A DNA stretch of 64,000 nt, from the NCBI RefSeq assembly GCF_029892965.1, contig NZ_JARXWN010000005.1, positions 124,001-188,000 on the forward strand. Reading direction: 5' to 3'. Each line of letters starts with the position of its first letter. Positions within the stretch are counted from its first letter, which is position 1. Of the stretch, positions 1 through 64,000 are shown piece after piece. Made by a program: the position numbers and the translations under genes. The DNA comes from Dysgonomonas sp. PF1-14. GTDB taxonomy: Bacteria > Bacteroidota > Bacteroidia > Bacteroidales > Dysgonomonadaceae. The notes below the pieces were generated by a model that was given only the letters and a program-made list of their open reading frames with translations, had not been told where the DNA came from and ran no database searches.

Positions 1-24
1 ATAATAAAAAACACTAGACTTAGC

Positions 25-1083
25 TCACGCTAACGTTATTTCGTTGTCTAAATATACATCCTGAATAGCATTTATCAGTTCTACGCCTTCTTTCATCGGG
101 CGCTGGAAAGCTTTGCGTCCGCATATCAGCCCCATACCTCCGGCACGTTTGTTCACAACGGCTGTATATACGGCATCTTTGAGGTCAGAAGCTCCATGTG
201 ATTCACCGCCTGAATTGATTAGTCCTACACGTCCCATATAACCGTTTGCTACCTGATAACGGCACAGGTCGATCGGGTGATCGGAGGCCAGTTCGGTGTA
301 CATACGCTCGTCCCATTTGCTGAAATTGATGGCTTTAAATCCACCGTTGTTTGTTGGCAGCTTTTGTTTAACAATATCTGCTTTAATGGTTACACCTATA
401 TGGTTTGCCTGACTAGTCATATCTGCCGAACTGTGATAGTCTACACCATCCTTTTTGAAGTCACTGTTTCGCAGGTAACACCATAGTATGGTTACCATTC
501 CCAGCTCGTGTGCATACTCGAATGCTTTGGCAATATCAACAATCTGGCGGCGACTTTGTTCAGATCCGAAGTAAATAGTTGCCCCTACGGCAGCGGCTCC
601 CATGTTCCAGGCTTCTTTGATTGTACCAAATAATACCTGATCGTAGCTTGTAGGGTAGGATAGAAGCTCATTATGGTTGATCTTTACCACAAATGGTATT
701 TTATGAGCATACTTCCGCGCTACGGAACCTAGTACTCCATAAGTAGAGGCTACAGCACTACACCCCGACTCAAGTGCCAGTTTAACGATATTCTCTGAGT
801 CGAAATATATGGGGTTGGGGGAAAAAGAGGCTCCGGCTGAATGTTCGATATCCTGATCGACAGGTAATATAGATAAATATCCGGTGTTGGCCAGACGCCC
901 ATGTCCTAATAAGCGTTGAAAATTGTTCAGTGTAGGAATATTACGGTCGCTATCTATCCATACATTGTCTATTATATTGGGTTGTGGAGCATGAATCAAC
1001 GATTTGTCAATAGTTTTACTAACGTGTCCAAGCAGATATTCAGCCTGATCTCCCAAAAGGGCAGTGATTTTTGAATTTGCCAT
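25..1083 (-). CDS. fbaB: Class I fructose-bisphosphate aldolase (DhnA/FbaB type)
   Basis: Cleaves fructose-1,6-bisphosphate to glyceraldehyde-3-phosphate and dihydroxyacetone phosphate in cytosolic glycolysis and gluconeogenesis, through a Schiff-base lysine. The 352-residue protein has the DhnA-type barrel signatures: FVVKINHNE near residue 133, [10 protein letters not shown] with candidate Schiff-base Lys about residue 239, and the phosphate-binding INSGGESHG near 290. An upstream in-frame start would add 24 hydrophobic residues. I chose the ATG at 1083 because [11 protein letters not shown] matches a normal cytosolic N-terminus. It stands alone, divergent from the next gene across 229 bp. 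The family call is firm; the exact catalytic lysine is by analogy to archaeal-type aldolases. Confidence 0.9.
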
Positions 1084-1246
1084 AATTTTATATATTATTT
1101 TATGATAATCCAGTTGTAATAATAGAACAAAACAGAGTAGCTTTAGTTTAAACACCGAATGTTATTTTGCAAAAAGCGAAAGATTATTTAACATATTCTC
1201 GTTATTTATAACGTGTCAAAATAATTCAAAAGTTAAAATATTTTGC

Positions 1247-1254
1247 TATCTTTG
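1247..1254 (+). promoter_or_regulatory. Bacteroidetes -7 box (TATCTTTG)
   Basis: An exact TAnnTTTG box lies 58 nt before the start at 1313. No TTG or TTTG sits at the expected distance upstream, so only the -7 half is supported. Confidence 0.4.
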
Positions 1255-1312
1255 CTTGATCTGTCAAAAAGAATTCACTTTTTTGTATTAATTTAACCAT
1301 ATATAGAACATT

Positions 1313-3046
1313 ATGTTACATGAATTTACGCTTTCCAGAGGAAGAGCCATGATCAACTTCACGCTCAAATATTGTGATACGAAACAAAAACTTCTGAACA
1401 GTTTTGGTTTCAGGCGTGTAGTTGAATCATTCATCAAAATAGTTTTAAAGAAAGACGAAGTTGTACTATACGACTACTATACAGAGCATTTCGGCAGTGA
1501 AGACGAAGTGGTAGACTCAATGATAGAAGTATTTAAACTGCTGACAGTATTCAATATAGAGGAAGTCATTGCTGTAGATAACAAATACTCTAGATTCTTC
1601 GAAGATAAAGACCTCTTTATAGAAGTCACTGAGCTGCTCCTTGCTTACTGGAAAAGACTCGAACGCTACACTATCGTAAGAAACAACAGAGTAGGGGACG
1701 GACTTCAGAATGTGCGTTTCATTCAGGCAAACGATATGTTCAACGAACTGATACTGTCTACCGGACGCCGCATTCAGGCCACTGTAAACGGATACGAAAC
1801 TCGTGTCTATCGTCAGTCTACAGCCGGAGCCAATGCCGGACTCACACTGAATGATGTAAGCTGGAATTGTCCGATAGAATATAAAGGATTGGCTTCTATA
1901 CCATTTATCAGTACAGTTGTTTTCCAACCACCATACATCTCATATACAAAGCGTAATACACGTGACGGTATCTTTCAGGAGCACCAGCAGAATCCATTGC
2001 TGAATGTAGTGCTGAATGAAGACGACTGGTTTGTATTCCCTGCCAAAGTAGGAAATATGCTCACATTTGTATATTTCCACAAAGACTTTATGGTACACGG
2101 TATAGGACTGGCTAACCTGTTCGAACTGGCTACCGAGACAGAGTACATCGGCAAAAAGCCTGATATGATCTATGTATTCGGCTATCCTGACGGCTTCGAA
2201 GAAAAACGTACCTTCTACTACAAAGACAAGAAGAACGATATACTGGTAGGCTATGCCAACTATTGCGATGATATAGACTATTTCGGCTATATGAAGAAGA
2301 TGCTCCTTACGTTGCACAATGTGAAACAGATAGAACAACAACGCCTGCCTATACATGGTGCTATGGTGAACATCGTTTTACGCAATGGCAAAGAATCCAA
2401 TATTATCATAGTTGGTGATAGTGGGGCAGGAAAGTCTGAGAGCCTTGAAGCGTTCCGTACGTTGAATGAAAATTATATACGCCACATGCGTGTGATTTTT
2501 GACGACATGGGCTACCTTAAAAAAGAAGATGATGGCACGATCAAAGCCTATGGAACCGAAATCGGCGCTTTTGTGCGTGTTGACGACCTCGATCCGGCTT
2601 ATGCCTTCGAACAGCTCGACAAAGGTGTATATACCAATATGGACAGGGTGAATGCGCGTGTTACAATACCTATTTCAACATATAAAATCATCTCGAAAGG
2701 TTATCCGATAGACTACTTCCTGTATGCCAACAATTACAATGAAGCCGACAAGAAGATACTTATCTATAATGATCTGGATAAGGCAATTACCATATTCGAA
2801 GACGGTGCGCGTAAAGCGAAAGGCACAACTACCGAAAAAGGCCTTGTTAAGTCTTATTTTGCTAATCCGTTCGGTCCTGTACAGGAACGTGAAGCTACAG
2901 AGAAGCTTGTTCGCTCATACTTCAAAGACATGAAAACTGCCGGAGTACAGATAGGTGAAATGCACACATCGCTGGCTATTGATGGTAAAACAAAAGACGG
3001 ACCTCGTGAGGCTGCCGAAGAACTGTTTACCCTGATCAACGAATAA
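1313..3046 (+). CDS. Large protein with HPr-kinase/PEPCK-like P-loop domain
   Basis: 577 residues without signal peptide or membrane segment. Residues 347-376 carry an IHGA segment followed by the P-loop GDSGAGKSE (368-376), the form typical of HPr kinase/phosphorylase and related PEPCK-fold kinases. FDDMG at 396-400 could supply acidic metal ligands. The first ~340 residues match nothing I recognise, so it is not a canonical HprK (about 310 aa) or ATP-type PEPCK (about 530 aa). The likely activity is nucleotide-dependent phosphorylation of a protein or small molecule; the substrate is unknown. It is monocistronic, ending in a strong terminator. Start: first ATG, with an AT-rich leader; M13 is an alternative. 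Confidence 0.6.
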   Translation: MLHEFTLSRGRAMINFTLKYCDTKQKLLNSFGFRRVVESFIKIVLKKDEVVLYDYYTEHFGSEDEVVDSMIEVFKLLTVFNIEEVIAVDNKYSRFFEDKDLFIEVTELLLAYWKRLERYTIVRNNRVGDGLQNVRFIQANDMFNELILSTGRRIQATVNGYETRVYRQSTAGANAGLTLNDVSWNCPIEYKGLASIPFISTVVFQPPYISYTKRNTRDGIFQEHQQNPLLNVVLNEDDWFVFPAKVGNMLTFVYFHKDFMVHGIGLANLFELATETEYIGKKPDMIYVFGYPDGFEEKRTFYYKDKKNDILVGYANYCDDIDYFGYMKKMLLTLHNVKQIEQQRLPIHGAMVNIVLRNGKESNIIIVGDSGAGKSESLEAFRTLNENYIRHMRVIFDDMGYLKKEDDGTIKAYGTEIGAFVRVDDLDPAYAFEQLDKGVYTNMDRVNARVTIPISTYKIISKGYPIDYFLYANNYNEADKKILIYNDLDKAITIFEDGARKAKGTTTEKGLVKSYFANPFGPVQEREATEKLVRSYFKDMKTAGVQIGEMHTSLAIDGKTKDGPREAAEELFTLINE

Positions 3047-3070
3047 AATTCAATTAGATCTCATATGTGA

Positions 3071-3100
3071 AAAGCTCTCTGTTATACAGGGAGCTTTTTT
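3071..3100 (+). terminator. Rho-independent terminator
   Basis: The stem AAAGCTC-T-CTGT pairs with ACAG-G-GAGCTTT (one G-U), with a three-base loop and a run of six T. It ends the transcript of the P-loop gene. Confidence 0.85.
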
Positions 3101-3226
3101 AGTTAGCGATCTGATGTTTTTCGCTTTACGTGAGATGATTTAAACAATAATCAATAAATATATTTAGCAAAAATTCAATTACATGAAATTAATTTCAATA
3201 AAAACTAAATAATATTTATTCATATG

Positions 3227-3257
3227 TTGATATTATTAATATTATCATATATATTTG
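3227..3257 (+). promoter_or_regulatory. Promoter TTG-N20-TATATTTG
   Basis: TTG at 3227-3229 and TATATTTG at 3250-3257 are separated by 20 nt, a full match to the Bacteroidetes housekeeping promoter. It lies 17 nt before the DUF2089 gene and should drive the three-gene unit to 5114. The rest of the intergenic stretch is featureless AT-rich DNA. Confidence 0.65.
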
Positions 3258-3274
3258 TAAAAAATATATGAATT

Positions 3275-3538
3275 ATGTTACCCTGTAATTGTCCGAGTTG
3301 CCAATCGCAACTAAAAGTAAAAAGCCTGAAATGTGAAAATTGCGGCACCGAAGTACATGGCCTTTACGAATTGCCTGTATTGACGCGCCTGTCGGTCGAA
3401 GAACAAGACTTTGTCCTCAAGTTTGTAAAAAATAGCGGAAGCCTCAAAGATATGGCTAAGCTGTTGGGACTGAGTTATCCTACTGTGAGAAATTTGCTGG
3501 ATGATATAATCAAAAAACTTAACAGCTATGAAAAATAA
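3275..3538 (+). CDS. DUF2089 family zinc-ribbon/HTH regulator
   Basis: An 87-residue probable DNA-binding protein. An N-terminal zinc ribbon (C6-x2-C9 and C20-x2-C23) is followed by a C-terminal helix-turn-helix (about residues 40-80, with LLGLSYPTVRNLLDDII) resembling sigma-factor region 4. This is the standard DUF2089 arrangement, with a normal length. The next gene, a Yip1-like membrane protein, starts inside its last codons (11-nt overlap), so the two are translationally coupled. The regulator probably acts on its own operon; no targets are visible. Confidence 0.8.
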   Translation: MLPCNCPSCQSQLKVKSLKCENCGTEVHGLYELPVLTRLSVEEQDFVLKFVKNSGSLKDMAKLLGLSYPTVRNLLDDIIKKLNSYEK

Positions 3539-4136
3539 ATCGACTATCGTAATATGGCTATTCAGACCATTTACTTACATTGCCGGAGTAAAAGCATTAT
3601 TGGCGGGCATTGCCGTTATGGCATTGATATCTATATTAGGTTATCTGAGTTATACTCATTTTGACGGAATTATAGATATACATCTCAATTGCCTGAGTTC
3701 TCCGACACCTTATATTATCCATGCATTCTATCAGTTATCTACCTTAATTATACTTACAGCTGTATTCTATATTACAGCTCGTGTCGCATCCAAATCGGAA
3801 ACACGCCTTATCGATATTGCCGGAACGATGGCATTGTCGCAAGCTCCCCTTATAATAGCGGCATTGTTAGGCTTTATTCCCTCATTTCATGTATGTATAG
3901 AAAGTCTGAATACGGATATTATAACTGTACTACAGGCAAATATTATACCTGTAATGATCAGTGCTGTTGTATTTATGATATTCTCCATCTGGTCTATCAT
4001 ACTCAAGTATAATGCTTATTCCGTATCGGCAAACCTGAAAGGGGCAAAGGCATGGATATCATTCGCTGTGGCATTGCTAATTTGTGAAATAATATCCAAA
4101 ATAGTCCTTTATCAGATTGTACCACTAATAAAATAA
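3528..4136 (+). CDS. Yip1-like integral membrane protein
   Basis: A 202-residue inner-membrane protein with about five hydrophobic helices (near residues 20-42, 60-85, 98-118, 130-155 and 170-195) and the layout of the Yip1/DUF1282 family. No catalytic residues are evident. It overlaps the DUF2089 regulator by 11 nt and lies 9 nt before a secreted hydrolase, so the three form one operon. It may be a membrane partner of either neighbour; its function is unknown. Confidence 0.6.
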   Translation: MKNKSTIVIWLFRPFTYIAGVKALLAGIAVMALISILGYLSYTHFDGIIDIHLNCLSSPTPYIIHAFYQLSTLIILTAVFYITARVASKSETRLIDIAGTMALSQAPLIIAALLGFIPSFHVCIESLNTDIITVLQANIIPVMISAVVFMIFSIWSIILKYNAYSVSANLKGAKAWISFAVALLICEIISKIVLYQIVPLIK

Positions 4137-4145
4137 ATAAGTCTT

Positions 4146-5114
4146 ATGAAAAATATAATTATTACAATAGTTTGTCTGCTTTTATTGGTATCGACATCGC
4201 TCTCTGCTCAATTAATTATTGCAGAAACCCCCATCTCCTTAAAAACATCATCAGGAGACATACATGGAACATTGAAAGTGCCTTATATTGTTGATAGTAA
4301 ACAAACTCCCGTTGTTCTCATCATTGCAGGCTCAGGCCCAACCGACAGGGACGGCAATAACCCGCAAATGAAAAACAACTCGCTGAAAATGCTTTCAGAT
4401 GGTTTGTATTATCATAACATAGCCTCCCTTTGCTTTGATAAACTTGGTATCGGCGAAAGCAAAGATGCAATGAAACAAGAATCCGACCTACGTTTCGAAG
4501 ACTATATTAATGATGTGCGCGGTTGGATCGACTTATTATCTGAAGATAAACGATTTTCCGAAATCATTATCGCCGGACATAGCGAAGGCTCATTGATAGG
4601 CATGATAGCCTCTGTAAACAATCCTAAAGTTTCCCGATATATATCATTAGCCGGATCGGGAAAACCCGCTGACGAAATACTGAGGGAACAGCTCGATAAG
4701 CAGTTGGCAACCCAGCCTGCCATAAAGGAGACTATGTTTTCGTATATTGATAAACTCAAAAAAGGCGAAACTATAGCAGATGTGCCTGTAGCATTCAATT
4801 CCCTCTTTCGTCCTAGTGTACAGCCCTACATGATTTCATGGTTCAAATACAATCCACAGGTCGAGGTAGGTAAACTAACCATCCCTGTGCTTATCGTACA
4901 AGGGACAACCGATATACAAGTTCCTGTCGAACATGCCGACTTGCTGGCTGCAGCTAATAAGGGATCGCAGAAAGTGATTATTAAAAATATGAACCATGTA
5001 CTCAAAGACTGTGAAAGCACCGATATGCAGCAACAAGTGAGCACTTACACCAATCCCGATATACCGATCAATAAAAGCCTGATAACAATTATATCCTATT
5101 TTATCAAACAATAA
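4146..5114 (+). CDS. Secreted alpha/beta hydrolase
   Basis: 322 residues with a signal peptide (residues 1-21, ending SLSAQ). The catalytic triad of the alpha/beta fold is visible: nucleophile Ser in GHSEGS (near residue 145), Asp in GTTDIQVP (near 255) and His in MNHVLKD (near 282), plus an oxyanion-type GSGPTDRDG near 60. It is probably a periplasmic esterase or acyl-peptide hydrolase-like enzyme; the substrate is unknown. It is the third gene of the DUF2089 operon, followed by a terminator. Confidence 0.8.
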   Translation: MKNIIITIVCLLLLVSTSLSAQLIIAETPISLKTSSGDIHGTLKVPYIVDSKQTPVVLIIAGSGPTDRDGNNPQMKNNSLKMLSDGLYYHNIASLCFDKLGIGESKDAMKQESDLRFEDYINDVRGWIDLLSEDKRFSEIIIAGHSEGSLIGMIASVNNPKVSRYISLAGSGKPADEILREQLDKQLATQPAIKETMFSYIDKLKKGETIADVPVAFNSLFRPSVQPYMISWFKYNPQVEVGKLTIPVLIVQGTTDIQVPVEHADLLAAANKGSQKVIIKNMNHVLKDCESTDMQQQVSTYTNPDIPINKSLITIISYFIKQ

Positions 5115-5124
5115 TACTAACGGG

Positions 5125-5149
5125 AGCGGCTCTAAATAAGCCGCTTTTC
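5125..5149 (+). terminator. Rho-independent terminator
   Basis: AGCGGCT pairs with AGCCGCT around a seven-base loop, followed by TTTT. It closes the DUF2089/Yip1/hydrolase operon. Confidence 0.75.
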
Positions 5150-5213
5150 ATTTTATTTATTAACACCTTTACTTTATTTTCTTTTCAGATTATTCATAAC
5201 TCAAATAATCTTA

Positions 5214-5221
5214 TAAATTTG
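5214..5221 (+). promoter_or_regulatory. Bacteroidetes -7 box (TAAATTTG)
   Basis: An exact TAnnTTTG box 46 nt upstream of the SWIM gene, the first gene of the MoxR/VWA cluster. There is no good -33 element. Confidence 0.4.
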
Positions 5222-5266
5222 TATTTGTCTTCGCACGAATGTAAACAAATACTATAAGATTAAATA

Positions 5267-6709
5267 ATGGAAATAACACAAAAGAAGATCGAGGAGCTTG
5301 CACCCAATGCCGATGCCGCCAAAAACGGACGCGATCTTGTAAAAAAGAACAAATTTGCCAATCTTAAAATTTCAGCTGAGAAAAACCTTATCTGGGGCGA
5401 ATGTGCCGGAAGCGGAAAGAATCCCTACTTTTGTTCGGCTGATTATATCGAAGAGAATAACCCCGTATTCAGATGTAATTGTCCAAGCCGTCAATTTCCA
5501 TGCAAACATGCCATAGGTCTACTATACGCTTATGAAGCCAATAGCGGGGCATTTGCTGTAGCCGATGTGCCCGAAGATATAACATCTAAGCGTGAGAAAA
5601 TAGAGAAAAAACAGGAAAAGAAAGCACAGGAAAAAGAGACAATAAAAGAGAAAGCCGAAAAACCGAAGAAAGTAAACAAGGCCGCCTTTATAAAAAAAGC
5701 AGACACACAGCTCGCCGGAATCGAAATAGCAGGCAAAATACTAAAAGATATAGTGCAGACCGGACTGTCGTCTGTAGATGCAAAGATCAGCCGCACACTA
5801 CAGGCACAGGTGAAAGAACTGGGTAATTACTATATTAATGGTATCCAGAGGGCATTCAACGACCTGTTGCTCGAACTGGGCGAAGGAGAAAACGAAGAAT
5901 ATACACGCGTTATCGACCAAATTAACTATATTTCCGCCCTGTTGAAGAAAAGTACAGCCTACCTCAATCTGCGGAAAGAAGATCCCGAAGCCGATCCGGA
6001 AATCGATTCGGCTATAGAAGAACAAATAGGCTATGTTTGGAAACTTATAGAACTGATGCAGTACGGACTATATGAAGAAAACGGCGAACTCGTGCAATTA
6101 TCTTTCAACAGCTACGACAATCCGGCACTCAAGGAATATGTAGACGAAGGTATCTGGCTCAATCTCAAATCGGGAAAACTATACAAGACCAAGAACTACA
6201 GACCATATCGTGCTGCCAAGTATATCAAAGAGGATAATAGCAGCTTCGATGTACTCCAACTCAAAGAAATGTTTATCTATCCCGGCGACCAGAACCCGCG
6301 CGTCCGCTGGGAACCCGAAGCTGTAAAAGAACGAATAATAGAGGTAAAAGACCTCACATCTATTCTGGCGCTTGCATCGGGCAACTATGCCGATACCATA
6401 AAGTCGGTGAAGAATACTATAAAGAACCCGTTGATGGATAAAAATCCGGTTGTATTGCTTACACTGCACAAAGCCTATCTGAATGGCGATAACCTTGTGA
6501 TAGAAGATAGCTTAGGCAATAAGTTGACACTGAAAGATATCCAGGAACAGAATATATCTTCGGCTACCAACCTAAAGGCTATACTGCCTGCAAATCCACA
6601 GGGTTTTGCTCTGGCTGTGATGATGAACAACGATGTGCAGACAGGATTATTGTCAGCTCAGCCTATGTCACTTATCACCCCTGAGAAAATAATCCGACTA
6701 CTTTACTAA
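5267..6709 (+). CDS. SWIM zinc-finger protein of the MoxR/VWA cluster (YehQ-like)
   Basis: 480 residues. The SWIM motif C70-x-C72-x6-C79-x-H81 is complete and should bind zinc and mediate protein or nucleic-acid contacts. Residues 105-140 are a highly charged Lys/Glu linker, likely helical. The C-terminal ~340 residues have no domain I recognise. First gene of the cluster, 48 nt before the HEAT-repeat gene. In E. coli a SWIM protein (yehQ) also neighbours MoxR, DUF5682 and VWA genes, which is the main basis for grouping; yehQ is longer as I recall. The function is unknown. Confidence 0.75.
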   Translation: MEITQKKIEELAPNADAAKNGRDLVKKNKFANLKISAEKNLIWGECAGSGKNPYFCSADYIEENNPVFRCNCPSRQFPCKHAIGLLYAYEANSGAFAVADVPEDITSKREKIEKKQEKKAQEKETIKEKAEKPKKVNKAAFIKKADTQLAGIEIAGKILKDIVQTGLSSVDAKISRTLQAQVKELGNYYINGIQRAFNDLLLELGEGENEEYTRVIDQINYISALLKKSTAYLNLRKEDPEADPEIDSAIEEQIGYVWKLIELMQYGLYEENGELVQLSFNSYDNPALKEYVDEGIWLNLKSGKLYKTKNYRPYRAAKYIKEDNSSFDVLQLKEMFIYPGDQNPRVRWEPEAVKERIIEVKDLTSILALASGNYADTIKSVKNTIKNPLMDKNPVVLLTLHKAYLNGDNLVIEDSLGNKLTLKDIQEQNISSATNLKAILPANPQGFALAVMMNNDVQTGLLSAQPMSLITPEKIIRLLY

Positions 6710-6757
6710 TCTCAATTTTGAAATCTTGATATATTGAAATTTTGAAACAATAAAAAT

Positions 6758-8599
6758 ATGAGACTACAACCATTATACGACCTCCAACAGGAAATCAACC
6801 GCTTATTCATTGCCGGAAGTAAATTTGCAAAAGGAGACCCGCGACTACAGAAACACATACCTGTACTGACTAAATTAGGCGAGAAAGCTCCTGTATTCAA
6901 AAAACTGGCAACAGATATCGAAGACCTATTGATTACCGATTCACAACAGTCAGCAGATAAGCTGATGTCGGTATCTACTTTGCTATATTCCGTTCTGTAT
7001 ACACAAGGCGACTCAGTAGAAACCGATGTGCAAGAAAGCGAACATATCCCCAATATCCCTATCGAAGAAGTAAATACGGAATATTCTTACTTGCAGCTGA
7101 AGCCTGTAATGCAAGCGCTCACTACCAGCAATTCAGGACGGTTGGAAATACTGAAAGATGCACTCGAACGCAATGTATTCAACGATTCGCGTACCTATCA
7201 GTACCTTGATGTTGCCTTAGGCGATAAATATACCGAACTGTGCGACTATGTGGAAAAAACAATCATACCGAAAGTCGGTAAACCCATTATCCCTTTCTTG
7301 CTGCAAAACTTCAGATATGAAGACAAGACTGAGCAAACAAGACGCTTGCGCCTTCTGTACCAGTTCGGTTATCCCAAACTACAGGGGATGATAGATAAGA
7401 TCATGGCAGAATCTCTGCCTGCTCTACAAGCCGAAGCTGTTATTATTATGGCAGATGATCCGAAGAACGAAGAACTGATTATAAAACTGGCCGACGATAA
7501 GAACAAACTTGTTCGTGAAGCTGCTTACAAAGCATTAGCAAAATACGGAACACGAACCAGTCTCGAAAAGCTGAAAGACATTTATATCAATAATAAAACC
7601 AAAGGCAATCAGGCGCCGATAGTGACAGCACTAGCTTCTTCGAAGCTTCCATTTTTTTTTCAGGAAGTTTTTGATCAGGTTAGCAAGTCGTTCGAAGAGT
7701 TCATAGCCCTCAATAAAGATGAAAAAGATAAAGTGCTGGTCGATAAACTGGAGAAATTAAGTGTCGATCTCGAAGTGTTTGAAAACAAAGGTACTCCGGA
7801 GGTCTTTGACTTTCTGGCAAAAGTGCTGAAAAGCAAAGAATACAACGATCTGGTATCAGCTAAAAAGAATTTGCTGGAGAATACGGCATTCCGTGTTACA
7901 CATGCTGCTATTGGTTGTCTCAATACATTCGATAAAGCTAAAGTAATAGCATTTTATGAGCAGCATATCGACTCTATCCCTAATGTTCACTGGCGATGGC
8001 CGTTGTGGAATAACTATTTTTATACGGCAGTAGAGTATGGCTATTCCAAAGAGAAAGTATTCGATACATTCGGTACGCAATTACGGAAATCGGTTAGCAT
8101 AGGTAGCCTCTACGATGTATATACCAATGGCAGCAACTATTACTATTATAACGATAAAGATGTAGAAGTCTTTACTGACAAGATTGATCCGCGTTGGACA
8201 GGATTGTTATATCCTCTGTTTGAAAACCGTAAGGCAAAATGGAACTATGAATATGATCAGGCTCTACAACTGATAAATGCAATGGAGCCGCAAAGTAAGA
8301 AATTTGATGAACATCTTATTTCTCTGACTAAAACTACCATGCCGGGCGATCAGATCACAATCTTCAAATTGCTCGTTTCGCGAAAGGTGAAAGGCTGTTT
8401 TGAAACCATATATTCTACTATCGAGCGATTCCCTAAAAATACATATTACTATGCGCTCAACAGATTGAAGAATATTGGTTTCTGGGCACAATTTCCGAAA
8501 GAATATGCAGCTAAATTCCGCCAATTATACGAAAAGAATAAGCTTGAAGTATATAACGATATAGCTGATGAAATAGAAACATCAACCCTAAATTCATAA
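6758..8599 (+). CDS. HEAT-repeat scaffold protein of the MoxR/VWA cluster
   Basis: 613 residues, cytosolic. Residues about 215-285 read as HEAT-like helical pairs (AEAVIIMADDP, REAAYKALAKYG), which suggests a solenoid scaffold. The N-terminal ~200 residues and the Tyr-rich C-terminus (NGSNYYYYNDKD near 460) are unassigned. It lies 17 nt before the MoxR gene, so it is probably co-translated. By context it may present substrates to, or bridge, the AAA+ and VWA proteins. No enzymatic motif is visible. Confidence 0.65.
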   Translation: MRLQPLYDLQQEINRLFIAGSKFAKGDPRLQKHIPVLTKLGEKAPVFKKLATDIEDLLITDSQQSADKLMSVSTLLYSVLYTQGDSVETDVQESEHIPNIPIEEVNTEYSYLQLKPVMQALTTSNSGRLEILKDALERNVFNDSRTYQYLDVALGDKYTELCDYVEKTIIPKVGKPIIPFLLQNFRYEDKTEQTRRLRLLYQFGYPKLQGMIDKIMAESLPALQAEAVIIMADDPKNEELIIKLADDKNKLVREAAYKALAKYGTRTSLEKLKDIYINNKTKGNQAPIVTALASSKLPFFFQEVFDQVSKSFEEFIALNKDEKDKVLVDKLEKLSVDLEVFENKGTPEVFDFLAKVLKSKEYNDLVSAKKNLLENTAFRVTHAAIGCLNTFDKAKVIAFYEQHIDSIPNVHWRWPLWNNYFYTAVEYGYSKEKVFDTFGTQLRKSVSIGSLYDVYTNGSNYYYYNDKDVEVFTDKIDPRWTGLLYPLFENRKAKWNYEYDQALQLINAMEPQSKKFDEHLISLTKTTMPGDQITIFKLLVSRKVKGCFETIYSTIERFPKNTYYYALNRLKNIGFWAQFPKEYAAKFRQLYEKNKLEVYNDIADEIETSTLNS

Positions 8600-8616
8600 C
8601 TCATAACCAACATACA

Positions 8617-9714
8617 ATGGCAGAAAAAAAAGAAGACGTATTGCGGCTACCCGCCGAACTACTATACGCACACGAACTAGAAGCACTGAAAGAAGAAGAT
8701 AAAAAAGAAGAAAAGCCGGCCGGATGGCAACTATCGCCCAAAGCTGTATTGAAATTCGTTATCGGCGGAAAAGCTAATGGCGTGGACATAAGACCTAAAT
8801 ACATAGGGCACGACCGTCTTGTAGAAATAGCTATTGCAACCCTGCTGACCGACCGTTCTCTTTTGCTGATCGGTGAACCGGGAACAGCAAAATCGTGGCT
8901 GTCCGAAAACCTTACGGCTGCTATCTGCGGCGATTCGGCAAAAGTAATACAAGGTACGGCAGGAACAAGCGAAGAGCATATCCGTTATTCGTGGAATTAT
9001 GCCATGCTGTTAGCTAATGGACCGTCAAACGAAGCTTTAATAAAAAGCCCTATCTACCGCGCAATGGAAACAGGATCGGTAGCTCGCTTCGAGGAAATAT
9101 CGCGTTGTGCATCCGAAGTACAGGATGCTTTGATCTCCATTATGTCCGAAAAAACGATTGCCATACCCGAACTCGGAAAAGAACTGCCTGCCCAACGCGG
9201 ATTCTCTATTATAGCAACTGCAAATACACGCGACAGGGGAGTAAATGATATGTCGTCGGCTCTGAAACGCCGTTTCAATATTATTGTACTGCCTGCTCCT
9301 GCAAATCTTGAAACCGAAGTTTCCATCGTAACGAAACGTGTTGCCGAAATATCGAGCAACTATCGACTGAAAGCCAACTTGCCGACAAACGAAGCTGTAG
9401 AAAAGATTGTTACCATCTTCCGCGAACTTCGTCAGGGCATGACGCTCGACGAAAAGCAAAAACTGAAATCGCCAAGTGGGGTGATTTCTACAGCCGAAGC
9501 CATTTCTCTTATCACCAACAGTATGGCACTAGCTGCCAGTTTTGGCAACGGAACCATCACCGACGAAGATATGGCTGCCGGATTGCAAGGTGCTGTTGTA
9601 AAAGACGAAGATAAGGACAAACTAGTATGGAAGGAATACCTCGAAAACGTGATGAAAAAACGCGGGGCTTCGTGGCGCGGATTATACAATACGTGCAGTG
9701 ATATAAACGGATGA
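8617..9714 (+). CDS. MoxR-family AAA+ ATPase (YehL-like)
   Basis: A 365-residue ATPase. Walker A is GEPGTAKS (86-93). The Walker B region reads ARFEEIS (156-162), with Glu-Glu instead of the usual Asp-Glu. Sensor 1 is ATANTRDRG (Asn203), and candidate arginine fingers are Arg218/219 in SSALKRRFN. MoxR proteins act with VWA partners as chaperones or cofactor-insertion machines; the VWA gene here is at 13814. A charged tail of about 35 residues precedes the AAA core. It lies 4 nt before the lipoprotein gene, so translational coupling is likely. Family call firm; client unknown. Confidence 0.9.
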   Translation: MAEKKEDVLRLPAELLYAHELEALKEEDKKEEKPAGWQLSPKAVLKFVIGGKANGVDIRPKYIGHDRLVEIAIATLLTDRSLLLIGEPGTAKSWLSENLTAAICGDSAKVIQGTAGTSEEHIRYSWNYAMLLANGPSNEALIKSPIYRAMETGSVARFEEISRCASEVQDALISIMSEKTIAIPELGKELPAQRGFSIIATANTRDRGVNDMSSALKRRFNIIVLPAPANLETEVSIVTKRVAEISSNYRLKANLPTNEAVEKIVTIFRELRQGMTLDEKQKLKSPSGVISTAEAISLITNSMALAASFGNGTITDEDMAAGLQGAVVKDEDKDKLVWKEYLENVMKKRGASWRGLYNTCSDING

Positions 9715-9718
9715 TAGA

Positions 9719-10237
9719 ATGAGAAAAATATTTGTAATTCTGGCAATAGGTATAGTCTCTATAGCTTGCAATAACTCACAAAAACCTGTGACAAGGCAAG
9801 TCGGTGACGAAACTGTATCCCGGATAAGCGAAGAAGATAAAGAAATGAATGAAGCAATGTCAAAAGCTGTTTCTTCATTCGATCAATTTAAGAAAACATT
9901 TAAGGACAACAAGGAAAACGGGAATTCTCATTTTTTCTCAATAAAGATTGGATTTCCTTCTGAGGTATCAGGAAAAGAACATATGTGGGTTGGCAATCTG
10001 CAATTAAACGATGATACGTTTACCGGAATTCTGGACAATGAACCTTTAGATAAAAATATAGGATATAAATACGGAGATACGGTAATTGTAGATCCACAGC
10101 AAGTCAGCGATTGGTTGTATATAGATGCTCAGACTGGTTTAACTCATGGTGGTTATACCTTTAAAGTAATACGTAACAGAATGTCGCCCGAAGAAAGAGC
10201 TGCATTCGATGCTGAATCAGGACTTAAGTTTGAATAA
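9719..10237 (+). CDS. DUF2314 lipoprotein inside the MoxR/VWA cluster
   Basis: 172 residues with a lipoprotein signal (hydrophobic 4-15, lipobox VSIAC, Cys17), so membrane-anchored. The body matches the DUF2314 pattern: FSIKIGFPS, then EHMWV, then a GILDNEP segment, YGDTVIV, SDWLYIDA, GGYTFKV and a final MSPEER. The function of DUF2314 is not established. Being exported, it cannot directly contact the cytosolic MoxR/VWA proteins unless signalling crosses the membrane. It starts 4 nt after moxR and ends 8 nt before the DUF5682 gene, in the heart of the operon. Confidence 0.75.
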   Translation: MRKIFVILAIGIVSIACNNSQKPVTRQVGDETVSRISEEDKEMNEAMSKAVSSFDQFKKTFKDNKENGNSHFFSIKIGFPSEVSGKEHMWVGNLQLNDDTFTGILDNEPLDKNIGYKYGDTVIVDPQQVSDWLYIDAQTGLTHGGYTFKVIRNRMSPEERAAFDAESGLKFE

Positions 10238-10245
10238 TAGAGAGA

Positions 10246-12537
10246 ATGACTGATAAACTAAATATATTCGGTGTACGCCATCTTTCGCCGGGAGCATCCT
10301 ATCATCTGATACAATATCTTGAAGAAAAGAACCCCAAGTGTATCCTGATAGAAGGCCCTTCGGACGCTACAGCTATAATAAGCCATATAGCGCAGAAAGA
10401 TGTTAAACCACCTATCGCCTTACTGGCATATACAACCGAACTACCCATCGAGACGGTACTCTATCCGTTTGCAGCCTATTCTCCCGAATATCAGGCTATC
10501 TGTTGGGGAGTGAAGAAAAAGCTCGATGTGCGCTTTATCGACCTGCCTGCCGATATTATGCTCAAGTTGCGGCAGGAGAGGGGCAAGGAAGCAAACGAAG
10601 CCGCCGGAGAATTCTATATGTTCCACAACGGATTGTACGATAGAGTAGCCCGACAGTATAATGAAGATAACTATGAAAGTTACTGGGAGCGCAATTTCGA
10701 GCATAATCTGAATGCCGGAACATTCCGCGAGGGACTTGGTTTTCAATCGTCCCAGATAAGGGATATGGTTGTAGACAAGGAATACGAAGCCGTACCTTAC
10801 GATTTTTCGTACAATCTGATACGTGAAGCGCACATGCGCAGGGAGATACAAAAAGCTATCGCCGAAGGCTTCAAGCCGGAAGAAATTGTTATCATTGTCG
10901 GAGCATACCACATGGCGGGTATTAATCTCGAATTGCCGTCTATGTCGGACAGCGAACTGAATAAGATACCGCGTGCTACATCTCAGCTAACACTGATGCC
11001 ATATTCGTATCTGAGACTAAGCAGCCGTACAGGCTACGGGGCAGGCAACAATGCACCCTACTATTTTGAGCTAATGTGGAAAGCTATACAAAAAGATAAG
11101 CTCAGCGATCTGCCTGCCGTATATCTGTCTAAAGTGGCAAAGGTATTGCGCGACAGGGGGAACAATGCTTCTTCGGCAAGTGTGATAGAAGCCGTAAGGC
11201 TGGCAAATGCACTCACATCTATGCGCTCGGGCTCTATGCCTGTACTCAAAGACCTGCACGATGCGGTGATAACATGTTTCGGAGGAGGAGAATTGTCTCC
11301 TGTAGCCGAAGCTATTAATATGATCGACATCGGTACAGCTATCGGTAGTCTGCCCGAAGGGGTGAGCCAGACACCCGTACAGGAAGATATGAATCAGGAA
11401 TTGAAACGCCTGAAACTCACAAATTATAAATCAGCAGTAGCACAAGATCTTACACTCGATTTGCGCGAAAACCTGAAAGTAAAGACACAGGAAGCAGCTT
11501 TTATCGATCTGAACCGTTCTACATTCCTTCACAGGCTCAAGGTGCTTGGTATACACTTTGCCGAACAGGTTCGTGTATCACAGGATAGTGCTACATGGGC
11601 AGAGAAGTGGGTGTTGCATTGGACTCCGGAAGTGGAAATAGAGATTGTGGAAGCCAATCTGAAAGGCGAAACAGTAGAAATAGCCGCCGCTTACGAACTC
11701 AAAGAACAGCTCAATGAATGTACCGATGTATCTCTGGCCGCTAAAATCATACGGTTAGCCTGTGAATGTCATCTCACTAGTATATTCGATAACGCACTAA
11801 GTACATTGCAACGCCTGTTGGTCGATTCCAATAACTTTAAGGAAACGGCGAATGCAGCACACGAGTTGTCGGTACTTATACAATATGGCGACCTGCGCCA
11901 GTTCAATCTGGCACCACTGATTCCTATATTGCAACAGTTGTTTTTGCGCTCGTCGCTACTGCTTATCGAATCTTCTTCGTGCGACGACAAGGCCGCAACA
12001 AGTATTGTGCAGGCAATAAATATAATGGAATTGATATCGCAGCAGCAATACGATACGGTCGATGTGGAAACATGGCAAAAAGAGCTACACAAACTGGCTT
12101 GGCGCGACGATCTGAACACCAAGCTTTCGGGCGTGGCATTCTCTATCCTATTGGAACATAATCTGGCTACAGAAGACGATTGTGCAAAAGAAGTATCGCG
12201 ACGCCTGTCGCCGGGTGTGCCTGCCGATTTAGGTGCGGGATGGTTTGAGGGGCTGTCGGGGCGTAACCGTTATGCTTTACTGTCACGCGTACCGCTTTGG
12301 CGCGAACTGGATAAGTATGTGGAACAACTTGACGATGACGAGTTTTTCCGTTCAGTGGTATTTCTGCGGCGGGCTTTTGGTGATTTCGAGCCGAATCAGA
12401 AGAACAGTATTGCCGAATTGTTAGGTGACATCTGGGGTACAGGAGCAGAAAATACAGCCGAAATATTACAGGCTGAACTTACGGAGACAGAGACGGAAAA
12501 GCTGGATGAATTGAATGATTTCGATTTTGAGTTTTAA
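10246..12537 (+). CDS. DUF5682 family protein (YehM-like)
   Basis: 763 residues, cytosolic. The N-terminus carries FGVRHLSPGAS (His12), CILIEGPSDA (Glu36), LIREAHMRRE (193-194 Arg-Glu) and IIVGAYHMAG (His222), the conserved pattern of DUF5682. These resemble the spaced His/Glu motifs of the TIKI/TraB/EreA fold, so an N-terminal hydrolase-like domain of ~230 residues is plausible (inference). The C-terminal ~400 residues are helical and acidic, ending in an Asp/Glu tail. In E. coli, yehM of similar length sits beside the MoxR gene yehL. It lies 8 nt after the lipoprotein gene. Confidence 0.75.
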   Translation: MTDKLNIFGVRHLSPGASYHLIQYLEEKNPKCILIEGPSDATAIISHIAQKDVKPPIALLAYTTELPIETVLYPFAAYSPEYQAICWGVKKKLDVRFIDLPADIMLKLRQERGKEANEAAGEFYMFHNGLYDRVARQYNEDNYESYWERNFEHNLNAGTFREGLGFQSSQIRDMVVDKEYEAVPYDFSYNLIREAHMRREIQKAIAEGFKPEEIVIIVGAYHMAGINLELPSMSDSELNKIPRATSQLTLMPYSYLRLSSRTGYGAGNNAPYYFELMWKAIQKDKLSDLPAVYLSKVAKVLRDRGNNASSASVIEAVRLANALTSMRSGSMPVLKDLHDAVITCFGGGELSPVAEAINMIDIGTAIGSLPEGVSQTPVQEDMNQELKRLKLTNYKSAVAQDLTLDLRENLKVKTQEAAFIDLNRSTFLHRLKVLGIHFAEQVRVSQDSATWAEKWVLHWTPEVEIEIVEANLKGETVEIAAAYELKEQLNECTDVSLAAKIIRLACECHLTSIFDNALSTLQRLLVDSNNFKETANAAHELSVLIQYGDLRQFNLAPLIPILQQLFLRSSLLLIESSSCDDKAATSIVQAINIMELISQQQYDTVDVETWQKELHKLAWRDDLNTKLSGVAFSILLEHNLATEDDCAKEVSRRLSPGVPADLGAGWFEGLSGRNRYALLSRVPLWRELDKYVEQLDDDEFFRSVVFLRRAFGDFEPNQKNSIAELLGDIWGTGAENTAEILQAELTETETEKLDELNDFDFEF

Positions 12538-12542
12538 GGAAC

Positions 12543-12725
12543 ATGAAACAGTAAAAAATTATAGCAGGTATATTCTTCGCCTTCGTAGCATTAAACTTAC
12601 TTTTTCAGGCTTTTGGAAGTACAGTTCCCGAATCGTATGAAAAATTAGCAACGTTTTTGATTGCCTGAGGACTGTCTTTTTGTTTTTTTGCGTAGTGTCT
12701 ACAAAAAGAAATAACGAATAGAGTT
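12543..12725 (+). pseudogene. Decayed small membrane-protein gene
   Basis: Starting 5 nt after the DUF5682 stop, one frame reads MKQ-stop-KIIAGIFFAFVALNLL, continues through AFGSTVPESYEKLATFLIA, then stop-GLSFCFFA-stop-CLQKEITN. Three stops (TAA at 12552, TGA at 12666, TAG at 12693) interrupt two otherwise good hydrophobic segments with charged flanks. Each stop is one base from a sense codon. This looks like a former ~60-residue two-helix membrane protein of the operon. The rest of the 300-nt gap up to 12838 is AT-rich and may hold the promoter of the next gene. Confidence 0.45.
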
Positions 12726-12837
12726 CTACTCATATTTTATTTTTATATCTTTATGATACACATGAGTGATATAGAACAAGTATAAATGTAAATCAGAGTT
12801 ACAACTTATCCAATCAGTAGATAAAAAGATAATCATC

Positions 12838-13809
12838 ATGAAAAACGAACTGATTTATAATAGCTTTCTGGAAGAAATAACACGCAAGATTTCACAAAAA
12901 ACAGTTGTAGTAGATCTTCTTGCAGATATACTACATATAGAAAAGGGTGCTGTGCATAAGAGAATGAAAGGAGAGATTCCATTTACTTTTTCGGAGGCAA
13001 TGACCATTTCCAGATATTTAGGCATTTCTTTGGATAATATGGAAATGATCAGCCAGGAAGAGTCTCATTCATTTAAATTGAAACTAATAGAATATATTAA
13101 TCCTGCCGAATCGGATTTTTCGTTACTCGAAGAGATGACAGCTATACTGAAAACATTCACAAATGTTCCGAATCCCGAGGCTGGTGAAATTACCAATATA
13201 TTACCCCAACCACTGTACGTTAATCGTGAACATATATCCAAGTTTTATCTGTTCAAATGGAAGTATAGCTCGCAAAAAAAGCAGGGAGGGATTCGTTATA
13301 ATGATATAGTTATCTCAAATAAGCTAAAAAAAGCCCGCAAAGAATATGTAAAATGGGCAAGGCTATTACACGCCGATTATATCTTCGATCGTTTACTTTT
13401 TCATTATCTGGTTACCGATATCAAGTATTTTTATCAGGTCGGACGGATTACTAAAGAAGACGTCCTGCTTATAAAACAGGATGTTGTAGATATTCTGGAT
13501 GAAATAGATGAATTAACGAACACCGGAAAATTTAACGAAACCGGAAAAGAGGTGAATATCTATATTTCGAACGTAAATGTAGATACTAATTATATTTACA
13601 TTTCCACTCCTCATTATCAGTTAACTATAATAAAAGCATTTTTACTCAATGGAGTTGCATCTACCGACAAAACAACAGTTGAAGAGGTAAAACGTTGGAT
13701 ACAAACAAAGAAACAGCAATCTACATTGATTACAAAATGTAATGAAAGAGACAGGGTTAACTTTTTGAAAGAACAATATAATATTGTGGAAAGTTTAGCA
13801 CAACTTTAA
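12838..13809 (+). CDS. Helix-turn-helix regulator-like protein
   Basis: 323 residues. Residues about 8-70 form an XRE-like DNA-binding domain (DLLADILHIEKGAVHKRMKG followed by SEAMTISRYLGIS). The remaining ~250 residues are helical with several Tyr/Lys-rich stretches and no domain I know. This arrangement is common in Bacteroidetes regulators of unknown signal. By eye the gene is more AT-rich than the cluster around it, it follows a 300-nt gap with a pseudogene, and it ends 4 nt before the VWA gene. It therefore either regulates the operon or was inserted into it. Confidence 0.6.
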   Translation: MKNELIYNSFLEEITRKISQKTVVVDLLADILHIEKGAVHKRMKGEIPFTFSEAMTISRYLGISLDNMEMISQEESHSFKLKLIEYINPAESDFSLLEEMTAILKTFTNVPNPEAGEITNILPQPLYVNREHISKFYLFKWKYSSQKKQGGIRYNDIVISNKLKKARKEYVKWARLLHADYIFDRLLFHYLVTDIKYFYQVGRITKEDVLLIKQDVVDILDEIDELTNTGKFNETGKEVNIYISNVNVDTNYIYISTPHYQLTIIKAFLLNGVASTDKTTVEEVKRWIQTKKQQSTLITKCNERDRVNFLKEQYNIVESLAQL

Positions 13810-13813
13810 TTAA

Positions 13814-14980
13814 ATGGAGCAAATAGAAAAAAAACAAAATATGACCCGTTGGCGCCTCATTCTTGGCGAAGATACACGCGCCTTGAGTAATGTGGGGCTA
13901 AGTGAACAGGAATCGATAATGGATGCCGCACTGGCTGCTATATATGACGGAGATTCGTCGCAGGGTGGGGGATCGGGTAAACAAGGAGGCAAAGGCCGTT
14001 CGATGCCCAATCTAGCTAAATGGCTTACTGACGTACGAACTTTCTTTCCGCAGGATGTGGTTAGCGTAATTCAATCAGATGCCATAGAACGCAAAGGTTT
14101 GACAAAATTACTATTCGAGCCGGAGACACTGAAAAATGTAAAGCCTGACATTTCGATGGTAGGCACACTGATGGCACTGAAAGGGCAGATACCAGAGAAA
14201 TCTAAAGATACAGCCCGCGAACTGGTAAGAAGCGTGGTGGATGAAATAATGAAGCGGATGGAGCAAGACCTCCGCCGTGCTGTTACAGGCGCATTGAATA
14301 AGAAAGCACACTCACCGATAGCGAATTTCGCTTCTACGGACTGGAAGCGGACTATCAATCGTAATCTCAAAAATTACGATACCAAGACAAAGCGTCTAAT
14401 CCCTGAAAAATTCTATTTCTTTGAACGTACTCAAAAGCAAAAAAACTGGACAGTGATACTCGATATAGACCAAAGCGGTTCTATGGCCGATTCTATCATC
14501 TACTCTTCGGTGATGGGTTCTATATTCGCCAGTATGCCTGCCTTAGACACGCATGTGGTTGCCTTCGATACAGAGATAACCGACCTTACCGAACTATGCC
14601 GCCAAGACCCTGTAGATATGCTTTTCGGTGTACAATTGGGTGGAGGTACGGATATAAATAAATCTGTAGCTTATTGTCAGGACTTGATAGAGAATCCCCG
14701 TAAAACAATGTTTATCCTCATTTCTGACCTCTACGAAGGTGGTGTTCGTAAGGGCTTATTACGCCGTTTGTCCGAAATGCACGAGGAAGGTGTTAAAGTT
14801 ATTACACTTTTAGCACTTTCCGATAGTGGGAAACCGGATTATGATGTAAATTTGGGGAAGGAAATCAGCAAACTGGGTATTGCCTGCTTTGCCTGTACCC
14901 CCGATCGTTTGCCCGATCTGGTTGCAGCAGCACTGAAAGGACAAGACTTACAGCAGTTTGGACAAAAAGACAAAGTGTAA
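13814..14980 (+). CDS. VWA-domain protein, MoxR partner (YehP-like)
   Basis: 388 residues. The C-terminal von Willebrand A domain (about 208-380) has an intact metal-ion-dependent adhesion site: D219-Q-S-G-S223, Thr279 in GGGTD and Asp305 in LISDLYEGG. Residues 45-65 are a Gly/Ser-rich linker. The N-terminal half is helical and probably binds the MoxR partner. MoxR-VWA pairs such as RavA-ViaA are established, and here the partner would be the AAA+ protein at 8617. Four nt follow the HTH gene. Length matches E. coli YehP. Confidence 0.88.
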   Translation: MEQIEKKQNMTRWRLILGEDTRALSNVGLSEQESIMDAALAAIYDGDSSQGGGSGKQGGKGRSMPNLAKWLTDVRTFFPQDVVSVIQSDAIERKGLTKLLFEPETLKNVKPDISMVGTLMALKGQIPEKSKDTARELVRSVVDEIMKRMEQDLRRAVTGALNKKAHSPIANFASTDWKRTINRNLKNYDTKTKRLIPEKFYFFERTQKQKNWTVILDIDQSGSMADSIIYSSVMGSIFASMPALDTHVVAFDTEITDLTELCRQDPVDMLFGVQLGGGTDINKSVAYCQDLIENPRKTMFILISDLYEGGVRKGLLRRLSEMHEEGVKVITLLALSDSGKPDYDVNLGKEISKLGIACFACTPDRLPDLVAAALKGQDLQQFGQKDKV

Positions 14981-15047
14981 ATTAATTATGAATTAAGAAT
15001 TATATATAAGTAATGATTTTTTTGATTCTTAAATTATAAAATCAACT

Positions 15048-15419
15048 ATGGACTACGAGTATAACAAACAATATACAGAAAAAAGCAATACCGGATTTTG
15101 GGTGATAGCTGTACTAACTATCGCTATCTGCGGATATATGGCATACGCACACTTTACCCAATCTATTTATTCCGGCACGGTAGCTGTAGACACTTATGTG
15201 CAGGGAATAGGCATAGAGCAGACCGAATACAACCACATGAATTCCAGTGGGCGGGCTGTTGTCAATTTTATATTCGGTACCATATTTTCCGTCCTGCTTA
15301 TTGGAGGAATAATCTCTATATTGAAGAAAAGCCTCAAAATACTGGCTATCTGTTTTTTTTCGTCACTTATATTCAGCCTCGTTATATTTGTAATAAACGA
15401 GGTGATGCAATATAGCTAA
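15048..15419 (+). CDS. Small membrane protein, three hydrophobic segments
   Basis: 123 residues with hydrophobic segments at about 17-36, 71-90 and 95-117 and a polar extracytoplasmic loop between the first two. There is no known family. It lies 67 nt after the VWA gene and stops 3 nt before the convergent hemN end, so it is probably the last gene of the cluster. It could be a membrane anchor for the VWA/MoxR machinery, but nothing in the sequence proves this. No clear terminator separates it from hemN. Confidence 0.55.
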   Translation: MDYEYNKQYTEKSNTGFWVIAVLTIAICGYMAYAHFTQSIYSGTVAVDTYVQGIGIEQTEYNHMNSSGRAVVNFIFGTIFSVLLIGGIISILKKSLKILAICFFSSLIFSLVIFVINEVMQYS

Positions 15420-15422
15420 AAA

Positions 15423-16790
15423 TCAGATAGATTTTGAATACCGGTTTTCCTTAGTACCCAGTAATTTATCGAATGAGGCCGCCACATTGCGCACAAATGG
15501 TGTGGCAGCAGGCAGAATAGTTATATGATCGTTGTCAAATTCGATGATTCCGTCCTCAGCAAACTCGTTCAGCGCAGTTGTGTTATAGTTTAGTGCAGCC
15601 ATCACCTTGTCCACTGGAATCCGCATATCAGCAGCAATGGCATGCCAGTTGACTGTATAGTTGCACATTAGTGCTGAAATCACAGCACGCGTTACTTGTT
15701 CCTCGTCACTTAGCACATAACCTTTTGCAATAGGAAACACGCCTTTGTTCACCTGAGCAATGTATGTATCCAGATCTTTTGTATTCTGGCTGTAAGCTGT
15801 CGAGAGCTGACTAATCCCCGTCAGTCCGAAAGCATATACCTGTCCGGTAGTACGGCGGGTGCAATATCCCTGAAAGTTGCGATGTAGCTTTCCTGACAAA
15901 AGGGCAGTGTATAATTCATCATCGGGCAGTACGAAATGATCAAGGCCAATAGTCTTATATCCGGCTTCCGTCATCATCCGTTTAGCCGTTCCGTACATTG
16001 CACTTTTGTTTTCTAGCGATGGTAAACCTGTTTTTTCCAGATTCTTCTGCAATTCGTTTACCCAAGGCACATGAGCATAAGAAAATGTAACAACTCTGTC
16101 GGGTTTCAGAGATATAGCCTTTTCTATGGTATGCGTAAATGTTTCCGGTGTCTGTAATGGCAGACCGTATATAAAGTCCATATTCAACGACAATCCTTTA
16201 CTACGAATTATCTGCACCACATCATCTATCGGCATACATGCAGCACGTCTGTTTACGGCTTTTAATACATCTTTGTCGAAATCCTGAATACCTATACTTA
16301 TTCTGTTGAAGCCGGCATCAGTCAGCTCATTCCAATAAGCCTCGTCCATATAACCCGGATGGCATTCTATAGCGATTTCGGGGTCTTCAATACAGTCAAA
16401 TTCAGATAAGAACATCTGATTCAGTTCTTTCAGTACCGAAACTGGCTGAGAAGTAGGCGTGCCTCCACCATAATGTATCTGCGATATTTTTCGGCGATGA
16501 TCTAGCAACGGCAGGGTCATTCTAATCTCCTTCTTTAGAGCATCTATATAACTGTTCGTTACAGCTTCTTCCTTATATGTCTGCGAATTACAGCCACAAT
16601 AGTAACATAGCTGATAACAGAATGGTATATGTATATAAATGGAGATATGACCCGAATTTTTACCATTCGATGCAATTACAGCACTGGCATACGAATCGGC
16701 TGTAAACGATTCGTTAAAGAAGTTAGCCGGAGGATAACTCGTATAGCGCGGTACAGGTATGCTGTACTTATTCAGTAATTCTTGTTTCAT
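15423..16790 (-). CDS. hemN: Oxygen-independent coproporphyrinogen III oxidase
   Basis: A 455-residue radical SAM enzyme that converts coproporphyrinogen III to protoporphyrinogen IX by two decarboxylations. The [4Fe-4S] motif is C58-x3-C62-x2-C65 within PFCYQLCYYCGCN, and the HemN-type start YSIPVPRYTSYPP and the GGGTPT loop near 115 are present. Length is normal for true HemN rather than the shorter HemW. It is transcribed toward the MoxR cluster and lies upstream of a permease and TonB receptor on the same strand, separated by a repeat-bearing gap, which suggests a tetrapyrrole theme. Confidence 0.92.
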   Translation of the reverse strand: MKQELLNKYSIPVPRYTSYPPANFFNESFTADSYASAVIASNGKNSGHISIYIHIPFCYQLCYYCGCNSQTYKEEAVTNSYIDALKKEIRMTLPLLDHRRKISQIHYGGGTPTSQPVSVLKELNQMFLSEFDCIEDPEIAIECHPGYMDEAYWNELTDAGFNRISIGIQDFDKDVLKAVNRRAACMPIDDVVQIIRSKGLSLNMDFIYGLPLQTPETFTHTIEKAISLKPDRVVTFSYAHVPWVNELQKNLEKTGLPSLENKSAMYGTAKRMMTEAGYKTIGLDHFVLPDDELYTALLSGKLHRNFQGYCTRRTTGQVYAFGLTGISQLSTAYSQNTKDLDTYIAQVNKGVFPIAKGYVLSDEEQVTRAVISALMCNYTVNWHAIAADMRIPVDKVMAALNYNTTALNEFAEDGIIEFDNDHITILPAATPFVRNVAASFDKLLGTKENRYSKSI

Positions 16791-16797
16791 TTTTCTT

Positions 16798-16828
16798 CAA
16801 GCCCCCTAAATCCCCCAAGGGGGACTTA
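16798..16828. repeat. GC-rich dispersed intergenic repeat, copy 1
   Basis: A GCCCCCTAAATCCCCCAAGG core followed by GGGGACTT, just upstream of hemN in AT-rich surroundings. It has the imperfect C-run/G-run layout of small dispersed repeats common in Bacteroidetes genomes (recognition from memory). A similar unit in reverse orientation is at 16935-16970. Confidence 0.5.
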
Positions 16829-16934
16829 TAAAGAGGATATTTTAATTAATGCTTATAAATATTTCATTTTGATTCTGTCGATTTTAGCTAATACCGTACA
16901 ATGTATCAATTACGCTTTCTTTCGCGGCTTTGCC

Positions 16935-16970
16935 TCAAGCCTCACCTTCGGGGAGGTTGGAGGGGCTCCT
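16935..16970. repeat. GC-rich dispersed repeat, copy 2, inside the MFS 3' end
   Basis: On the minus strand it reads AGCCCCTCCAACCTCCCC then GAAGGTGAGGCTT, the same architecture as copy 1 but inverted. It is in frame with the permease gene and encodes its last residues plus the stop. Confidence 0.5.
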
Positions 16971-18173
16971 TAGTTTAAATGCCAACAATATAAATATCAA
17001 CGATATAGCAGCAATGCAGGCTTCAACGACAAATAGCCCTTTGTATGTGATCATGGCTGCTATCTTACCCGAACTTACTCCCATAATAATACCACTCAAG
17101 TGAGTGATAACCGTCTGTATAGTAAAGTCTGTTCCTTCATATCCCTTACGTACACAGTCCATAGCCGTAGTGTAAACTACAATAACCGACATGCCATAAC
17201 TGCCCCACAATATGCAAATACCGAAATGAAGAGTCGCTATATTGATAGGGAGAACGGTTACCAGCAGACAAAAGTAGATAGCTGTGGCAAGTGTACAAAC
17301 GGCAAACAGGATGCGGGCAGCATGGCGTCCTATCTTGCGAACGACAAAACCACCGCCGAAAGATGCCAGACAGCCGATCGATGTACCTATAATTCCTGAC
17401 ATGATACCTATTTCTTTCATATTGTATCCGTTATCTACCAACATAGGTTTCAGCATTGCCAATATACCTATCAGTCCGGCATAGTACAGGAAGAGGAATA
17501 CTATTTGTTTCCAGATTCCTTTTTGTTTAAAAAAGCCGAGTATGTCGTTTGAGGTAGCCTTTTCGGCTTGTTTCTCTTTTATGATACTGCCTTTTTGACC
17601 TGTACGGAAGAATATCAGCGGAATAACGGCGATAAGTACAAATATGGCAAGGAATGGTAACAGATTGCCCCACCCGAATTTATGATAAAGTAGTAGTAAT
17701 AGTCCGCCACCTACCATAGCTCCGGCAAAGCTACCCATCGACTGCATACTGTTTACGAGGCTTTTGTCTTTATTACTGAACGAAATCACAGCCAGTGCAT
17801 CTGTCGCTATATCCTGTGTGGCCGATGCGATAAAAGATAGTATCACAAGCCCTATGATCAGATAAGGGGTAGTCTGAAAATTAAGGAAAGATACAGCAAA
17901 TATAATAACGGCATATATCAGTTCGGACGAGAATATCCAGCGTTTGAAGTCAATAAGCTTGTACGTAGAACGGTCTACAACCGGCGACCACAGGAATTTG
18001 AGTATCCATGGTAGTTTGAGCAGTTGCAGCATCCCGATAGTCTCAAGGGAGAAATTCTGTTGTCGCATTATTACGGGAATTACCGTTGAGAAAAAGCTCA
18101 TCGGAATCGACTGTGCAATGTACAGGCAAAAGAATGTAAATAGTTTCCCTCCTTTATGTATGTCTACTTTCAT
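16935..18173 (-). CDS. AmpG/RhtX-like MFS permease
   Basis: A 412-residue inner-membrane transporter with about 12 helices. The motif LKLPWILKFLWSPVVDRS near residue 52 is typical of the AmpG and RhtX/FptX group. RhtX/FptX members import siderophores across the inner membrane, and AmpG imports muropeptides. Adjacency to a TonB receptor favours an iron or tetrapyrrole substrate (inference). The ATG at 18173 lies 2 nt from the receptor stop; a TTG at 18179 would give a 4-nt overlap. The last ~12 residues (RSPSNLPEGEA) are encoded by the dispersed repeat and look non-native. Confidence 0.8.
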   Translation of the reverse strand: MKVDIHKGGKLFTFFCLYIAQSIPMSFFSTVIPVIMRQQNFSLETIGMLQLLKLPWILKFLWSPVVDRSTYKLIDFKRWIFSSELIYAVIIFAVSFLNFQTTPYLIIGLVILSFIASATQDIATDALAVISFSNKDKSLVNSMQSMGSFAGAMVGGGLLLLLYHKFGWGNLLPFLAIFVLIAVIPLIFFRTGQKGSIIKEKQAEKATSNDILGFFKQKGIWKQIVFLFLYYAGLIGILAMLKPMLVDNGYNMKEIGIMSGIIGTSIGCLASFGGGFVVRKIGRHAARILFAVCTLATAIYFCLLVTVLPINIATLHFGICILWGSYGMSVIVVYTTAMDCVRKGYEGTDFTIQTVITHLSGIIMGVSSGKIAAMITYKGLFVVEACIAAISLIFILLAFKLRSPSNLPEGEA

Positions 18174-18175
18174 GC

Positions 18176-20269
18176 TCAAAATTTAAGGTTCACATTGATG
18201 CCACATGTAAACGGCTTCCCTTTTTGGACAAACCGCCCTGTAGATGTGGAAAAATAATATGTGATATAATCTTTGTTTCCTATATTCTTCATCCACAGGT
18301 CTACCGATACCTGTTTTCTCACAAACGACACCTGTCCATTGAACAGCCCGTAATAGCTCTGCATAATATCGTTCTCGTCATCCCAGTAGAGTTTTCCTAC
18401 TCCAGTGTACTGGCCATTCAAAACAATATTGTCGAGCCAGTTCTGTCTTACGTCGATTGTATAATTAGCAGCCAATGACAGGGTATTCTGCGGTATCATA
18501 GGCAGATAGTTTTTGTCGTAAACGATATCTCCTTTCTTATAATCCTTGTATTTGGCATGGGTATAACCGTATGATAACTGAAAATTAAAATTCCGCAATG
18601 GATTCACCTGTGCCGAAAACTCTAATCCCTTGCTGACCGTCTTTCCTGCATTACGTAGGATAAAACCGCTACTCAGTGTTTTAGGTTGTGTTATCTGCTG
18701 GTCTTTCCAGTCGATATAGAAAAGGGTAAGATCGAGAAACAACAGATTATTGAAAAAACCAGATCGGGCACCTACCTCATAGCTCCAGCTGTGTTCTGGA
18801 TCGAAAGTACGGTCTTCTTTCACCTCTTTATCGGCAGTATTGTTGAATCCACCTGTTTTATATCCCCTGCTCACCGAGAAGTAAGCCAGACCATCATTGC
18901 TGAATTTGTATTGTATAGAGCCTTTCGGTGTTACCTGCGAAAAAGACAATTTATCTTTCATCGGATCATCTACTGTGGTAGGAGTGATACGCTCGAATGT
19001 AGACTTAGTTTTTTCCCAATCGTAACGTACACCTAACAGAAGGGACAAATTAGGAATGAAAATATCATTGATCACAGACTGATGATAAGCCGCAAAGCCT
19101 CCCGACGGATTATGCACATCCTGTAAAGTATGCTTATGTTCTCCGGTAGTACGGTTGTCTACGTCATTGGTCTGAAAGTAGTTCTGATAAAATCCGAAAA
19201 GCCCGAACTGCCATTGATAGCGGCTATCTTCTTTTATCGAACGAATATTGAATTCTTGCGAATACATCTGTTGACGATGATAGAAGTCTACATACAGGTT
19301 ATCTTTTGGCGAAAAATCCTGATCAAGCCCTTGTTTGCCATCAAAGAATTGAAACGAAGTCTGCGAGCCAAGTTTATAACTATCAGTCACATATTCTATA
19401 TTAAGCCCATTAGTAGACATGTTGCGGCGGTAAAAGCTCGGAATATTGTAATTCACATCTTCTATTGCTCCGGTCTCTTTATCATATATACGATATGGAT
19501 AGCCATCCTGATCGGAATATTCGTACGCCATCACAAGATGTGCCGTCAAACGTGGCTGTATACGCCAGCTGAGCCTTGCACGCGCCGATATGGCATCTAT
19601 CGGATCAGCTTTTTTCTCTGTATATTTATTCTCAAAATAGCCGCCAGAGTGCATATAATTCCCCGATACAGCATAGCCGAATTTATTGTTCACATTGCCG
19701 TAATGTGATACACCCGTACTGTAATTATTATGGTTACCGGCAGACAGATTCAAGTGAGTCCCTGTATATTTAAAAGGCGAGCGGGTAAAAACGTTTATTA
19801 TACCACCCATCGTATTTCGTCCGTAGATAGTGCCTTGTGGTCCTCTCAGGACTTCAATGCGTTCTATATCATTAATATTAAAATCAAATGTAGAGCGATC
19901 GAAATAGGGTACACCATCGACATACAATCCGACTGATGGTGCGTTCTTTGATGCACCTATCCCTCTGATGAATACCGGAGAAGTCATTTTAGAGCCATAA
20001 TCGGGCATATAAAGATTAGGCACAAGTGCCGTAACCTCTTTTATGTTCAATATGTTGTATTCTTTCAGCTCCTTAGCAGAGAGTAGGGTAGCGGCTATCG
20101 GCTCTACAAGTAGTTTGTCATTTTGCTTAAACGATTCTATCACCACTTCATTTGCCGTATATCTCAGAATCACAGAGTCACTATCAATAGTAGGTACATC
20201 ATCGGCTGATACACTGACTGATATGGTTGATAGAAATAAGATTAGCAAATGAGTTAGCCTATAATTCAT
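18176..20269 (-). CDS. TonB-dependent outer-membrane receptor
   Basis: 697 residues: signal peptide 1-22, plug domain about 55-165 (FIRGIGASKNAPSVGLYVDG, then EVLRGPQGTIYGRNTMGGII), and a 22-strand barrel ending in the aromatic terminus INVNLKF. It lacks the STN and carboxypeptidase-regulatory extensions of SusC proteins, so it resembles classical siderophore, vitamin or haem receptors. It is co-transcribed with the downstream permease (2-nt gap). Two tandem promoters lie upstream. The substrate is not evident; no FRAP/NPNL haem motif was found. Confidence 0.92.
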   Translation of the reverse strand: MNYRLTHLLILFLSTISVSVSADDVPTIDSDSVILRYTANEVVIESFKQNDKLLVEPIAATLLSAKELKEYNILNIKEVTALVPNLYMPDYGSKMTSPVFIRGIGASKNAPSVGLYVDGVPYFDRSTFDFNINDIERIEVLRGPQGTIYGRNTMGGIINVFTRSPFKYTGTHLNLSAGNHNNYSTGVSHYGNVNNKFGYAVSGNYMHSGGYFENKYTEKKADPIDAISARARLSWRIQPRLTAHLVMAYEYSDQDGYPYRIYDKETGAIEDVNYNIPSFYRRNMSTNGLNIEYVTDSYKLGSQTSFQFFDGKQGLDQDFSPKDNLYVDFYHRQQMYSQEFNIRSIKEDSRYQWQFGLFGFYQNYFQTNDVDNRTTGEHKHTLQDVHNPSGGFAAYHQSVINDIFIPNLSLLLGVRYDWEKTKSTFERITPTTVDDPMKDKLSFSQVTPKGSIQYKFSNDGLAYFSVSRGYKTGGFNNTADKEVKEDRTFDPEHSWSYEVGARSGFFNNLLFLDLTLFYIDWKDQQITQPKTLSSGFILRNAGKTVSKGLEFSAQVNPLRNFNFQLSYGYTHAKYKDYKKGDIVYDKNYLPMIPQNTLSLAANYTIDVRQNWLDNIVLNGQYTGVGKLYWDDENDIMQSYYGLFNGQVSFVRKQVSVDLWMKNIGNKDYITYYFSTSTGRFVQKGKPFTCGINVNLKF

Positions 20270-20284
20270 TCTCTTTCAGGAAAT

Positions 20285-20350
20285 ATGATAGTTTTCGGTC
20301 AATTTAGTTGATATGCAAAAGTAAAGAAAGACAGATAAAGAGTCAATCAC
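20285..20350 (-). promoter_or_regulatory. Promoter copy 1 for the TonB receptor (TTG-N20-TACTTTTG)
   Basis: Read on the minus strand, TTG (20346-20344) and TACTTTTG (20323-20316) are 20 nt apart, with an expected start near 20309 and a ~40-nt leader. The whole block is a diverged direct repeat of 20439-20492. Confidence 0.65.
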
Positions 20351-20438
20351 TAGATGTAGTGATTATTTACTTTCCTGTTCAAAATTATAAATAAGAATCT
20401 GCCGAAAGTATCATAATTGTTACACTTTCAAATAATAT

Positions 20439-20492
20439 ATGATAGTTAGCAGATATACAAAAATAGGGAAAGACTGATAAAGAATCAAGCAC
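20439..20492 (-). promoter_or_regulatory. Promoter copy 2 for the TonB receptor (TTG-N20-TATTTTTG)
   Basis: On the minus strand, TTG (20488-20486) and TATTTTTG (20465-20458) are again separated by exactly 20 nt. The spacer keeps CTTTATC and GTCTTT from copy 1, suggesting a conserved regulator site or a recent duplication. The leader would be ~180 nt. Confidence 0.6.
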
Positions 20493-20517
20493 AGAACTCA
20501 GATTCAACTATTCATTG

Positions 20518-20525
20518 TATCTTTG
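20518..20525 (+). promoter_or_regulatory. Bacteroidetes -7 box (TATCTTTG)
   Basis: An exact TAnnTTTG box 26 nt before the FAD oxidoreductase start, on the strand opposite the two receptor promoters. There is no clear -33 element, so it may need an activator. Confidence 0.45.
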
Positions 20526-20550
20526 TTTTTTACAAAATTATGATTGAAAC

Positions 20551-21753
20551 ATGACTGAAACTATATATGACTGTGTAATAGCAGGAGCGGGGATAAGCGG
20601 TATCTCATTTGCTCACTATCTGCATACTGTAGGTGCTAAAACACTGCTATTGGAACAGAACGAAAGGGTAGGAGGACAGATACAGACAGCTACTACAGAA
20701 AGTAATCCTATGTATTGGCGGGAACTTGGTTCGCATACCTGTTACAATTCATATACTCATCTTCTGTCTATTGTAAAAGAGATCGGTGCTGATGATTCTG
20801 TATTACCTCTGAAAAAACAAAGTTATGTACTGTATGACAATAAGATAAAAAGTCTATTTGCAGGTATATCCCTGTTTCCATTTATATTTAGTATACCAAA
20901 AATGTTTCTGGCTGATAAGACCGGTAAAACAGTACGCGAATACTTTCGTCCGATATTTGGCAAAACAAACTATGATAAGCTGTTCCGGCATGCTTTTAGA
21001 GCCGTTATTTGCCAACCGGCCGACAACTATCCGGCTGAAATGTTTCTTAAGCGCAGAAAAGGAAGATTTGAAGAGTTCCCGCGTAAATATTCATACAAGA
21101 ACGGGCTAAACACTCTAATAACAGATATTATAAACAAAGACGGACTGGAGGTAAAAACAGGCTCGAAAGTGGAATTGATAGAAAAGCAAAATGATATTTT
21201 CGTTATAAAAACAACGGGAGGTGTAGTTTATAAGGCAAAGAATGTAGCATTGGCAACAAATCCGCAAATAACTGCCGAGCTATTGAAAAATACAGAACCC
21301 CTGTTGAGCGAGCTATTAGCAACTATTCCTGTATTCAGATCTGAGTCGGTAAATATTACCATTCCGAAAGATAAACTGGCATTGAAAGAGGTAGCAGGAG
21401 TTATTTCGCTATCCGATGAATTTATGTCTGCTGTTTCACGCGATATGGTGGAAGACGATACGCTGAGAAGTTTTACTTTCCATTTCGAAAAAGGGAAGAA
21501 AAGCGAGCAGGAGAAGCTTGATCTTATCTGTAAGGTTTTGGGGATATCGGCTCAGGATATTATGGAAACCGTAGCGACAAACCATGAATTGGCTTCGACA
21601 GGCATACAACACTTACATCTGAACAATCAGGTGGAAGAAAAACGACAGGATAGTAATATTTATATATTGGGTAATTATTATTACGGTTTATCAATAGAAG
21701 ATTGTGTAAATCGCTCTAAAGATGAATTTGAGCGTTGGAAGAAAAATTATTGA
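20551..21753 (+). CDS. FAD-dependent oxidoreductase, HemY/amine-oxidase-like
   Basis: 400 residues. The N-terminal dinucleotide fold IAGAGISGISFAHYL (11-25) is followed by LLEQNERVGGQ (34-44), the classic FAD-binding pair of the amine oxidase/protoporphyrinogen oxidase family. VREYFRPIFGKTNYDKLF (near 130) and KYSYKNGLNTLI (near 182) resemble HemY-type proteins. It is somewhat shorter than typical HemY (about 460). With hemN nearby, oxidation of a porphyrinogen is an attractive role, but carotenoid desaturase-like or other amine oxidases remain possible. Divergent from the TonB receptor. Confidence 0.65.
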   Translation: MTETIYDCVIAGAGISGISFAHYLHTVGAKTLLLEQNERVGGQIQTATTESNPMYWRELGSHTCYNSYTHLLSIVKEIGADDSVLPLKKQSYVLYDNKIKSLFAGISLFPFIFSIPKMFLADKTGKTVREYFRPIFGKTNYDKLFRHAFRAVICQPADNYPAEMFLKRRKGRFEEFPRKYSYKNGLNTLITDIINKDGLEVKTGSKVELIEKQNDIFVIKTTGGVVYKAKNVALATNPQITAELLKNTEPLLSELLATIPVFRSESVNITIPKDKLALKEVAGVISLSDEFMSAVSRDMVEDDTLRSFTFHFEKGKKSEQEKLDLICKVLGISAQDIMETVATNHELASTGIQHLHLNNQVEEKRQDSNIYILGNYYYGLSIEDCVNRSKDEFERWKKNY

Positions 21754-21755
21754 TG

Positions 21756-22253
21756 TCAGGCGACTACTTCTTGTTGTTTTTTAGATTTTTCTGTTTTCCG
21801 TTTGTTCTTCAATCCCTTCATCATTATCGGAAACCGCTTTACAGTATGTGCTATCAGCAATGCTACCATCAGAAGACTCAGCCTGTAATGCCACAATCCG
21901 ACTGAGGAATTACCTCCTTCAATAAAGAAAACCAATATAATACCGGTTACGACCAATATGACAAACAAAATGGAAATAACTATTGTTACTTTACTTTTCT
22001 TGCCTGCTCCATTCTTTATCAACCCTTTGTACCAAACCCAGTGAGCTTTTACATGTAAGTAACCTAATACAAGGGTGACAATTCCCACTACAATATGCCA
22101 GTGTGCCCAGAATGCCCATACTTCATGATTATCAACATGGTCTGCTACATGCAGTTTCAATCCGGTATAAGTAAGCAATATAAATACAGGAATAAGCAGT
22201 GCGTCTATAATAAATATTGACTTTCCTTTTGTCAATGAGGACGATTTTGCCAT
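21756..22253 (-). CDS. Four-helix membrane protein, cytochrome-b-like (DUF4405-like)
   Basis: 165 residues with four membrane helices (about 12-31, 47-66, 90-111 and 120-140). Histidines lie in or near the helices: HVADHVDNHE (35-44), WAHWHIVVG (50-58), YLHVKAHWVW (65-74), LWHYRL and IAHTVKR. This pattern fits a b-haem-binding electron-transfer subunit of the DUF4405 type. The C-terminal tail is Lys/Gln-rich. It converges on the FAD oxidoreductase with a 2-nt gap, and faces away from the AraC gene. Electron acceptor for the oxidoreductase is a speculative role. Confidence 0.5.
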   Translation of the reverse strand: MAKSSSLTKGKSIFIIDALLIPVFILLTYTGLKLHVADHVDNHEVWAFWAHWHIVVGIVTLVLGYLHVKAHWVWYKGLIKNGAGKKSKVTIVISILFVILVVTGIILVFFIEGGNSSVGLWHYRLSLLMVALLIAHTVKRFPIMMKGLKNKRKTEKSKKQQEVVA

Positions 22254-22350
22254 AATTACTATTCTTTTTTATTTGACACAAACTTAATTCATAATCAGAT
22301 AGTATCAGAGGATAAAACAATACAAAAATAGTATATATCGAATATTTTAC

Positions 22351-22358
22351 TAAATTTG
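22351..22358 (+). promoter_or_regulatory. Bacteroidetes -7 box (TAAATTTG)
   Basis: An exact TAnnTTTG box ending 21 nt before the AraC ATG. It overlaps the TTG that would otherwise serve as an upstream start, which supports the ATG at 22380. Confidence 0.45.
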
Positions 22359-22379
22359 AGAATATTTTATGGTAAAATA

Positions 22380-23303
22380 ATGATATATACAAAACAAATA
22401 GGTCTTTCCGATCTGGGAATAACAAATTATAAACTTGCTCTCTGTAACTTTGATAACAATATAGTTGTAGGAGGGATACAAAAAGGTGATATATCCCTTA
22501 TTCCTGAAATGTTTCCGGTCAGGACTTCCGTTATGATCTTTATTATAGTAAAGGAAGGAACTTTACTAGCAGAACTCGATTACACAGCACATTCGATGAA
22601 TAAAGACGCATTCATTATAATATTACCAGAACATATAGTGCAAAAAATAGAGGTGAGCGATGACTTTAAGGCACATATCCTAATAGTCGATCAGCAATAT
22701 TTTAGCAGCGTAGAGGAAAACAGACGCCGTATATATCATGCCAGTTTCTTAAATATCAGGAGAAATCCGGGACTTCTATTATCTGAAAAAGAAGTATCAG
22801 TCGTGTCCGAATGTTACGAGCGGATAAAACAAAAGATTATACAGCAGGGACACCATCACCGCGAAGAGATTATAAAAATACATCTGATAGAATGTATGCT
22901 CGAAGTAGAAAATATACTAATAGAACATGATTACGGCTTGGAAAGTAAAGAGATATCGCGGCAGGAATATCTTATGTACAATTTTTTTCAGCTATTGCAG
23001 GAAAACGGAAAACAGGAGCATCAGGTTATGTTTTATGCCGATAAGCTATCTGTTACGAGTCAATATCTGGCTTCTGTACTAAGACAACTTACAGGCAAGA
23101 GCACAAGAGACTGGATTGCAGAAGCACTGATTATCGAAGCCAAAATTTTGCTGAAATATTCTGAACAGAGTATGCAACAAATAACAGATACGCTGAATTT
23201 TTGCGATCCGTCGGCTTTTGGTAAGTTTTTTAGAAGTCAGACTGGAATCACTCCATTCCAATACAGGAAACAGTATCTGACTAATTCTTTTGGCTCACTG
23301 TAA
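22380..23303 (+). CDS. AraC-family transcriptional regulator
   Basis: 307 residues. The C-terminal ~100 residues form the double helix-turn-helix of AraC/XylS proteins: YADKLSVTSQYLASVLRQLT (first motif), then SMQQITDTLNF and FGKFFRSQTGITPFQYRK (second motif). The N-terminal ~180 residues resemble a cupin ligand-binding domain (IIVKEGTLLAELDY, then AFIIILPEHIV). An upstream TTG would add eight residues; the ATG at 22380 is preferred. It is the natural candidate regulator of the adjacent receptor/permease and oxidoreductase genes, as PchR-type AraC proteins do for siderophore uptake. Confidence 0.85.
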   Translation: MIYTKQIGLSDLGITNYKLALCNFDNNIVVGGIQKGDISLIPEMFPVRTSVMIFIIVKEGTLLAELDYTAHSMNKDAFIIILPEHIVQKIEVSDDFKAHILIVDQQYFSSVEENRRRIYHASFLNIRRNPGLLLSEKEVSVVSECYERIKQKIIQQGHHHREEIIKIHLIECMLEVENILIEHDYGLESKEISRQEYLMYNFFQLLQENGKQEHQVMFYADKLSVTSQYLASVLRQLTGKSTRDWIAEALIIEAKILLKYSEQSMQQITDTLNFCDPSAFGKFFRSQTGITPFQYRKQYLTNSFGSL

Positions 23304-23384
23304 AACCTTGAGGGGATAAATACAGTTTATTATTACCTTGTGGTTTATTGGATAACAACTAGTTATAAGTTCTATTCGAGAACT

Positions 23385-23431
23385 AAGTAACTGTTTAAAT
23401 TTGATTGGCATTCTTATTTAAACAGTTACTT
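23385..23431. repeat. Miniature inverted-repeat element A
   Basis: Perfect 16-bp arms (AAGTAACTGTTTAAAT and its complement) around a 15-nt loop. The left arm plus loop (CTGTTTAAATTTGATTGGCA...) is nearly identical to element D at 37028. It lacks a T-run, so it is not a classical terminator. The rest of the gap 23304-23560 is AT-rich with nothing else visible. Confidence 0.6.
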
Positions 23432-23560
23432 GGTGTAACACTTTGTGTTCTTTGTAGTTAAATCTTATTTCTTTTACCGAAAAGAACACAAGCAATTGAT
23501 TATAAAGATAATAAACAAACAATTGCGTACTATACCTTATGTTAAACTCACGTAAATATT

Positions 23561-25327
23561 TTATTCAGACAATTTATTCAATAAAATTTTAGCTGTATTC
23601 AAATCATCATTCCACGTTTCGGTTCTTTCGACAGTACCCAATTTAGCTATAGCTGTATTTATCCTGTCTAATTTAATTCTATCTGAATCAGTATTACCTT
23701 TAAGAAGTTGTTTTTTTATAATCTGTATTTTTTCATAATCTTGAATACCCTCTACCAGCCTTTCATATCGGATAGAACTTCTGGCTTCGGGATATACAAT
23801 ATATGTATCTCCGGCAGGCCATGTACGGAAACGGGAATCAATTTCAGGATTCTCTACCCACGAGTTGAAAGCCCAGCGTAGAAATCCGTCAAAATTATTG
23901 GCTGCAGTAAACCAACCTATATATGCTGATTCGGCACTATCAGAGAAGGTAAATTGATTGGGAAACGGATGGGCACAACATAAATAGAAAGTTGTGATTA
24001 GCCCATTTTTTCTTCGTTGGTCGATATCTTGCAGATCTACTGAACTCTCAGCACCTACACACATATCTTTGATAAAAGGATATTTTTTATAACTTTTATG
24101 ATTGTCTGCCAGAGCTATTCCTAATTCGGGAGCATATTTTTTCAATACATTTAGTGTTGCTTTCATTGCTTCAGGGCTACGTTCATCCATCGCAATGTTT
24201 GTTATTTCGAGCCAGCCTTTTTCCCTTAGATGTTTCACAAAGTCTGGTAAGAATGTTCCCCATATTTGTTCAAATTCTTTTGATCCCGGTTTAGCACTTA
24301 GGGTTAAAGTCGTTTGGGTTTGAGCATCTTTATAGTGCAGCTCATCATTCCATGGAGCCATAGAGTAGCAGTTGATCATTTTCTTTATACCTGTATCTAT
24401 CATAAATTGTACCCAGCGGTCGAATACAGAATAGTCGTAAGACCATGTACCATCAGTGTTTTTAGTCCATACAATCATGTCATCATAGGCATCAAAACAT
24501 TGATGATTCCACGGATCCTTATTTAAGGTAGCAGTAATTACTTTCTGTCCGGCATTGGCCAGCATTCCCATCACAGGCTTCATTTTTTCGAAATGTTCAT
24601 CGCTCCATGGTATCAGATTGTGTACACGCGCTACTGCACCTGGATGTTGCCATTGGTCGAGATGGAATTGCCACTCAGAAGAAGGAGGAAGTATTTTGTC
24701 CAATACTTCTATCTCCAACTCAAAGTTTTGAGTTTTCTGACCTCGCGCATATAAACAAATATTCCCTTTATAGTTTCCCGGCTGCGCTGTACGTGGAATT
24801 TCAACAGTAATCCATACAGGCCTTACCGTTTTAGCATTTATATTAAAACAGTCCAGGCTATCGAGCATATCAGGCGCTAAAGAAGCTTCATGGTTTTCGG
24901 GTTTACGATGGCCACAGCCCTCCGCAAATTCGTCTGTCATAACATAACGGACAAAACGAGCCAATGCAATTTGTGCCGAAAGATTTCCTTTATCGGACTT
25001 AAAATCATTAAACTCCAATTCTACCTGTTCTACATCATGTGCTGACCATAACAATAATTGCGCCGAAAGCCGTTCTCCCTTCCAGCCTGTAACCTTCTGA
25101 TTAACTATATTTTGTTTTATATTGGGTATTACAGACTTCGGGTATTTGTTGTCGATACTGACGAATGATGCCATTAAATTTTCGCTTTGCATCTTGCTCC
25201 AGTCTGAAAGGATATTATTTGTGGGGTCCTTCATTTCCTGAAATGTATCACAGGTCTTAGCAGGCCTTTGCTTTGTACAATTAGCTAATAATAGGCATAA
25301 TAGTATTGGTAAAAATAAACTCCTCAT
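23561..25327 (-). CDS. GH123-like/DUF4091 glycoside hydrolase lipoprotein
   Basis: 588 residues with lipobox LLANC (Cys17), so surface or periplasmic. The N-terminal ~200 residues form a beta-sandwich-like domain and 215-540 a barrel. NIAMDERSPEA contains the adjacent Asp381-Glu382 pair expected of GH123 beta-N-acetylgalactosaminidases, which use substrate-assisted catalysis with an Asp-Glu dyad. Many proteins of this shape are annotated only as DUF4091. It is the last gene of the polysaccharide locus, 137 nt after the fucosidase. It is probably active on HexNAc residues of host glycans (inference). Confidence 0.7.
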   Translation of the reverse strand: MRSLFLPILLCLLLANCTKQRPAKTCDTFQEMKDPTNNILSDWSKMQSENLMASFVSIDNKYPKSVIPNIKQNIVNQKVTGWKGERLSAQLLLWSAHDVEQVELEFNDFKSDKGNLSAQIALARFVRYVMTDEFAEGCGHRKPENHEASLAPDMLDSLDCFNINAKTVRPVWITVEIPRTAQPGNYKGNICLYARGQKTQNFELEIEVLDKILPPSSEWQFHLDQWQHPGAVARVHNLIPWSDEHFEKMKPVMGMLANAGQKVITATLNKDPWNHQCFDAYDDMIVWTKNTDGTWSYDYSVFDRWVQFMIDTGIKKMINCYSMAPWNDELHYKDAQTQTTLTLSAKPGSKEFEQIWGTFLPDFVKHLREKGWLEITNIAMDERSPEAMKATLNVLKKYAPELGIALADNHKSYKKYPFIKDMCVGAESSVDLQDIDQRRKNGLITTFYLCCAHPFPNQFTFSDSAESAYIGWFTAANNFDGFLRWAFNSWVENPEIDSRFRTWPAGDTYIVYPEARSSIRYERLVEGIQDYEKIQIIKKQLLKGNTDSDRIKLDRINTAIAKLGTVERTETWNDDLNTAKILLNKLSE

Positions 25328-25464
25328 AAATAACTCATTCTTATTATTTTAAAATTAAATCAAACTGTAATCACGAAAGGGGGTAGTTTTTAATCTGTAA
25401 TTAATTTATCCATAAACATAATATGTCCATTGAAAAGGATACTGTCACAAACTATATGCGATAA

Positions 25465-27405
25465 TCATAATAGAAGTCCAAACTTCCCAATAGAGTAATA
25501 TTCTTTATTGTCAATGGTGCTGATAATTTCTAATTTCACAAAATTAATTTTGTATTTTTCTTTAAATCTAACATATTGAGTATTAGGGTTATTTTCAATA
25601 TTGCTAAACTCTTCTTCACCTATTATTTTCTGCCATTCTATACCATCATTACTTATATAAAAATTATATCTGAAAATAGTGCCTGACTTATTATCTCCAG
25701 CAACAGGAGTATAGGTAAAACCCGAAATTTCCGTAGGCTTGCTAAGACTAATAACCAGAGGTGACAGATCTATGCTCTTCCAATCTATAACAGATTGTCC
25801 ATCATATATTGATTTTGATACATTTACAGGATTGATTATTTGCCAGTCTTTTGAATCTATTTCATTAAAAACTTTTGTATTTGCTTCTGTTGTTATGGGT
25901 GGGGCATAAAAGGCTCCAAAATTAGATATATTTACTGTGTTTCTTGCTTTCGTTACGGTTAGTCTCATTTTAGACGAAGTAAACTCAGGAACACGTAAAA
26001 GCCTTTTATATCCAATAGTAGTGCCATTTGCAACTTTTACCCACTTTTTATTTATATATGCTTCTACAAAAAACTCCTCAATACGTTGTCCCTTGGATAT
26101 ATCTTCTTGTATCAGAATGGTATTTATAGGGGAATTATCTTTTAGCAAATATTCAATATAGCTTCCTTCTTTCAGTGTTAATTGTTGTTCCCCCTTATTT
26201 ATTTTATTATTTCTAAAAGTTTCCTCTATATATTCAGAGAATTCTTTTAGGCGGTCTTGGTCATGTTTATTTATCAATCCCGATGTGTCAGGAGGGATAT
26301 TTAGTAATAGTAATGAACTGTAGCCAACGGATTTAAAATAAATATCAATTAATTCTTTTAAAGATTTTACTTTATGATCTTCTTCTTTATGGTAAAACCA
26401 TCCGGGCCGTATGGAAACATCTACCTCAGAAGGATACCAGAATAATTCTGTTGCATGTTCTAGGAGTTTTCTACTTCCTAAATCTTCTGATTCATCTTTC
26501 ACTCCTAAATTTTTATTTTGGATAGTTGCTCTTTGATAGCATGCTGGAGTTAATACAGTAGCATTCCACTCTGTTTCGCGTCCAATACCACTTTCATTTC
26601 CGACCCACCGGACATCATCACCCATAATTGCAGTTACAGCTTTGGGCTGTAATTTTCTTATTGTGGATAAAATTAGTTCCCAATCGTATTGCTGTTTTTT
26701 CCCATTAGGTCCTTCACCGTTAGCCCCATCAAACCAGACTTCATATATTTCACCATAATTTGTCAACAACTCAGTTAATTGTTCAATAAAAAACGAATTA
26801 TATTCTAAAGTTCCATAACATTTAGCATGTCTATCCCAAGGAGAAAGATATACCCCGAAGCGTATGTTGTATTTGTCACAAGCATCTTTCAACTCCCTAA
26901 CGACATCTCCTTTCCCATTTTTCCATTGAGCACTTGCTACTGAATGGGATGTTGTCTTTGTTGGCCATAAGCAAAAGCCATCGTGATGTTTAGCTGTTAA
27001 CAGAATCATTTTAAAACCGTTGTCTTTCAATGTTTTCACACATTGATCGGCATCAAAACTTTTCGGATCAAATATCTTAGGATCTTCCGTACCAGTTCCC
27101 CACTCCCTATCGGTAAATGTGTTGATGCCAAAATGAAGAAAGGCAGCAAGTTCCATTCTCTGCCAATCAAGCTGTTGAGGAGTTGGAACTAATCTTGAGG
27201 CCATATCTATCTTTTTCTCAATATCTAGATTTTGTGTGAATTTTACATTTTTTTCGTAATATTCTACCTCTTTTTTAGAAGAGCATGACAGTAAGGACAT
27301 TACTAAAATGCCTATACAAATAAAGCTAAATTGTAACAAGAGGCTACTTGTAGTAAAAATCTTACTAAGATATTGTTTGATGTTATAATAAATGGTATTT
27401 ATCAT
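25465..27405 (-). CDS. GH29 alpha-L-fucosidase lipoprotein
   Basis: 646 residues. Long N-terminal signal with lipobox LLSC (Cys41). The GH29 catalytic domain spans about 60-420: MELAAFLHFGINTFTDREWG (84-), LTAKHHDGFCLWPT (136-), and nucleophile Asp226 in YEVWFDGANG. The acid/base residue is not assignable by eye. The C-terminal 430-646 contain two beta-sandwich regions like F5/8-type discoidin or carbohydrate-binding domains. It removes alpha-fucose from glycans. It is far more AT-rich than gyrA or secA, and is separated from the LamG gene by 302 nt containing element B. Confidence 0.9.
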   Translation of the reverse strand: MINTIYYNIKQYLSKIFTTSSLLLQFSFICIGILVMSLLSCSSKKEVEYYEKNVKFTQNLDIEKKIDMASRLVPTPQQLDWQRMELAAFLHFGINTFTDREWGTGTEDPKIFDPKSFDADQCVKTLKDNGFKMILLTAKHHDGFCLWPTKTTSHSVASAQWKNGKGDVVRELKDACDKYNIRFGVYLSPWDRHAKCYGTLEYNSFFIEQLTELLTNYGEIYEVWFDGANGEGPNGKKQQYDWELILSTIRKLQPKAVTAIMGDDVRWVGNESGIGRETEWNATVLTPACYQRATIQNKNLGVKDESEDLGSRKLLEHATELFWYPSEVDVSIRPGWFYHKEEDHKVKSLKELIDIYFKSVGYSSLLLLNIPPDTSGLINKHDQDRLKEFSEYIEETFRNNKINKGEQQLTLKEGSYIEYLLKDNSPINTILIQEDISKGQRIEEFFVEAYINKKWVKVANGTTIGYKRLLRVPEFTSSKMRLTVTKARNTVNISNFGAFYAPPITTEANTKVFNEIDSKDWQIINPVNVSKSIYDGQSVIDWKSIDLSPLVISLSKPTEISGFTYTPVAGDNKSGTIFRYNFYISNDGIEWQKIIGEEEFSNIENNPNTQYVRFKEKYKINFVKLEIISTIDNKEYYSIGKFGLLL

Positions 27406-27516
27406 TCTTTTTAGATTTTATGCAAACTGACTTTTATATACTCTTGAAGTTGTTGATATACAGATTATAACTTCATTAATAAGGCTAACCCGAATTGAGT
27501 GCACTTAGTCAAATAA

Positions 27517-27690
27517 TAAGAGTCTGTTTAAGTTCTGGCAAAAATTATTATTACAGTTTCATTCAATTAGTTTTTAGCGACCTTTTACTATTTTCTTTTG
27601 ATTTAGTTGGCTAAATCGGCAAGTAAAAATACAAAACCCATCTAAAATAGCTGTAAAAAAGATTTGCTATGAAATTTAAACAGACTCTTA
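27517..27690. repeat. Miniature inverted-repeat element B
   Basis: Perfect 15-bp terminal inverted repeats (TAAGAGTCTGTTTAA and its complement) enclose 144 bp of AT-rich DNA without a gene. The ends share the CTGTTTAA core with elements A, C and D. It fills most of the gap between the LamG and fucosidase genes and may separate their transcription. Confidence 0.6.
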
Positions 27691-27707
27691 ATAAATCATA
27701 TTAATTC

Positions 27708-28850
27708 CTATTGTTGATCGAAACGGATACCATGTTCCCAACCTTTTACAACACCTGTATCAGCAGTTGCGTCATGTCCATTTCCTGTAATATCGGCAAA
27801 TGAGTTTCCGTCTCCTTCATCCATAGGCCAGTAACTTATCAGATCAGGATTGGCCGGATTCACAGAATAGTACATATTATTTTTAATCTGTGTTTGGGAT
27901 ATTGCCGTTTTCCAAAGGCGCACCTGACTCATGGCACATTGGTCTCTGAAATATGAACCACTGGATATCATCTGTAGGTAATCGAAACGTACAGAACCTC
28001 CTGCCGGTGCAGGCGGATCAAATTTCATTCGTTCTTCTCCGTCTTGATAAATCGTGAGAGTAGTTCCATCATATACAAATGCCCAATGATACCATTTATT
28101 GGCTTCAAGATCGGATGGTGTTTGAATTTGTCCCCCCAACGTTTTAATCTGCAAGTAATTGTAAGGACTATTCGCGTCACCGAAACGGATATAGATCTCG
28201 TGGTCGTCACTTCCTGTATAGAAGATAGCTTGGTTGTTTATACTGTATGCAGACATACGTGCCCAGCATTCTAGGCTCCACTGGGCTGTAGTTATTCCCC
28301 AATTAGTTTCAGGAGCAGCCTTTACTGCGCCAGATCTACCGTTTAATATAGGAACAGAGACATTCAATGGTTTTGCCAACAGATAAATAAACCGCGACTG
28401 AGAAGCAGATTTTTCTATACCTCCGGCAACTACATTTCCCAGTTCTACGCCCAGAGCATATTGTTTCCCTCCTGTATCGAAATCATCGACATGGATTGTA
28501 TAAACAGCTCCTATCTCTCCGGCTGGGATTGTGACTTTAGCTCCGGCTGGAAGCTGAAGATCGGTCAAAGGATAATATTCACTATTGTTGGCTTCATTGT
28601 ACGAATCCAACAATGATGGATTCAGCTTTATTTCTACCTCTACGTCTTTATCTATTTTCTTTGCTAAACGGACATTAACGGTTATATCTACTCCATCATC
28701 CATTGTCAAAGTAGTAGATTTGGTGGCTCCAGCGGCATCACTCAAATATACACTATTATCTTTCACTTCGTACTCTGCATTATCACATCCTGCAAACAAA
28801 ACGGCAAAGGATGCGACAACAAAGCTTAATATATATATCTTTTTTTTCAT
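27708..28850 (-). CDS. DUF1735/LamG-domain lipoprotein
   Basis: 380 residues with lipobox LFAGC (Cys21). Residues 30-155 match the DUF1735-type beta domain found in SusC/D-linked surface lipoproteins (SVYLSDAAGATKSTTLTM, IPAGEIGAVYTI). Residues about 165-370 are a LamG/concanavalin-like jelly roll (QWSLECWARMS, NKWYHWAFVYDGTTLTIYQD, ISQTQIKNNMYY, SYWPMDEG). It probably binds glycan at the cell surface beside the GH18 enzyme encoded 44 nt upstream. No catalytic residues are seen. Confidence 0.82.
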   Translation of the reverse strand: MKKKIYILSFVVASFAVLFAGCDNAEYEVKDNSVYLSDAAGATKSTTLTMDDGVDITVNVRLAKKIDKDVEVEIKLNPSLLDSYNEANNSEYYPLTDLQLPAGAKVTIPAGEIGAVYTIHVDDFDTGGKQYALGVELGNVVAGGIEKSASQSRFIYLLAKPLNVSVPILNGRSGAVKAAPETNWGITTAQWSLECWARMSAYSINNQAIFYTGSDDHEIYIRFGDANSPYNYLQIKTLGGQIQTPSDLEANKWYHWAFVYDGTTLTIYQDGEERMKFDPPAPAGGSVRFDYLQMISSGSYFRDQCAMSQVRLWKTAISQTQIKNNMYYSVNPANPDLISYWPMDEGDGNSFADITGNGHDATADTGVVKGWEHGIRFDQQ

Positions 28851-28894
28851 AAAGCGATTGTTTTATCAAAAATTACTTAATATACAAATCATGA

Positions 28895-30028
28895 TTACTC
28901 TTCGGAATCGGGTGTCGTAGGATTCAATCTTTCGTAATAGATTCTATACAAATTAGTGATTCCCCGGCGCAAGAAATAATATTCAGGAGAGCCATCATAA
29001 TCATCTTTTCCTTTAGGTATATAATCGAATCCCGAACGATAAAGTCCGCAACCGCCTATTTGTTGATTCAGGCCATTGGGTTCATAAATAAATTCCGACA
29101 TGCCTAAAAATCCACCTCCGGAATTAGCATAAGATTCAAAATTCTCGGTAAGTATAGTTCTGCGAACCACCTCTTGTTCAGTGATCCTACCCGCGGCAAT
29201 GTGTTCGCTCATATCCTGAATTACTCCTCTGACACGAGTCGTACGGTTCGACTCGGTCATCGAGCCATAGGCTTGTAGTACAAAATAGTCTACATACTGA
29301 GATTCCCAATCCTTATCCATATGTGTCCATGTGCCAACTTCTCCATCGATAATGAAAAGGAGTCCCGGTATGGCAGGTTTACGTCCGTCACGGTCAACCC
29401 TCTGAGAGCCTGTGCCAAACCAGTAACCCAATTCTTCGACAAATATTCTTCGTTGAGTCTTATTCTTCCATAAATAATTTCCGCTTCCCTGACTTGGTTC
29501 ATAGTCCCAGTCATAGCCATCATATCCGGCTTCAACAACGGCATCGTAGATAGCTTCGGCATATTTACGGATCGCAGGTCTTACAACAGCTTCATCGGAG
29601 CTATTACCTATATTATATATCGGATCTTCGGGCATATCGTCTCCTACCTTAGCCGAGAAGAGGGTTACTACTACTTTTGTCCCTTTTACCCTTTGCACGT
29701 ATTCCATATCTGCTTTCCGCTCAGGGCTAAGATCGAATTTCGGATGTCCGCCCCAGTTTGAAGCAATAGTCACCGAATCGGGCAATCCCCTAAGGCTATT
29801 TTCTCCTGTAGGAGAAACTCCGTTCCAGTTATCGAACCATACAAATGTCTGAGGCAATCCCGGAGTGTTTTTCCACTCGCGAAGAGCGGCATAATATTCG
29901 TCTGTTTTTGTAGTTAAGTTCAGATCGGTATCGTTTACAGACTCCATATCGGTCCAGTCGCTACATCTAACAAACAGGATACATACAAAAGCCAGTAAAA
30001 ATGATTTATTTAAAATATTTATTTTCAT
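28895..30028 (-). CDS. GH18 endo-beta-N-acetylglucosaminidase-like lipoprotein
   Basis: 377 residues with lipobox LFVRC (Cys22). The GH18 active-site motif DGYDWDYE (170-177) is intact, with catalytic Glu177 and preceding Asp175 for the substrate-assisted mechanism. The short single-domain form resembles Bacteroides surface enzymes that release N-glycans from glycoproteins (GlcNAc-beta-1,4-GlcNAc cleavage), rather than chitinases with extra domains. It lies between SusD and the LamG lipoprotein, which strengthens a surface capture-and-cleave role. Confidence 0.87.
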   Translation of the reverse strand: MKINILNKSFLLAFVCILFVRCSDWTDMESVNDTDLNLTTKTDEYYAALREWKNTPGLPQTFVWFDNWNGVSPTGENSLRGLPDSVTIASNWGGHPKFDLSPERKADMEYVQRVKGTKVVVTLFSAKVGDDMPEDPIYNIGNSSDEAVVRPAIRKYAEAIYDAVVEAGYDGYDWDYEPSQGSGNYLWKNKTQRRIFVEELGYWFGTGSQRVDRDGRKPAIPGLLFIIDGEVGTWTHMDKDWESQYVDYFVLQAYGSMTESNRTTRVRGVIQDMSEHIAAGRITEQEVVRRTILTENFESYANSGGGFLGMSEFIYEPNGLNQQIGGCGLYRSGFDYIPKGKDDYDGSPEYYFLRRGITNLYRIYYERLNPTTPDSEE

Positions 30029-30052
30029 AATATCTTATTTTTAAGTGTCAAT

Positions 30053-31636
30053 TTATGGTTTTTTTGCCCACCAAAGGTCAGTATTAGCAACATCATCTCC
30101 ACCAAGCATTTGTACTGCTTTTTGGACATTCTCGTTATTACCCTGATATTGGGATTGTGGGAATGGTAAACGTCTCACCATCCGTGATGATGTATTCGTA
30201 ACAGTTCCGATAAATCCGCTGGAACTAAGATTCTTCACAGCAGGGAAAAGTTGAGGAAATCCTGTACGGCGATGATCACTCCAAGATTCAAATCCCAGAG
30301 GATAATTAGCCAGCCATTTCTGGGTAATTATTTTCTCCAACTTTGTATTCGAGGCTGTTCCGGCATCATCCCAAGATACAGTTATAGGTCTTTCTACACT
30401 TATGGTAACACCTGTCCATATATCCCTGTTCGACTCGGGCGAGGTAGTACCTGTGAGATATTCTCCGATAGATACACCATGTTGTTCCATAGACAAACGA
30501 ATTCCTTCTTCGTAGAAAGATTTTGCTTGCGTATCGCCTCCGGGAATCCAACCTCTCAGCGCTGCTTCGGCCTTAAGGAAGGCTGTTTCGGCAGCACAAT
30601 AAACGAGTAAAGGAGAATCTGCCGTAAATGCAGGTTTCGAAAAGTAGGCCGGATTTGAATATCTGCTCTTGATAAGATTTTCGATACCGATACGTACCCC
30701 TCTATAAGTGGAGCCATAAGAGCAGATTGTCATATAAGCAGGACGACGTGGATCTGCGTATCCATTCATAAAAGAGGACAGTGTAGCGCTAATGGCCAGA
30801 TCGCCCCAAGAAACAGAAGCTTTATAATAAGGATTATCCTGTGTCGGAATGAAAGCATTATCCGTATTTATTTCTATCGAACCACCTGCAATAGCTTCAG
30901 CTATTGCCTTTTTTGCATATTCTGTATCTACTAACGCAATGCGTACTGCCATCCTTAATTTTAGTGAATTTGCCAGCTTCAGCCATTTACTGAAGTCTCC
31001 TTTATACACAATATCATATTCTCCCAGCGGATTCTCGGACGGGCTTTCGGCCAGATAGCTTTTGAGTAGGGCAATGCTGTTATCCAGATCTGCCATCATA
31101 TTATGATATACATCCTGAACATTATCATATTCTATCGCATCCGAGTCTACAAGACCTATTTTAGAATAAGGGATCGGTCCGTACATGTCAGTGACACGAA
31201 GCATTGTTGCAACTCTCAGAATAGATGCCCATCCATAGATATAACCCTTAGATTCTGTAACGTTCTTTACTTTTATAAAGTTAGAGTTAAAATCTACCAT
31301 TATAGTTTTGAACGGATAATCTACCCAATCGTTGGCAGGATTGAAGGTTCCATAATTAGTTCCCTGCCAGTTGTTTGTAGTAGCCATATATCCTCCATAC
31401 TGATTTCCTACCATCTGATCGACCATCTGGTTGCGATTTTCCTGAGCATAGTGCATAGTCGCAATCAAGGAAGAGAATAAAGAGCCTAATCTTTCGGATT
31501 CGGTAAGATCTTCTTCTGTAGGATTAGTCGGATGAAGATTCAGATTGTCGAAATCTCCGGTGCATGATGGTGTAAACAAAACTGCAAAAGACAGAATAAT
31601 AGCAGTCAGTATTGTTTTAATCTTATATTGTTTCAT
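30053..31636 (-). CDS. SusD/RagB-like surface glycan-binding lipoprotein
   Basis: 527 residues with lipobox TPSC (Cys25). The N-terminal NLHPTNPTEEDL, long helical TPR-like body and C-terminal WLANYPLGFESWSDHRRTGFP with LPFPQSQYQGN are typical of the SusD-like_2 subfamily. It forms the lid of the SusC transporter encoded 14 nt upstream and captures oligosaccharides at the surface. Confidence 0.92.
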   Translation of the reverse strand: MKQYKIKTILTAIILSFAVLFTPSCTGDFDNLNLHPTNPTEEDLTESERLGSLFSSLIATMHYAQENRNQMVDQMVGNQYGGYMATTNNWQGTNYGTFNPANDWVDYPFKTIMVDFNSNFIKVKNVTESKGYIYGWASILRVATMLRVTDMYGPIPYSKIGLVDSDAIEYDNVQDVYHNMMADLDNSIALLKSYLAESPSENPLGEYDIVYKGDFSKWLKLANSLKLRMAVRIALVDTEYAKKAIAEAIAGGSIEINTDNAFIPTQDNPYYKASVSWGDLAISATLSSFMNGYADPRRPAYMTICSYGSTYRGVRIGIENLIKSRYSNPAYFSKPAFTADSPLLVYCAAETAFLKAEAALRGWIPGGDTQAKSFYEEGIRLSMEQHGVSIGEYLTGTTSPESNRDIWTGVTISVERPITVSWDDAGTASNTKLEKIITQKWLANYPLGFESWSDHRRTGFPQLFPAVKNLSSSGFIGTVTNTSSRMVRRLPFPQSQYQGNNENVQKAVQMLGGDDVANTDLWWAKKP

Positions 31637-31650
31637 AGTTTTAGTTCTTT

Positions 31651-34600
31651 TTAGAATTGTACCTTGAGACTAAATCCCATATTCCTTAAACTTGGTTGCA
31701 TAAAGTAGTCCACCCCGGTATAGTAAGTACTTGAGGCTGATGCAACAACTTCTGGATCGAACGGCGCCTTGCAATATATTAATGCCAGATTACTCCCCAC
31801 AAACCCAACTGTAACACCCGCAATATTATTAATCCATTGTCTTGGAATAGTATATTCAATACTAACTTCCTGCAAGCGGATATTATCGGCTTTGTAAACA
31901 TAATAATCCGCTTTACCGGTACCTTCACCCACTACATTGAGGAAACTCTGAGCTGATATATTACGTTCGTTTATTGTTACACCTCCAGCTTCACGAAGTT
32001 GGGCACTTGATTTAGAAACACCATAACGGTCGAGTACAGCTTGAGTATTGGATACTACCATTCCGCCGAAACGTCCGCTAAGCAGAATATTCAATCTCAC
32101 ACCTTTATAGGAGAATGAGTTTCTCCATCCCATATGATACTTAGGCAATAAGGAGCCTATTTTCTTATATTCATCGGGGTTGAGGCTAACCATCGATGGT
32201 AATAAAGTAGCATGGTCGAGATAAATATAACCGTTATTATCGCGTTTAAAGTCGGTTGTCATATAAATATCTCCCATAGTACCACCTTCTGTAATTCGTA
32301 CCACCGGAGAACCAGTACTTCCTAATGTTGCCTTGTCAAACTTGGTAATACCTGTATATTCATCAGAATTATCTAATAGACGGGTGATTTTATTTTTATT
32401 ATAGGTAAAAGTATAATTAGAAGCCCATGAAAAATCACCCCATTTATTATCATAACCTAAAGCGAGTTCTATACCCGAATTCCTTACATTTCCTGCCTGT
32501 ATGAGTTTCCCATCATATGTATCTCCAGCTTCTATAATCTGGTGTGTTTGATTCTTGGTATTAGATAAGTAATATGTTGCATCTAGTGACAGAGTTCCTT
32601 TCAGAAATTTCATATTAAGCCCAGCTTCGAATGAATTGGTAATCTCGGGTTTCAGGTTATAGTTAGGTCGTATTCTGGATAGAGAATAAGAGTCGGTTTG
32701 TTCATCGTAAATATAGAACTCCCGAGTCAGATACGGATCATAAGAATTACCAACCGAAGTGAAAGCTACGCGTGCTTTCAGATAGGAGAACCATCTGGGA
32801 AGAGTAACTTTTTCACTGACAAGCCCCGAAAGCCCGACAGAAGGATAGAAGAACGATCTTTCTTTCGATTGAGACCAGGCCAAAGCCGAATCCCAGTCGT
32901 TACGACCGGTGAGAGTCAGGTATAAGAAATTGTCATAACCAATCTCCGCATTTGCAAAAACAGATTGAGTCTGACGTTTGAAACCATCATCATCGAGTTT
33001 GAAAACACCTGTGGCACGTCCCATATTTTCTGAAGTAAACCAGTTTGTCACTTTTTCAAGGTCACCTTCCACCAGATGACTTTCCATGCGACGGTCTTTT
33101 ATAGATCCCCCGACATTCACATTAAAAGAGAAATCTCCAATTCTTTTATCCAGACTTGCAATTGCATCGGCATAAGTTTGTCTTTCGTCACGCAATCCGA
33201 AACGATAACGTCCTTTCTTTCCTGCGAAAGTAGCCAATGTCCCTGCATGACGTTCGTCCGTATCACGAAAATTGGAATTATCTACATTCGCACGTCCTAT
33301 TATATTCAGCCAATCGGTGATATTATATTTCAGGCTGGCAGATAATATGTAACGTTTCCTGCTCACTGTTCTATCCATCCTGTTCATTATCCAGTATGGA
33401 TTTTGCAATGATAACCCTTGGTCTCCATAAGGCCAGAACTGAGTATTAACCTCTCTTGAAGAATTATAACGTTCATATAACTGCACTTCGCTGAAATCTT
33501 CTCCACGAGGGAAAAGGTAAAGAGCAGGTAATGGATTGAAATACTGGCCTTGCGAAACCATATTTTTACTTTTTTGTATAATATAGTTTACGCTGGCATC
33601 TAATAAAAACTTATCATTAAGAAATGATGTAGTATTCCGATATGTAAAATTATAACGGTCGTAATCGTTATTAGGCAATATTCCCGAAGCATTGTTAGCC
33701 GAAATAGAGAAGTAGCTTTGGCTCTGATCGTTACCGGCAGAAAGTGAAACTGTATTGGCTACATTTGTTCCTGTATTAAAGAATTTCTTCGGATCGAACC
33801 GGTAATTGGTAGGATCGCCCCAGCTCATAACGTTTCCATCTATATTACCATAGGTATTCTGGAAATCTGGCATTTTCATTGCCGATGAGAAGGTCGTACT
33901 GTTGCTATATGATACGGAAACTTTTCCTGAACGACCTTTTTTGGTGGTGATCAGAATAACTCCATTTGCTCCTTCATATCCATAAAGAGCGGCGGCTGAT
34001 GGGCCTGTAAGTACCGACATGCTTTCTATATCGTCTGGATTAATATCGGCAACACTTTCTGTATTTGGTTGTGCCGAATAAGCACCCTGATCCATATTTG
34101 AGGTATTTCCCATATAATTATTCATTGGAACTCCATCGATCACATACAAAGCATTATTACTAAGTGTAATGGATTTTGAACCACGCATGACTACTTTAAC
34201 AGCCGAACCCGGACCTGACGCACTAGAGTTGATCTGTACTCCGGCAACTTTTCCGGCAAGGGAGTTCATAAAGTTTGCATTTTTTACTGAGGTCAGGTCT
34301 TCGTTTGTTATTTGTTGTACATTATAACTCAATGCTTTTTCAGCACGTTTTATACCTAATGCTGTAACAACTACCGCATCTAACATAACATTGTCTTCCT
34401 GCAAGGTAAGATCAAATGTCGTATTACGTCCTACAGTTCTCTCCTGTTGTACATATCCCATATATGAAAATACAAGTATATCTTTCTCACTCGCCCTAGT
34501 GGTATATTTACCATCTATATCAGTTATTGTACCATTGGTCGTTCCTTTTACGACTACACTAACTCCGATTAGGGGTTCGTTATTCACGTCTAATATTGTA

Positions 34601-34935
34601 CCTGTAATTGTTTTTTTAGGAATATCCTGAGTAAGGTCTACTTTCTTCAATACGATCTGATTTCCTGATATTTCGTAAGTGATGCCTTTTTCTGCAAATA
34701 GAGAATTTAGAATAGTATTGATGGATTCATCTTTATATTCGACGCTAACTACCTTGGAAAGGTCTAATGAACTATCAAACATAAAAGAATAGTTTGTTTG
34801 TTTTTCTATTTCTTTTATCACTTTTTCTAAACTGGTGTCTTTAAGATTCAAGTTTAATTTCTGTTGTGCATTTATAGATATAGAAAATATTGTTAAAAAA
34901 GCACAACAAGCAAGCAATGTGATTTTCTTTAGCAT
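31651..34935 (-). CDS. SusC/RagA TonB-linked outer-membrane transporter
   Basis: 1094 residues. Signal peptide 1-23; STN secretin/TonB N-terminal domain about 28-95; carboxypeptidase-regulatory-like domain about 108-190 (ITGTILDVNNEPLIGVSVVV); plug about 200-315 (MNSLAGKVAGVQINSSASGP, then GAYSAQPNTESVADINPDDIES); barrel to the terminal FSLKVQF. The STN domain signals through FecR and the ECF sigma factor encoded upstream. It imports oligosaccharides with the SusD partner. Its 5' leader faces a predicted opposite-strand RNA. Confidence 0.95.
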   Translation of the reverse strand: MLKKITLLACCAFLTIFSISINAQQKLNLNLKDTSLEKVIKEIEKQTNYSFMFDSSLDLSKVVSVEYKDESINTILNSLFAEKGITYEISGNQIVLKKVDLTQDIPKKTITGTILDVNNEPLIGVSVVVKGTTNGTITDIDGKYTTRASEKDILVFSYMGYVQQERTVGRNTTFDLTLQEDNVMLDAVVVTALGIKRAEKALSYNVQQITNEDLTSVKNANFMNSLAGKVAGVQINSSASGPGSAVKVVMRGSKSITLSNNALYVIDGVPMNNYMGNTSNMDQGAYSAQPNTESVADINPDDIESMSVLTGPSAAALYGYEGANGVILITTKKGRSGKVSVSYSNSTTFSSAMKMPDFQNTYGNIDGNVMSWGDPTNYRFDPKKFFNTGTNVANTVSLSAGNDQSQSYFSISANNASGILPNNDYDRYNFTYRNTTSFLNDKFLLDASVNYIIQKSKNMVSQGQYFNPLPALYLFPRGEDFSEVQLYERYNSSREVNTQFWPYGDQGLSLQNPYWIMNRMDRTVSRKRYILSASLKYNITDWLNIIGRANVDNSNFRDTDERHAGTLATFAGKKGRYRFGLRDERQTYADAIASLDKRIGDFSFNVNVGGSIKDRRMESHLVEGDLEKVTNWFTSENMGRATGVFKLDDDGFKRQTQSVFANAEIGYDNFLYLTLTGRNDWDSALAWSQSKERSFFYPSVGLSGLVSEKVTLPRWFSYLKARVAFTSVGNSYDPYLTREFYIYDEQTDSYSLSRIRPNYNLKPEITNSFEAGLNMKFLKGTLSLDATYYLSNTKNQTHQIIEAGDTYDGKLIQAGNVRNSGIELALGYDNKWGDFSWASNYTFTYNKNKITRLLDNSDEYTGITKFDKATLGSTGSPVVRITEGGTMGDIYMTTDFKRDNNGYIYLDHATLLPSMVSLNPDEYKKIGSLLPKYHMGWRNSFSYKGVRLNILLSGRFGGMVVSNTQAVLDRYGVSKSSAQLREAGGVTINERNISAQSFLNVVGEGTGKADYYVYKADNIRLQEVSIEYTIPRQWINNIAGVTVGFVGSNLALIYCKAPFDPEVVASASSTYYTGVDYFMQPSLRNMGFSLKVQF

Positions 34936-34952
34936 TAATTTAATTTTTTAAA

Positions 34953-34982
34953 TTTGTAACTGCTGAAATTTAATTACTTTTG
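34953..34982 (+). promoter_or_regulatory. Plus-strand promoter in the susC leader (TTTG-N18-TACTTTTG)
   Basis: TTTG at 34953-34956 and TACTTTTG at 34975-34982, spacing 18 nt (one short of the usual 19-21). It points away from susC, toward a strong terminator at 35057-35091. A second exact -7 box, TAAATTTG, lies at 34949-34956. Confidence 0.45.
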
Positions 34983-34988
34983 TAAAAT

Positions 34989-35091
34989 AGCATGACCTAT
35001 CAGATTACACACTAATTGTGGTAAATCTGAGGGAAGGTGGTTTGCTAATATTACAGGGTGTAAGGAACGGCATTTCTTTACACCTTTTTTT
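34989..35091 (+). ncRNA. Candidate antisense small RNA of the polysaccharide locus
   Basis: A ~100-nt transcript bounded by the promoter above and a strong intrinsic terminator, opposite in strand to susC and lying in its 5' leader. It has an internal stem (CAGATT with AATCTG) and no convincing ORF. PUL-associated cis-antisense RNAs such as DonS are known in Bacteroides; a similar repressor role here is an inference. Ends are estimated. Confidence 0.4.
35057..35091 (+). terminator. Intrinsic terminator opposing the PUL direction
   Basis: GGTGTAAGGAA pairs with TTTCTTTACACC (12 pairs with one G-U) around a six-base loop, followed by seven T on the plus strand. No T-run exists on the minus strand, so it does not terminate fecR. 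No plus-strand gene precedes it. Confidence 0.65.
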
Positions 35092-35102
35092 ATGGTGTGT
35101 TG

Positions 35103-36104
35103 TTATTTATATCTGATTATGACCTCCTTTCCATTTATTTTATAATCTATTGGTGTCATTTTATTTATTAATTCCAGAATTTCGGTCAAAGATTCACTCT
35201 TTATTTTGAAACGGTATCTCAAATCGGGCTGTGATGGGGGTAATACTACCGAAATATCTACGCCATACCAGTTCCCCATTTTGGCGAAGACTTCCTTAAA
35301 CGGAGCGTGCTCATATATCAGTTCTTCGAATGTCCAGGCTATATTAGCTTCATCATCAAACCAATCTATCTCCGTAAGGAATGACTTTCTCTTTATTGAT
35401 GCATGTTGACTAGGGACTAAAGTAGCCAACTTTTCTTCTGTTCCTCTCTTATAAATACTTACAGAACCCCGTTGTAAAGAGACTCCGACATCGTCCGAAC
35501 CCGTATAAGCTGTAACTTTAAAAGCTGTTCCAAGAACCTTTACATCTACTGAGTTTGTCTGTACAATAAATGAATGTTTATCACTTTTCGCTACATCGAA
35601 GAATGCTTCGCCTTCAAGGAAGACAGCCCTGTTTCTGGCATTGAAATCGCTCCCCAGCCTTAGTTTCGAGTCAGAATTCAACCATACTTTTGTACCATCG
35701 GGTAGGAATAACTGCCCCTTTTCTCCACGAGCCATATAAAAGTATGTATACTCTGTATGGCTATTCCATATTTTATTATCTGTAAAGAAGTTCAGGCAGA
35801 ATATTAATAAGATAGATGCTGCTGCAGTAATAGCTGTATAATATACCAGAGAGCGCCGGGTGTACATCTTCGGTGCCTTTTGGGATATTTCTGAAATTAT
35901 ATTATTCCAGATATGTGGAAGTGAAGAAAGTATATTTTCTTCACTCTTTTTATCAGATATAACCCATGTTGTTTTTAGCTGGATGAACTCTTTTTTATTT
36001 TTTTCGGACAAGTTGCACCAATCGTAGATAGATACAATCTCTTCTTGAGAGCATTTGCCATCAAAATATTTAGAAATTAGGGTATGAATATCTTCTTTCT
36101 CCAT
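35103..36104 (-). CDS. FecR-family anti-sigma factor
   Basis: 333 residues: cytoplasmic N-terminal domain 1-82, one membrane helix about 84-107, periplasmic FecR domain about 117-215 (ARGEKGQLFLPDGTKVWLNS, EGEAFFDVAKSDKHSF, LGTAFKV) and a C-terminal DUF4974 region ending ITPID-like INKMTPIDYKINGKEV. It receives the signal from the SusC STN domain and releases the ECF sigma factor encoded 72 nt upstream. Confidence 0.93.
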   Translation of the reverse strand: MEKEDIHTLISKYFDGKCSQEEIVSIYDWCNLSEKNKKEFIQLKTTWVISDKKSEENILSSLPHIWNNIISEISQKAPKMYTRRSLVYYTAITAAASILLIFCLNFFTDNKIWNSHTEYTYFYMARGEKGQLFLPDGTKVWLNSDSKLRLGSDFNARNRAVFLEGEAFFDVAKSDKHSFIVQTNSVDVKVLGTAFKVTAYTGSDDVGVSLQRGSVSIYKRGTEEKLATLVPSQHASIKRKSFLTEIDWFDDEANIAWTFEELIYEHAPFKEVFAKMGNWYGVDISVVLPPSQPDLRYRFKIKSESLTEILELINKMTPIDYKINGKEVIIRYK

Positions 36105-36176
36105 TATGCGGTATTATCTTCCTTTATATAATAGACACTCAAAGGTGGGGAAACCCCTAGTCTCTTTTTGAAAATT

Positions 36177-36698
36177 TCACAAAAAAACGCTAAGCATCTT
36201 TTTGTAATATATAGATAACTGATTCTTAATTCTTTGTAAGGCCTTTGAAATATGGGCTTCTACCGTTTTTACGGAAATATCCTCTTGGTTGGCAATTTCT
36301 TTATAAGACATATTATTGTAACGGCTCAGGCAATATACACTTTTAGTTTTGGGAGGAAGTTCGTCTACCGACTTTTCTACTAAAGAAATGAATTCATCAA
36401 TATTAACAATCTCATCTGCCTGTTCTTTTGTCAATTCATTTATAAAGTAGTCTTGAAGGAGATCTTTTCTTTTTTGCTGATCACGTATAGAGTTTAGTAT
36501 TCTGTTTTTTGCTGAAGCAAAGAGATATGTTTTTATATAATTGATAGAAATAGTATCTTTTTCTTCCCATAGTTTAACAAATATGGACTGAATCGTATCC
36601 TCAATCATTTCATAATCGTCTGTAAATAACAACAGATATTTACATAAAGAGCGATAATAAAAATTAAATATATGTTCAAAATCCTCCTTATTAAGCAT
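36177..36698 (-). CDS. ECF-type RNA polymerase sigma factor
   Basis: 173 residues with sigma region 2 (about 5-75, YLLLFTDDYEMIEDTIQSIF) and region 4 (about 115-168, LPPKTKSVYCLSRYNNMSYK followed by EIANQEDISVKTVEAHISKA). It is the Bacteroidetes SigW/FecI-like type paired with the downstream FecR. It should activate susC onward when the glycan is sensed. It may be autoregulated; its own leader carries a housekeeping -7 box. Confidence 0.93.
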   Translation of the reverse strand: MLNKEDFEHIFNFYYRSLCKYLLLFTDDYEMIEDTIQSIFVKLWEEKDTISINYIKTYLFASAKNRILNSIRDQQKRKDLLQDYFINELTKEQADEIVNIDEFISLVEKSVDELPPKTKSVYCLSRYNNMSYKEIANQEDISVKTVEAHISKALQRIKNQLSIYYKKMLSVFL

Positions 36699-36728
36699 AA
36701 TATATCAAGTATTAGCAGGTTGAAGCCT

Positions 36729-36736
36729 CAAAGGTA
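36729..36736 (-). promoter_or_regulatory. Bacteroidetes -7 box (TACCTTTG) for the ECF sigma gene
   Basis: An exact TAnnTTTG on the minus strand, 31 nt before the sigma start codon. The -33 region has only a weak TTTCG. Confidence 0.42.
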
Positions 36737-36859
36737 TATAATAATTACGTGAGTTCGAAATAAGATAATCTCTTAAAAGCTAACATAACAAGAATAGCTT
36801 TATAGATTATAAAACACTTATAAACAAGGAATTAAATCAAAAATAATACTATTGCGTTA

Positions 36860-36943
36860 AGAGACTGTTTAAATTTTACTAAAATGTTTTATTATCTCAA
36901 AATAGTTCTGAAAACCAGAACGGATAAAATTTAAACAGGCTCT
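36860..36943. repeat. Miniature inverted-repeat element C
   Basis: 19-bp terminal inverted repeats with one mismatch (AGAGACTGTTTAAATTTTA and its near complement) enclose 46 bp. Inside is a GTTCTG/CAGAAC hairpin (36905-36921). It shares the terminal core with elements A, B and D. The gap 36699-37191 holds this element, a transposase fragment, element D and a terminator. Confidence 0.6.
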
Positions 36944-36945
36944 AG

Positions 36946-37030
36946 GTGTTTGTGAAGATACCAGATATTTTTTACTTATATGATGAATTCACCAAAGAAT
37001 TTGAATCATTTTATCTAAAATATACTTTGA
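36946..37030 (+). pseudogene. Truncated transposase N-terminus (IS982-like)
   Basis: From a GTG at 36946 the frame reads VFVKIPDIFYLYDEF, then TKEFESFYLKYTL, before running into element D. This resembles the first ~30 residues of IS982-family transposases in Bacteroidetes (recognised from memory). The DDE catalytic part is absent. It sits between elements C and D, whose ends may be those of the parent element. Confidence 0.35.
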
Positions 37031-37070
37031 GTCTGTTTAAATTTGATTGGCAATCTTATTTTTTATTATT
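37028..37070. repeat. Solo repeat end D
   Basis: GAGTCTGTTTAAATTTGATT then GGCAATCTTATTT matches element A over about 30 nt with one change. No facing copy is found to the right before the lipoprotein gene, so this is a single end. Confidence 0.5.
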
Positions 37071-37136
37071 TCAAATATATTTTTTCTTTTTATTCGCAGG
37101 TTTAGCAGGATAAACCAAAAGTGGAAAGTAGAAAAT

Positions 37137-37172
37137 AACAAAAGGACTGAATTGAAATTCAGTCCTTTTGTT
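37137..37172 (-). terminator. Rho-independent terminator of the small lipoprotein gene
   Basis: A perfect 16-bp stem (AACAAAAGGACTGAAT and complement) with a four-base loop, just after the stop at 37192 on the minus strand. A-rich and T-rich flanks allow it to work in both directions. Confidence 0.8.
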
Positions 37173-37191
37173 TTATACTATTTATCTGAAA

Positions 37192-37581
37192 TTATTGTTT
37201 TTCAAATATGGTTTGTTCATTTTCGTCGAAGTAGAATACGATTGTATTGTTAGTAACCTCTCCAATATAAGTAAAATCTTTGCCTCCAGAGTTTTTTCCT
37301 GTTATCGTTACATATGGCTTTTTATATGTATAATTAGCAGCATCAGACGTTGAATATTCATATAAAAAGTTACCTTTTGAATCATACCCTTCCTCAAAAC
37401 AATCTATTGAACAGGTTGACTTACTAAATTTTATTGTATTTTGAATAAGCCATTCATTTGCTTTCAACTCACGTATCCATGTAGTACCTTCCAGATAATC
37501 ACTTTTTTCATCATCATCGTCCGAACATGAAATAAAAAACAAGGGAGTTGTTATTAACAGTAGTAAAAGTACATTTTTCAT
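37192..37581 (-). CDS. Small lipoprotein, lipocalin-like size, unknown function
   Basis: 129 residues with lipobox FFISC (Cys19), followed by an acidic SDDDDEKSD stretch that often marks surface-exported Bacteroidetes lipoproteins. The mature part, from LEGTTWIRELKANEW to NTIVFYFDENEQTIF, reads as an eight-stranded beta domain like the lipocalin-type DUF family lipoproteins. It is monocistronic between two terminators. No enzymatic motif. Confidence 0.65.
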   Translation of the reverse strand: MKNVLLLLLITTPLFFISCSDDDDEKSDYLEGTTWIRELKANEWLIQNTIKFSKSTCSIDCFEEGYDSKGNFLYEYSTSDAANYTYKKPYVTITGKNSGGKDFTYIGEVTNNTIVFYFDENEQTIFEKQ

Positions 37582-37612
37582 AATGTTGTGTAGTTTGAGT
37601 TATTATTAAACA

Positions 37613-37650
37613 CAAAGGAATAGTATAAAAAATTTTATACTATTCCTTTG
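37613..37650 (-). terminator. Terminator of the SRP RNA/tRNA-Thr transcript
   Basis: An 18-bp perfect inverted repeat (CAAAGGAATAGTATAAAA and complement) with an AT-rich apex, 16 nt after the tRNA 3' end on the minus strand. Confidence 0.7.
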
Positions 37651-37665
37651 ACTTCTTTATTTGTG

Positions 37666-37739
37666 AGCCTCTTGTCGGATTCGAACCAACGACCCCGAGA
37701 TTACAAATCACGTGCTCTGGCCAACTGAGCTAAAGAGGC
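37666..37739 (-). tRNA. tRNA-Thr (TGT)
   Basis: A 74-nt minus-strand cloverleaf: acceptor GCCTCTT/AAGAGGC, D arm GCTC/GAGC, anticodon loop TTTGTAA giving anticodon TGT, and T loop TTCGAAT flanked by GTTGG/CCGAC. The anticodon stem CGTGA/TCTCG has one T-T mismatch. No CCA is encoded. It starts 4 nt after the SRP RNA. Confidence 0.9.
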
Positions 37740-37743
37740 AGGT

Positions 37744-37839
37744 GGGCAAGCTTACTATATCGCGTCGCTACAACCGACTGCCCTTGCTGCGATCAAACCC
37801 TGGGGGATTAATCAGGAGCTGACCGTATAGGACTTACCC
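37744..37839 (-). ncRNA. ffs: Signal recognition particle RNA (small bacterial type)
   Basis: A ~96-nt minus-strand RNA. Its ends pair (GGGTAAG with CTTGCCC; CTATA with TATAG). The Ffh-binding domain is recognisable as CCCAGG ... GCAGCAAGG, matching the CAGG/GCAGC internal-loop strands of 4.5S RNA. The apical stem is shortened to GTTTGATC and lacks the usual GGAA tetraloop. A full consensus promoter places the start within a base or two of 37839. It guides membrane-protein targeting with Ffh and FtsY. Confidence 0.82.
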
Positions 37840-37843
37840 GCGA

Positions 37844-37874
37844 CAAAAGTAGATAAATTTTTCTTATTCACAAA
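37844..37874 (-). promoter_or_regulatory. Consensus promoter TTTG-N19-TACTTTTG for SRP RNA/tRNA-Thr
   Basis: On the minus strand, TTTG (37874-37871) and TACTTTTG (37851-37844) are 19 nt apart, with the -7 box ending 5 nt before the RNA 5' end. This is the best promoter match in the window. Confidence 0.8.
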
Positions 37875-37910
37875 ATGTGTGTTCGATTTTTTCCTTTGAT
37901 ATCATTTTAC

Positions 37911-37918
37911 TACATTTG
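37911..37918 (+). promoter_or_regulatory. Bacteroidetes -7 box (TACATTTG) for pepT
   Basis: An exact TAnnTTTG, giving a leader of ~90 nt before the ATG at 38013. It lies inside the longest possible reading frame, which argues that upstream in-frame starts are not used. Confidence 0.4.
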
Positions 37919-38012
37919 TATGGAAGTCCTTTCCAGAAAAGAAAAGGCTAACTATCAAAGCGTTACAAATCGAAAGGTTTTTAATAAAAATAATACAAAA
38001 AGAATAAATAAT

Positions 38013-39227
38013 ATGACAGTAGTAGATCGTTTTCTCAAATATGTGAAATTTGATACCGAATCGAGTACCGAAACAGGAGTAACACCAAGTACTCCGGGAC
38101 AAATGGTTTTAGCCAAAGAACTAGAAAAAGAATTACGCGAAATGGGATTGGAAGATGTCTCATTAGACGACAAAGGATATATAATGGCAACACTTTCTGC
38201 CAATACAGATAAAAAAGTGCCTGCAATCGGATTTGTAGCACATATGGATACAAGCCCCGATCTGACAGGAAAGAACGTAAACCCACGTATAGTTAAGAAT
38301 TACGATGGTAAAGATATTCCGTTGAACAATGAATTTACATTGTCACCAAACGATTTCCCAGAAATGGTTGATTATAAGGGACAAGACCTTATAGTAACTG
38401 ACGGAAAGACATTGCTTGGAGCCGACGATAAAGCAGGAATAGCAGAAATACTTACTGCAATACAATACCTGAAAGATCATCCGGAAATAAAACATGGTAA
38501 AATCCGTATTGGTTTCACTCCCGATGAAGAAATAGGCGCAGGTGCTGACTACTTCGATGTAGAGAAATTCGGCTGCCAATGGGCTTACACAATGGACGGA
38601 GGGCCGATAGGTGAACTGGAATATGAAAACTTCAATGCTGCCGGAGTAAAAATAAACATACAGGGTAGGAGTGTGCATCCGGGTTATGCCAAAGACAAGA
38701 TGGTGAATGCTCTGGTAATAGCCAATAAACTGATAAGCCTGCTTCCAGCGAACGAAAGACCTGAACATACGGCTCATTATGAAGGATTTTTCCACCTGAC
38801 TAATGTATCGGGTACTGTAGACACTGCTTCGGTAGGTTATATCATCCGCGATCATAATCGTGAGTTATTCGAAGGACGTAAAAAACTGATGCAGGATACT
38901 GTCGATTATATTAATAAATTATATCCTGGTACAACAACGTTGGAAATGAAGGATCAGTATTATAATATGCGTGAAAAAGTAGAACCCGTGATGCACGTTG
39001 TCGATCTGGCATTCGAAGCGATGACAGCTGTCGGCGTTACCCCTATTGTGAAACCTATCAGAGGTGGAACCGATGGCGCACGTCTTTCATTCATGGGGCT
39101 GCCTTGCCCTAACATCTTTGCAGGAGGACACAATTTTCATGGACGTTACGAGTTTGTTCCTATCCAGTCAATGGAAAAAGCAGTACAGGTGATTGTGAAA
39201 ATAGCTGAGCTGGCTGCAAATAAATAA
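38013..39227 (+). CDS. pepT: Peptidase T (tripeptide aminopeptidase)
   Basis: A 404-residue cytosolic M20B metallopeptidase that removes the N-terminal residue of tripeptides. Zinc ligands and catalytic residues are visible: His77 and Asp79 in VAHMDTSPD, Asp138 in LLGADDKAG, Glu172/173 in TPDEEIGAG, the Asp of [12 protein letters not shown], and the late His in [11 protein letters not shown]. The frame is open 46 codons further upstream, but [15 protein letters not shown] at 38013 aligns with known PepT starts and follows the -7 box. Confidence 0.95.
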
Positions 39228-39312
39228 ATTTATTTTATCTATATATAATACTGATAGCGATCAGACTGTTTTTTCAATTAACAGAAAAATAATAAATACT
39301 ATCCCTGTAAGA

Positions 39313-39497
39313 GTCAACTTTGTCAGGTTTTAGTTAAAAAGTAGTGGATAATCTCGTAAGGGCGAGTCCATGTGTTCGTCCGAAAAGAGAGTAAACGGGC
39401 AGATATGAGGGACAGCCCCTAGAAAAAAAGGTTAAACTAGCAAGCTAGTACACTAAAGGCTAGCAAACTTGTAACTTTTGTCAGCTTTTAGTTAAAA
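39313..39497. other. Unexplained intergenic segment flanked by 27-nt direct repeats
   Basis: The gap 39228-39550 holds two imperfect direct repeats (39313-39339 and 39471-39497, 23 of 27 identical, ending TCAG-TTTTAGTTAAAA). Between them are 131 nt of unusually GC-rich sequence for this region, with a palindrome ACTAGC-AA-GCTAGT near 39437. No ORF, T-run terminator or known RNA was recognised. It could be an insertion remnant or a structured RNA. Confidence 0.35.
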
Positions 39498-39550
39498 TAG
39501 ATAATCACAAAATAATATAACTTATACTTAAATTTTTTAGTATTGCAATT

Positions 39551-40645
39551 ATGAAAAAAACACCATTTACGGACATTCACATTGCTCTGGGGGCAAAGAT
39601 GCACGAATTTGCAGGCTACAATATGCCTATCGAATATTCGGGTATAATAGACGAACACATGACTGTTTGCACAGGGGTAGGGGTATTCGATGTTTCACAC
39701 ATGGGCGAAATATGGGTAAAAGGACCACGCGCTGAGGCTTTCCTACAACGAATGATGAGTAACGATATAACTACACTCGAAATAGGAAGAGCACAATATT
39801 CAGCCATCATTAATGATGAGGGAGGAATAATTGATGATATAATCGTGTATCATTACGAGCCGGAAAAATATATGCTGGTAGTGAATGCATCCAATATAGA
39901 GAAAGACTGGAAATGGTTTACAGACCATAATACAGAAATGGCAGATTTGGAAAATGCTTCCGACAATATGGCCCAACTGGCCATACAAGGCCCTAAAGCT
40001 TTGGAAACCTTGCAAAAGCTGACAAAAATAGACCTGACAATGGTTCCGTATTATACGTTTGCGATCGGCAGTATGGAAGGGGCAGGGCTCGATCCTGTAA
40101 TTATTTCGAATACAGGATATACAGGAGCCGGAGGATTTGAAATCTATTTCTATCCACAGGATGGAGTAGCTATCTGGGATGCAATCTTCGAAGCCGGTAA
40201 AGAATTCGGCATAAAGCCGATTGGCTTGGGAGCACGCGATACGCTTCGTCTCGAAATGGGATTCTGCCTGTATGGAAACGATCTGGACGATACTACTACA
40301 CCGATAGAAGCAGGCTTAGGCTGGATCACAAAATTCCCGGAAGGAAAAGACTTTACAGCACGTACTATCCTTGAAAAACAAAAGAAGGAAGGCGTTACTC
40401 GTAAATTGTGTGGTTTCCAAATGCAGGAGAAAGGTATTCCGCGTCATGGCTACGATATAGTAAATGATAAAGATGAAAAAATAGGGGTCGTTACCTCCGG
40501 AACTATGTCTCCGACAGCTAAGATCGGAGTAGGGCTGGGATATGTAAAACCCGAATATGCAGCTATAGGAACACCTATCTTTATAAAAGTACGGGATAAA
40601 AAGCTGAAAGCCGAAGTAGTGAAACCACCTTTCAGAAAATTGTAG
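39551..40645 (+). CDS. gcvT: Aminomethyltransferase, glycine cleavage T protein
   Basis: A 364-residue tetrahydrofolate-dependent enzyme of the glycine cleavage system, transferring the methylene group from the H-protein lipoyl arm to THF and releasing ammonia. Signatures: [15 protein letters not shown] (43-), [14 protein letters not shown] (88-), [15 protein letters not shown] (about 182-) and [16 protein letters not shown] (228-) followed by TPIEAGLGW. Length is normal. The H and P protein genes are not in the window. It ends in a terminator. Confidence 0.95.
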
Positions 40646-40654
40646 TTATAGATA

Positions 40655-40686
40655 AGAAAAAAGGACTTCGAGTGAAGTCCTTTTCT
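40655..40686. terminator. Bidirectional terminator between gcvT and the Cys/Lys-rich gene
   Basis: AAAAGGACTT pairs with AAGTCCTTTT around a six-base loop, with A-rich left and T-rich right flanks. It suits both converging genes. Confidence 0.8.
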
Positions 40687-40706
40687 TGTATTTTTGGGTG
40701 TACAAA

Positions 40707-40949
40707 TTATTTTTTGTCGGCAGCAGCTTTTTTATCCTTGCAGCATGCTTTCTTGTCACCATCTTTTGTACAGGCTTTCTTGTCAGCAGCTTTATCTTTA
40801 CAGCAAGCTTTCTTTTCGCCGTCTTTTGTACATTCTGTTTTCGCTTTGCAACATTCTTTATCTTTTGCTGTTTTAGTATCCTGAGCCATTACAGCAGTTG
40901 AAGCCATAAGAGCCACGCACATAATTGCCGACAATATAAGTTTTTTCAT
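40707..40949 (-). CDS. Secreted Cys/Lys-rich repeat peptide, possible metal binder
   Basis: 80 residues. The signal peptide (1-22, ending AVMAQ) is followed by a mature ~58-residue chain containing nine Cys and about 24 Lys. Units such as CTKDGEKKACCKDK recur, with three Cys-Cys pairs spaced along the chain. The dense, regularly spaced cysteines suggest metal binding or disulfide crosslinks in the periplasm; it matches no family I know. On the opposite strand three overlapping frames are open only because of this composition. Confidence 0.7.
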   Translation of the reverse strand: MKKLILSAIMCVALMASTAVMAQDTKTAKDKECCKAKTECTKDGEKKACCKDKAADKKACTKDGDKKACCKDKKAAADKK

Positions 40950-40995
40950 ATTTGATCTATTATTTATAGTTAAACATTAATTGTTTGGTTATTTG

Positions 40996-41003
40996 CAAAT
41001 ATA
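40996..41003 (-). promoter_or_regulatory. Bacteroidetes -7 box (TATATTTG)
   Basis: An exact TAnnTTTG on the minus strand, 47 nt before the Cys/Lys-rich gene. No -33 match. Confidence 0.4.
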
Positions 41004-41074
41004 GTTGCTATTCGCTTATAATCTATTTAATGAATGTTAAAAATACGGTTGACTAAAAAATTAGACTAAATAAA

Positions 41075-42241
41075 TCAGTACTCAAACCGTCTGAATTCAC
41101 TCTCAATAACTAATTCAGTCTTATCTGATTTCTCTACAAATCCAACTATGCGGGCATCGATCCCAAATGATTTCGATATGTCAATTACTGTCTGTGCATG
41201 CTCTGGAGCAAGGTATATTTCCATACGATGTCCCATATTGAATACTTTATACATCTCTTTCCAGTCTGTACCCGATTGTTCCTGTATCAGTTTGAAGAGA
41301 GGAGGAACAGGGAAAAGATTATTCTTCGTAATCTTCACTTTGTCAACGAAATGTAATACTTTTGTCTGCGCACCGCCTGAACAGTGAACCATACCATGAA
41401 TCACAGGACGCAATTTTTCCAATATCTGCTTTATTACAGGCGCGTAGGTGCGGGTAGGGGAGAGAACTAGTTTTCCGGCATCTATGTCTAAGCCTTCTAT
41501 TTTATCGGTAAGCCTCATATTACCGGAATATACCAGATTGGCCGGAATAGAAGAGTCGTAACTCTCAGGATATTGGGCAGCCAGATAATTGGCAAACACA
41601 TCGTGACGGGCAGAAGTAAGTCCATTACTTCCCATGCCACCATTATATTCTTTCTCATAAGTGGCTTGTCCGTAAGATGAAAGTCCTACAATAACATCAC
41701 CTCCCTGTATATTGTCGTTAGAAATCACATCCGAACGTTTCATCCGGCATGCAACTGTACTGTCTACTATTATGGTGCGAACCAAGTCGCCGACATCGGC
41801 CGTCTCTCCACCGGTAGGGTATATGTTTACCCCCTGATCAGCCAGTTCTTTGCACAGGTCGTTAGTTCCATTTATAATGGCTGAAATGACTTCGCCCGGA
41901 ATAAGCATTTTATTTCGTCCGATAGTAGACGAAAGCAGAATGTTATCAGTTGCACCAACACATAGCAGATCGTCGATATTCATTATCAGAGCATCCTGTG
42001 CGATACCTTTCCATATAGACAGGTCTCCGGTTTCTTTCCAATACATATAAGCCAAAGATGATTTAGTTCCGGCTCCGTCGGCATGCATGATGTTACAATA
42101 TTCGGAATCACCACCCAGTATATCGGGTATTATCTTACAAAAGGCTTTCGGAAAAATACCTTTATCAATATCTTTTATTGCATTGTGTACATCTTCTTTT
42201 GATGCTGACACGCCTCTTTGGTTGTAGCGCTGATCACTCAT
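41075..42241 (-). CDS. purM: Phosphoribosylformylglycinamidine cyclo-ligase (AIR synthase)
   Basis: 388 residues. ATP-dependent ring closure of FGAM to AIR, the fifth step of purine synthesis. PurM-fold signatures: HADGAGTKSSLAYMYWKE (54-), DALIMNIDDLLCVGA (80-), YPTGGETADV (145-) and VHCSGGAQTKVLHF (near 290). It is longer than the ~345-residue E. coli enzyme and resembles the Bacteroidetes form. It stands alone, with its own -7 box. Confidence 0.92.
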   Translation of the reverse strand: MSDQRYNQRGVSASKEDVHNAIKDIDKGIFPKAFCKIIPDILGGDSEYCNIMHADGAGTKSSLAYMYWKETGDLSIWKGIAQDALIMNIDDLLCVGATDNILLSSTIGRNKMLIPGEVISAIINGTNDLCKELADQGVNIYPTGGETADVGDLVRTIIVDSTVACRMKRSDVISNDNIQGGDVIVGLSSYGQATYEKEYNGGMGSNGLTSARHDVFANYLAAQYPESYDSSIPANLVYSGNMRLTDKIEGLDIDAGKLVLSPTRTYAPVIKQILEKLRPVIHGMVHCSGGAQTKVLHFVDKVKITKNNLFPVPPLFKLIQEQSGTDWKEMYKVFNMGHRMEIYLAPEHAQTVIDISKSFGIDARIVGFVEKSDKTELVIESEFRRFEY

Positions 42242-42278
42242 ATTCTGACGATGGTTTTTAGTTTTTTATTCAGGTGTA

Positions 42279-42286
42279 CAAAGTTA
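42279..42286 (-). promoter_or_regulatory. Bacteroidetes -7 box (TAACTTTG) for purM
   Basis: An exact TAnnTTTG on the minus strand, 38 nt before the purM start. The same octamer precedes pyrK at 62268. Confidence 0.45.
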
Positions 42287-42320
42287 ATAAATTCGGAATG
42301 ATATAAAAATTAACATGAAA

Positions 42321-42362
42321 ACAAAACAGTCTGTAAATATGATTGTTTACAGACTGTTATTT
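42321..42362 (-). terminator. Rho-independent terminator of the ROK kinase gene
   Basis: A 13-bp perfect stem AACAGTCTGTAAA/TTTACAGACTGTT with an eight-base loop, followed on the minus strand by a T-rich tract. Confidence 0.8.
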
Positions 42363-42379
42363 ATAATATGGGCTTCTGA

Positions 42380-43342
42380 TTAATAATCTTTCACTTCCCA
42401 GCCTAATGCACTAGCACCAAGTACAGCTGCATCGCTCTCCTTAAGCTCCGACATAAGAAGTTTGATCTTGTTACGGTAAATAGGAAGCATGCTCTCTTCC
42501 ATATGTTTACGTACGGGATCGAATATGAATTTACCCGATTTTATCAATCCACCAAACAAGATGATGGCTTCCGGACTAGAGAACGCTACAAAATCTGCAA
42601 ACGACTCTCCTAATACCTGACCTGTGAATTCGAATATTTCTTTAGCTAGTTTATCTCCTTTTATTGCTGCATCATATACATCTTTCGATGTTATTTCGGC
42701 AGGATCTAACTCTCTCAATAAACTAGGATCTTTCTTATTTTCCAAATATTCTCTGGCTGTACGTGCTACACCTGTTGCCGAACTGTATGTTTCGAGACAG
42801 CCTTTTTTGCCACAACCGCACATACGTCCGTCACGAATAGCTGTTGTGTGTCCAAGTTCTCCAGCAAATCCGTCATGACCGTAAACAAGCTGTCCGTTAA
42901 CAACAATACCGCTACCTACACCTGTACCCAGTGTGATAACGATAAAATCTTTCATACCGCGTGCGGCACCGTATGTCATTTCACCGATAGCAGCAGCATT
43001 AGCATCGTTTGTAAGGGCTACCGGAATATTTAATTTATCGGTAAGCATCTGAGCTAAAGGAATTACGCCTTTCCAAGGAAGATTAGGGGCAAACTCGATA
43101 CAGCCGGTGAAGAAATTTCCGTTAGGTGCGCCAACTCCGATTCCTTTTATATTACCGGTTCCGCCTACCTGATCTATTATTTCCTGAACACCTGCCGAAA
43201 GGTGATTTACATAATCATTTATTTCCCTATAAGAGCCAGTTTTGATGGAACCCTGATTTATTATGTGTCCTCTTTTATCAACGACACCGAAAACCGAGTT
43301 AGTTCCACCGATATCAATTCCAATAGCATATGGTTTTTCCAT
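42380..43342 (-). CDS. ROK-family sugar kinase (glucokinase-like)
   Basis: 320 residues. The phosphate-binding IGIDIGGTNSVFGVVD (7-) and the ROK zinc motif CGCGKKGCLE (about 183-192) are complete, with TNDANAAAIGE (115-) and GTGVGSGIVV (140-). The lack of an N-terminal HTH marks it as a kinase rather than an NagC-type repressor. Glucose is the usual substrate of this Bacteroidetes form; N-acetyl sugars are possible. Monocistronic, with promoter and terminator. Confidence 0.88.
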   Translation of the reverse strand: MEKPYAIGIDIGGTNSVFGVVDKRGHIINQGSIKTGSYREINDYVNHLSAGVQEIIDQVGGTGNIKGIGVGAPNGNFFTGCIEFAPNLPWKGVIPLAQMLTDKLNIPVALTNDANAAAIGEMTYGAARGMKDFIVITLGTGVGSGIVVNGQLVYGHDGFAGELGHTTAIRDGRMCGCGKKGCLETYSSATGVARTAREYLENKKDPSLLRELDPAEITSKDVYDAAIKGDKLAKEIFEFTGQVLGESFADFVAFSSPEAIILFGGLIKSGKFIFDPVRKHMEESMLPIYRNKIKLLMSELKESDAAVLGASALGWEVKDY

Positions 43343-43394
43343 GATCTTATTTCTGTTAATTCAACAATGAAAATTATTTTTAGATTAGTGTGTA

Positions 43395-43402
43395 CAAATA
43401 TA
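43395..43402 (-). promoter_or_regulatory. Bacteroidetes -7 box (TATATTTG) for the ROK kinase
   Basis: An exact TAnnTTTG on the minus strand, 53 nt before the start codon. No -33 match. Confidence 0.4.
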
Positions 43403-43466
43403 ATTAATTCTGCGATAAAATCGGCATTTCAAGAGGCTATAATAATATAGCAATTTGTTTACATTT

Positions 43467-44561
43467 TCATATCTGCTTAAAATACATATCAAGAACCTTG
43501 CCCGCAGCAGCAAACGAACTTATACGGGAATTCAATACTTGTTCTTCGCAAGCCTTTAATTCTTTTTGTACCTGTTCGTTATTGTAGAAGTTACTTTTCA
43601 GCTTTTCATTTATTGTTTCATACATCCAATATCTCGACTGTTCGTTCCTGCGGCGATCAAAGTATCCATTTTGTTTAACGAAGGCAATATAGTCATCAAC
43701 CATTTTCAGTACTTCATCAATGCCTATCTCATAGTATCCCGAATAGGTGAGTACCTGCGGTGCCCAACCCGATTCCGGTAAAGGAAACAGATGTAGGGCA
43801 TTTTGAAAATGAGACTGTGCCAGACGTGCTTTTTCAATGTTAGTACCATCGGCTTTATTTATGACAATACCATCGGCCATTTCCATGATCCCACGCTTTA
43901 TTCCTTGCAATTCGTCACCGGTTCCAGCCAGTTGTATAAGTAGGAAAAAATCGACCATTGAATGTACTGCTGTTTCAGATTGTCCTACTCCAACCGTTTC
44001 TACTATTATTCGGTTGAAACCTGCTGCTTCACAGAGAATTATGGTTTCCCTGGTTTTACGGGCAACACCGCCTAAAGAGCCGGCAGAAGGAGAGGGGCGA
44101 ATAAAAGCATCTTTTTCTACAGATAATTTTTCCATGCGGGTTTTATCACCAAGTATGCTTCCTTTGGTAACTTCACTGGAAGGATCTATTGCCAATACAG
44201 CTAGTTTGTCGTTGCCTTTCAGTATATGCATCCCAAAAGCATCTATAGAAGTACTTTTTCCGGCTCCTGGAACTCCTGTTATTCCAATACGTACCGAATT
44301 ACCGGTATAAGGGAGACATTTTTCAATAACTTCCTGTGCTACAGACTGATGTTCTGGTTTAGAGCTTTCTATAAGTGTTACAGCTTGCCCCAGAATTGTT
44401 ATATTTCCTTTTAATATACCTTCAACATATTCTGAGGCCGTATAATTCTTCCTTTTATATTTCTTAAAATTATCTAGATATGGATTTACAGTTGGCTGTT
44501 CTGTAGTTCCTTTATTTACTCGCAATCCTTGAAACTGTTCATCGTTTTCAATATGTTCCAT
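43467..44561 (-). CDS. meaB: Methylmalonyl-CoA mutase-associated GTPase
   Basis: A 364-residue G3E-type GTPase that loads and protects adenosylcobalamin in methylmalonyl-CoA mutase. Walker A GVPGAGKST (about 94-102), LAIDPSSEVTKGSILGDKTR (122-), ETVGVGQSE (near 188) and NKAD (near 236) are all present. The mutase subunits are not adjacent here, unlike in many genomes. Its presence implies a succinate-propionate route, common in Bacteroidales. Confidence 0.93.
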   Translation of the reverse strand: MEHIENDEQFQGLRVNKGTTEQPTVNPYLDNFKKYKRKNYTASEYVEGILKGNITILGQAVTLIESSKPEHQSVAQEVIEKCLPYTGNSVRIGITGVPGAGKSTSIDAFGMHILKGNDKLAVLAIDPSSEVTKGSILGDKTRMEKLSVEKDAFIRPSPSAGSLGGVARKTRETIILCEAAGFNRIIVETVGVGQSETAVHSMVDFFLLIQLAGTGDELQGIKRGIMEMADGIVINKADGTNIEKARLAQSHFQNALHLFPLPESGWAPQVLTYSGYYEIGIDEVLKMVDDYIAFVKQNGYFDRRRNEQSRYWMYETINEKLKSNFYNNEQVQKELKACEEQVLNSRISSFAAAGKVLDMYFKQI

Positions 44562-44760
44562 GCTTGTTTGTTTTTACGGATTAATTGTGTAATAAATTCG
44601 TGATGTAAATATAGCAAAAAAAGGAGAGTTGATAAAGGATACATGTATATTAAAAAACAATAATTAAACATAATAGTAATTATATAACAATTTGATAAAT
44701 TAAAATTATAAGATTACCCACTTAAATCTGAGTCTTAAGAAAAGCGTTTATTAACACTCT

Positions 44761-44798
44761 AAAAAAAAGGGCCTGAGAAAAATTTCCTCAGGCCCCTT
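44761..44798 (-). terminator. Rho-independent terminator of the gyrA/TPR unit
   Basis: On the minus strand CTCAGGCCC-type arms (GGGCCTGAG and complement) enclose a nine-base loop and are followed by eight T. The rest of the 253-nt gap up to meaB is AT-rich without other signals. Confidence 0.85.
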
Positions 44799-44814
44799 AA
44801 TTATACTTTATATC

Positions 44815-46101
44815 TTATTTGATAGAATTCAATTCTTTATCAATCGCATCCAGTTCTGCAGATTTATCAACCTGTAACAGACTTAGATTGTAATAAACGT
44901 TTTGAAGTTTCATTAAAGCCGGTTTAAGATCGTATGGATCAAGATTTGGTCTGGCTTTCAATATGTCACGATATTTTTCAAGATAAGGTAACGCTTTCTG
45001 GTACAGATCGGCTGTTTCTTTGTCCAGTTCAGCCTGTTCTCTTCTGCTAGTTACCTGAGAAGCTTTTTCTTTCATATCCTGAGCTTGTAATACATATAGC
45101 ACGCCCAATCCTTCTAATGCTCTTTCGCAATTAGCATTCGCTGCAATAGCACCAGCATAAGCAGGCTCTGCTTTTACATAATCTTTTTGTTCTGCATATA
45201 GAGATGCCTTAACACTTAACAGGTCGCAAGTATTGCTAGGATCATTGGCTATAGCCTGATCGAGGTACGCAATAGCCTCAGTAGTTTTACCGGCTCTGAT
45301 AAATTCATTAATCAGGTTCGGTGTAAAATACTTGTTGCTAGGGAATCTTTGTGCTCCTTCACGCAAAGCGTTAGCAAAAGCAGCGCTATCTCCTGTTTGT
45401 TGATATTCACTAGCTAATAACTCATATACATCGCTTTCTTTGTATGTGCTGTTTGGAATATAAGGCTCAGCAATGATTCTGTTCAGCAACTTAATAGAAC
45501 GCGGATGATCTCCTGATTGTATAGCACTGATAACAGCGTAATATTTAATTGTTTGGTATGTGGAATCCTGTGTGTTAAATTTAACATCACTGTCTTCAAA
45601 CATAGCTAATGAAGGAAGATCCCAATATCTTTCGAAGAAATCGGCAGCTCTCTTATAATCTTTTTTATCGTTATAGAACACTCCTCCATTGATATAGAAT
45701 CTGTGTCCATCATTCATATTTTTAACGATATCTTTTCTTACTTTATTTTTTACTTGTCCTTTTTCGTTTGGTACTTGCCCTAATTCATCAGCTTTGATAT
45801 ATGGATCGTACATATTATATAAACCCACATACATTGCTTCTTCGTTCCCACCTTTTCCGGTTATTTCCTTTTGCATCTCCAGTGTACGCTCATCATCGAA
45901 TGCCTTGTATTCGATATCACCAGCCAGTTTCCATGTTTCCGGATCATTTGCTGTTTCGGGGTTTGTCAATGCTGGTTTGATTAATTCTCTAGCTTCAGAA
46001 ATGTTTTTCATTGCTGATTTGGCATCTTTCACAGCTTTCTTTTGAGCAAAAGAAAAGCTTGCTAACACGCACAGTGATGTAAATAATAATATCCTTTTCA
46101 T
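44815..46101 (-). CDS. Secreted TPR-repeat protein downstream of gyrA
   Basis: 428 residues with signal peptide 1-19 (SFSFAQ). The body is helical with TPR-like units, for example KTTEAIAYLDQAIANDPSNT, DYVKAEPAYAGAIAANANCE and QKALPYLEKYRDILKARPNL. A periplasmic or surface scaffold role is likely; no enzymatic motif. It lies 25 nt after gyrA and shares its terminator, so the two are probably co-transcribed despite unrelated functions. Confidence 0.72.
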   Translation of the reverse strand: MKRILLFTSLCVLASFSFAQKKAVKDAKSAMKNISEARELIKPALTNPETANDPETWKLAGDIEYKAFDDERTLEMQKEITGKGGNEEAMYVGLYNMYDPYIKADELGQVPNEKGQVKNKVRKDIVKNMNDGHRFYINGGVFYNDKKDYKRAADFFERYWDLPSLAMFEDSDVKFNTQDSTYQTIKYYAVISAIQSGDHPRSIKLLNRIIAEPYIPNSTYKESDVYELLASEYQQTGDSAAFANALREGAQRFPSNKYFTPNLINEFIRAGKTTEAIAYLDQAIANDPSNTCDLLSVKASLYAEQKDYVKAEPAYAGAIAANANCERALEGLGVLYVLQAQDMKEKASQVTSRREQAELDKETADLYQKALPYLEKYRDILKARPNLDPYDLKPALMKLQNVYYNLSLLQVDKSAELDAIDKELNSIK

Positions 46102-46126
46102 ATTTACTTTTTTTTAATTAATTATC

Positions 46127-48718
46127 TTACTCAATAGTGTTCGTTGTATCAGTTGTATTATTTGTGTCATCTTCTGAGATGTCAATATCTTCTATTTCAT
46201 CCGTTTCTGGTTCCGATTCTACTTTACAAACGGAAGCTATTTCGTCGTTACGTTTACCAAGATTGATAAGTCTTACCCCTTGGGTTGCACGTCCCATAAC
46301 GCGAATATCTGAAACTTTTAGACGAATTGTTATACCAGATTTGTTAATTATCATTAAATCGTTGTCGTCTGTAACACTATTTATAGAAACCAGCTTACCG
46401 GTTTTATCTGTTACATTCAATGTTTTCACACCTTTACCACCTCTGCTGGTAATACGATACACTGGTACAATATTTCCGTTTTCATCGAGTATTTCGTTAC
46501 CTTCTTCGTCTTTATCATTCAGGTTAGTGCGTTTACCGTACCCCTGTTCAGATACAACCATGATAGTTTCGGTCTTCTGTGCCTCTTTAGACATTGCCAG
46601 CATTCCTATTACTTCATCTTCTCCGTCTTCGTCTATACGCATACCGCGAACACCAGTTGCCGTACGTCCCATTATACGTACATCTTTTTCGTTGAAGCGG
46701 ATGGCGCGCCCGTTACGGTTAGCTATGAGTATTTCACTGTCACCATCAGTCATAAGTACCTCAATAACCCTGTCCTCTTCACGTATGGTAATGGCATTCA
46801 CACCATTCTGACGTGGACGAGAATATGCTTCAAGGCTTGTTTTCTTCACAACTCCTTCTTTGGTACAGAACATCAGGTAGTGACTGTTTATATATTCGGT
46901 ATCGCCGAATCCTCTGACGCGGATAAATGCAGTTACTTTATCGTCAGATGCTATATTCAGCAGATTCTGAATTGCACGTCCTTTCGAATTTTTCGTTCCT
47001 TCCGGAATATCGAACACACGCAGCCAGAAGCATTTACCTTTCTGTGTAAACAACAGAATATAGTTGTGCATCGAAGCCGGATAGATATGCTCAATGAAAT
47101 CTGCATCGCGTGTTTCAGAGCCTTTAGCCCCTACTCCACCCCTGTTCTGAGAACGGAACTCACTTAATGGTGTACGCTTAATATAGCCAAGATGAGACAC
47201 AGTTATAATCATTTCATCGTTGGCATAGAAATCTTCCGGATTAAGTTCTTCCGAAGCGTAAACTATTTCGGTTCTGCGCTCGTCTCCGTATTTATCTCTT
47301 ACTTCGAGCAATTCGTCTTTAATTACTTTCATACGAAGTTCTTCATTCGACAGAATTTCTTTCAGATAAGCTATCAGTTTCTGTACTTCTTCGTATTCGT
47401 TACGCAGTTTATCCTGTTCCAGTCCTGTTAACTGGCGCAGACGCATTTCTACAATAGCACGAGCCTGAATCTCCGTTAGAGAGAATTTTGCTATCAGGTT
47501 CTCGATCGCTTCTTGTGGCGATTTTGATGCACGGATAATAGCGATAACTTCGTCTATATTGTCGGATGCAATGATCAGTCCTTCAAGTATATGAGCTCGT
47601 TCCTCGGCTTTGCGCAAATCGAATATAGCCCTGCGGGTAACAACATCAATACGATGCTCTACAAACAAGGATATCATATCTTTCAGGTTCAGCATACGCG
47701 GACGGCCTTTTACCAACGCAATATTATTTACGCTGAAAGAAGATTGCAAAGCAGTCAGTTTATATAGTTTATTCAGTACGACATTGGCGTTTGCATCACG
47801 CTTCACATCTACAACTATACGCATTCCCTGACGGTCTGATTCATCATTAACATTACTGATACCTTCAAGCCTTTTCTCTCCTACAAGGTCGGCAATGTGT
47901 TTGATTAGTTCTGCTTTATTTACCAGATATGGAATTTCGGATATAACTATCTTTTCGTGGTTGCCTTCTATTTCTATTTCGGCACGTCCACGCATAATTA
48001 CACGTCCGCGTCCGGTCTCGAAAGCATCCCTTACTCCCTGATATCCATATATGAAACCTCCCGACGGGAAATCCGGAGCTTTTATATATTCCATCAAGCC
48101 GTCTATATCGATATTTTTATCATCAATATAAGCAATAGTAGCATTGATGGCTTCCGTCATATTGTGTGGAGCCATATTGGTTGCCATACCTACAGCAATA
48201 CCCGAACCTCCGTTTATCAGTAAGTTAGGGATGCGTGTAGGAAGAACTGTAGGCTCTTTCAATGTGTCGTCAAAGTTGAGCTGAAAATCAACAGTTTCCT
48301 TGTCGATATCTTTCAGCATCTCTTCTGCCAGACGGCTTAACCGGGCTTCGGTATAACGCATAGCTGCCGGACTGTCGCCGTCGACACTACCCATATTACC
48401 CTGACCATCTACAAGCAGGTACCGCATACTCCATTCCTGAGCCATACGTACCATTGCAAAATAAACCGATGAATCTCCGTGCGGGTGGTATTTACCCAAT
48501 ACTTCTCCGACAATTCTGGCTGACTTTTTGTGTGGTTTGTTTGATGTGTTACCTAGCTCGCTCATACCAAATAAGATACGGCGATGAACGGGTTTGAATC
48601 CGTCCCTTACATCGGGTAATGCTCGTGATACGATTACCGACATTGAATAGTCAATGTAGGCCGATTTCATCTCATCCTCGATGTTGATTTTAATAATTCT
48701 ATCCTCTGTATCTGCCAT
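46127..48718 (-). CDS. gyrA: DNA gyrase subunit A
   Basis: 863 residues. The breakage-reunion domain carries catalytic Tyr122 ([10 protein letters not shown]), and the quinolone-resistance region [10 protein letters not shown] has Ser83 with Phe87, the latter typical of Bacteroidetes rather than the Asp of E. coli. The C-terminal beta-pinwheel begins about residue 500, with the GyrA box [10 protein letters not shown] near 531. The tail is rich in Asp/Thr. It introduces negative supercoils with GyrB. Confidence 0.97.
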
Positions 48719-48756
48719 TATTTTAAGATAAATTTTTTATTCTCAAATATTTGCAC

Positions 48757-48779
48757 AAAAGCCGCTTTGACAGGCTTTT
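48757..48779 (-). terminator. Possible terminator of the DUF1801 gene
   Basis: AAAAGCC pairs with GGCTTTT around a nine-base loop, between the DUF1801 stop and gyrA start. The stem is short, so confidence is modest. Confidence 0.45.
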
Positions 48780-48905
48780 TCTCAGCGCCCAAAAAACATG
48801 CTAAGATACAAATTTTCTTTCGATTAAGAAAATTATAATATGCCAAAAAGAGGCTATACAAAGAGAGATTACAGAAAAATATTATCTATAAAATAGATTA
48901 TCTTC

Positions 48906-49274
48906 TTATTTCAATTTTACGATTCCTTTTCTATATAGATTTATTGCATCATTCAGGATTGACTTGATAATTTCGAGTGGAAGATCTGCAATCGGATCAA
49001 TCCTAAAAATTTTCATTCTGGCACGTTGCCCTTGTTCCAGCTCAGGATTTGACAGATATTTACCTTCAGTCATCAGAATATATGGTTCGCTGGTCTTATT
49101 GTCAATCCATAAGTAGCACAATATATTTTTCTTATAAAGGAAGCATGGCATGCCGTACTTCAGTGTTTCCGAAATATTTTCATCATATTCCAGAATAATA
49201 CTTCTCAAGGCCAGAAGAGCACTTTTTTGAGGTTCTTTACAATCTAAATAAAAATTATAAAGTTCGTCTTTCAT
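48906..49274 (-). CDS. DUF1801 (YdhG-like) protein
   Basis: 122 residues, the compact alpha/beta fold of DUF1801: LRSIILEYDENISETLKYGM then PCFLYKKNILCYLWIDN, and a C-terminal LPLEIIKSILNDAINLY helix. Function is not established for the family, and no catalytic residues are evident. It sits alone between the secA terminator and gyrA. Confidence 0.75.
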   Translation of the reverse strand: MKDELYNFYLDCKEPQKSALLALRSIILEYDENISETLKYGMPCFLYKKNILCYLWIDNKTSEPYILMTEGKYLSNPELEQGQRARMKIFRIDPIADLPLEIIKSILNDAINLYRKGIVKLK

Positions 49275-49320
49275 ATGGCAAAGTTAATTTAATGTAACAG
49301 AAAATCAATCTGTATATTGC

Positions 49321-49355
49321 AAAAAAGGATGTATCAAATCTGACACATCCTTTCT
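49321..49355 (-). terminator. Rho-independent terminator of secA
   Basis: AAAGGATGT pairs with ACATCCTTT; the minus-strand side is followed by six T. It lies 22 nt after the secA stop. Confidence 0.8.
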
Positions 49356-49376
49356 ATTTAGTATTTAAATAATCAT

Positions 49377-52300
49377 TTATTCATTTCTTCCATGGCAGTT
49401 TTTATACTTCTTACCACTTCCGCAAAAACATGGATCGTTGCGTCCCGGCTTCTTGTCAACATGCACAGGTGCTATTCTTGATCTGTCTAGTCTAGGATCA
49501 CCTCCTTGTGGAGCTTGTTGTCTTTGCGGGTTATCCTGCTCCATGTCGTTACGCTCGGTACGGTAACGGCTATAGTCTGTTTTCTGCTCAGGAGCAGCCT
49601 GACGAACCTGTTCCGGCTCACGTACCGGTATTTGTCCACGCATCAAAATAGTTACAGCCTTTGTATTCACGCTGTTAAGCATAGATTTGAACAGATTGAA
49701 CGACTCCAGTTTGTAAATCAATAGCGGATCTTTCTGCTCATAGCTTGCATTCTGCACCGACTGACGCAATTCATCCATTTCGCGAAGATGTTCTTTCCAC
49801 TCCTCGTCGATAGTATGTAATACAATTGCTTTCTCGAACGATTTGATGATATCTTTAGACTGTGTGTCATACGCTTCTTTCAGGTTACATGAGATATTGT
49901 ATATACGTTTCCCGTCAGTTATAGGAATCAGTATATTCTCAAATTTATCTCCCTGCTCTTCATATACCTGTTTGATTACCGGATTGGCAATCTCTGCCAA
50001 ACGATCCATTTTCTGCTTAAAGTTCTGAACAGCTTTTTCGTATACTGTATCAGTCACAGCGTCCTGTTTCATTGAACGGAACGAAGCTTCATCAAACGGT
50101 GTTTCGATGGCAAATAAGCGTAGCAATTCTATTTTCAGTCCTTCATAATCAAGATTGTCGCAATATTGTTCTGAAGTGCTTACAGCTGTATCGTAGAACA
50201 TATTTACGATATCAATACCAATACGCTCACCCATAAGTGCGTGGCGACGGCGTTTGTAAATAACTTCACGTTGTGAGTTCATCACATCATCATATTCCAG
50301 CAAGCGTTTACGAATACCGAAGTTGTTTTCTTCCACCTTCTTCTGTGCACGTTCTACTGACTTGCTAAGCATATTATGCTCAAGCATTTCGCCTTCTTTG
50401 AAGCCCATCTTATCCATCATACCCGCAATACGCTCGGATGCGAACAGACGCATCAAATCGTCTTCGAGTGAGATGTAGAAAACAGATGAACCCGGGTCTC
50501 CCTGACGTCCGGCACGACCACGCAGCTGACGGTCTACACGACGCGATTCATGGCGTTCTGTACCGATAATCGCCAGTCCTCCGGCTTCTTTCACACTTGG
50601 TGCCAGTTTGATGTCAGTACCACGACCCGCCATATTGGTAGCAATGGTAACGGCTCCCGGTTGTCCGGCTAATGCTACTACTTCTGCCTCACGCTGGTGC
50701 AGCTTGGCATTCAGTACATTGTGTTTGATCTTACGCATGGTAAGCATCTTACCCAGTAATTCGGATATTTCGACTGAGGTTGTACCCACAAGTACAGCAC
50801 GTCCTTCACTTACCAGTTTTTCTATCTCTTGTATAACCGCAGTATATTTTTCTCGTTTTGTCTTATATATACGGTCATTCATATCGTTACGTGCAATCGG
50901 TCTGTTGGTCGGAATCACAACTACATCGAGTTTGTAGATGTTCCACAACTCACCTGCTTCTGTTTCTGCCGTACCGGTCATCCCCGAAAGCTTATGATAC
51001 ATACGGAAGTAATTCTGTAATGTAATTGTAGCAAAGGTTTGTGTAGCAGCTTCTACTTTTACACGTTCTTTTGCTTCTATCGCCTGATGCAGACCATCTG
51101 AGTAGCGGCGGCCGTCCATAATACGTCCTGTCTGCTCGTCTACAATCATAACTTTATTGTCAATTACAACATATTCATCGTCTTTCTCGAACAGAGCATA
51201 TGCCTTAAGAAGTTGATTAACAGTATGTACACGTTCCGATTTGATCGAGTAATTCTGCATCAGCTCATCTTTCTTTTCTGCTTTTTGAGCATCAGTCAGA
51301 GATGTATTTTCCAGTTCTGAAAGTTGAGCTCCTATATCAGGCAATACAAAGAACAGCGGGTCATCCGAATTACCTGTAAGTAAATCTATACCTTTATCTG
51401 TCAGTTCTATACTGTTGTTCTTTTCATCAATAACAAAATACAGATCGTCAGTCACCTCATGCATACGGCGCATTTGCTCACCCATATACTCCTCTTCGGT
51501 TTTCAGCATTGAAGCTTTTACGCCTTGCTCACTCAAAAATTTAATGAGTGGTTTATTTTTAGGAAGCCCTTTGAATGATTGGAACAACTGGAAACTACCT
51601 TGTCTCTGTATTTCCTTATCTTCCGAATTCATTTTCGATTTGGCATCGGCTAGTAATTTTGTACAAAGGTCTCTTTGCGTTTTTACAAGGATTTCTACTC
51701 GAGGGCGGAATTCTTCAAACAACTGTTGCTCTCCTTTCGGTATCGGCCCTGATATGATCAATGGTGTACGTGCATCGTCAATCAATACGGAGTCTACCTC
51801 GTCGACAATCGCATAATTGTGCTTGCGTTGCACAAGGTCGGACGGGTTGATGGCCATATTGTCACGCAAATAGTCGAAACCAAATTCATTATTCGTTCCG
51901 AATGTAATATCTGCCTGATATGCTTTACGGCGACCTTCTGAGTTTGGTTGGTGCTTGTCGATACAATCTACCGACAGACCGTTAAACATATAGATAGGTC
52001 CCATCCACTCCGAGTCACGTTTTGCCAGATAGTCATTTACCGTTACTACGTGTACACCGTTTCCGGTAAGGGCATTGAGGAATACCGGTAGTGTACCTAC
52101 CAGCGTTTTACCTTCCCCTGTTGCCATTTCAGCAATTTTACCTTTATGAAGCACAGTACCACCGAATAGCTGTACATCGTAGTGGATCATGTTCCACTGT
52201 ATTTCTGTACCACCTGCAACCCAGTGATTATAATAAATTGCCTTGTCGCCTTCTATATCTACAAAATCATGTGTTTCGGCCAGTTCTCGGTCGAAATCGG

Positions 52301-52694
52301 TAGCTGTAACTACCACTTCTTCATTTTCAGTTAATCGGCGGGCAGTTTCTTTTACAATAGAAAATGCTTCGGGCAGTACTTTGTCGAGAACCTCTTCATA
52401 TTTCTCAGTTACTTCTTTCTCCAGCTTATCTACTTCAGCCCAAAGTTCTTCGCGTTGATCTATTTCCAACGTTTCAACCTTGGCTTTCAGTTCTGCTATT
52501 TTATTTTTTTCTTCGGCTACATAATCCTGTACCTCTTGCCTGATTTCGATTGTTTTGGCACGCAGTTCATCGTGTGACAGACGTTCTATTTCAGGGTATA
52601 CGGCTTTGATGCGTTCTACATACGGATTAATTTCTTTCAAGTCTCGTTGTGACTTATTTCCGAATAGTGATGTTAAAAAATCAGCGAATCCCAT
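49377..52694 (-). CDS. secA: Preprotein translocase ATPase SecA
   Basis: 1105 residues, the long Bacteroidetes form. Walker A is MATGEGKTL (near 190) and the DEAD-like box is [15 protein letters not shown] (near 298). An inserted stretch in the first nucleotide-binding region (about 340-480) explains the extra length over E. coli (901). The C-terminal zinc motif [14 protein letters not shown], which binds SecB or the ribosome, is intact. It drives Sec-dependent export. Confidence 0.97.
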
Positions 52695-52758
52695 ATATTT
52701 GTTTTATTATTTTCAAGATTTAATATTTGACTAATGTCTTTTCTATTCTTATATATAT

Positions 52759-54360
52759 TTACAATAATTCCGATAATGCTTCTTCTTTTGCCGCATTGGG
52801 CGACCTGATACGCATTATATACGAAATGGTAGGCGCTATTTCGGTTGCCTTTATTGTTCTTCTTATCTTCTGTGGCTTTATTCCGTTACCGAAGAATATA
52901 ACAGGACACACAATAGCATTGCTACGCACCTGTTTTTCTTTAAATGAAGCATCTTGCTCATTAACAACTTTATATCCCGGTTGCAATTCTACAAAAAGGT
53001 CTCCGGATGTTTCCTTTGTATAACCATTTTTGTAAAACTCCATTATAGGATTCCATTGTCCGTGTTGTATCTGATATGATGTGTAAACATCCTGTACTCC
53101 CGTAAACTCGGAAACAAACTCAGCGGCCTTATTCTGAATCTCTTCGAGAGATATTTCTTTTTTCTTGATCAGTTCCCTATTCAGATATACCTGTCCGTTG
53201 TAAAACTTATCTATCCATTTGCCATCTTTGCCATATATAGCCATCAGATACATATTGAGCAAGGCTTCGCAACGGTTTACATAGAACTTATTTTCAGGGA
53301 TATTTGTATTTTGTTCGTACTTAGAGTCAGTCTCATTCGAATTGTAGTAACCGGTAGAGGTCAGAAATATCAGTGTGTTTTTCAAACCTACAGTCTTATC
53401 TACTTCATCCAACAGTTTTTCTATCTCTCTGTCGAGACGGGCGTATGTGTCCTGTATTTCGATAGAATAATCGGGTACATCTTTATAGTTTCCGGCGTAA
53501 AGCGTTACAGACAGGAAGTCGAGATTGACACGTCGCCCCAGTTCTGCTTTCGCTAGAACAGTGGTTGCCATTTTTACAACATTTTCGTTCACTGCTGGTG
53601 TCTGCTTTGCCTTAATGTATGTCTCCTTATCTGTCCCCATATTATGGTTGAAAGGTGCTACACCCTGCATAAACGGAAACGCTTTGTACGACTCTATACC
53701 GAGCAACGGGCGCCACTGCATTGCCCATGCTTTCAGGGAAAAATCCGACGTGCTGTTGCGGTTTTCCATGTCTACATAGAGGTAGAAATTCTTATAGAAG
53801 GTCGTGGAAGCCCATTTACCACTATAATCGTCTACCCAATATGCTCCTGTCCCCCTTTGTCCGGCTGTGATCAGAGCTTGCGAGATATGAGGGGCAAATG
53901 AGTACACATCGGAAGAGCCCCGCGATGCTATTTTTATTTCGTCTGTTATTGTAGACGTTTTCAGTGCCAAAGGTGACACTTTGTCTTGTGTATAATTACC
54001 AAGAAACGAAGGATCTGAAAATGTGGTAATCTCCTGCTGCTTGTCTGCCAGATACTTTTTATTACCAACAATACCATGATAAAATGGCGTAGCTCCGGTA
54101 TATATAGTTGCTATGGCAGAGGCATCGTCGAGATTGGGTATATCGAACCTGATATTCTGATACACCAAACCTTCGCTGAGCAAACGCTTGAATCCTTTTT
54201 CGGTAAATGTATTCTGGAAAAGCTCAAGATAATCACCCCTTAGCTGATCTATAGTGATACCTATCACCAGCTTAGGCGTCTCACGCACAGATGCGGAAGT
54301 CTGAGCTTGAACAGATGATATCGTCAGTACTGCTACTAAAGAAGTTATTATCCTTATCAT
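52759..54360 (-). CDS. Alkaline-phosphatase-superfamily protein with degenerate active site
   Basis: 533 residues with a signal peptide (1-20). The scaffold is that of PafA-type phosphatases: ITIDQLRGDYLELF (35-), IYTGATPFYHGIVGN (86-), SIEIQDTYARLDREIEKLLD (299-) and a late CPVIFFGNGIKP with TEIAPTIS. The catalytic parts are changed. The nucleophile position (Thr79 in Elizabethkingia PafA) is Asp79; the D-x3-H segment is LYAGN (287-291); the usual TADHG is TSTG; and the late His is absent. It is probably a non-enzymatic periplasmic pseudo-phosphatase. It overlaps the DUF4105 gene by 4 nt, so they are coupled. Confidence 0.75.
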   Translation of the reverse strand: MIRIITSLVAVLTISSVQAQTSASVRETPKLVIGITIDQLRGDYLELFQNTFTEKGFKRLLSEGLVYQNIRFDIPNLDDASAIATIYTGATPFYHGIVGNKKYLADKQQEITTFSDPSFLGNYTQDKVSPLALKTSTITDEIKIASRGSSDVYSFAPHISQALITAGQRGTGAYWVDDYSGKWASTTFYKNFYLYVDMENRNSTSDFSLKAWAMQWRPLLGIESYKAFPFMQGVAPFNHNMGTDKETYIKAKQTPAVNENVVKMATTVLAKAELGRRVNLDFLSVTLYAGNYKDVPDYSIEIQDTYARLDREIEKLLDEVDKTVGLKNTLIFLTSTGYYNSNETDSKYEQNTNIPENKFYVNRCEALLNMYLMAIYGKDGKWIDKFYNGQVYLNRELIKKKEISLEEIQNKAAEFVSEFTGVQDVYTSYQIQHGQWNPIMEFYKNGYTKETSGDLFVELQPGYKVVNEQDASFKEKQVRSNAIVCPVIFFGNGIKPQKIRRTIKATEIAPTISYIMRIRSPNAAKEEALSELL

Positions 54361-55580
54361 TTTGCTTTTGGTAAGCTGTATTCAGCTTTTTTATTTAACT
54401 TTTTTTGCTGTAATACATTCATCCCCGATCGTATCATTATAGACAGGATGTACGGAATAAATGCGATTTCTAATTGCTGTGGGATCAAACACCATGCCAA
54501 AAGAAATGCTAAAAGCGCCACAAAGTTAATAAAATGATAATAACTTAGGTACTTTGTCAGTGATTTTACAAAGAATAATAGGGCAACTATCAGTTGCAGA
54601 GGATTCAACCATACTATATTCCAGTTCGGATTGGTACAAGGATGCACCGAAAAGAACATAAGGAAGAAAATAATACATCCGGCTATTCCTGCAACGAGAA
54701 ATAATATTGTATCAAAAACTTTGCCTAATGCAGGCACTTGCTTTTTATATGATATGTATGATATCAGTAATGTGATTATCAATAATATTATTCCGGCATA
54801 AAGCGGCGTAACAGGAAAATCTTTGCTAAAAGGCTTAGGATCGAGCAATGTAGTCGTTGACATCACAAGGTTTCGGGGAATACTGTCACCCACTACAGTT
54901 GCACCTTCATAAGCATTCATCAGATAGCGTGGCAGAAAATCTTTCTGCCTGTCTGTTATCACTTTATCGGCATCAGCACCTATAACCATATTTATTCCGA
55001 AACGGAACCATTGCCTTGTTGAGGTGCATTCTATAACCAGATCGCGATATGTTTGCTCTGTATTTGTAGGTGCATATTCTATTTTACCATTGATGTACTT
55101 CTCAAAAATATCTCTGGGACGTGTAGAACAATTATCATAAAAATAATTGTAGCGGTATTCCCTATTCTCCGGAAGACAATTGACAAGCAACGCATTGAAA
55201 ATATTCTGTTTTTCTTCCTGTGTCAGATTGAATTCCTGCTCTATAATACCTACTCCTCTTTCTTTATATTCCTGATAATAGGCACTGTACGGTATCGGAG
55301 CCACCATGTAGTCGGTCTCTCCTTTCATAAACAGGAAAATAAAATTAGACTTAGACATGTTGAACAAGCCGAAGTTGAATGCCAAATCAACACCCCGAGC
55401 CGGATCATTTACCCGCATAGATGTGTGCCCGAATAATGAATATACGGCTTCATCCCAAGGTGCATTTGTCAATAAACTGATTTTTGCTGAATCGCTCAAT
55501 ACGATGCGTGGAATCTCCTGTGCTCTAGTTTGGGAAACGATTCCGGTTATTATAGCAAGAAATAGAATAAGTTTTCGCAT
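54357..55580 (-). CDS. DUF4105 membrane protein (Lnb N-terminal-like domain)
   Basis: 407 residues. Signal peptide 1-20; an extracytoplasmic Lnb_N/DUF4105 domain about 25-235 with LFGHTSMRV (His51) and FYDNCSTRPRDIF (Cys near 150), a His/Cys pair suggesting a papain-like peptidase or acyltransferase; then about five membrane helices (265-390) and a Lys-rich tail. Its stop overlaps the start of the pseudo-phosphatase gene. The substrate is unknown. Confidence 0.8.
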   Translation of the reverse strand: MRKLILFLAIITGIVSQTRAQEIPRIVLSDSAKISLLTNAPWDEAVYSLFGHTSMRVNDPARGVDLAFNFGLFNMSKSNFIFLFMKGETDYMVAPIPYSAYYQEYKERGVGIIEQEFNLTQEEKQNIFNALLVNCLPENREYRYNYFYDNCSTRPRDIFEKYINGKIEYAPTNTEQTYRDLVIECTSTRQWFRFGINMVIGADADKVITDRQKDFLPRYLMNAYEGATVVGDSIPRNLVMSTTTLLDPKPFSKDFPVTPLYAGIILLIITLLISYISYKKQVPALGKVFDTILFLVAGIAGCIIFFLMFFSVHPCTNPNWNIVWLNPLQLIVALLFFVKSLTKYLSYYHFINFVALLAFLLAWCLIPQQLEIAFIPYILSIMIRSGMNVLQQKKLNKKAEYSLPKAK

Positions 55581-55598
55581 TGTTAAAAAATTTCAATA

Positions 55599-55606
55599 CA
55601 AAGATA
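55599..55606 (-). promoter_or_regulatory. Bacteroidetes -7 box (TATCTTTG) for the DUF4105 operon
   Basis: An exact TAnnTTTG on the minus strand, 19 nt before the DUF4105 start. No -33 match. Confidence 0.42.
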
Positions 55607-55791
55607 AGATATCTTGCCGATAGAATGTATGACCTGACGGCGTTCATTCAGCAGTACGATGTGAATTTTACTTAAAATACAAACGGTATTGTAGTTTATG
55701 CCTGCTTTATTCTATAATTTTGCAATGAATTAATTAAAAGAGTTTTAATTATGAAAACGAGCATGAATTAGCTTTGCTAAAGAGTTTGATA

Positions 55792-55799
55792 ATTTTGTC
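55792..55799 (+). promoter_or_regulatory. Bacteroidetes -7 box (TAATTTTG) for the nitroreductase gene
   Basis: An exact TAnnTTTG, 40 nt before the ATG at 55839. An identical box lies at 55715-55722, so either or both could be used. Confidence 0.38.
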
Positions 55800-55838
55800 A
55801 TGAGCGTTTCCATACAATCTTTAAAAACAAAATATAGT

Positions 55839-56438
55839 ATGAAAAAAGGATTACTTACAATCTTGTTTCTTTCTTTTATAGCCTGCCTTTCGGCTCAGGA
55901 TATACAATTAGTACCGCCGACCAAAACCGGAGGTAAACCACTGATGGAAGCTCTGAACGAGCGTCAGTCGAATCGTAATTTCGAGAAAAAAGACCTTCCT
56001 GCACAGACTCTGTCTGACTTGCTTTGGGCTGCTTATGGATTCAACAGAGAAGATAAACGCACTGTACCATCGTCTCAGAATAAGCAGGAAGTGGATGTAT
56101 ATGTGATGTTTAGCAATGGAATTTACTTCTACGATGCAAAAGCCAACAAACTGGTACTGAAAGAAGCCGGAGATTTCCGCCAGGCACTCGGACAGCCTGC
56201 TATTTCGGACAATGCGTCACTGTCACTTATCTATGTTATCAATCTGGATAAAAACAGTAGAGATGCGGGGCTGATGGATGCCGGATTCTCCGTTCAAAAC
56301 GTGTATCTGTATTGTGCTTCTGCCGGATTGGGTTCGGTAGCTCGCGGTTCATTTAAAAGGCCGGATGTACACAATGTATTAAAACTGACCGAAAAACAAG
56401 AGGTTGTACTTGTACAGGCTGTAGGATATGTGAAATAA
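55839..56438 (+). CDS. Exported nitroreductase-family protein (SagB/ThcOx-like)
   Basis: 199 residues from the ATG at 55839, which gives a clean signal peptide (1-20, SFIACLSAQ); a further upstream ATG at 55800 would bury it. The mature part is a single nitroreductase domain: ERQSNRNFEKKDLPAQTLSD and LLWAAYGFNREDKRTVPSSQ near the FMN phosphate site, with FSVQNVYLYCASAGLGS and a final QAVGYVK. FMN-dependent redox in the periplasm is the likely role; the substrate is unknown. Confidence 0.8.
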   Translation: MKKGLLTILFLSFIACLSAQDIQLVPPTKTGGKPLMEALNERQSNRNFEKKDLPAQTLSDLLWAAYGFNREDKRTVPSSQNKQEVDVYVMFSNGIYFYDAKANKLVLKEAGDFRQALGQPAISDNASLSLIYVINLDKNSRDAGLMDAGFSVQNVYLYCASAGLGSVARGSFKRPDVHNVLKLTEKQEVVLVQAVGYVK

Positions 56439-56460
56439 GCTATCTGCTTAAGAAATATAG

Positions 56461-56496
56461 AAAAACGCTGTCAGAATTGAATCTGACAGCGTTTTT
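56461..56496. terminator. Bidirectional terminator
   Basis: A perfect 15-bp stem AAAAACGCTGTCAGA/TCTGACAGCGTTTTT with a six-base loop, between the converging nitroreductase and PCMD genes. Confidence 0.9.
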
Positions 56497-56515
56497 CTAT
56501 TTGAAGTAATGTCAA

Positions 56516-57481
56516 TCAATATGCCAGTTTGACATTGTCTATCCAGAACTTACTGCTTGTGCTGCCAGTATATGCTCCGCCATTACTGGAAGAGAATTGC
56601 ACAATCAGGTGTGTTACCTTTTCGTCAGGCAATGCCCATCCTACTTCCTGAATGGGAACCATCTTGCCTTTGCTGTTGCGGGTATAATAGGCATCTTCCC
56701 CCTGTTTCAGCCCCATATATGCTCCGTAGAAGTTCTTTCCGCTTATATCTCCGTAATGTACTTCGAGCCTGTGATTGTTTTGCCATGTACCGACCGATTT
56801 ATCGAATCGTTCCCAGCCCGTCCCTACACGTTTAGCATACACGTTTCCACTAGGTTCTTCCCATCTGTATTGCAAAAGTATCTGAACTTCGGCCATATCT
56901 TTTTTATCCACTTTCTTTTGTCCGCTAAAGCCTGTAGAACGGATGCAATCACCTCCGGTAGATACTTTATAGTCGTATTGTAGAGCTTTAGGACGTCCGG
57001 TAAACGGAATTCCCGTAACTAGTTTCGACTGCGGATTACTGGTATCTTTGATCGGCTCTACCATTTCTCCAAGAAATATAGTTCCGCTGGCAAGTACATT
57101 AATGTCAAAAAGACCAAGCACACGAACAGATTCGATACGTGTCTCCAAACGTGCACAGGAACCACTTCCCCTCTGCTCGGGAAAAACAGTTATACTGGCT
57201 TTGGTGACACCTTTCACCTTTGCCAAGACTGAAGATGTAGCCCATGGTGAAGTAGTGTTCTTATATGCAACATCAACAAGGGTATCTCCTGTTGCTATTT
57301 CATATATATATTTCGTATTACTCCCTATCACCTTCGATTCTTTTATCTTTCTCACCATCCAGTGATCCATATTGCCAAAGGCTATGGACTCCACTTTGCC
57401 CGATTGAGCCGACATGTCTGTACATACTGATAATGCCAGCAGAGTGATTAATGAGATTTTGCCTAATTGTTTGAACTTCAT
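56516..57481 (-). CDS. PCMD-domain exported protein
   Basis: 321 residues with a signal peptide (1-25, DMSAQ). The mature chain matches the putative carbohydrate metabolism domain: FGNMDHWMVRKIKES at the start, the AGTIFLGE-like SGTIFLGEMV near 130, FTGRPKALQYDYK near 165 and a terminal SSKFWIDNVKLAY. A jelly-roll glycan-binding role is generally assumed for the family. It lies 32 nt after the phosphoethanolamine transferase gene, with no sugar genes beside it. Confidence 0.78.
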   Translation of the reverse strand: MKFKQLGKISLITLLALSVCTDMSAQSGKVESIAFGNMDHWMVRKIKESKVIGSNTKYIYEIATGDTLVDVAYKNTTSPWATSSVLAKVKGVTKASITVFPEQRGSGSCARLETRIESVRVLGLFDINVLASGTIFLGEMVEPIKDTSNPQSKLVTGIPFTGRPKALQYDYKVSTGGDCIRSTGFSGQKKVDKKDMAEVQILLQYRWEEPSGNVYAKRVGTGWERFDKSVGTWQNNHRLEVHYGDISGKNFYGAYMGLKQGEDAYYTRNSKGKMVPIQEVGWALPDEKVTHLIVQFSSSNGGAYTGSTSSKFWIDNVKLAY

Positions 57482-57513
57482 ATTATCTTATTTTTTGTTG
57501 AGTTTTAAACATC

Positions 57514-59211
57514 TCAACGTTGTATTTTTCTTTTTTCCATCATTATCATATCCTCTTTCTTAAGTCCGGTATTATAAAAAGGAATCGGATCATCATGATC
57601 GTCAAGATACATCCTTGTTGCGATCTTAAAATCGGGGTTGAGGAGTGACAGGTCTGGATTCTGATACTCTGTATCTATATTAGCCATATCCAGTATTGTA
57701 TGGAATACTGCATTAGATGCTATTGGCTTTGATTCATTCTTTTCGGCATTAGCTATAGCTTGCGGATACACCTCATTATAGGCGGGCGAAAACCACATCA
57801 GCATGGGAACACGCAACTGATAATATGTAGGTGTAGGCGATGCGTGCAAAAACCGCTGACGATTGTCGTCCAATATATCTTCACCATGATCGGATGTATA
57901 GAACATTGCCGAACAGCTATTGCTCTGCCCCAATATCTTTATCACATTATGCAGGAAGTTATCTGTATAAAGGATCGTATTGTCGTATGCGTTTACAAGG
58001 TAATCCTTATTGGCTCTGGTGATCTCCATTGCATCATCAGGTGTAAATACAGCATATTCTTCGGGATAGCGCTCTTTATAATTGAAATGTGAGCCATAAG
58101 TATGTAACACAAAGAATAAATTACCCTGTACCGAATCCATATAATGCTGCAAACGAGGCAAAAGCACTTCATCGTAATTATTGGTCTTCTCATTAAAGTA
58201 GCGGTAATACTCTGTATAATTGGCATCTTGTGCAAAATAATCGGTAAATGTGCGGTTAGCCGACTGATTGGACAGAAATACAGTAGAGAATCCCACTTCC
58301 TTGAAAGCTTCGATTATACTTTTCTGGCGGTATATTATATCGTAATTCTCAGCCGAAGCGGCGGTAAGCATTATGGAAACACTCTTGTGTGTCGTATTTG
58401 ATTGAGTTACAGCATCGTGAAACAGAACTATGTTGCTGTCTTTTGCCAACTGAGGAGTAGTGTTCCGCTCATATCCGTACAATCCCCAGTTTTCGGCACG
58501 AGCTGTTTCGCCGATTACCATTACATATATTTCGCGTTGTGCTATACTGTCTTTCTTATGCGCATTAAATGTAAAATCTTTCGATGTCTCAAGATATTTA
58601 CTGCTTAGCACCCACTTATGACGGGCAAATCCCAGATTGTAAAAGACATCGGCAGGATACACATCTTCGTGTAATTCAAATTTTCCGGTATTCTTATTTT
58701 TTGCGGCAAAGCATAATAATGAAGATGCAAACAACAGAATAATACCTACCGGAAACATTATTTTTCTAAATTTAGAAGTCAGATATATCTTTCTTTTACA
58801 TGCAATTGCAGCGATAATAATCGTTGGAACATAGACCACAACTACAAATATGACGGAAGCCATGATTCCGTTCAGCACCTCTCCGGCCTCATTTACGTTG
58901 GTAGTCATCACATTCAGAAACATATCTACTGCAATAACTCCCTCTCCGAAAAGGTAAAACACGACAATCTGAAATGCGTGAATAATCAATAGCGGGATTA
59001 ACAATAACTGCGTCAGCCCAATATTTTTGAGCATAGTGTACAGAACAAAATAAAGCCCAAGAGGAAACAATACCAGTGCTATTTTTCCCCATATATCGAA
59101 AGGTTCTGTAAATAGTAGTCCTGCTGTAGGCAAGAAGTTTACAATTACAAAAAAGATAAACAGCTTTACAGGGTTGTCTATAAACTCATTCAAGTATTTC
59201 TTAAACTCCAT
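57514..59211 (-). CDS. Phosphoethanolamine transferase (EptA-like)
   Basis: 565 residues: five N-terminal membrane helices (about 15-170), then a periplasmic sulfatase-fold domain. Metal ligand Glu235 is in VIGETARAENWGLYGYERN, the nucleophile Thr273 or Thr274 in QSNTTHKSV, and the late metal motif is YTSDHGEDI. It transfers phosphoethanolamine from phosphatidylethanolamine, most likely to lipid A, which lowers surface charge and can reduce polymyxin binding. It lies 15 nt after the barrel-protein gene. Confidence 0.9.
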   Translation of the reverse strand: MEFKKYLNEFIDNPVKLFIFFVIVNFLPTAGLLFTEPFDIWGKIALVLFPLGLYFVLYTMLKNIGLTQLLLIPLLIIHAFQIVVFYLFGEGVIAVDMFLNVMTTNVNEAGEVLNGIMASVIFVVVVYVPTIIIAAIACKRKIYLTSKFRKIMFPVGIILLFASSLLCFAAKNKNTGKFELHEDVYPADVFYNLGFARHKWVLSSKYLETSKDFTFNAHKKDSIAQREIYVMVIGETARAENWGLYGYERNTTPQLAKDSNIVLFHDAVTQSNTTHKSVSIMLTAASAENYDIIYRQKSIIEAFKEVGFSTVFLSNQSANRTFTDYFAQDANYTEYYRYFNEKTNNYDEVLLPRLQHYMDSVQGNLFFVLHTYGSHFNYKERYPEEYAVFTPDDAMEITRANKDYLVNAYDNTILYTDNFLHNVIKILGQSNSCSAMFYTSDHGEDILDDNRQRFLHASPTPTYYQLRVPMLMWFSPAYNEVYPQAIANAEKNESKPIASNAVFHTILDMANIDTEYQNPDLSLLNPDFKIATRMYLDDHDDPIPFYNTGLKKEDMIMMEKRKIQR

Positions 59212-59226
59212 GTTTACAAAATGCTT

Positions 59227-60372
59227 TTAAAAAGCTTCATTAATGTTGAAATAAAAGGCTGATTCGCCTTTACCAAATCCGTAATCGAGACGGACGTTCA
59301 CTCTGTTCTTGAACTCCCAACGGTATCCTATACCGAAAGTAGGGAGAGTCTCACTCCATTCGAATTCGGAGAATTTAGGAAATACATTTCCGGCTCCTGC
59401 CCATACTACAGCACCGCTACGGCGATAAACCCGCTGACGAAGCTCTATTTGCGATTGTATCAATCCTTTGTCACGATAGCGTCCGCCATAATAACCTCGC
59501 ATCTGACGTGAGCTGCCAGCTGTCGCCATCATATTCCACGCCACATCGCCTGTATTGAGAATACCTTGCAGATCGAATGCGATTACTCCGCCTTTCCAAG
59601 CTTCTTTGTAATATCTGAATATGACTTCAGCCCGATTGAATCCGTAGGTGCTTCCCAAAAACTTAGGATAAAAGGTATATTCGGCCTTAGCATAAATCCC
59701 TTTATACGGATTTGGGATAAAATCTCTTGAATCGTACGATGCAATAAGCCCAAAGCCTACTGCTGTGGTCTTATTCCTTTCACCACCAAGCAGACTGACA
59801 TCATCAAAATTCTTTCCACTGATTTCTTTCACATTAGTACTTATTCCCAGATATGTGTAACGTGCTGCCTTTTTCAGGAAATCGAATTTAAACTCCATCA
59901 CCTGATTATCGTACTCTGAGTAATAATCCTGCCGTCCGGCATCGTAACCGACTCCCCAATAACGGCTTGGGCGATAGGCGAAATACATATCACCATCGAT
60001 GCGATAACTCATTTCAGGAAATAAGACATTACCACTTATACCGATAACATATGCCCCCGAAGTAGTAATATCCCCATACAGGGAAACATTGGACGGCGAC
60101 ATAGTCAAATCGTTGCGATCTACTCTGAACAGACCGGAAGCCACTAAGCCCACTCCAAGTTTGGTATCACTGGAATAGTGAGGCCCTCCGATAATCGAAA
60201 AGTCGAAACGCTTATCCGGATTTACTTCATTCGATTTTTCGAAATATTCGTAAATACGCTTGAAGAAGTTTTTCTTTTCAACTTTTACTGTATCCTGACT
60301 ATCTATTGTCTGGGCGTTTAGCTGTATCCCGCAGCCTAAAATGAAGGATATAAATATTAATCTTGTACGCAT
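59227..60372 (-). CDS. BamA/TamA-family outer-membrane beta-barrel
   Basis: 381 residues with a signal peptide (1-20). There is no POTRA domain; after a short linker the chain is a barrel of amphipathic strands ending in SAFYFNINEAF. The motif MRGYYGGRYRDKG (near 290) corresponds to the VRGY/F-type lid loop of Omp85 proteins, and YDSRDFIPNPYKGIY to the usual DxRD strand. POTRA-less Omp85 members are common in Bacteroidetes and of unclear function. Co-directional with the transferase. Confidence 0.82.
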   Translation of the reverse strand: MRTRLIFISFILGCGIQLNAQTIDSQDTVKVEKKNFFKRIYEYFEKSNEVNPDKRFDFSIIGGPHYSSDTKLGVGLVASGLFRVDRNDLTMSPSNVSLYGDITTSGAYVIGISGNVLFPEMSYRIDGDMYFAYRPSRYWGVGYDAGRQDYYSEYDNQVMEFKFDFLKKAARYTYLGISTNVKEISGKNFDDVSLLGGERNKTTAVGFGLIASYDSRDFIPNPYKGIYAKAEYTFYPKFLGSTYGFNRAEVIFRYYKEAWKGGVIAFDLQGILNTGDVAWNMMATAGSSRQMRGYYGGRYRDKGLIQSQIELRQRVYRRSGAVVWAGAGNVFPKFSEFEWSETLPTFGIGYRWEFKNRVNVRLDYGFGKGESAFYFNINEAF

Positions 60373-60531
60373 AACAGCGCTAAAATTAGTTAGAGTGCAA
60401 ATTCTTTATTGTGTACTTCTCAGAAATTCGATCTGAATTTTAGATAATTTGATTCTTTTTAACAACAGGGTGATAAAATATAGATTAATTGAGTTCTGCA
60501 TATTATTAAAAACACCTGAAAATCAACTGCT

Positions 60532-61443
60532 TTATATATGTAAAGCTCCTACAAGTTCTTTTACTGAACTAATGTTGTTTCTATCCAAATATTCTTTGAT
60601 TCCTTCTACAACCTTTACCGAAATAGTAGGATCGATAAAATTGTGAGTTCCTATCTGTATAGCGCTCGATCCTGCCAGTATAAATTCGATAGCATCCTGC
60701 CAGCAAGATATACCGCCCATACCTATTACTGGTATTTTTACGGCATTATATGTCTGCCACACCATTCTGAGGGCAACCGGTTTTACACAAGGACCGGATA
60801 ATCCACCTGTAACAGTAGACAATACCGGACGGCGTTTATTTATATCCACAGCCATACCGAGCAATGTATTGATAAGAGATACGGCATCAGCACCTGCACC
60901 TTCTACAGCTTTTGCTATCTCGGTAATGTCAGTAACATTAGGCGACAATTTTACGATCAGTGTCTTATCCCATACTTTACGGACAGCAGCCGTAACATCG
61001 GAAGCCGAACAGGCAGAAGTACCAAAAGCCATACCACCCTCCTTTACATTGGGGCATGAAATATTAAGCTCAATAGCCGGAATTTTATCCAGATTTACCA
61101 GTTTTTGGGTACATTCTACGTAATCTTCGATGGTAGAGCCCGATACATTCACAATAATATTCGTATCGAAGTCTTTAATCTCCGGATATATGTTGGAAAC
61201 GAAGTAATCGACACCCTTATTTTGCAGTCCCACAGCATTTAACATGCCTGATGGTGTTTCTGCCATACGAGGGTAATCATTCCCCTGACGTTCGCGAACC
61301 GTAGTGCCCTTTACAAAAACACCACCTATTCGCGATAGGTCAATAAAGTCCGAATACTCTTTTCCATAGCCAAAAGTACCCGAAGCAGTCATTACCGGGT
61401 TCTTCAAATGTAATTTACCTATGTTTACAATCAGTTTATCCAT
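60532..61443 (-). CDS. pyrD: Dihydroorotate dehydrogenase B, catalytic subunit
   Basis: A 303-residue class 1B enzyme that oxidises dihydroorotate to orotate with FMN, passing electrons to PyrK. Signatures: [17 protein letters not shown] (17-), catalytic Cys in [13 protein letters not shown] (near 130), [10 protein letters not shown] (near 168) and the FMN phosphate region [14 protein letters not shown] (near 242). Its start overlaps the pyrK end by 13 nt, the usual coupled arrangement. Confidence 0.95.
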
Positions 61444-62213
61444 GTCAACTTTTCTATATTAAATACGGGACCCTCTGTACACACACATACATTCCCTTCG
61501 CTAGTCTTTTCCACACAACACAAACATACGCCAAACCCGCATGCCATCATATTTTCGAGTGACACCTGACACTCTATTTTATGCTGATTGGCATACCTTG
61601 CCACAGCCATCATCATAGGCTTAGGTCCACAGGTGTAAATAGCCGAAATTCGGGTGTTTTTTAACACTGAATGATCAGTCACATATCCTTTTTCGCCATA
61701 GCTACCGTCTTCGGTCGTACAAAACACTTCTCCATACTTACCGAAATCATCCAATTGTAGTAAGTCGTCCTTCGATCTTGCCCCTAACAGGAATTTAGGG
61801 TTATAGCCTTTTGCTTTTAGGCATGCTCCCAAAAACAGCATCGGAGCTGTACCTACGCCACCACCTATCAACAATAATTCCTGTCCGTTATTTTCGGCAG
61901 GAAGCGTAAAGGTGTTACCTAATGGCAGCAGCAGATTCATTATATCCCCTTTTTGATATTCGCACATCTTACGTGTGCCGTCACCTATAGCCTGCACAAG
62001 CAGCCACAGCTCATTTTTGTCTTTATCTACAAAATTTACCGAAATAGGGCGGCGCAGGTAAGTAGTCGGTGAATTATCAACCCTTACTTCTACAAATTGT
62101 CCGGGAAACATTTCCGGTAATGGAGAATTATCTGTGGTGGAAAGTTTTAGGAGGCAATAATTACGGTTTAGCTGTTGATTTTCAGTAACAACCAAATCCA
62201 GCATTTTTTTCAT
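61431..62213 (-). CDS. pyrK: Dihydroorotate dehydrogenase B, electron-transfer subunit
   Basis: 260 residues. FAD-binding domain with [10 protein letters not shown] (54-), NAD-binding GGGVGTAPM (118-) and a C-terminal [2Fe-2S] cluster from CGFGVCLCC plus the later Cys of CVCTEGPVF. It passes electrons from PyrD to NAD+. Translation of pyrD overlaps its end. A -7 box precedes it. Confidence 0.95.
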
Positions 62214-62260
62214 TTACCTTATTTTTTAGAGAATAAATACGCTTTGTTATTTTTCGGTTA

Positions 62261-62268
62261 CAAAGTTA
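62261..62268 (-). promoter_or_regulatory. Bacteroidetes -7 box (TAACTTTG) for pyrKD
   Basis: An exact TAnnTTTG on the minus strand, 48 nt before pyrK; identical to the purM box. No -33 match. Confidence 0.42.
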
Positions 62269-62360
62269 ATAAAGTTTAGCCTTATAATAAAACTGAGCCG
62301 GAATATTCTTTATTTGGAAAGAATTACTATCTTTATGACAGCAAATAAAGTTCAATACAG

Positions 62361-62453
62361 ATGTTGATTGATAATATTCATAACAAAAACACACTTATCG
62401 GACATCTTTTTCTCAATATTAAGGAAAGAGACCATTTCTGCCGCATCTTCTAA
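62361..62453 (+). other. Possible 30-codon leader ORF before tnaA
   Basis: In the 322-nt gap before tnaA, an ATG frame encodes MLIDNIHNKNTLIGHL then FLNIKERDHFCRIF and a stop. It has no Trp, unlike the TnaC leader of E. coli. A near-consensus -7 box TATCTTTA sits at 62328-62335. It could be a leader peptide, a gene remnant or chance. Nothing else is visible in the gap. Confidence 0.2.
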
Positions 62454-62535
62454 ATTCTGTATATCTTCATAAAATAAGCATGAAGATCAATTTTACTATC
62501 AATCTTTTTATAAAATCATATAATTCTTTATTACT

Positions 62536-63912
62536 ATGGAATTACCATTTGCTGAATCTTGGAAAATCAAGATGGTTGAACCAATTCGTAAAAGCACACG
62601 CAAAGAACGTGAACAATGGCTGAAAGAAGCTAAATATAATATGTTTCAGTTAAAGGCAGAACAAGTATATATAGACCTGATCACCGATTCGGGTACGGGT
62701 GCTATGAGCGATCGCCAATGGGCTGCTATGATGCTGGGAGACGAGAGTTATGCCGGAGCATCTTCATATTATAAGATGAAAGATACAGTAACCCGTATTA
62801 CGGGTTTCGACTATGTATTGCCTACCCATCAGGGACGGGCTGCCGAAAACGTCTTATTCTCGTGCCTGATAAAAGAAGGTGATGTAGTTCCCGGCAATTC
62901 ACATTTCGATACGACTAAAGGGCATATAGAATCCCGCAAAGCGATAGCTCTGGACTGTACGATAGATGAGGCTAAGGATACACAGCTGGAAATACCATTC
63001 AAAGGGAATGTGGATATCGCCAAACTCGAAGAGGCTTTGAAAAAGTACGGTGACCGTATTCCGTTTATTATTATTACGATTACAAATAATACTTCAGGCG
63101 GACAGCCGGTATCTATGCAAAATCTGTGGGATACACGTGTATTAGCCAATAAATACGGCAAAAAGGTACTTTTCGATTCTGCCCGCTTTGCAGAGAATGC
63201 TTATTTCATCAAAACACGCGAAAAAGGCTTCGATAAGAAAACAATAAAGGAGATATGCCTCGAGATGTTTTCGTATGCCGATGCTATGACTATGAGCGCT
63301 AAGAAGGACGCTATAGTGAATATGGGCGGTTTCTTTGCCACCAACCTGAAGGACTGGTACGATATGGCTAAAGTGAAGGGAATTGCGTACGAGGGCTTTG
63401 TAACGTACGGAGGAATGAACGGACGTGATATGAATGCGCTGGCCATAGGGCTAGATGAAAATACCGAATTTGATAACCTAGAGAGCCGTATTAAGCAGGT
63501 AGAGTATCTGGGTAAGAAACTAGATGAATACGGAATACCATATCAGCGTCCTGCCGGAGGGCACGCAATATTTGTAGATGCCACAAAAGTATTGACTCAT
63601 GTACCTAAAGAGGAGTTTCCGGCACAAACACTGACTGTGGAGCTATATCTGGAAGCCGGTATACGTGGTTGTGAGATCGGATATCTGTTGGCTGACCGCG
63701 ATCCGGTTACACGAGAGAACCGTTTTGACGGGCTTGATCTGCTCCGGTTAGCTATACCTCGTCGTGTATATACCGACAATCATATGAATGTAGTGGCAGC
63801 TGCATTAAAAAATATCTACGATCGGCGTGAGAGTATCACTAAGGGATTGGAAATAACGTGGGAAGCGGAACTGTTAAGGCATTTTACAGTAGAAATGAAA
63901 AGAGCGAAATAA
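62536..63912 (+). CDS. tnaA: Tryptophanase
   Basis: A 458-residue PLP enzyme cleaving L-tryptophan to indole, pyruvate and ammonia. PLP Lys257 lies in MTMSAKKDAIVNMGG. VLPTHQGRAAENVLF, ITNNTSGGQPVSM and FDSARFAENAYFIKTRE match the beta-eliminating lyases. Tyrosine phenol-lyase is the close alternative; the SARFAENAY and GCEIGYLLADRDP segments favour tryptophanase. The N-terminus MELPFAESWKIKMVEP looks like Bacteroides TnaA. No tryptophan permease is adjacent before the window ends. Confidence 0.88.
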   Translation: MELPFAESWKIKMVEPIRKSTRKEREQWLKEAKYNMFQLKAEQVYIDLITDSGTGAMSDRQWAAMMLGDESYAGASSYYKMKDTVTRITGFDYVLPTHQGRAAENVLFSCLIKEGDVVPGNSHFDTTKGHIESRKAIALDCTIDEAKDTQLEIPFKGNVDIAKLEEALKKYGDRIPFIIITITNNTSGGQPVSMQNLWDTRVLANKYGKKVLFDSARFAENAYFIKTREKGFDKKTIKEICLEMFSYADAMTMSAKKDAIVNMGGFFATNLKDWYDMAKVKGIAYEGFVTYGGMNGRDMNALAIGLDENTEFDNLESRIKQVEYLGKKLDEYGIPYQRPAGGHAIFVDATKVLTHVPKEEFPAQTLTVELYLEAGIRGCEIGYLLADRDPVTRENRFDGLDLLRLAIPRRVYTDNHMNVVAAALKNIYDRRESITKGLEITWEAELLRHFTVEMKRAK

Positions 63913-63948
63913 TTAAAGGTTATTAGTCTTACAATTTAAGAATATTTT

Positions 63949-63980
63949 AGCCTCACCTTAATTTAGGTGGGGCTATTTTT
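63949..63980 (+). terminator. Rho-independent terminator of tnaA
   Basis: AGCCTCACCT pairs with AGGTGGGGCT (one G-U) around a six-base loop, followed by ATTTTT. Confidence 0.8.
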
Positions 63981-64000
63981 ATATCTGCCAATTTACGAAC

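Follow-up and report, generated by a model that had tools for sequence, protein, structure and literature searches.

A five-gene MoxR–VWA cluster of the YehL subfamily in Dysgonomonas, with a predicted metal-dependent DUF5682 enzyme as its candidate target

A genuine cluster of five core genes, encoding a SWIM protein, a HEAT-repeat protein, a YehL-type MoxR ATPase, a DUF5682 protein, and a CoxE-type VWA protein, occupies positions 5267–14980 of a 64-kb window from Dysgonomonas sp. PF1-14 (GCF_029892965.1, NZ_JARXWN010000005.1); the window is the whole stretch of DNA analysed, and all coordinates are window positions. On balance, these genes probably encode one MoxR–VWA AAA+ machine of the YehL subfamily, acting on a predicted metal-dependent DUF5682 enzyme as its conditional switch or maturation device. 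The locus contains the following genes:

5267–6709, plus strand: SWIM protein, 480 aa (Pfam SWIM 23.7 bits, cut-off 19.6)
6758–8599, plus strand: HEAT-repeat protein, 613 aa (Pfam HEAT_2 42.9 bits, cut-off 27.7)
8617–9714, plus strand: MoxR AAA+ ATPase, YehL type, 365 aa (Pfam AAA_5 127 bits; AAA_3 28.2, cut-off 27)
9719–10237, plus strand: DUF2314 protein with a lipoprotein-like N terminus as judged by eye, 172 aa (Pfam DUF2314 106 bits)
10246–12537, plus strand: DUF5682 protein (YehM family), 763 aa (Pfam DUF5682 490 bits)
12838–13809, plus strand: BetR-like HTH protein, 323 aa (Pfam BetR 19.8 bits, under the 21.6 cut-off)
13814–14980, plus strand: CoxE-type VWA protein (YehP family), 388 aa (Pfam VWA_CoxE 158.9 bits, cut-off 26.4)
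15048–15419, plus strand: small membrane-like protein, 123 aa, part of the neighbouring locus

All five core frames are open, and the intergenic gaps measure, in gene order, 48, 17, 4, 8, 300, 4, and 67 nt, in agreement with the spacing of mostly 4–48 nt given in an initial annotation of this DNA; the 300 nt between the DUF5682 and HTH genes hold no long ORF. The parts listed there (SWIM, HEAT, MoxR, DUF5682, VWA, and small membrane or lipoprotein-like genes, all on one strand) were found, but the HTH gene had been omitted.

The MoxR protein shares 39% identity with YehL (246 bits) vs 25 bits with RavA, these being the two subfamilies compared. Its GxPGTAK motif, the EE in the Walker B position, N203, and RRF are invariant in an alignment of seven proteins, while the MIDAS residues of the VWA protein—D219-S221-S223, T279, and D305—are present in an alignment of 18, as the earlier claim of an intact metal site had it. 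Judged from these alignments, both the ATPase and the metal-site residues appear intact. One relative carries DUF5682 and VWA fused in a single frame.

DUF5682, a single-copy family in its own genome, is predicted by modelling to comprise a TraB/Tiki-type domain of the metal-dependent hydrolase type (residues about 1–234), followed by a long, mostly helical part that is probably a helical solenoid. H12, E36, G219, and H222 are invariant across 42 sequences, and G9 is conserved in at least 90% of them; R193-E194 are invariant too. Two GxxH motifs and the conserved Glu of TIKI/TraB/ChaN proteins are thus present; the GxxH...E...GxxH pattern of the TIKI/TraB superfamily was reportedly set out by Bazan and colleagues in 2013. 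The TraB profile matches the window protein weakly (E 0.11 only), and VIA-align gives a fold match to a putative TraB/Tiki-type structure; chain 7w5z_E is presumed to correspond to the TraB-family subunit reported in PMC10060162 as part of that complex. Neither Foldseek alone nor a PDB profile search returned a match to DUF5682 with E < 0.001, and searching PDB sequences with E. coli YbaP brought up nothing helpful. ChaN- and EreA-type structures are absent from the VIA-align listing, which is not counted against them. DUF5682 thus resembles the TIKI/TraB/PrgY and ChaN superfamily in motif pattern, weak profile matches, and, tentatively, fold, but differs in its extra long helical part. The TraB/Tiki superfamily is the one to which the Wnt-cleaving proteins of animals belong (PMC12329661).

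The SWIM protein has a SWIM zinc finger (C70, C72, C79, and H81), followed by a helical middle and a C terminus predicted from models to form tandem OB-like folds (compare HIN/RPA-like domains). Both OB-like domains have a neutral to acidic character, the median whole-domain net charge being −3 for each in 40 proteins, which speaks against simple nucleic-acid binding. Modelling predicts that the N-terminal half of the HEAT protein is better conserved and its C-terminal half variable; of the five parts, HEAT shows the lowest conservation in 1483 of 1485 pairs. This comparison used the 55 rows left after removal of every DUF5691-type locus and of loci in which a part was short or missing. Of the substitution measures dN alone is given, dN/dS having been dropped because dS was saturated. 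In three loci, HEAT occurs in two to three tandem copies of 49%–59% identity.

The HEAT slot is occupied by HEAT, DUF5691, or—in the yeh-type clusters examined—DUF4132 (YehI). SWIM-DUF5691-AAA-DUF5682-VWA clusters in Deinococcus, Chitinophaga, Hymenobacter, and others keep the same order, with matching MoxR, DUF5682, VWA, and SWIM proteins, but have DUF5691 where the window has HEAT. The two solenoid types show a weak HEAT-repeat match (hhalign probability 40, E 3e-4, 120 columns), and YehI gave no useful match to the HEAT profile. The proposal that HEAT had been added to the yeh set therefore did not hold: the widespread set includes either HEAT or DUF5691, and it is the yeh-type clusters examined that carry DUF4132 instead. 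In a Hymenobacter plasmid copy, DUF5682 lies in three pieces and no VWA gene is annotated.

That the five families form one set follows from synteny, from genome-wide co-occurrence even when unlinked, and from the fused DUF5682-VWA frame. The set, complete in the window, is also complete in 63 of 80 MoxR-anchored loci from many phyla, or in 60 when overlapping ORFs are also removed; partial matches count as present in both figures, ORFs at locus edges were treated as open-ended, and the 80 are the best by MoxR match of at least 589 candidates, so near relatives dominate. DUF5682 occurs in 78 of these 80. Of the 17 incomplete loci, 11 can be put down to the closeness of a locus end, whereas five are incomplete despite enough flank: L053, L057, and L093 are without SWIM and HEAT; L061 is without SWIM, HEAT, and VWA; and L105 is without SWIM, with no DUF5682 in the 2.8 kb remaining after MoxR. 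The last, L031, is doubtful, with other genes over the 5.5 kb after MoxR.

Across 296 Bacteroidota genomes, the MoxR, DUF5682, and VWA families share an identical set of seven carriers. With kinship ignored, the chance of this is 1 in C(296,7), or about 3e-14, for each pair; three of the seven carriers share one family code (f7). In one carrier all five genes are unlinked, and unlinked genes are retained in G037 and G178; G162 has no SWIM match. In-frame stops are reported in the G162 MoxR and G037 VWA matches, yet reading frames there stay open over 355 and 400 aa. A survey of co-occurrence had been called for by the initial annotation, and its outcome is strongly positive.

E. coli yehI-yehL-yehM-yehP-yehQ is likewise encoded on one strand and shares with the window a YehL-type MoxR, DUF5682 (YehM), a CoxE-like VWA (YehP, 34%), and a SWIM protein (YehQ, Pfam SWIM), but the gene order is different and the large partner is DUF4132 (YehI) instead of HEAT; comparing YehQ with the SWIM-protein profile yielded nothing useful. 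The window MoxR being nearer YehL than RavA, and the DUF5682, VWA, and SWIM genes being linked to it, the set falls within the YehL subfamily. One multi-protein system related to yehL, yehM, yehP, and yehQ had been proposed, and the intact AAA+ and VWA metal-site residues, with the strong co-occurrence, bear this out. RavA-ViaA and NorQ-NorD also pair a MoxR AAA+ with a VWA protein and resemble the window in proposed mechanism, NorQ/NorD being likened without sequence comparison. However, RavA shows only P-loop similarity and ViaA nothing useful; no window protein has full-length similarity to either, and no DUF5682, SWIM, or HEAT gene is annotated beside E. coli ravA-viaA. The window VWA is of the CoxE type known from CoxD-CoxE, and a scan of seven window genes, four upstream and three downstream, found no CO dehydrogenase genes. 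The vWA-MoxR ternary conflict systems (eLife 2020, PMC7159879) follow a similar logic of MoxR, vWA, and a further component, but the window ATPase scores 25.9 bits against bpMoxR, under the cut-off of 27. A VMAP, iSTAND, or FtsH third component gave no Pfam match at E 0.1, provided that the library holds all these models, and "SWIM", "YehL", and "DUF5682" are absent from the main text of PMC7159879.

The remaining genes lie outside the core. DUF2314 is an insert in the MoxR-DUF5682 gap and the BetR-like HTH gene one between DUF5682 and VWA; both were rejected as components, since a search of ORFs of at least 60 aa in 93 relative loci found no homologue of either at E 1e-3, and the HTH family has eight more matches in its own genome. 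The membrane protein was also rejected. Seven copies of the radical-SAM flank that lack the cassette were compared within the genus; four have an ORF of 119–123 aa in its position (G300, G305, G306, and G307; none in G303, G308, or G310), and this gene is therefore assigned to the neighbouring locus. Two of these ORFs match it in sequence (G306, 42%; G307, 51%), and a homologue is also present in L024, a locus with the same site as the window. The suggestion that membrane components had been added to the machine thus fails, one being a flank gene and the other, DUF2314, a window-only insert. Clustered flanks of relatives yielded no additional gene recurring in place beside the five.

In the proposed mechanism, a MoxR hexamer would hold the VWA protein, which in turn would dock DUF5682, while the HEAT solenoid and the SWIM/OB protein would recognise a ligand or client. 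Recognition may then trigger ATP-driven twisting of MoxR that, via VWA, switches DUF5682 by loading its metal, opening it, or feeding it a client; the machine would hence act on DUF5682 chemistry, either as a conditional switch or as a maturation device. Control of DUF5682 is preferred over maturation of an adjacently encoded enzyme because no sixth gene recurs in place. The predicted catalytic-type fold and the fused frame likewise favour client remodelling by MoxR/VWA with DUF5682 as a possible effector, and a conditional stress function is a guess. A bolder and tentative reading is a widespread and as yet undescribed bacterial signalling or immune machine, in which the fast-evolving solenoid and the SWIM/tandem-OB protein would sense a ligand and the MoxR-VWA motor would license a TraB/Tiki-fold metallohydrolase, with at least three solenoid-slot subtypes (HEAT, DUF5691, and DUF4132), one of them nearly universal in E. 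coli.

It is rather unlikely that the genes form an anti-phage or anti-plasmid conflict system whose HEAT and SWIM/OB proteins sense an invader and whose MoxR-VWA pair licenses DUF5682 as a toxic effector. In favour, the cassette is carried by 8 of 25 genomes of the genus at differing sites: six other copies have flanks that can be read, and of these L024 alone lies at the same site as the window copy; L026 carries one more flank gene as a 51% relative, differently arranged, and the site is empty in G300. Plasmid-borne copies, the fast evolution and tandem copies of HEAT, and extra intra-operon genes that vary between species of the genus, one of them a PD-(D/E)XK nuclease, also suit such a system. 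Against this, of 5426 complete E. coli genomes 5301 have yehL-Q matches, 5162 of them with coverage of 80% or more, and 5320 of 5322 places are chromosomal, and retention of unlinked genes would, in our judgement, be unusual for defence. A defence island was rejected: PADLOC matches of the core are weak (mad8, 17 bits, for MoxR; DpdE, 15 bits, for SWIM), ten other proteins (three from G307, four flank, and three inserts) gave one match, to a dGTPase model for a flank gene near L023, and the Pfam-scanned flank genes are ordinary metabolic, transport, or regulatory genes. So was a viral origin, as 36 pattern matches in viral contigs include no relative and the single match among 50,697 phage records is in a record marked UNVERIFIED. 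At the same site, G307 has other content, namely GNAT, GH32, and VIT-VWA genes.

A role like that of CoxDE, NorQD, and RavA-ViaA, in maturing a metalloenzyme or a respiratory complex whose genes lie elsewhere, is comparably unlikely. The CoxE family membership of the VWA protein and the MoxR-VWA precedents speak for it, as does yehM, listed in PMC12409786 among genes mutated in copper-selected E. coli lines; yehM is, however, one gene among many there, no further gene recurs beside the set, carriage by just seven of the Bacteroidota genomes fits poorly, and three more conserved parts would be left unexplained. Operon inserts and incomplete loci could also suggest chance neighbours or a decaying mobile remnant without joint function, but this is very improbable given the identical seven-genome distribution and the five open frames.

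Under the preferred reading, control of DUF5682 by the MoxR-VWA machine, AAA+/VWA control would be extended to a TraB/Tiki-type domain. With five parts fixed, co-occurrence even when unlinked, and a predicted DUF5682 metal site, "four y-genes" become a testable complex with named residues. Assigning these parts is important because the related set is near-ubiquitous in complete E. coli genomes, and the literature searched describes no function for it: yehP appears in a list of predicted CRP targets with no function given (PMC3105977), the letters in PMC8940909 are a piece of a medium's name, and the strain-table passages of PMC6442406 that mention yehQ give no function.

The origin of the window copy was approached with a quick tree, for which only the final 420 residues were kept of two rows longer than that, and rows shorter than 300 aa were dropped. 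In this tree, which has long branches and gave warnings and in which 53 rows are Bacillota, the window copy looks to have been acquired from Bacillota.

Both a MoxR-anchored survey of loci and co-occurrence across Bacteroidota genomes support the conclusion that five gene families, encoding SWIM, HEAT-type, MoxR AAA+, DUF5682 and CoxE-type VWA proteins, make up one system. In the window, these core genes lie with three non-core genes on the plus strand within 5267-15419.

Genes of the window cluster (core genes assigned by Pfam)
5267-6709, +, SWIM protein, core
6758-8599, +, HEAT protein, core
8617-9714, +, MoxR AAA+ protein, core
9719-10237, +, DUF2314 protein with a lipoprotein-like N-terminal start, non-core
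10246-12537, +, DUF5682 protein, core
12838-13809, +, BetR-like HTH protein, non-core
13814-14980, +, CoxE-type VWA protein, core
15048-15419, +, small membrane-like protein, non-core

The initial annotation had listed the core genes on this strand, as Pfam bears out, and had missed the BetR-like HTH gene (12838-13809). Alignments suggest intact catalytic features in MoxR and VWA: seven MoxR proteins share an invariant GxPGTAK, EE at the Walker B position, N203 and RRF, and 18 VWA proteins, including YehP, share invariant D219, S221, S223, T279 and D305; these residues correspond to the MoxR and MIDAS motifs, respectively. DUF5682 is separated from the HTH gene by 300 nt without a long ORF (12538-12837); the stretch begins with a start codon, meets a stop shortly afterwards and may be a remnant. 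The HTH protein has eight further family matches in its own genome (24-34% identity), and its residues 1-89 weakly match the PADLOC candidate PDC-M69A.

Named genomes were scanned with MoxR as the anchor, and the best 80 of at least 589 candidate loci were surveyed with HMMs built in this analysis. DUF5682 is present in 78 of these 80; 72 loci have VWA, 70 have a HEAT or DUF5691 protein and 68 have SWIM, and 63 hold the complete set. Composition and linkage are observed: SWIM-HEAT/DUF5691-MoxR-DUF5682-VWA is the commonest order (55/80), and the six commonest neighbour pairs have median gaps of -4 to 36 nt. Five of the 17 incomplete loci (L053, L057, L061, L093 and L105) lack some parts despite enough sequence on the side concerned, and in another, L031, the 5.5 kb downstream of MoxR are taken up by other genes. 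In the Paenibacillus locus L053, which has no SWIM or HEAT match, DUF5682 and VWA are joined in a single open frame of 1187 aa (11005-14568). Among non-core genes of 93 loci, the widest blastp clusters span 14 and 12 loci, at positions scattered on both sides, and hence no sixth gene recurs in place. A human faecal record labelled "Bacteriophage sp." and marked UNVERIFIED (MT835988.1, 166-4876) opens with MoxR-DUF5682-VWA; it is probably a bacterial scaffold.

DUF5682, YehL-type MoxR (E <= 1e-50) and cassette-type VWA (E <= 1e-50) each occur in 7 of 296 Bacteroidota genomes, and these are the identical seven, from seven genera. SWIM (E <= 1e-15) is found in six of them and in no other of the 296, the genome without a match at this cut-off being G162. 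DUF5691 occurs in all of the seven but the window's own genome, which has HEAT instead, and the G162 match falls below the curated cut-off; one further genome (G014) has a weak, below-cut-off DUF5691 match. Since the five genes are dispersed over five places on four contigs in G037 and over four places in G178, their co-occurrence is more than linkage. Among 14 control genomes, DUF5682 matches are found in E. coli and Deinobacterium, and DUF5691 in Deinobacterium only.

HEAT, DUF5691 or DUF4132 fill one slot, depending on the cluster, so the comparison does not uphold the suggestion that HEAT is an addition to the E. coli yeh set. The K-12 order is yehI (DUF4132), yehK, yehL, yehM, yehP, yehQ; two rhizobial plasmids carry AAA-DUF5682-DUF4132-VWA-SWIM, and a Streptomyces plasmid has DUF4132 upstream of AAA-DUF5682. 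A Deinococcus plasmid has SWIM-DUF5691-AAA-small ORF-DUF5682-VWA, and a Hymenobacter plasmid has SWIM-DUF5691-AAA-small ORF with DUF5682 in three pieces (VWA is unannotated in a gene table its makers call incomplete). The HEAT and DUF5691 profiles match over just 120 HEAT-like columns and the HEAT profile has no useful match to YehI, so the three occupants may be unrelated to one another; we infer that DUF4132 is a solenoid.

YehL is one of seven MoxR subfamilies (PMC3893208), and yehM mutations are listed under copper (PMC12409786); the passages considered from PMC6442406, PMC8940909 and PMC3105977 say nothing of yeh gene function. An open-access collection, outside which most subscription papers fall, yielded no paper naming DUF5682, or MoxR together with either 'SWIM zinc finger' or DUF4132, and DUF5691 is absent from the 40 papers listed among 71 that contain DUF5691 or one of three yeh names.

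In NorQD, an AAA+ ring reportedly twists and stretches the linker of its VWA partner, driving metal insertion (PMC13036017). Because of this precedent, we propose that MoxR and VWA would act on DUF5682, loading or switching its predicted metal-dependent hydrolase-type site, with the HEAT/DUF5691/DUF4132 and SWIM proteins as putative recognition parts. The folds are predicted; in what order the parts act, on which substrate and in response to which trigger is inferred.

That the set is instead a conflict system seems unlikely. Such a role would suit its mobility, the exchange of genes inside the operon and the fast evolution of HEAT, which shows the lowest conservation of all parts in 1483 of 1485 pairs (55 rows), with dN between the window and five relatives of 0.21-0.49 (MoxR, 0.03-0.09). 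HEAT residues 1-300 are better conserved than the remainder (24 proteins), and in three loci (L068, L079, L092) HEAT genes stand in tandem, two or three per cassette (49-59% identity). A resident function would suit the ordinary flanks, the retention of dispersed genes and the near-universal presence in E. coli, where yehL-Q match in 5301 of 5426 complete genomes and are at least 80% covered in 5162.

The window's MoxR shares 79% identity with a Paenibacillus protein and 56-57% with Chitinophaga proteins, among the matches listed. In a quick tree, a 26-row set (support 96) unites 14 Bacillota with the window copy, others of its genus and five named Bacteroidota; the Chitinophaga group falls outside it, in the main set that holds the DUF5691 loci. 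Identities and placement together suggest transfer of the window copy from Bacillota, with the caveat that branches in the tree are long. The set is carried by 8 of 25 genomes of the genus; six of the seven other copies have readable flanks, and of these L024 alone occupies the window's site; one more of the flank genes has a 51% relative in L026. G300 lacks a DUF5682 match, and there the flank genes are neighbours, separated by just a small ORF. The same site in G307 (L159:4305-9885) holds GNAT, GH32 and VIT-VWA genes and no cassette.

Extra genes between core genes vary among species of the genus. IS200-like (RAYT-like) genes occur in L023-L025, with a blastp relative in L026; the Pfam model Y1_Tnp scores above its cut-off in L023 and L024, falls short of it in L025 and has no match in L026, which blastp alone links to the others. 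L024 also carries a PD-(D/E)XK nuclease gene (PDDEXK_13, REase-ARP; 7904-8836) packed tightly between DUF5682 and VWA, in this one species; a TonB-like gene lies among the core genes of L026 and a GNAT gene among those of L023, and L027 has no extra genes between core genes. Outside the genus, 6 of 62 complete loci have inserts of at least 90 aa between core genes: L018, L058, L068, L097, L099 and L108. The IS200-like relatives of the four species share one gap, MoxR-DUF5682, where the window has its DUF2314 gene.
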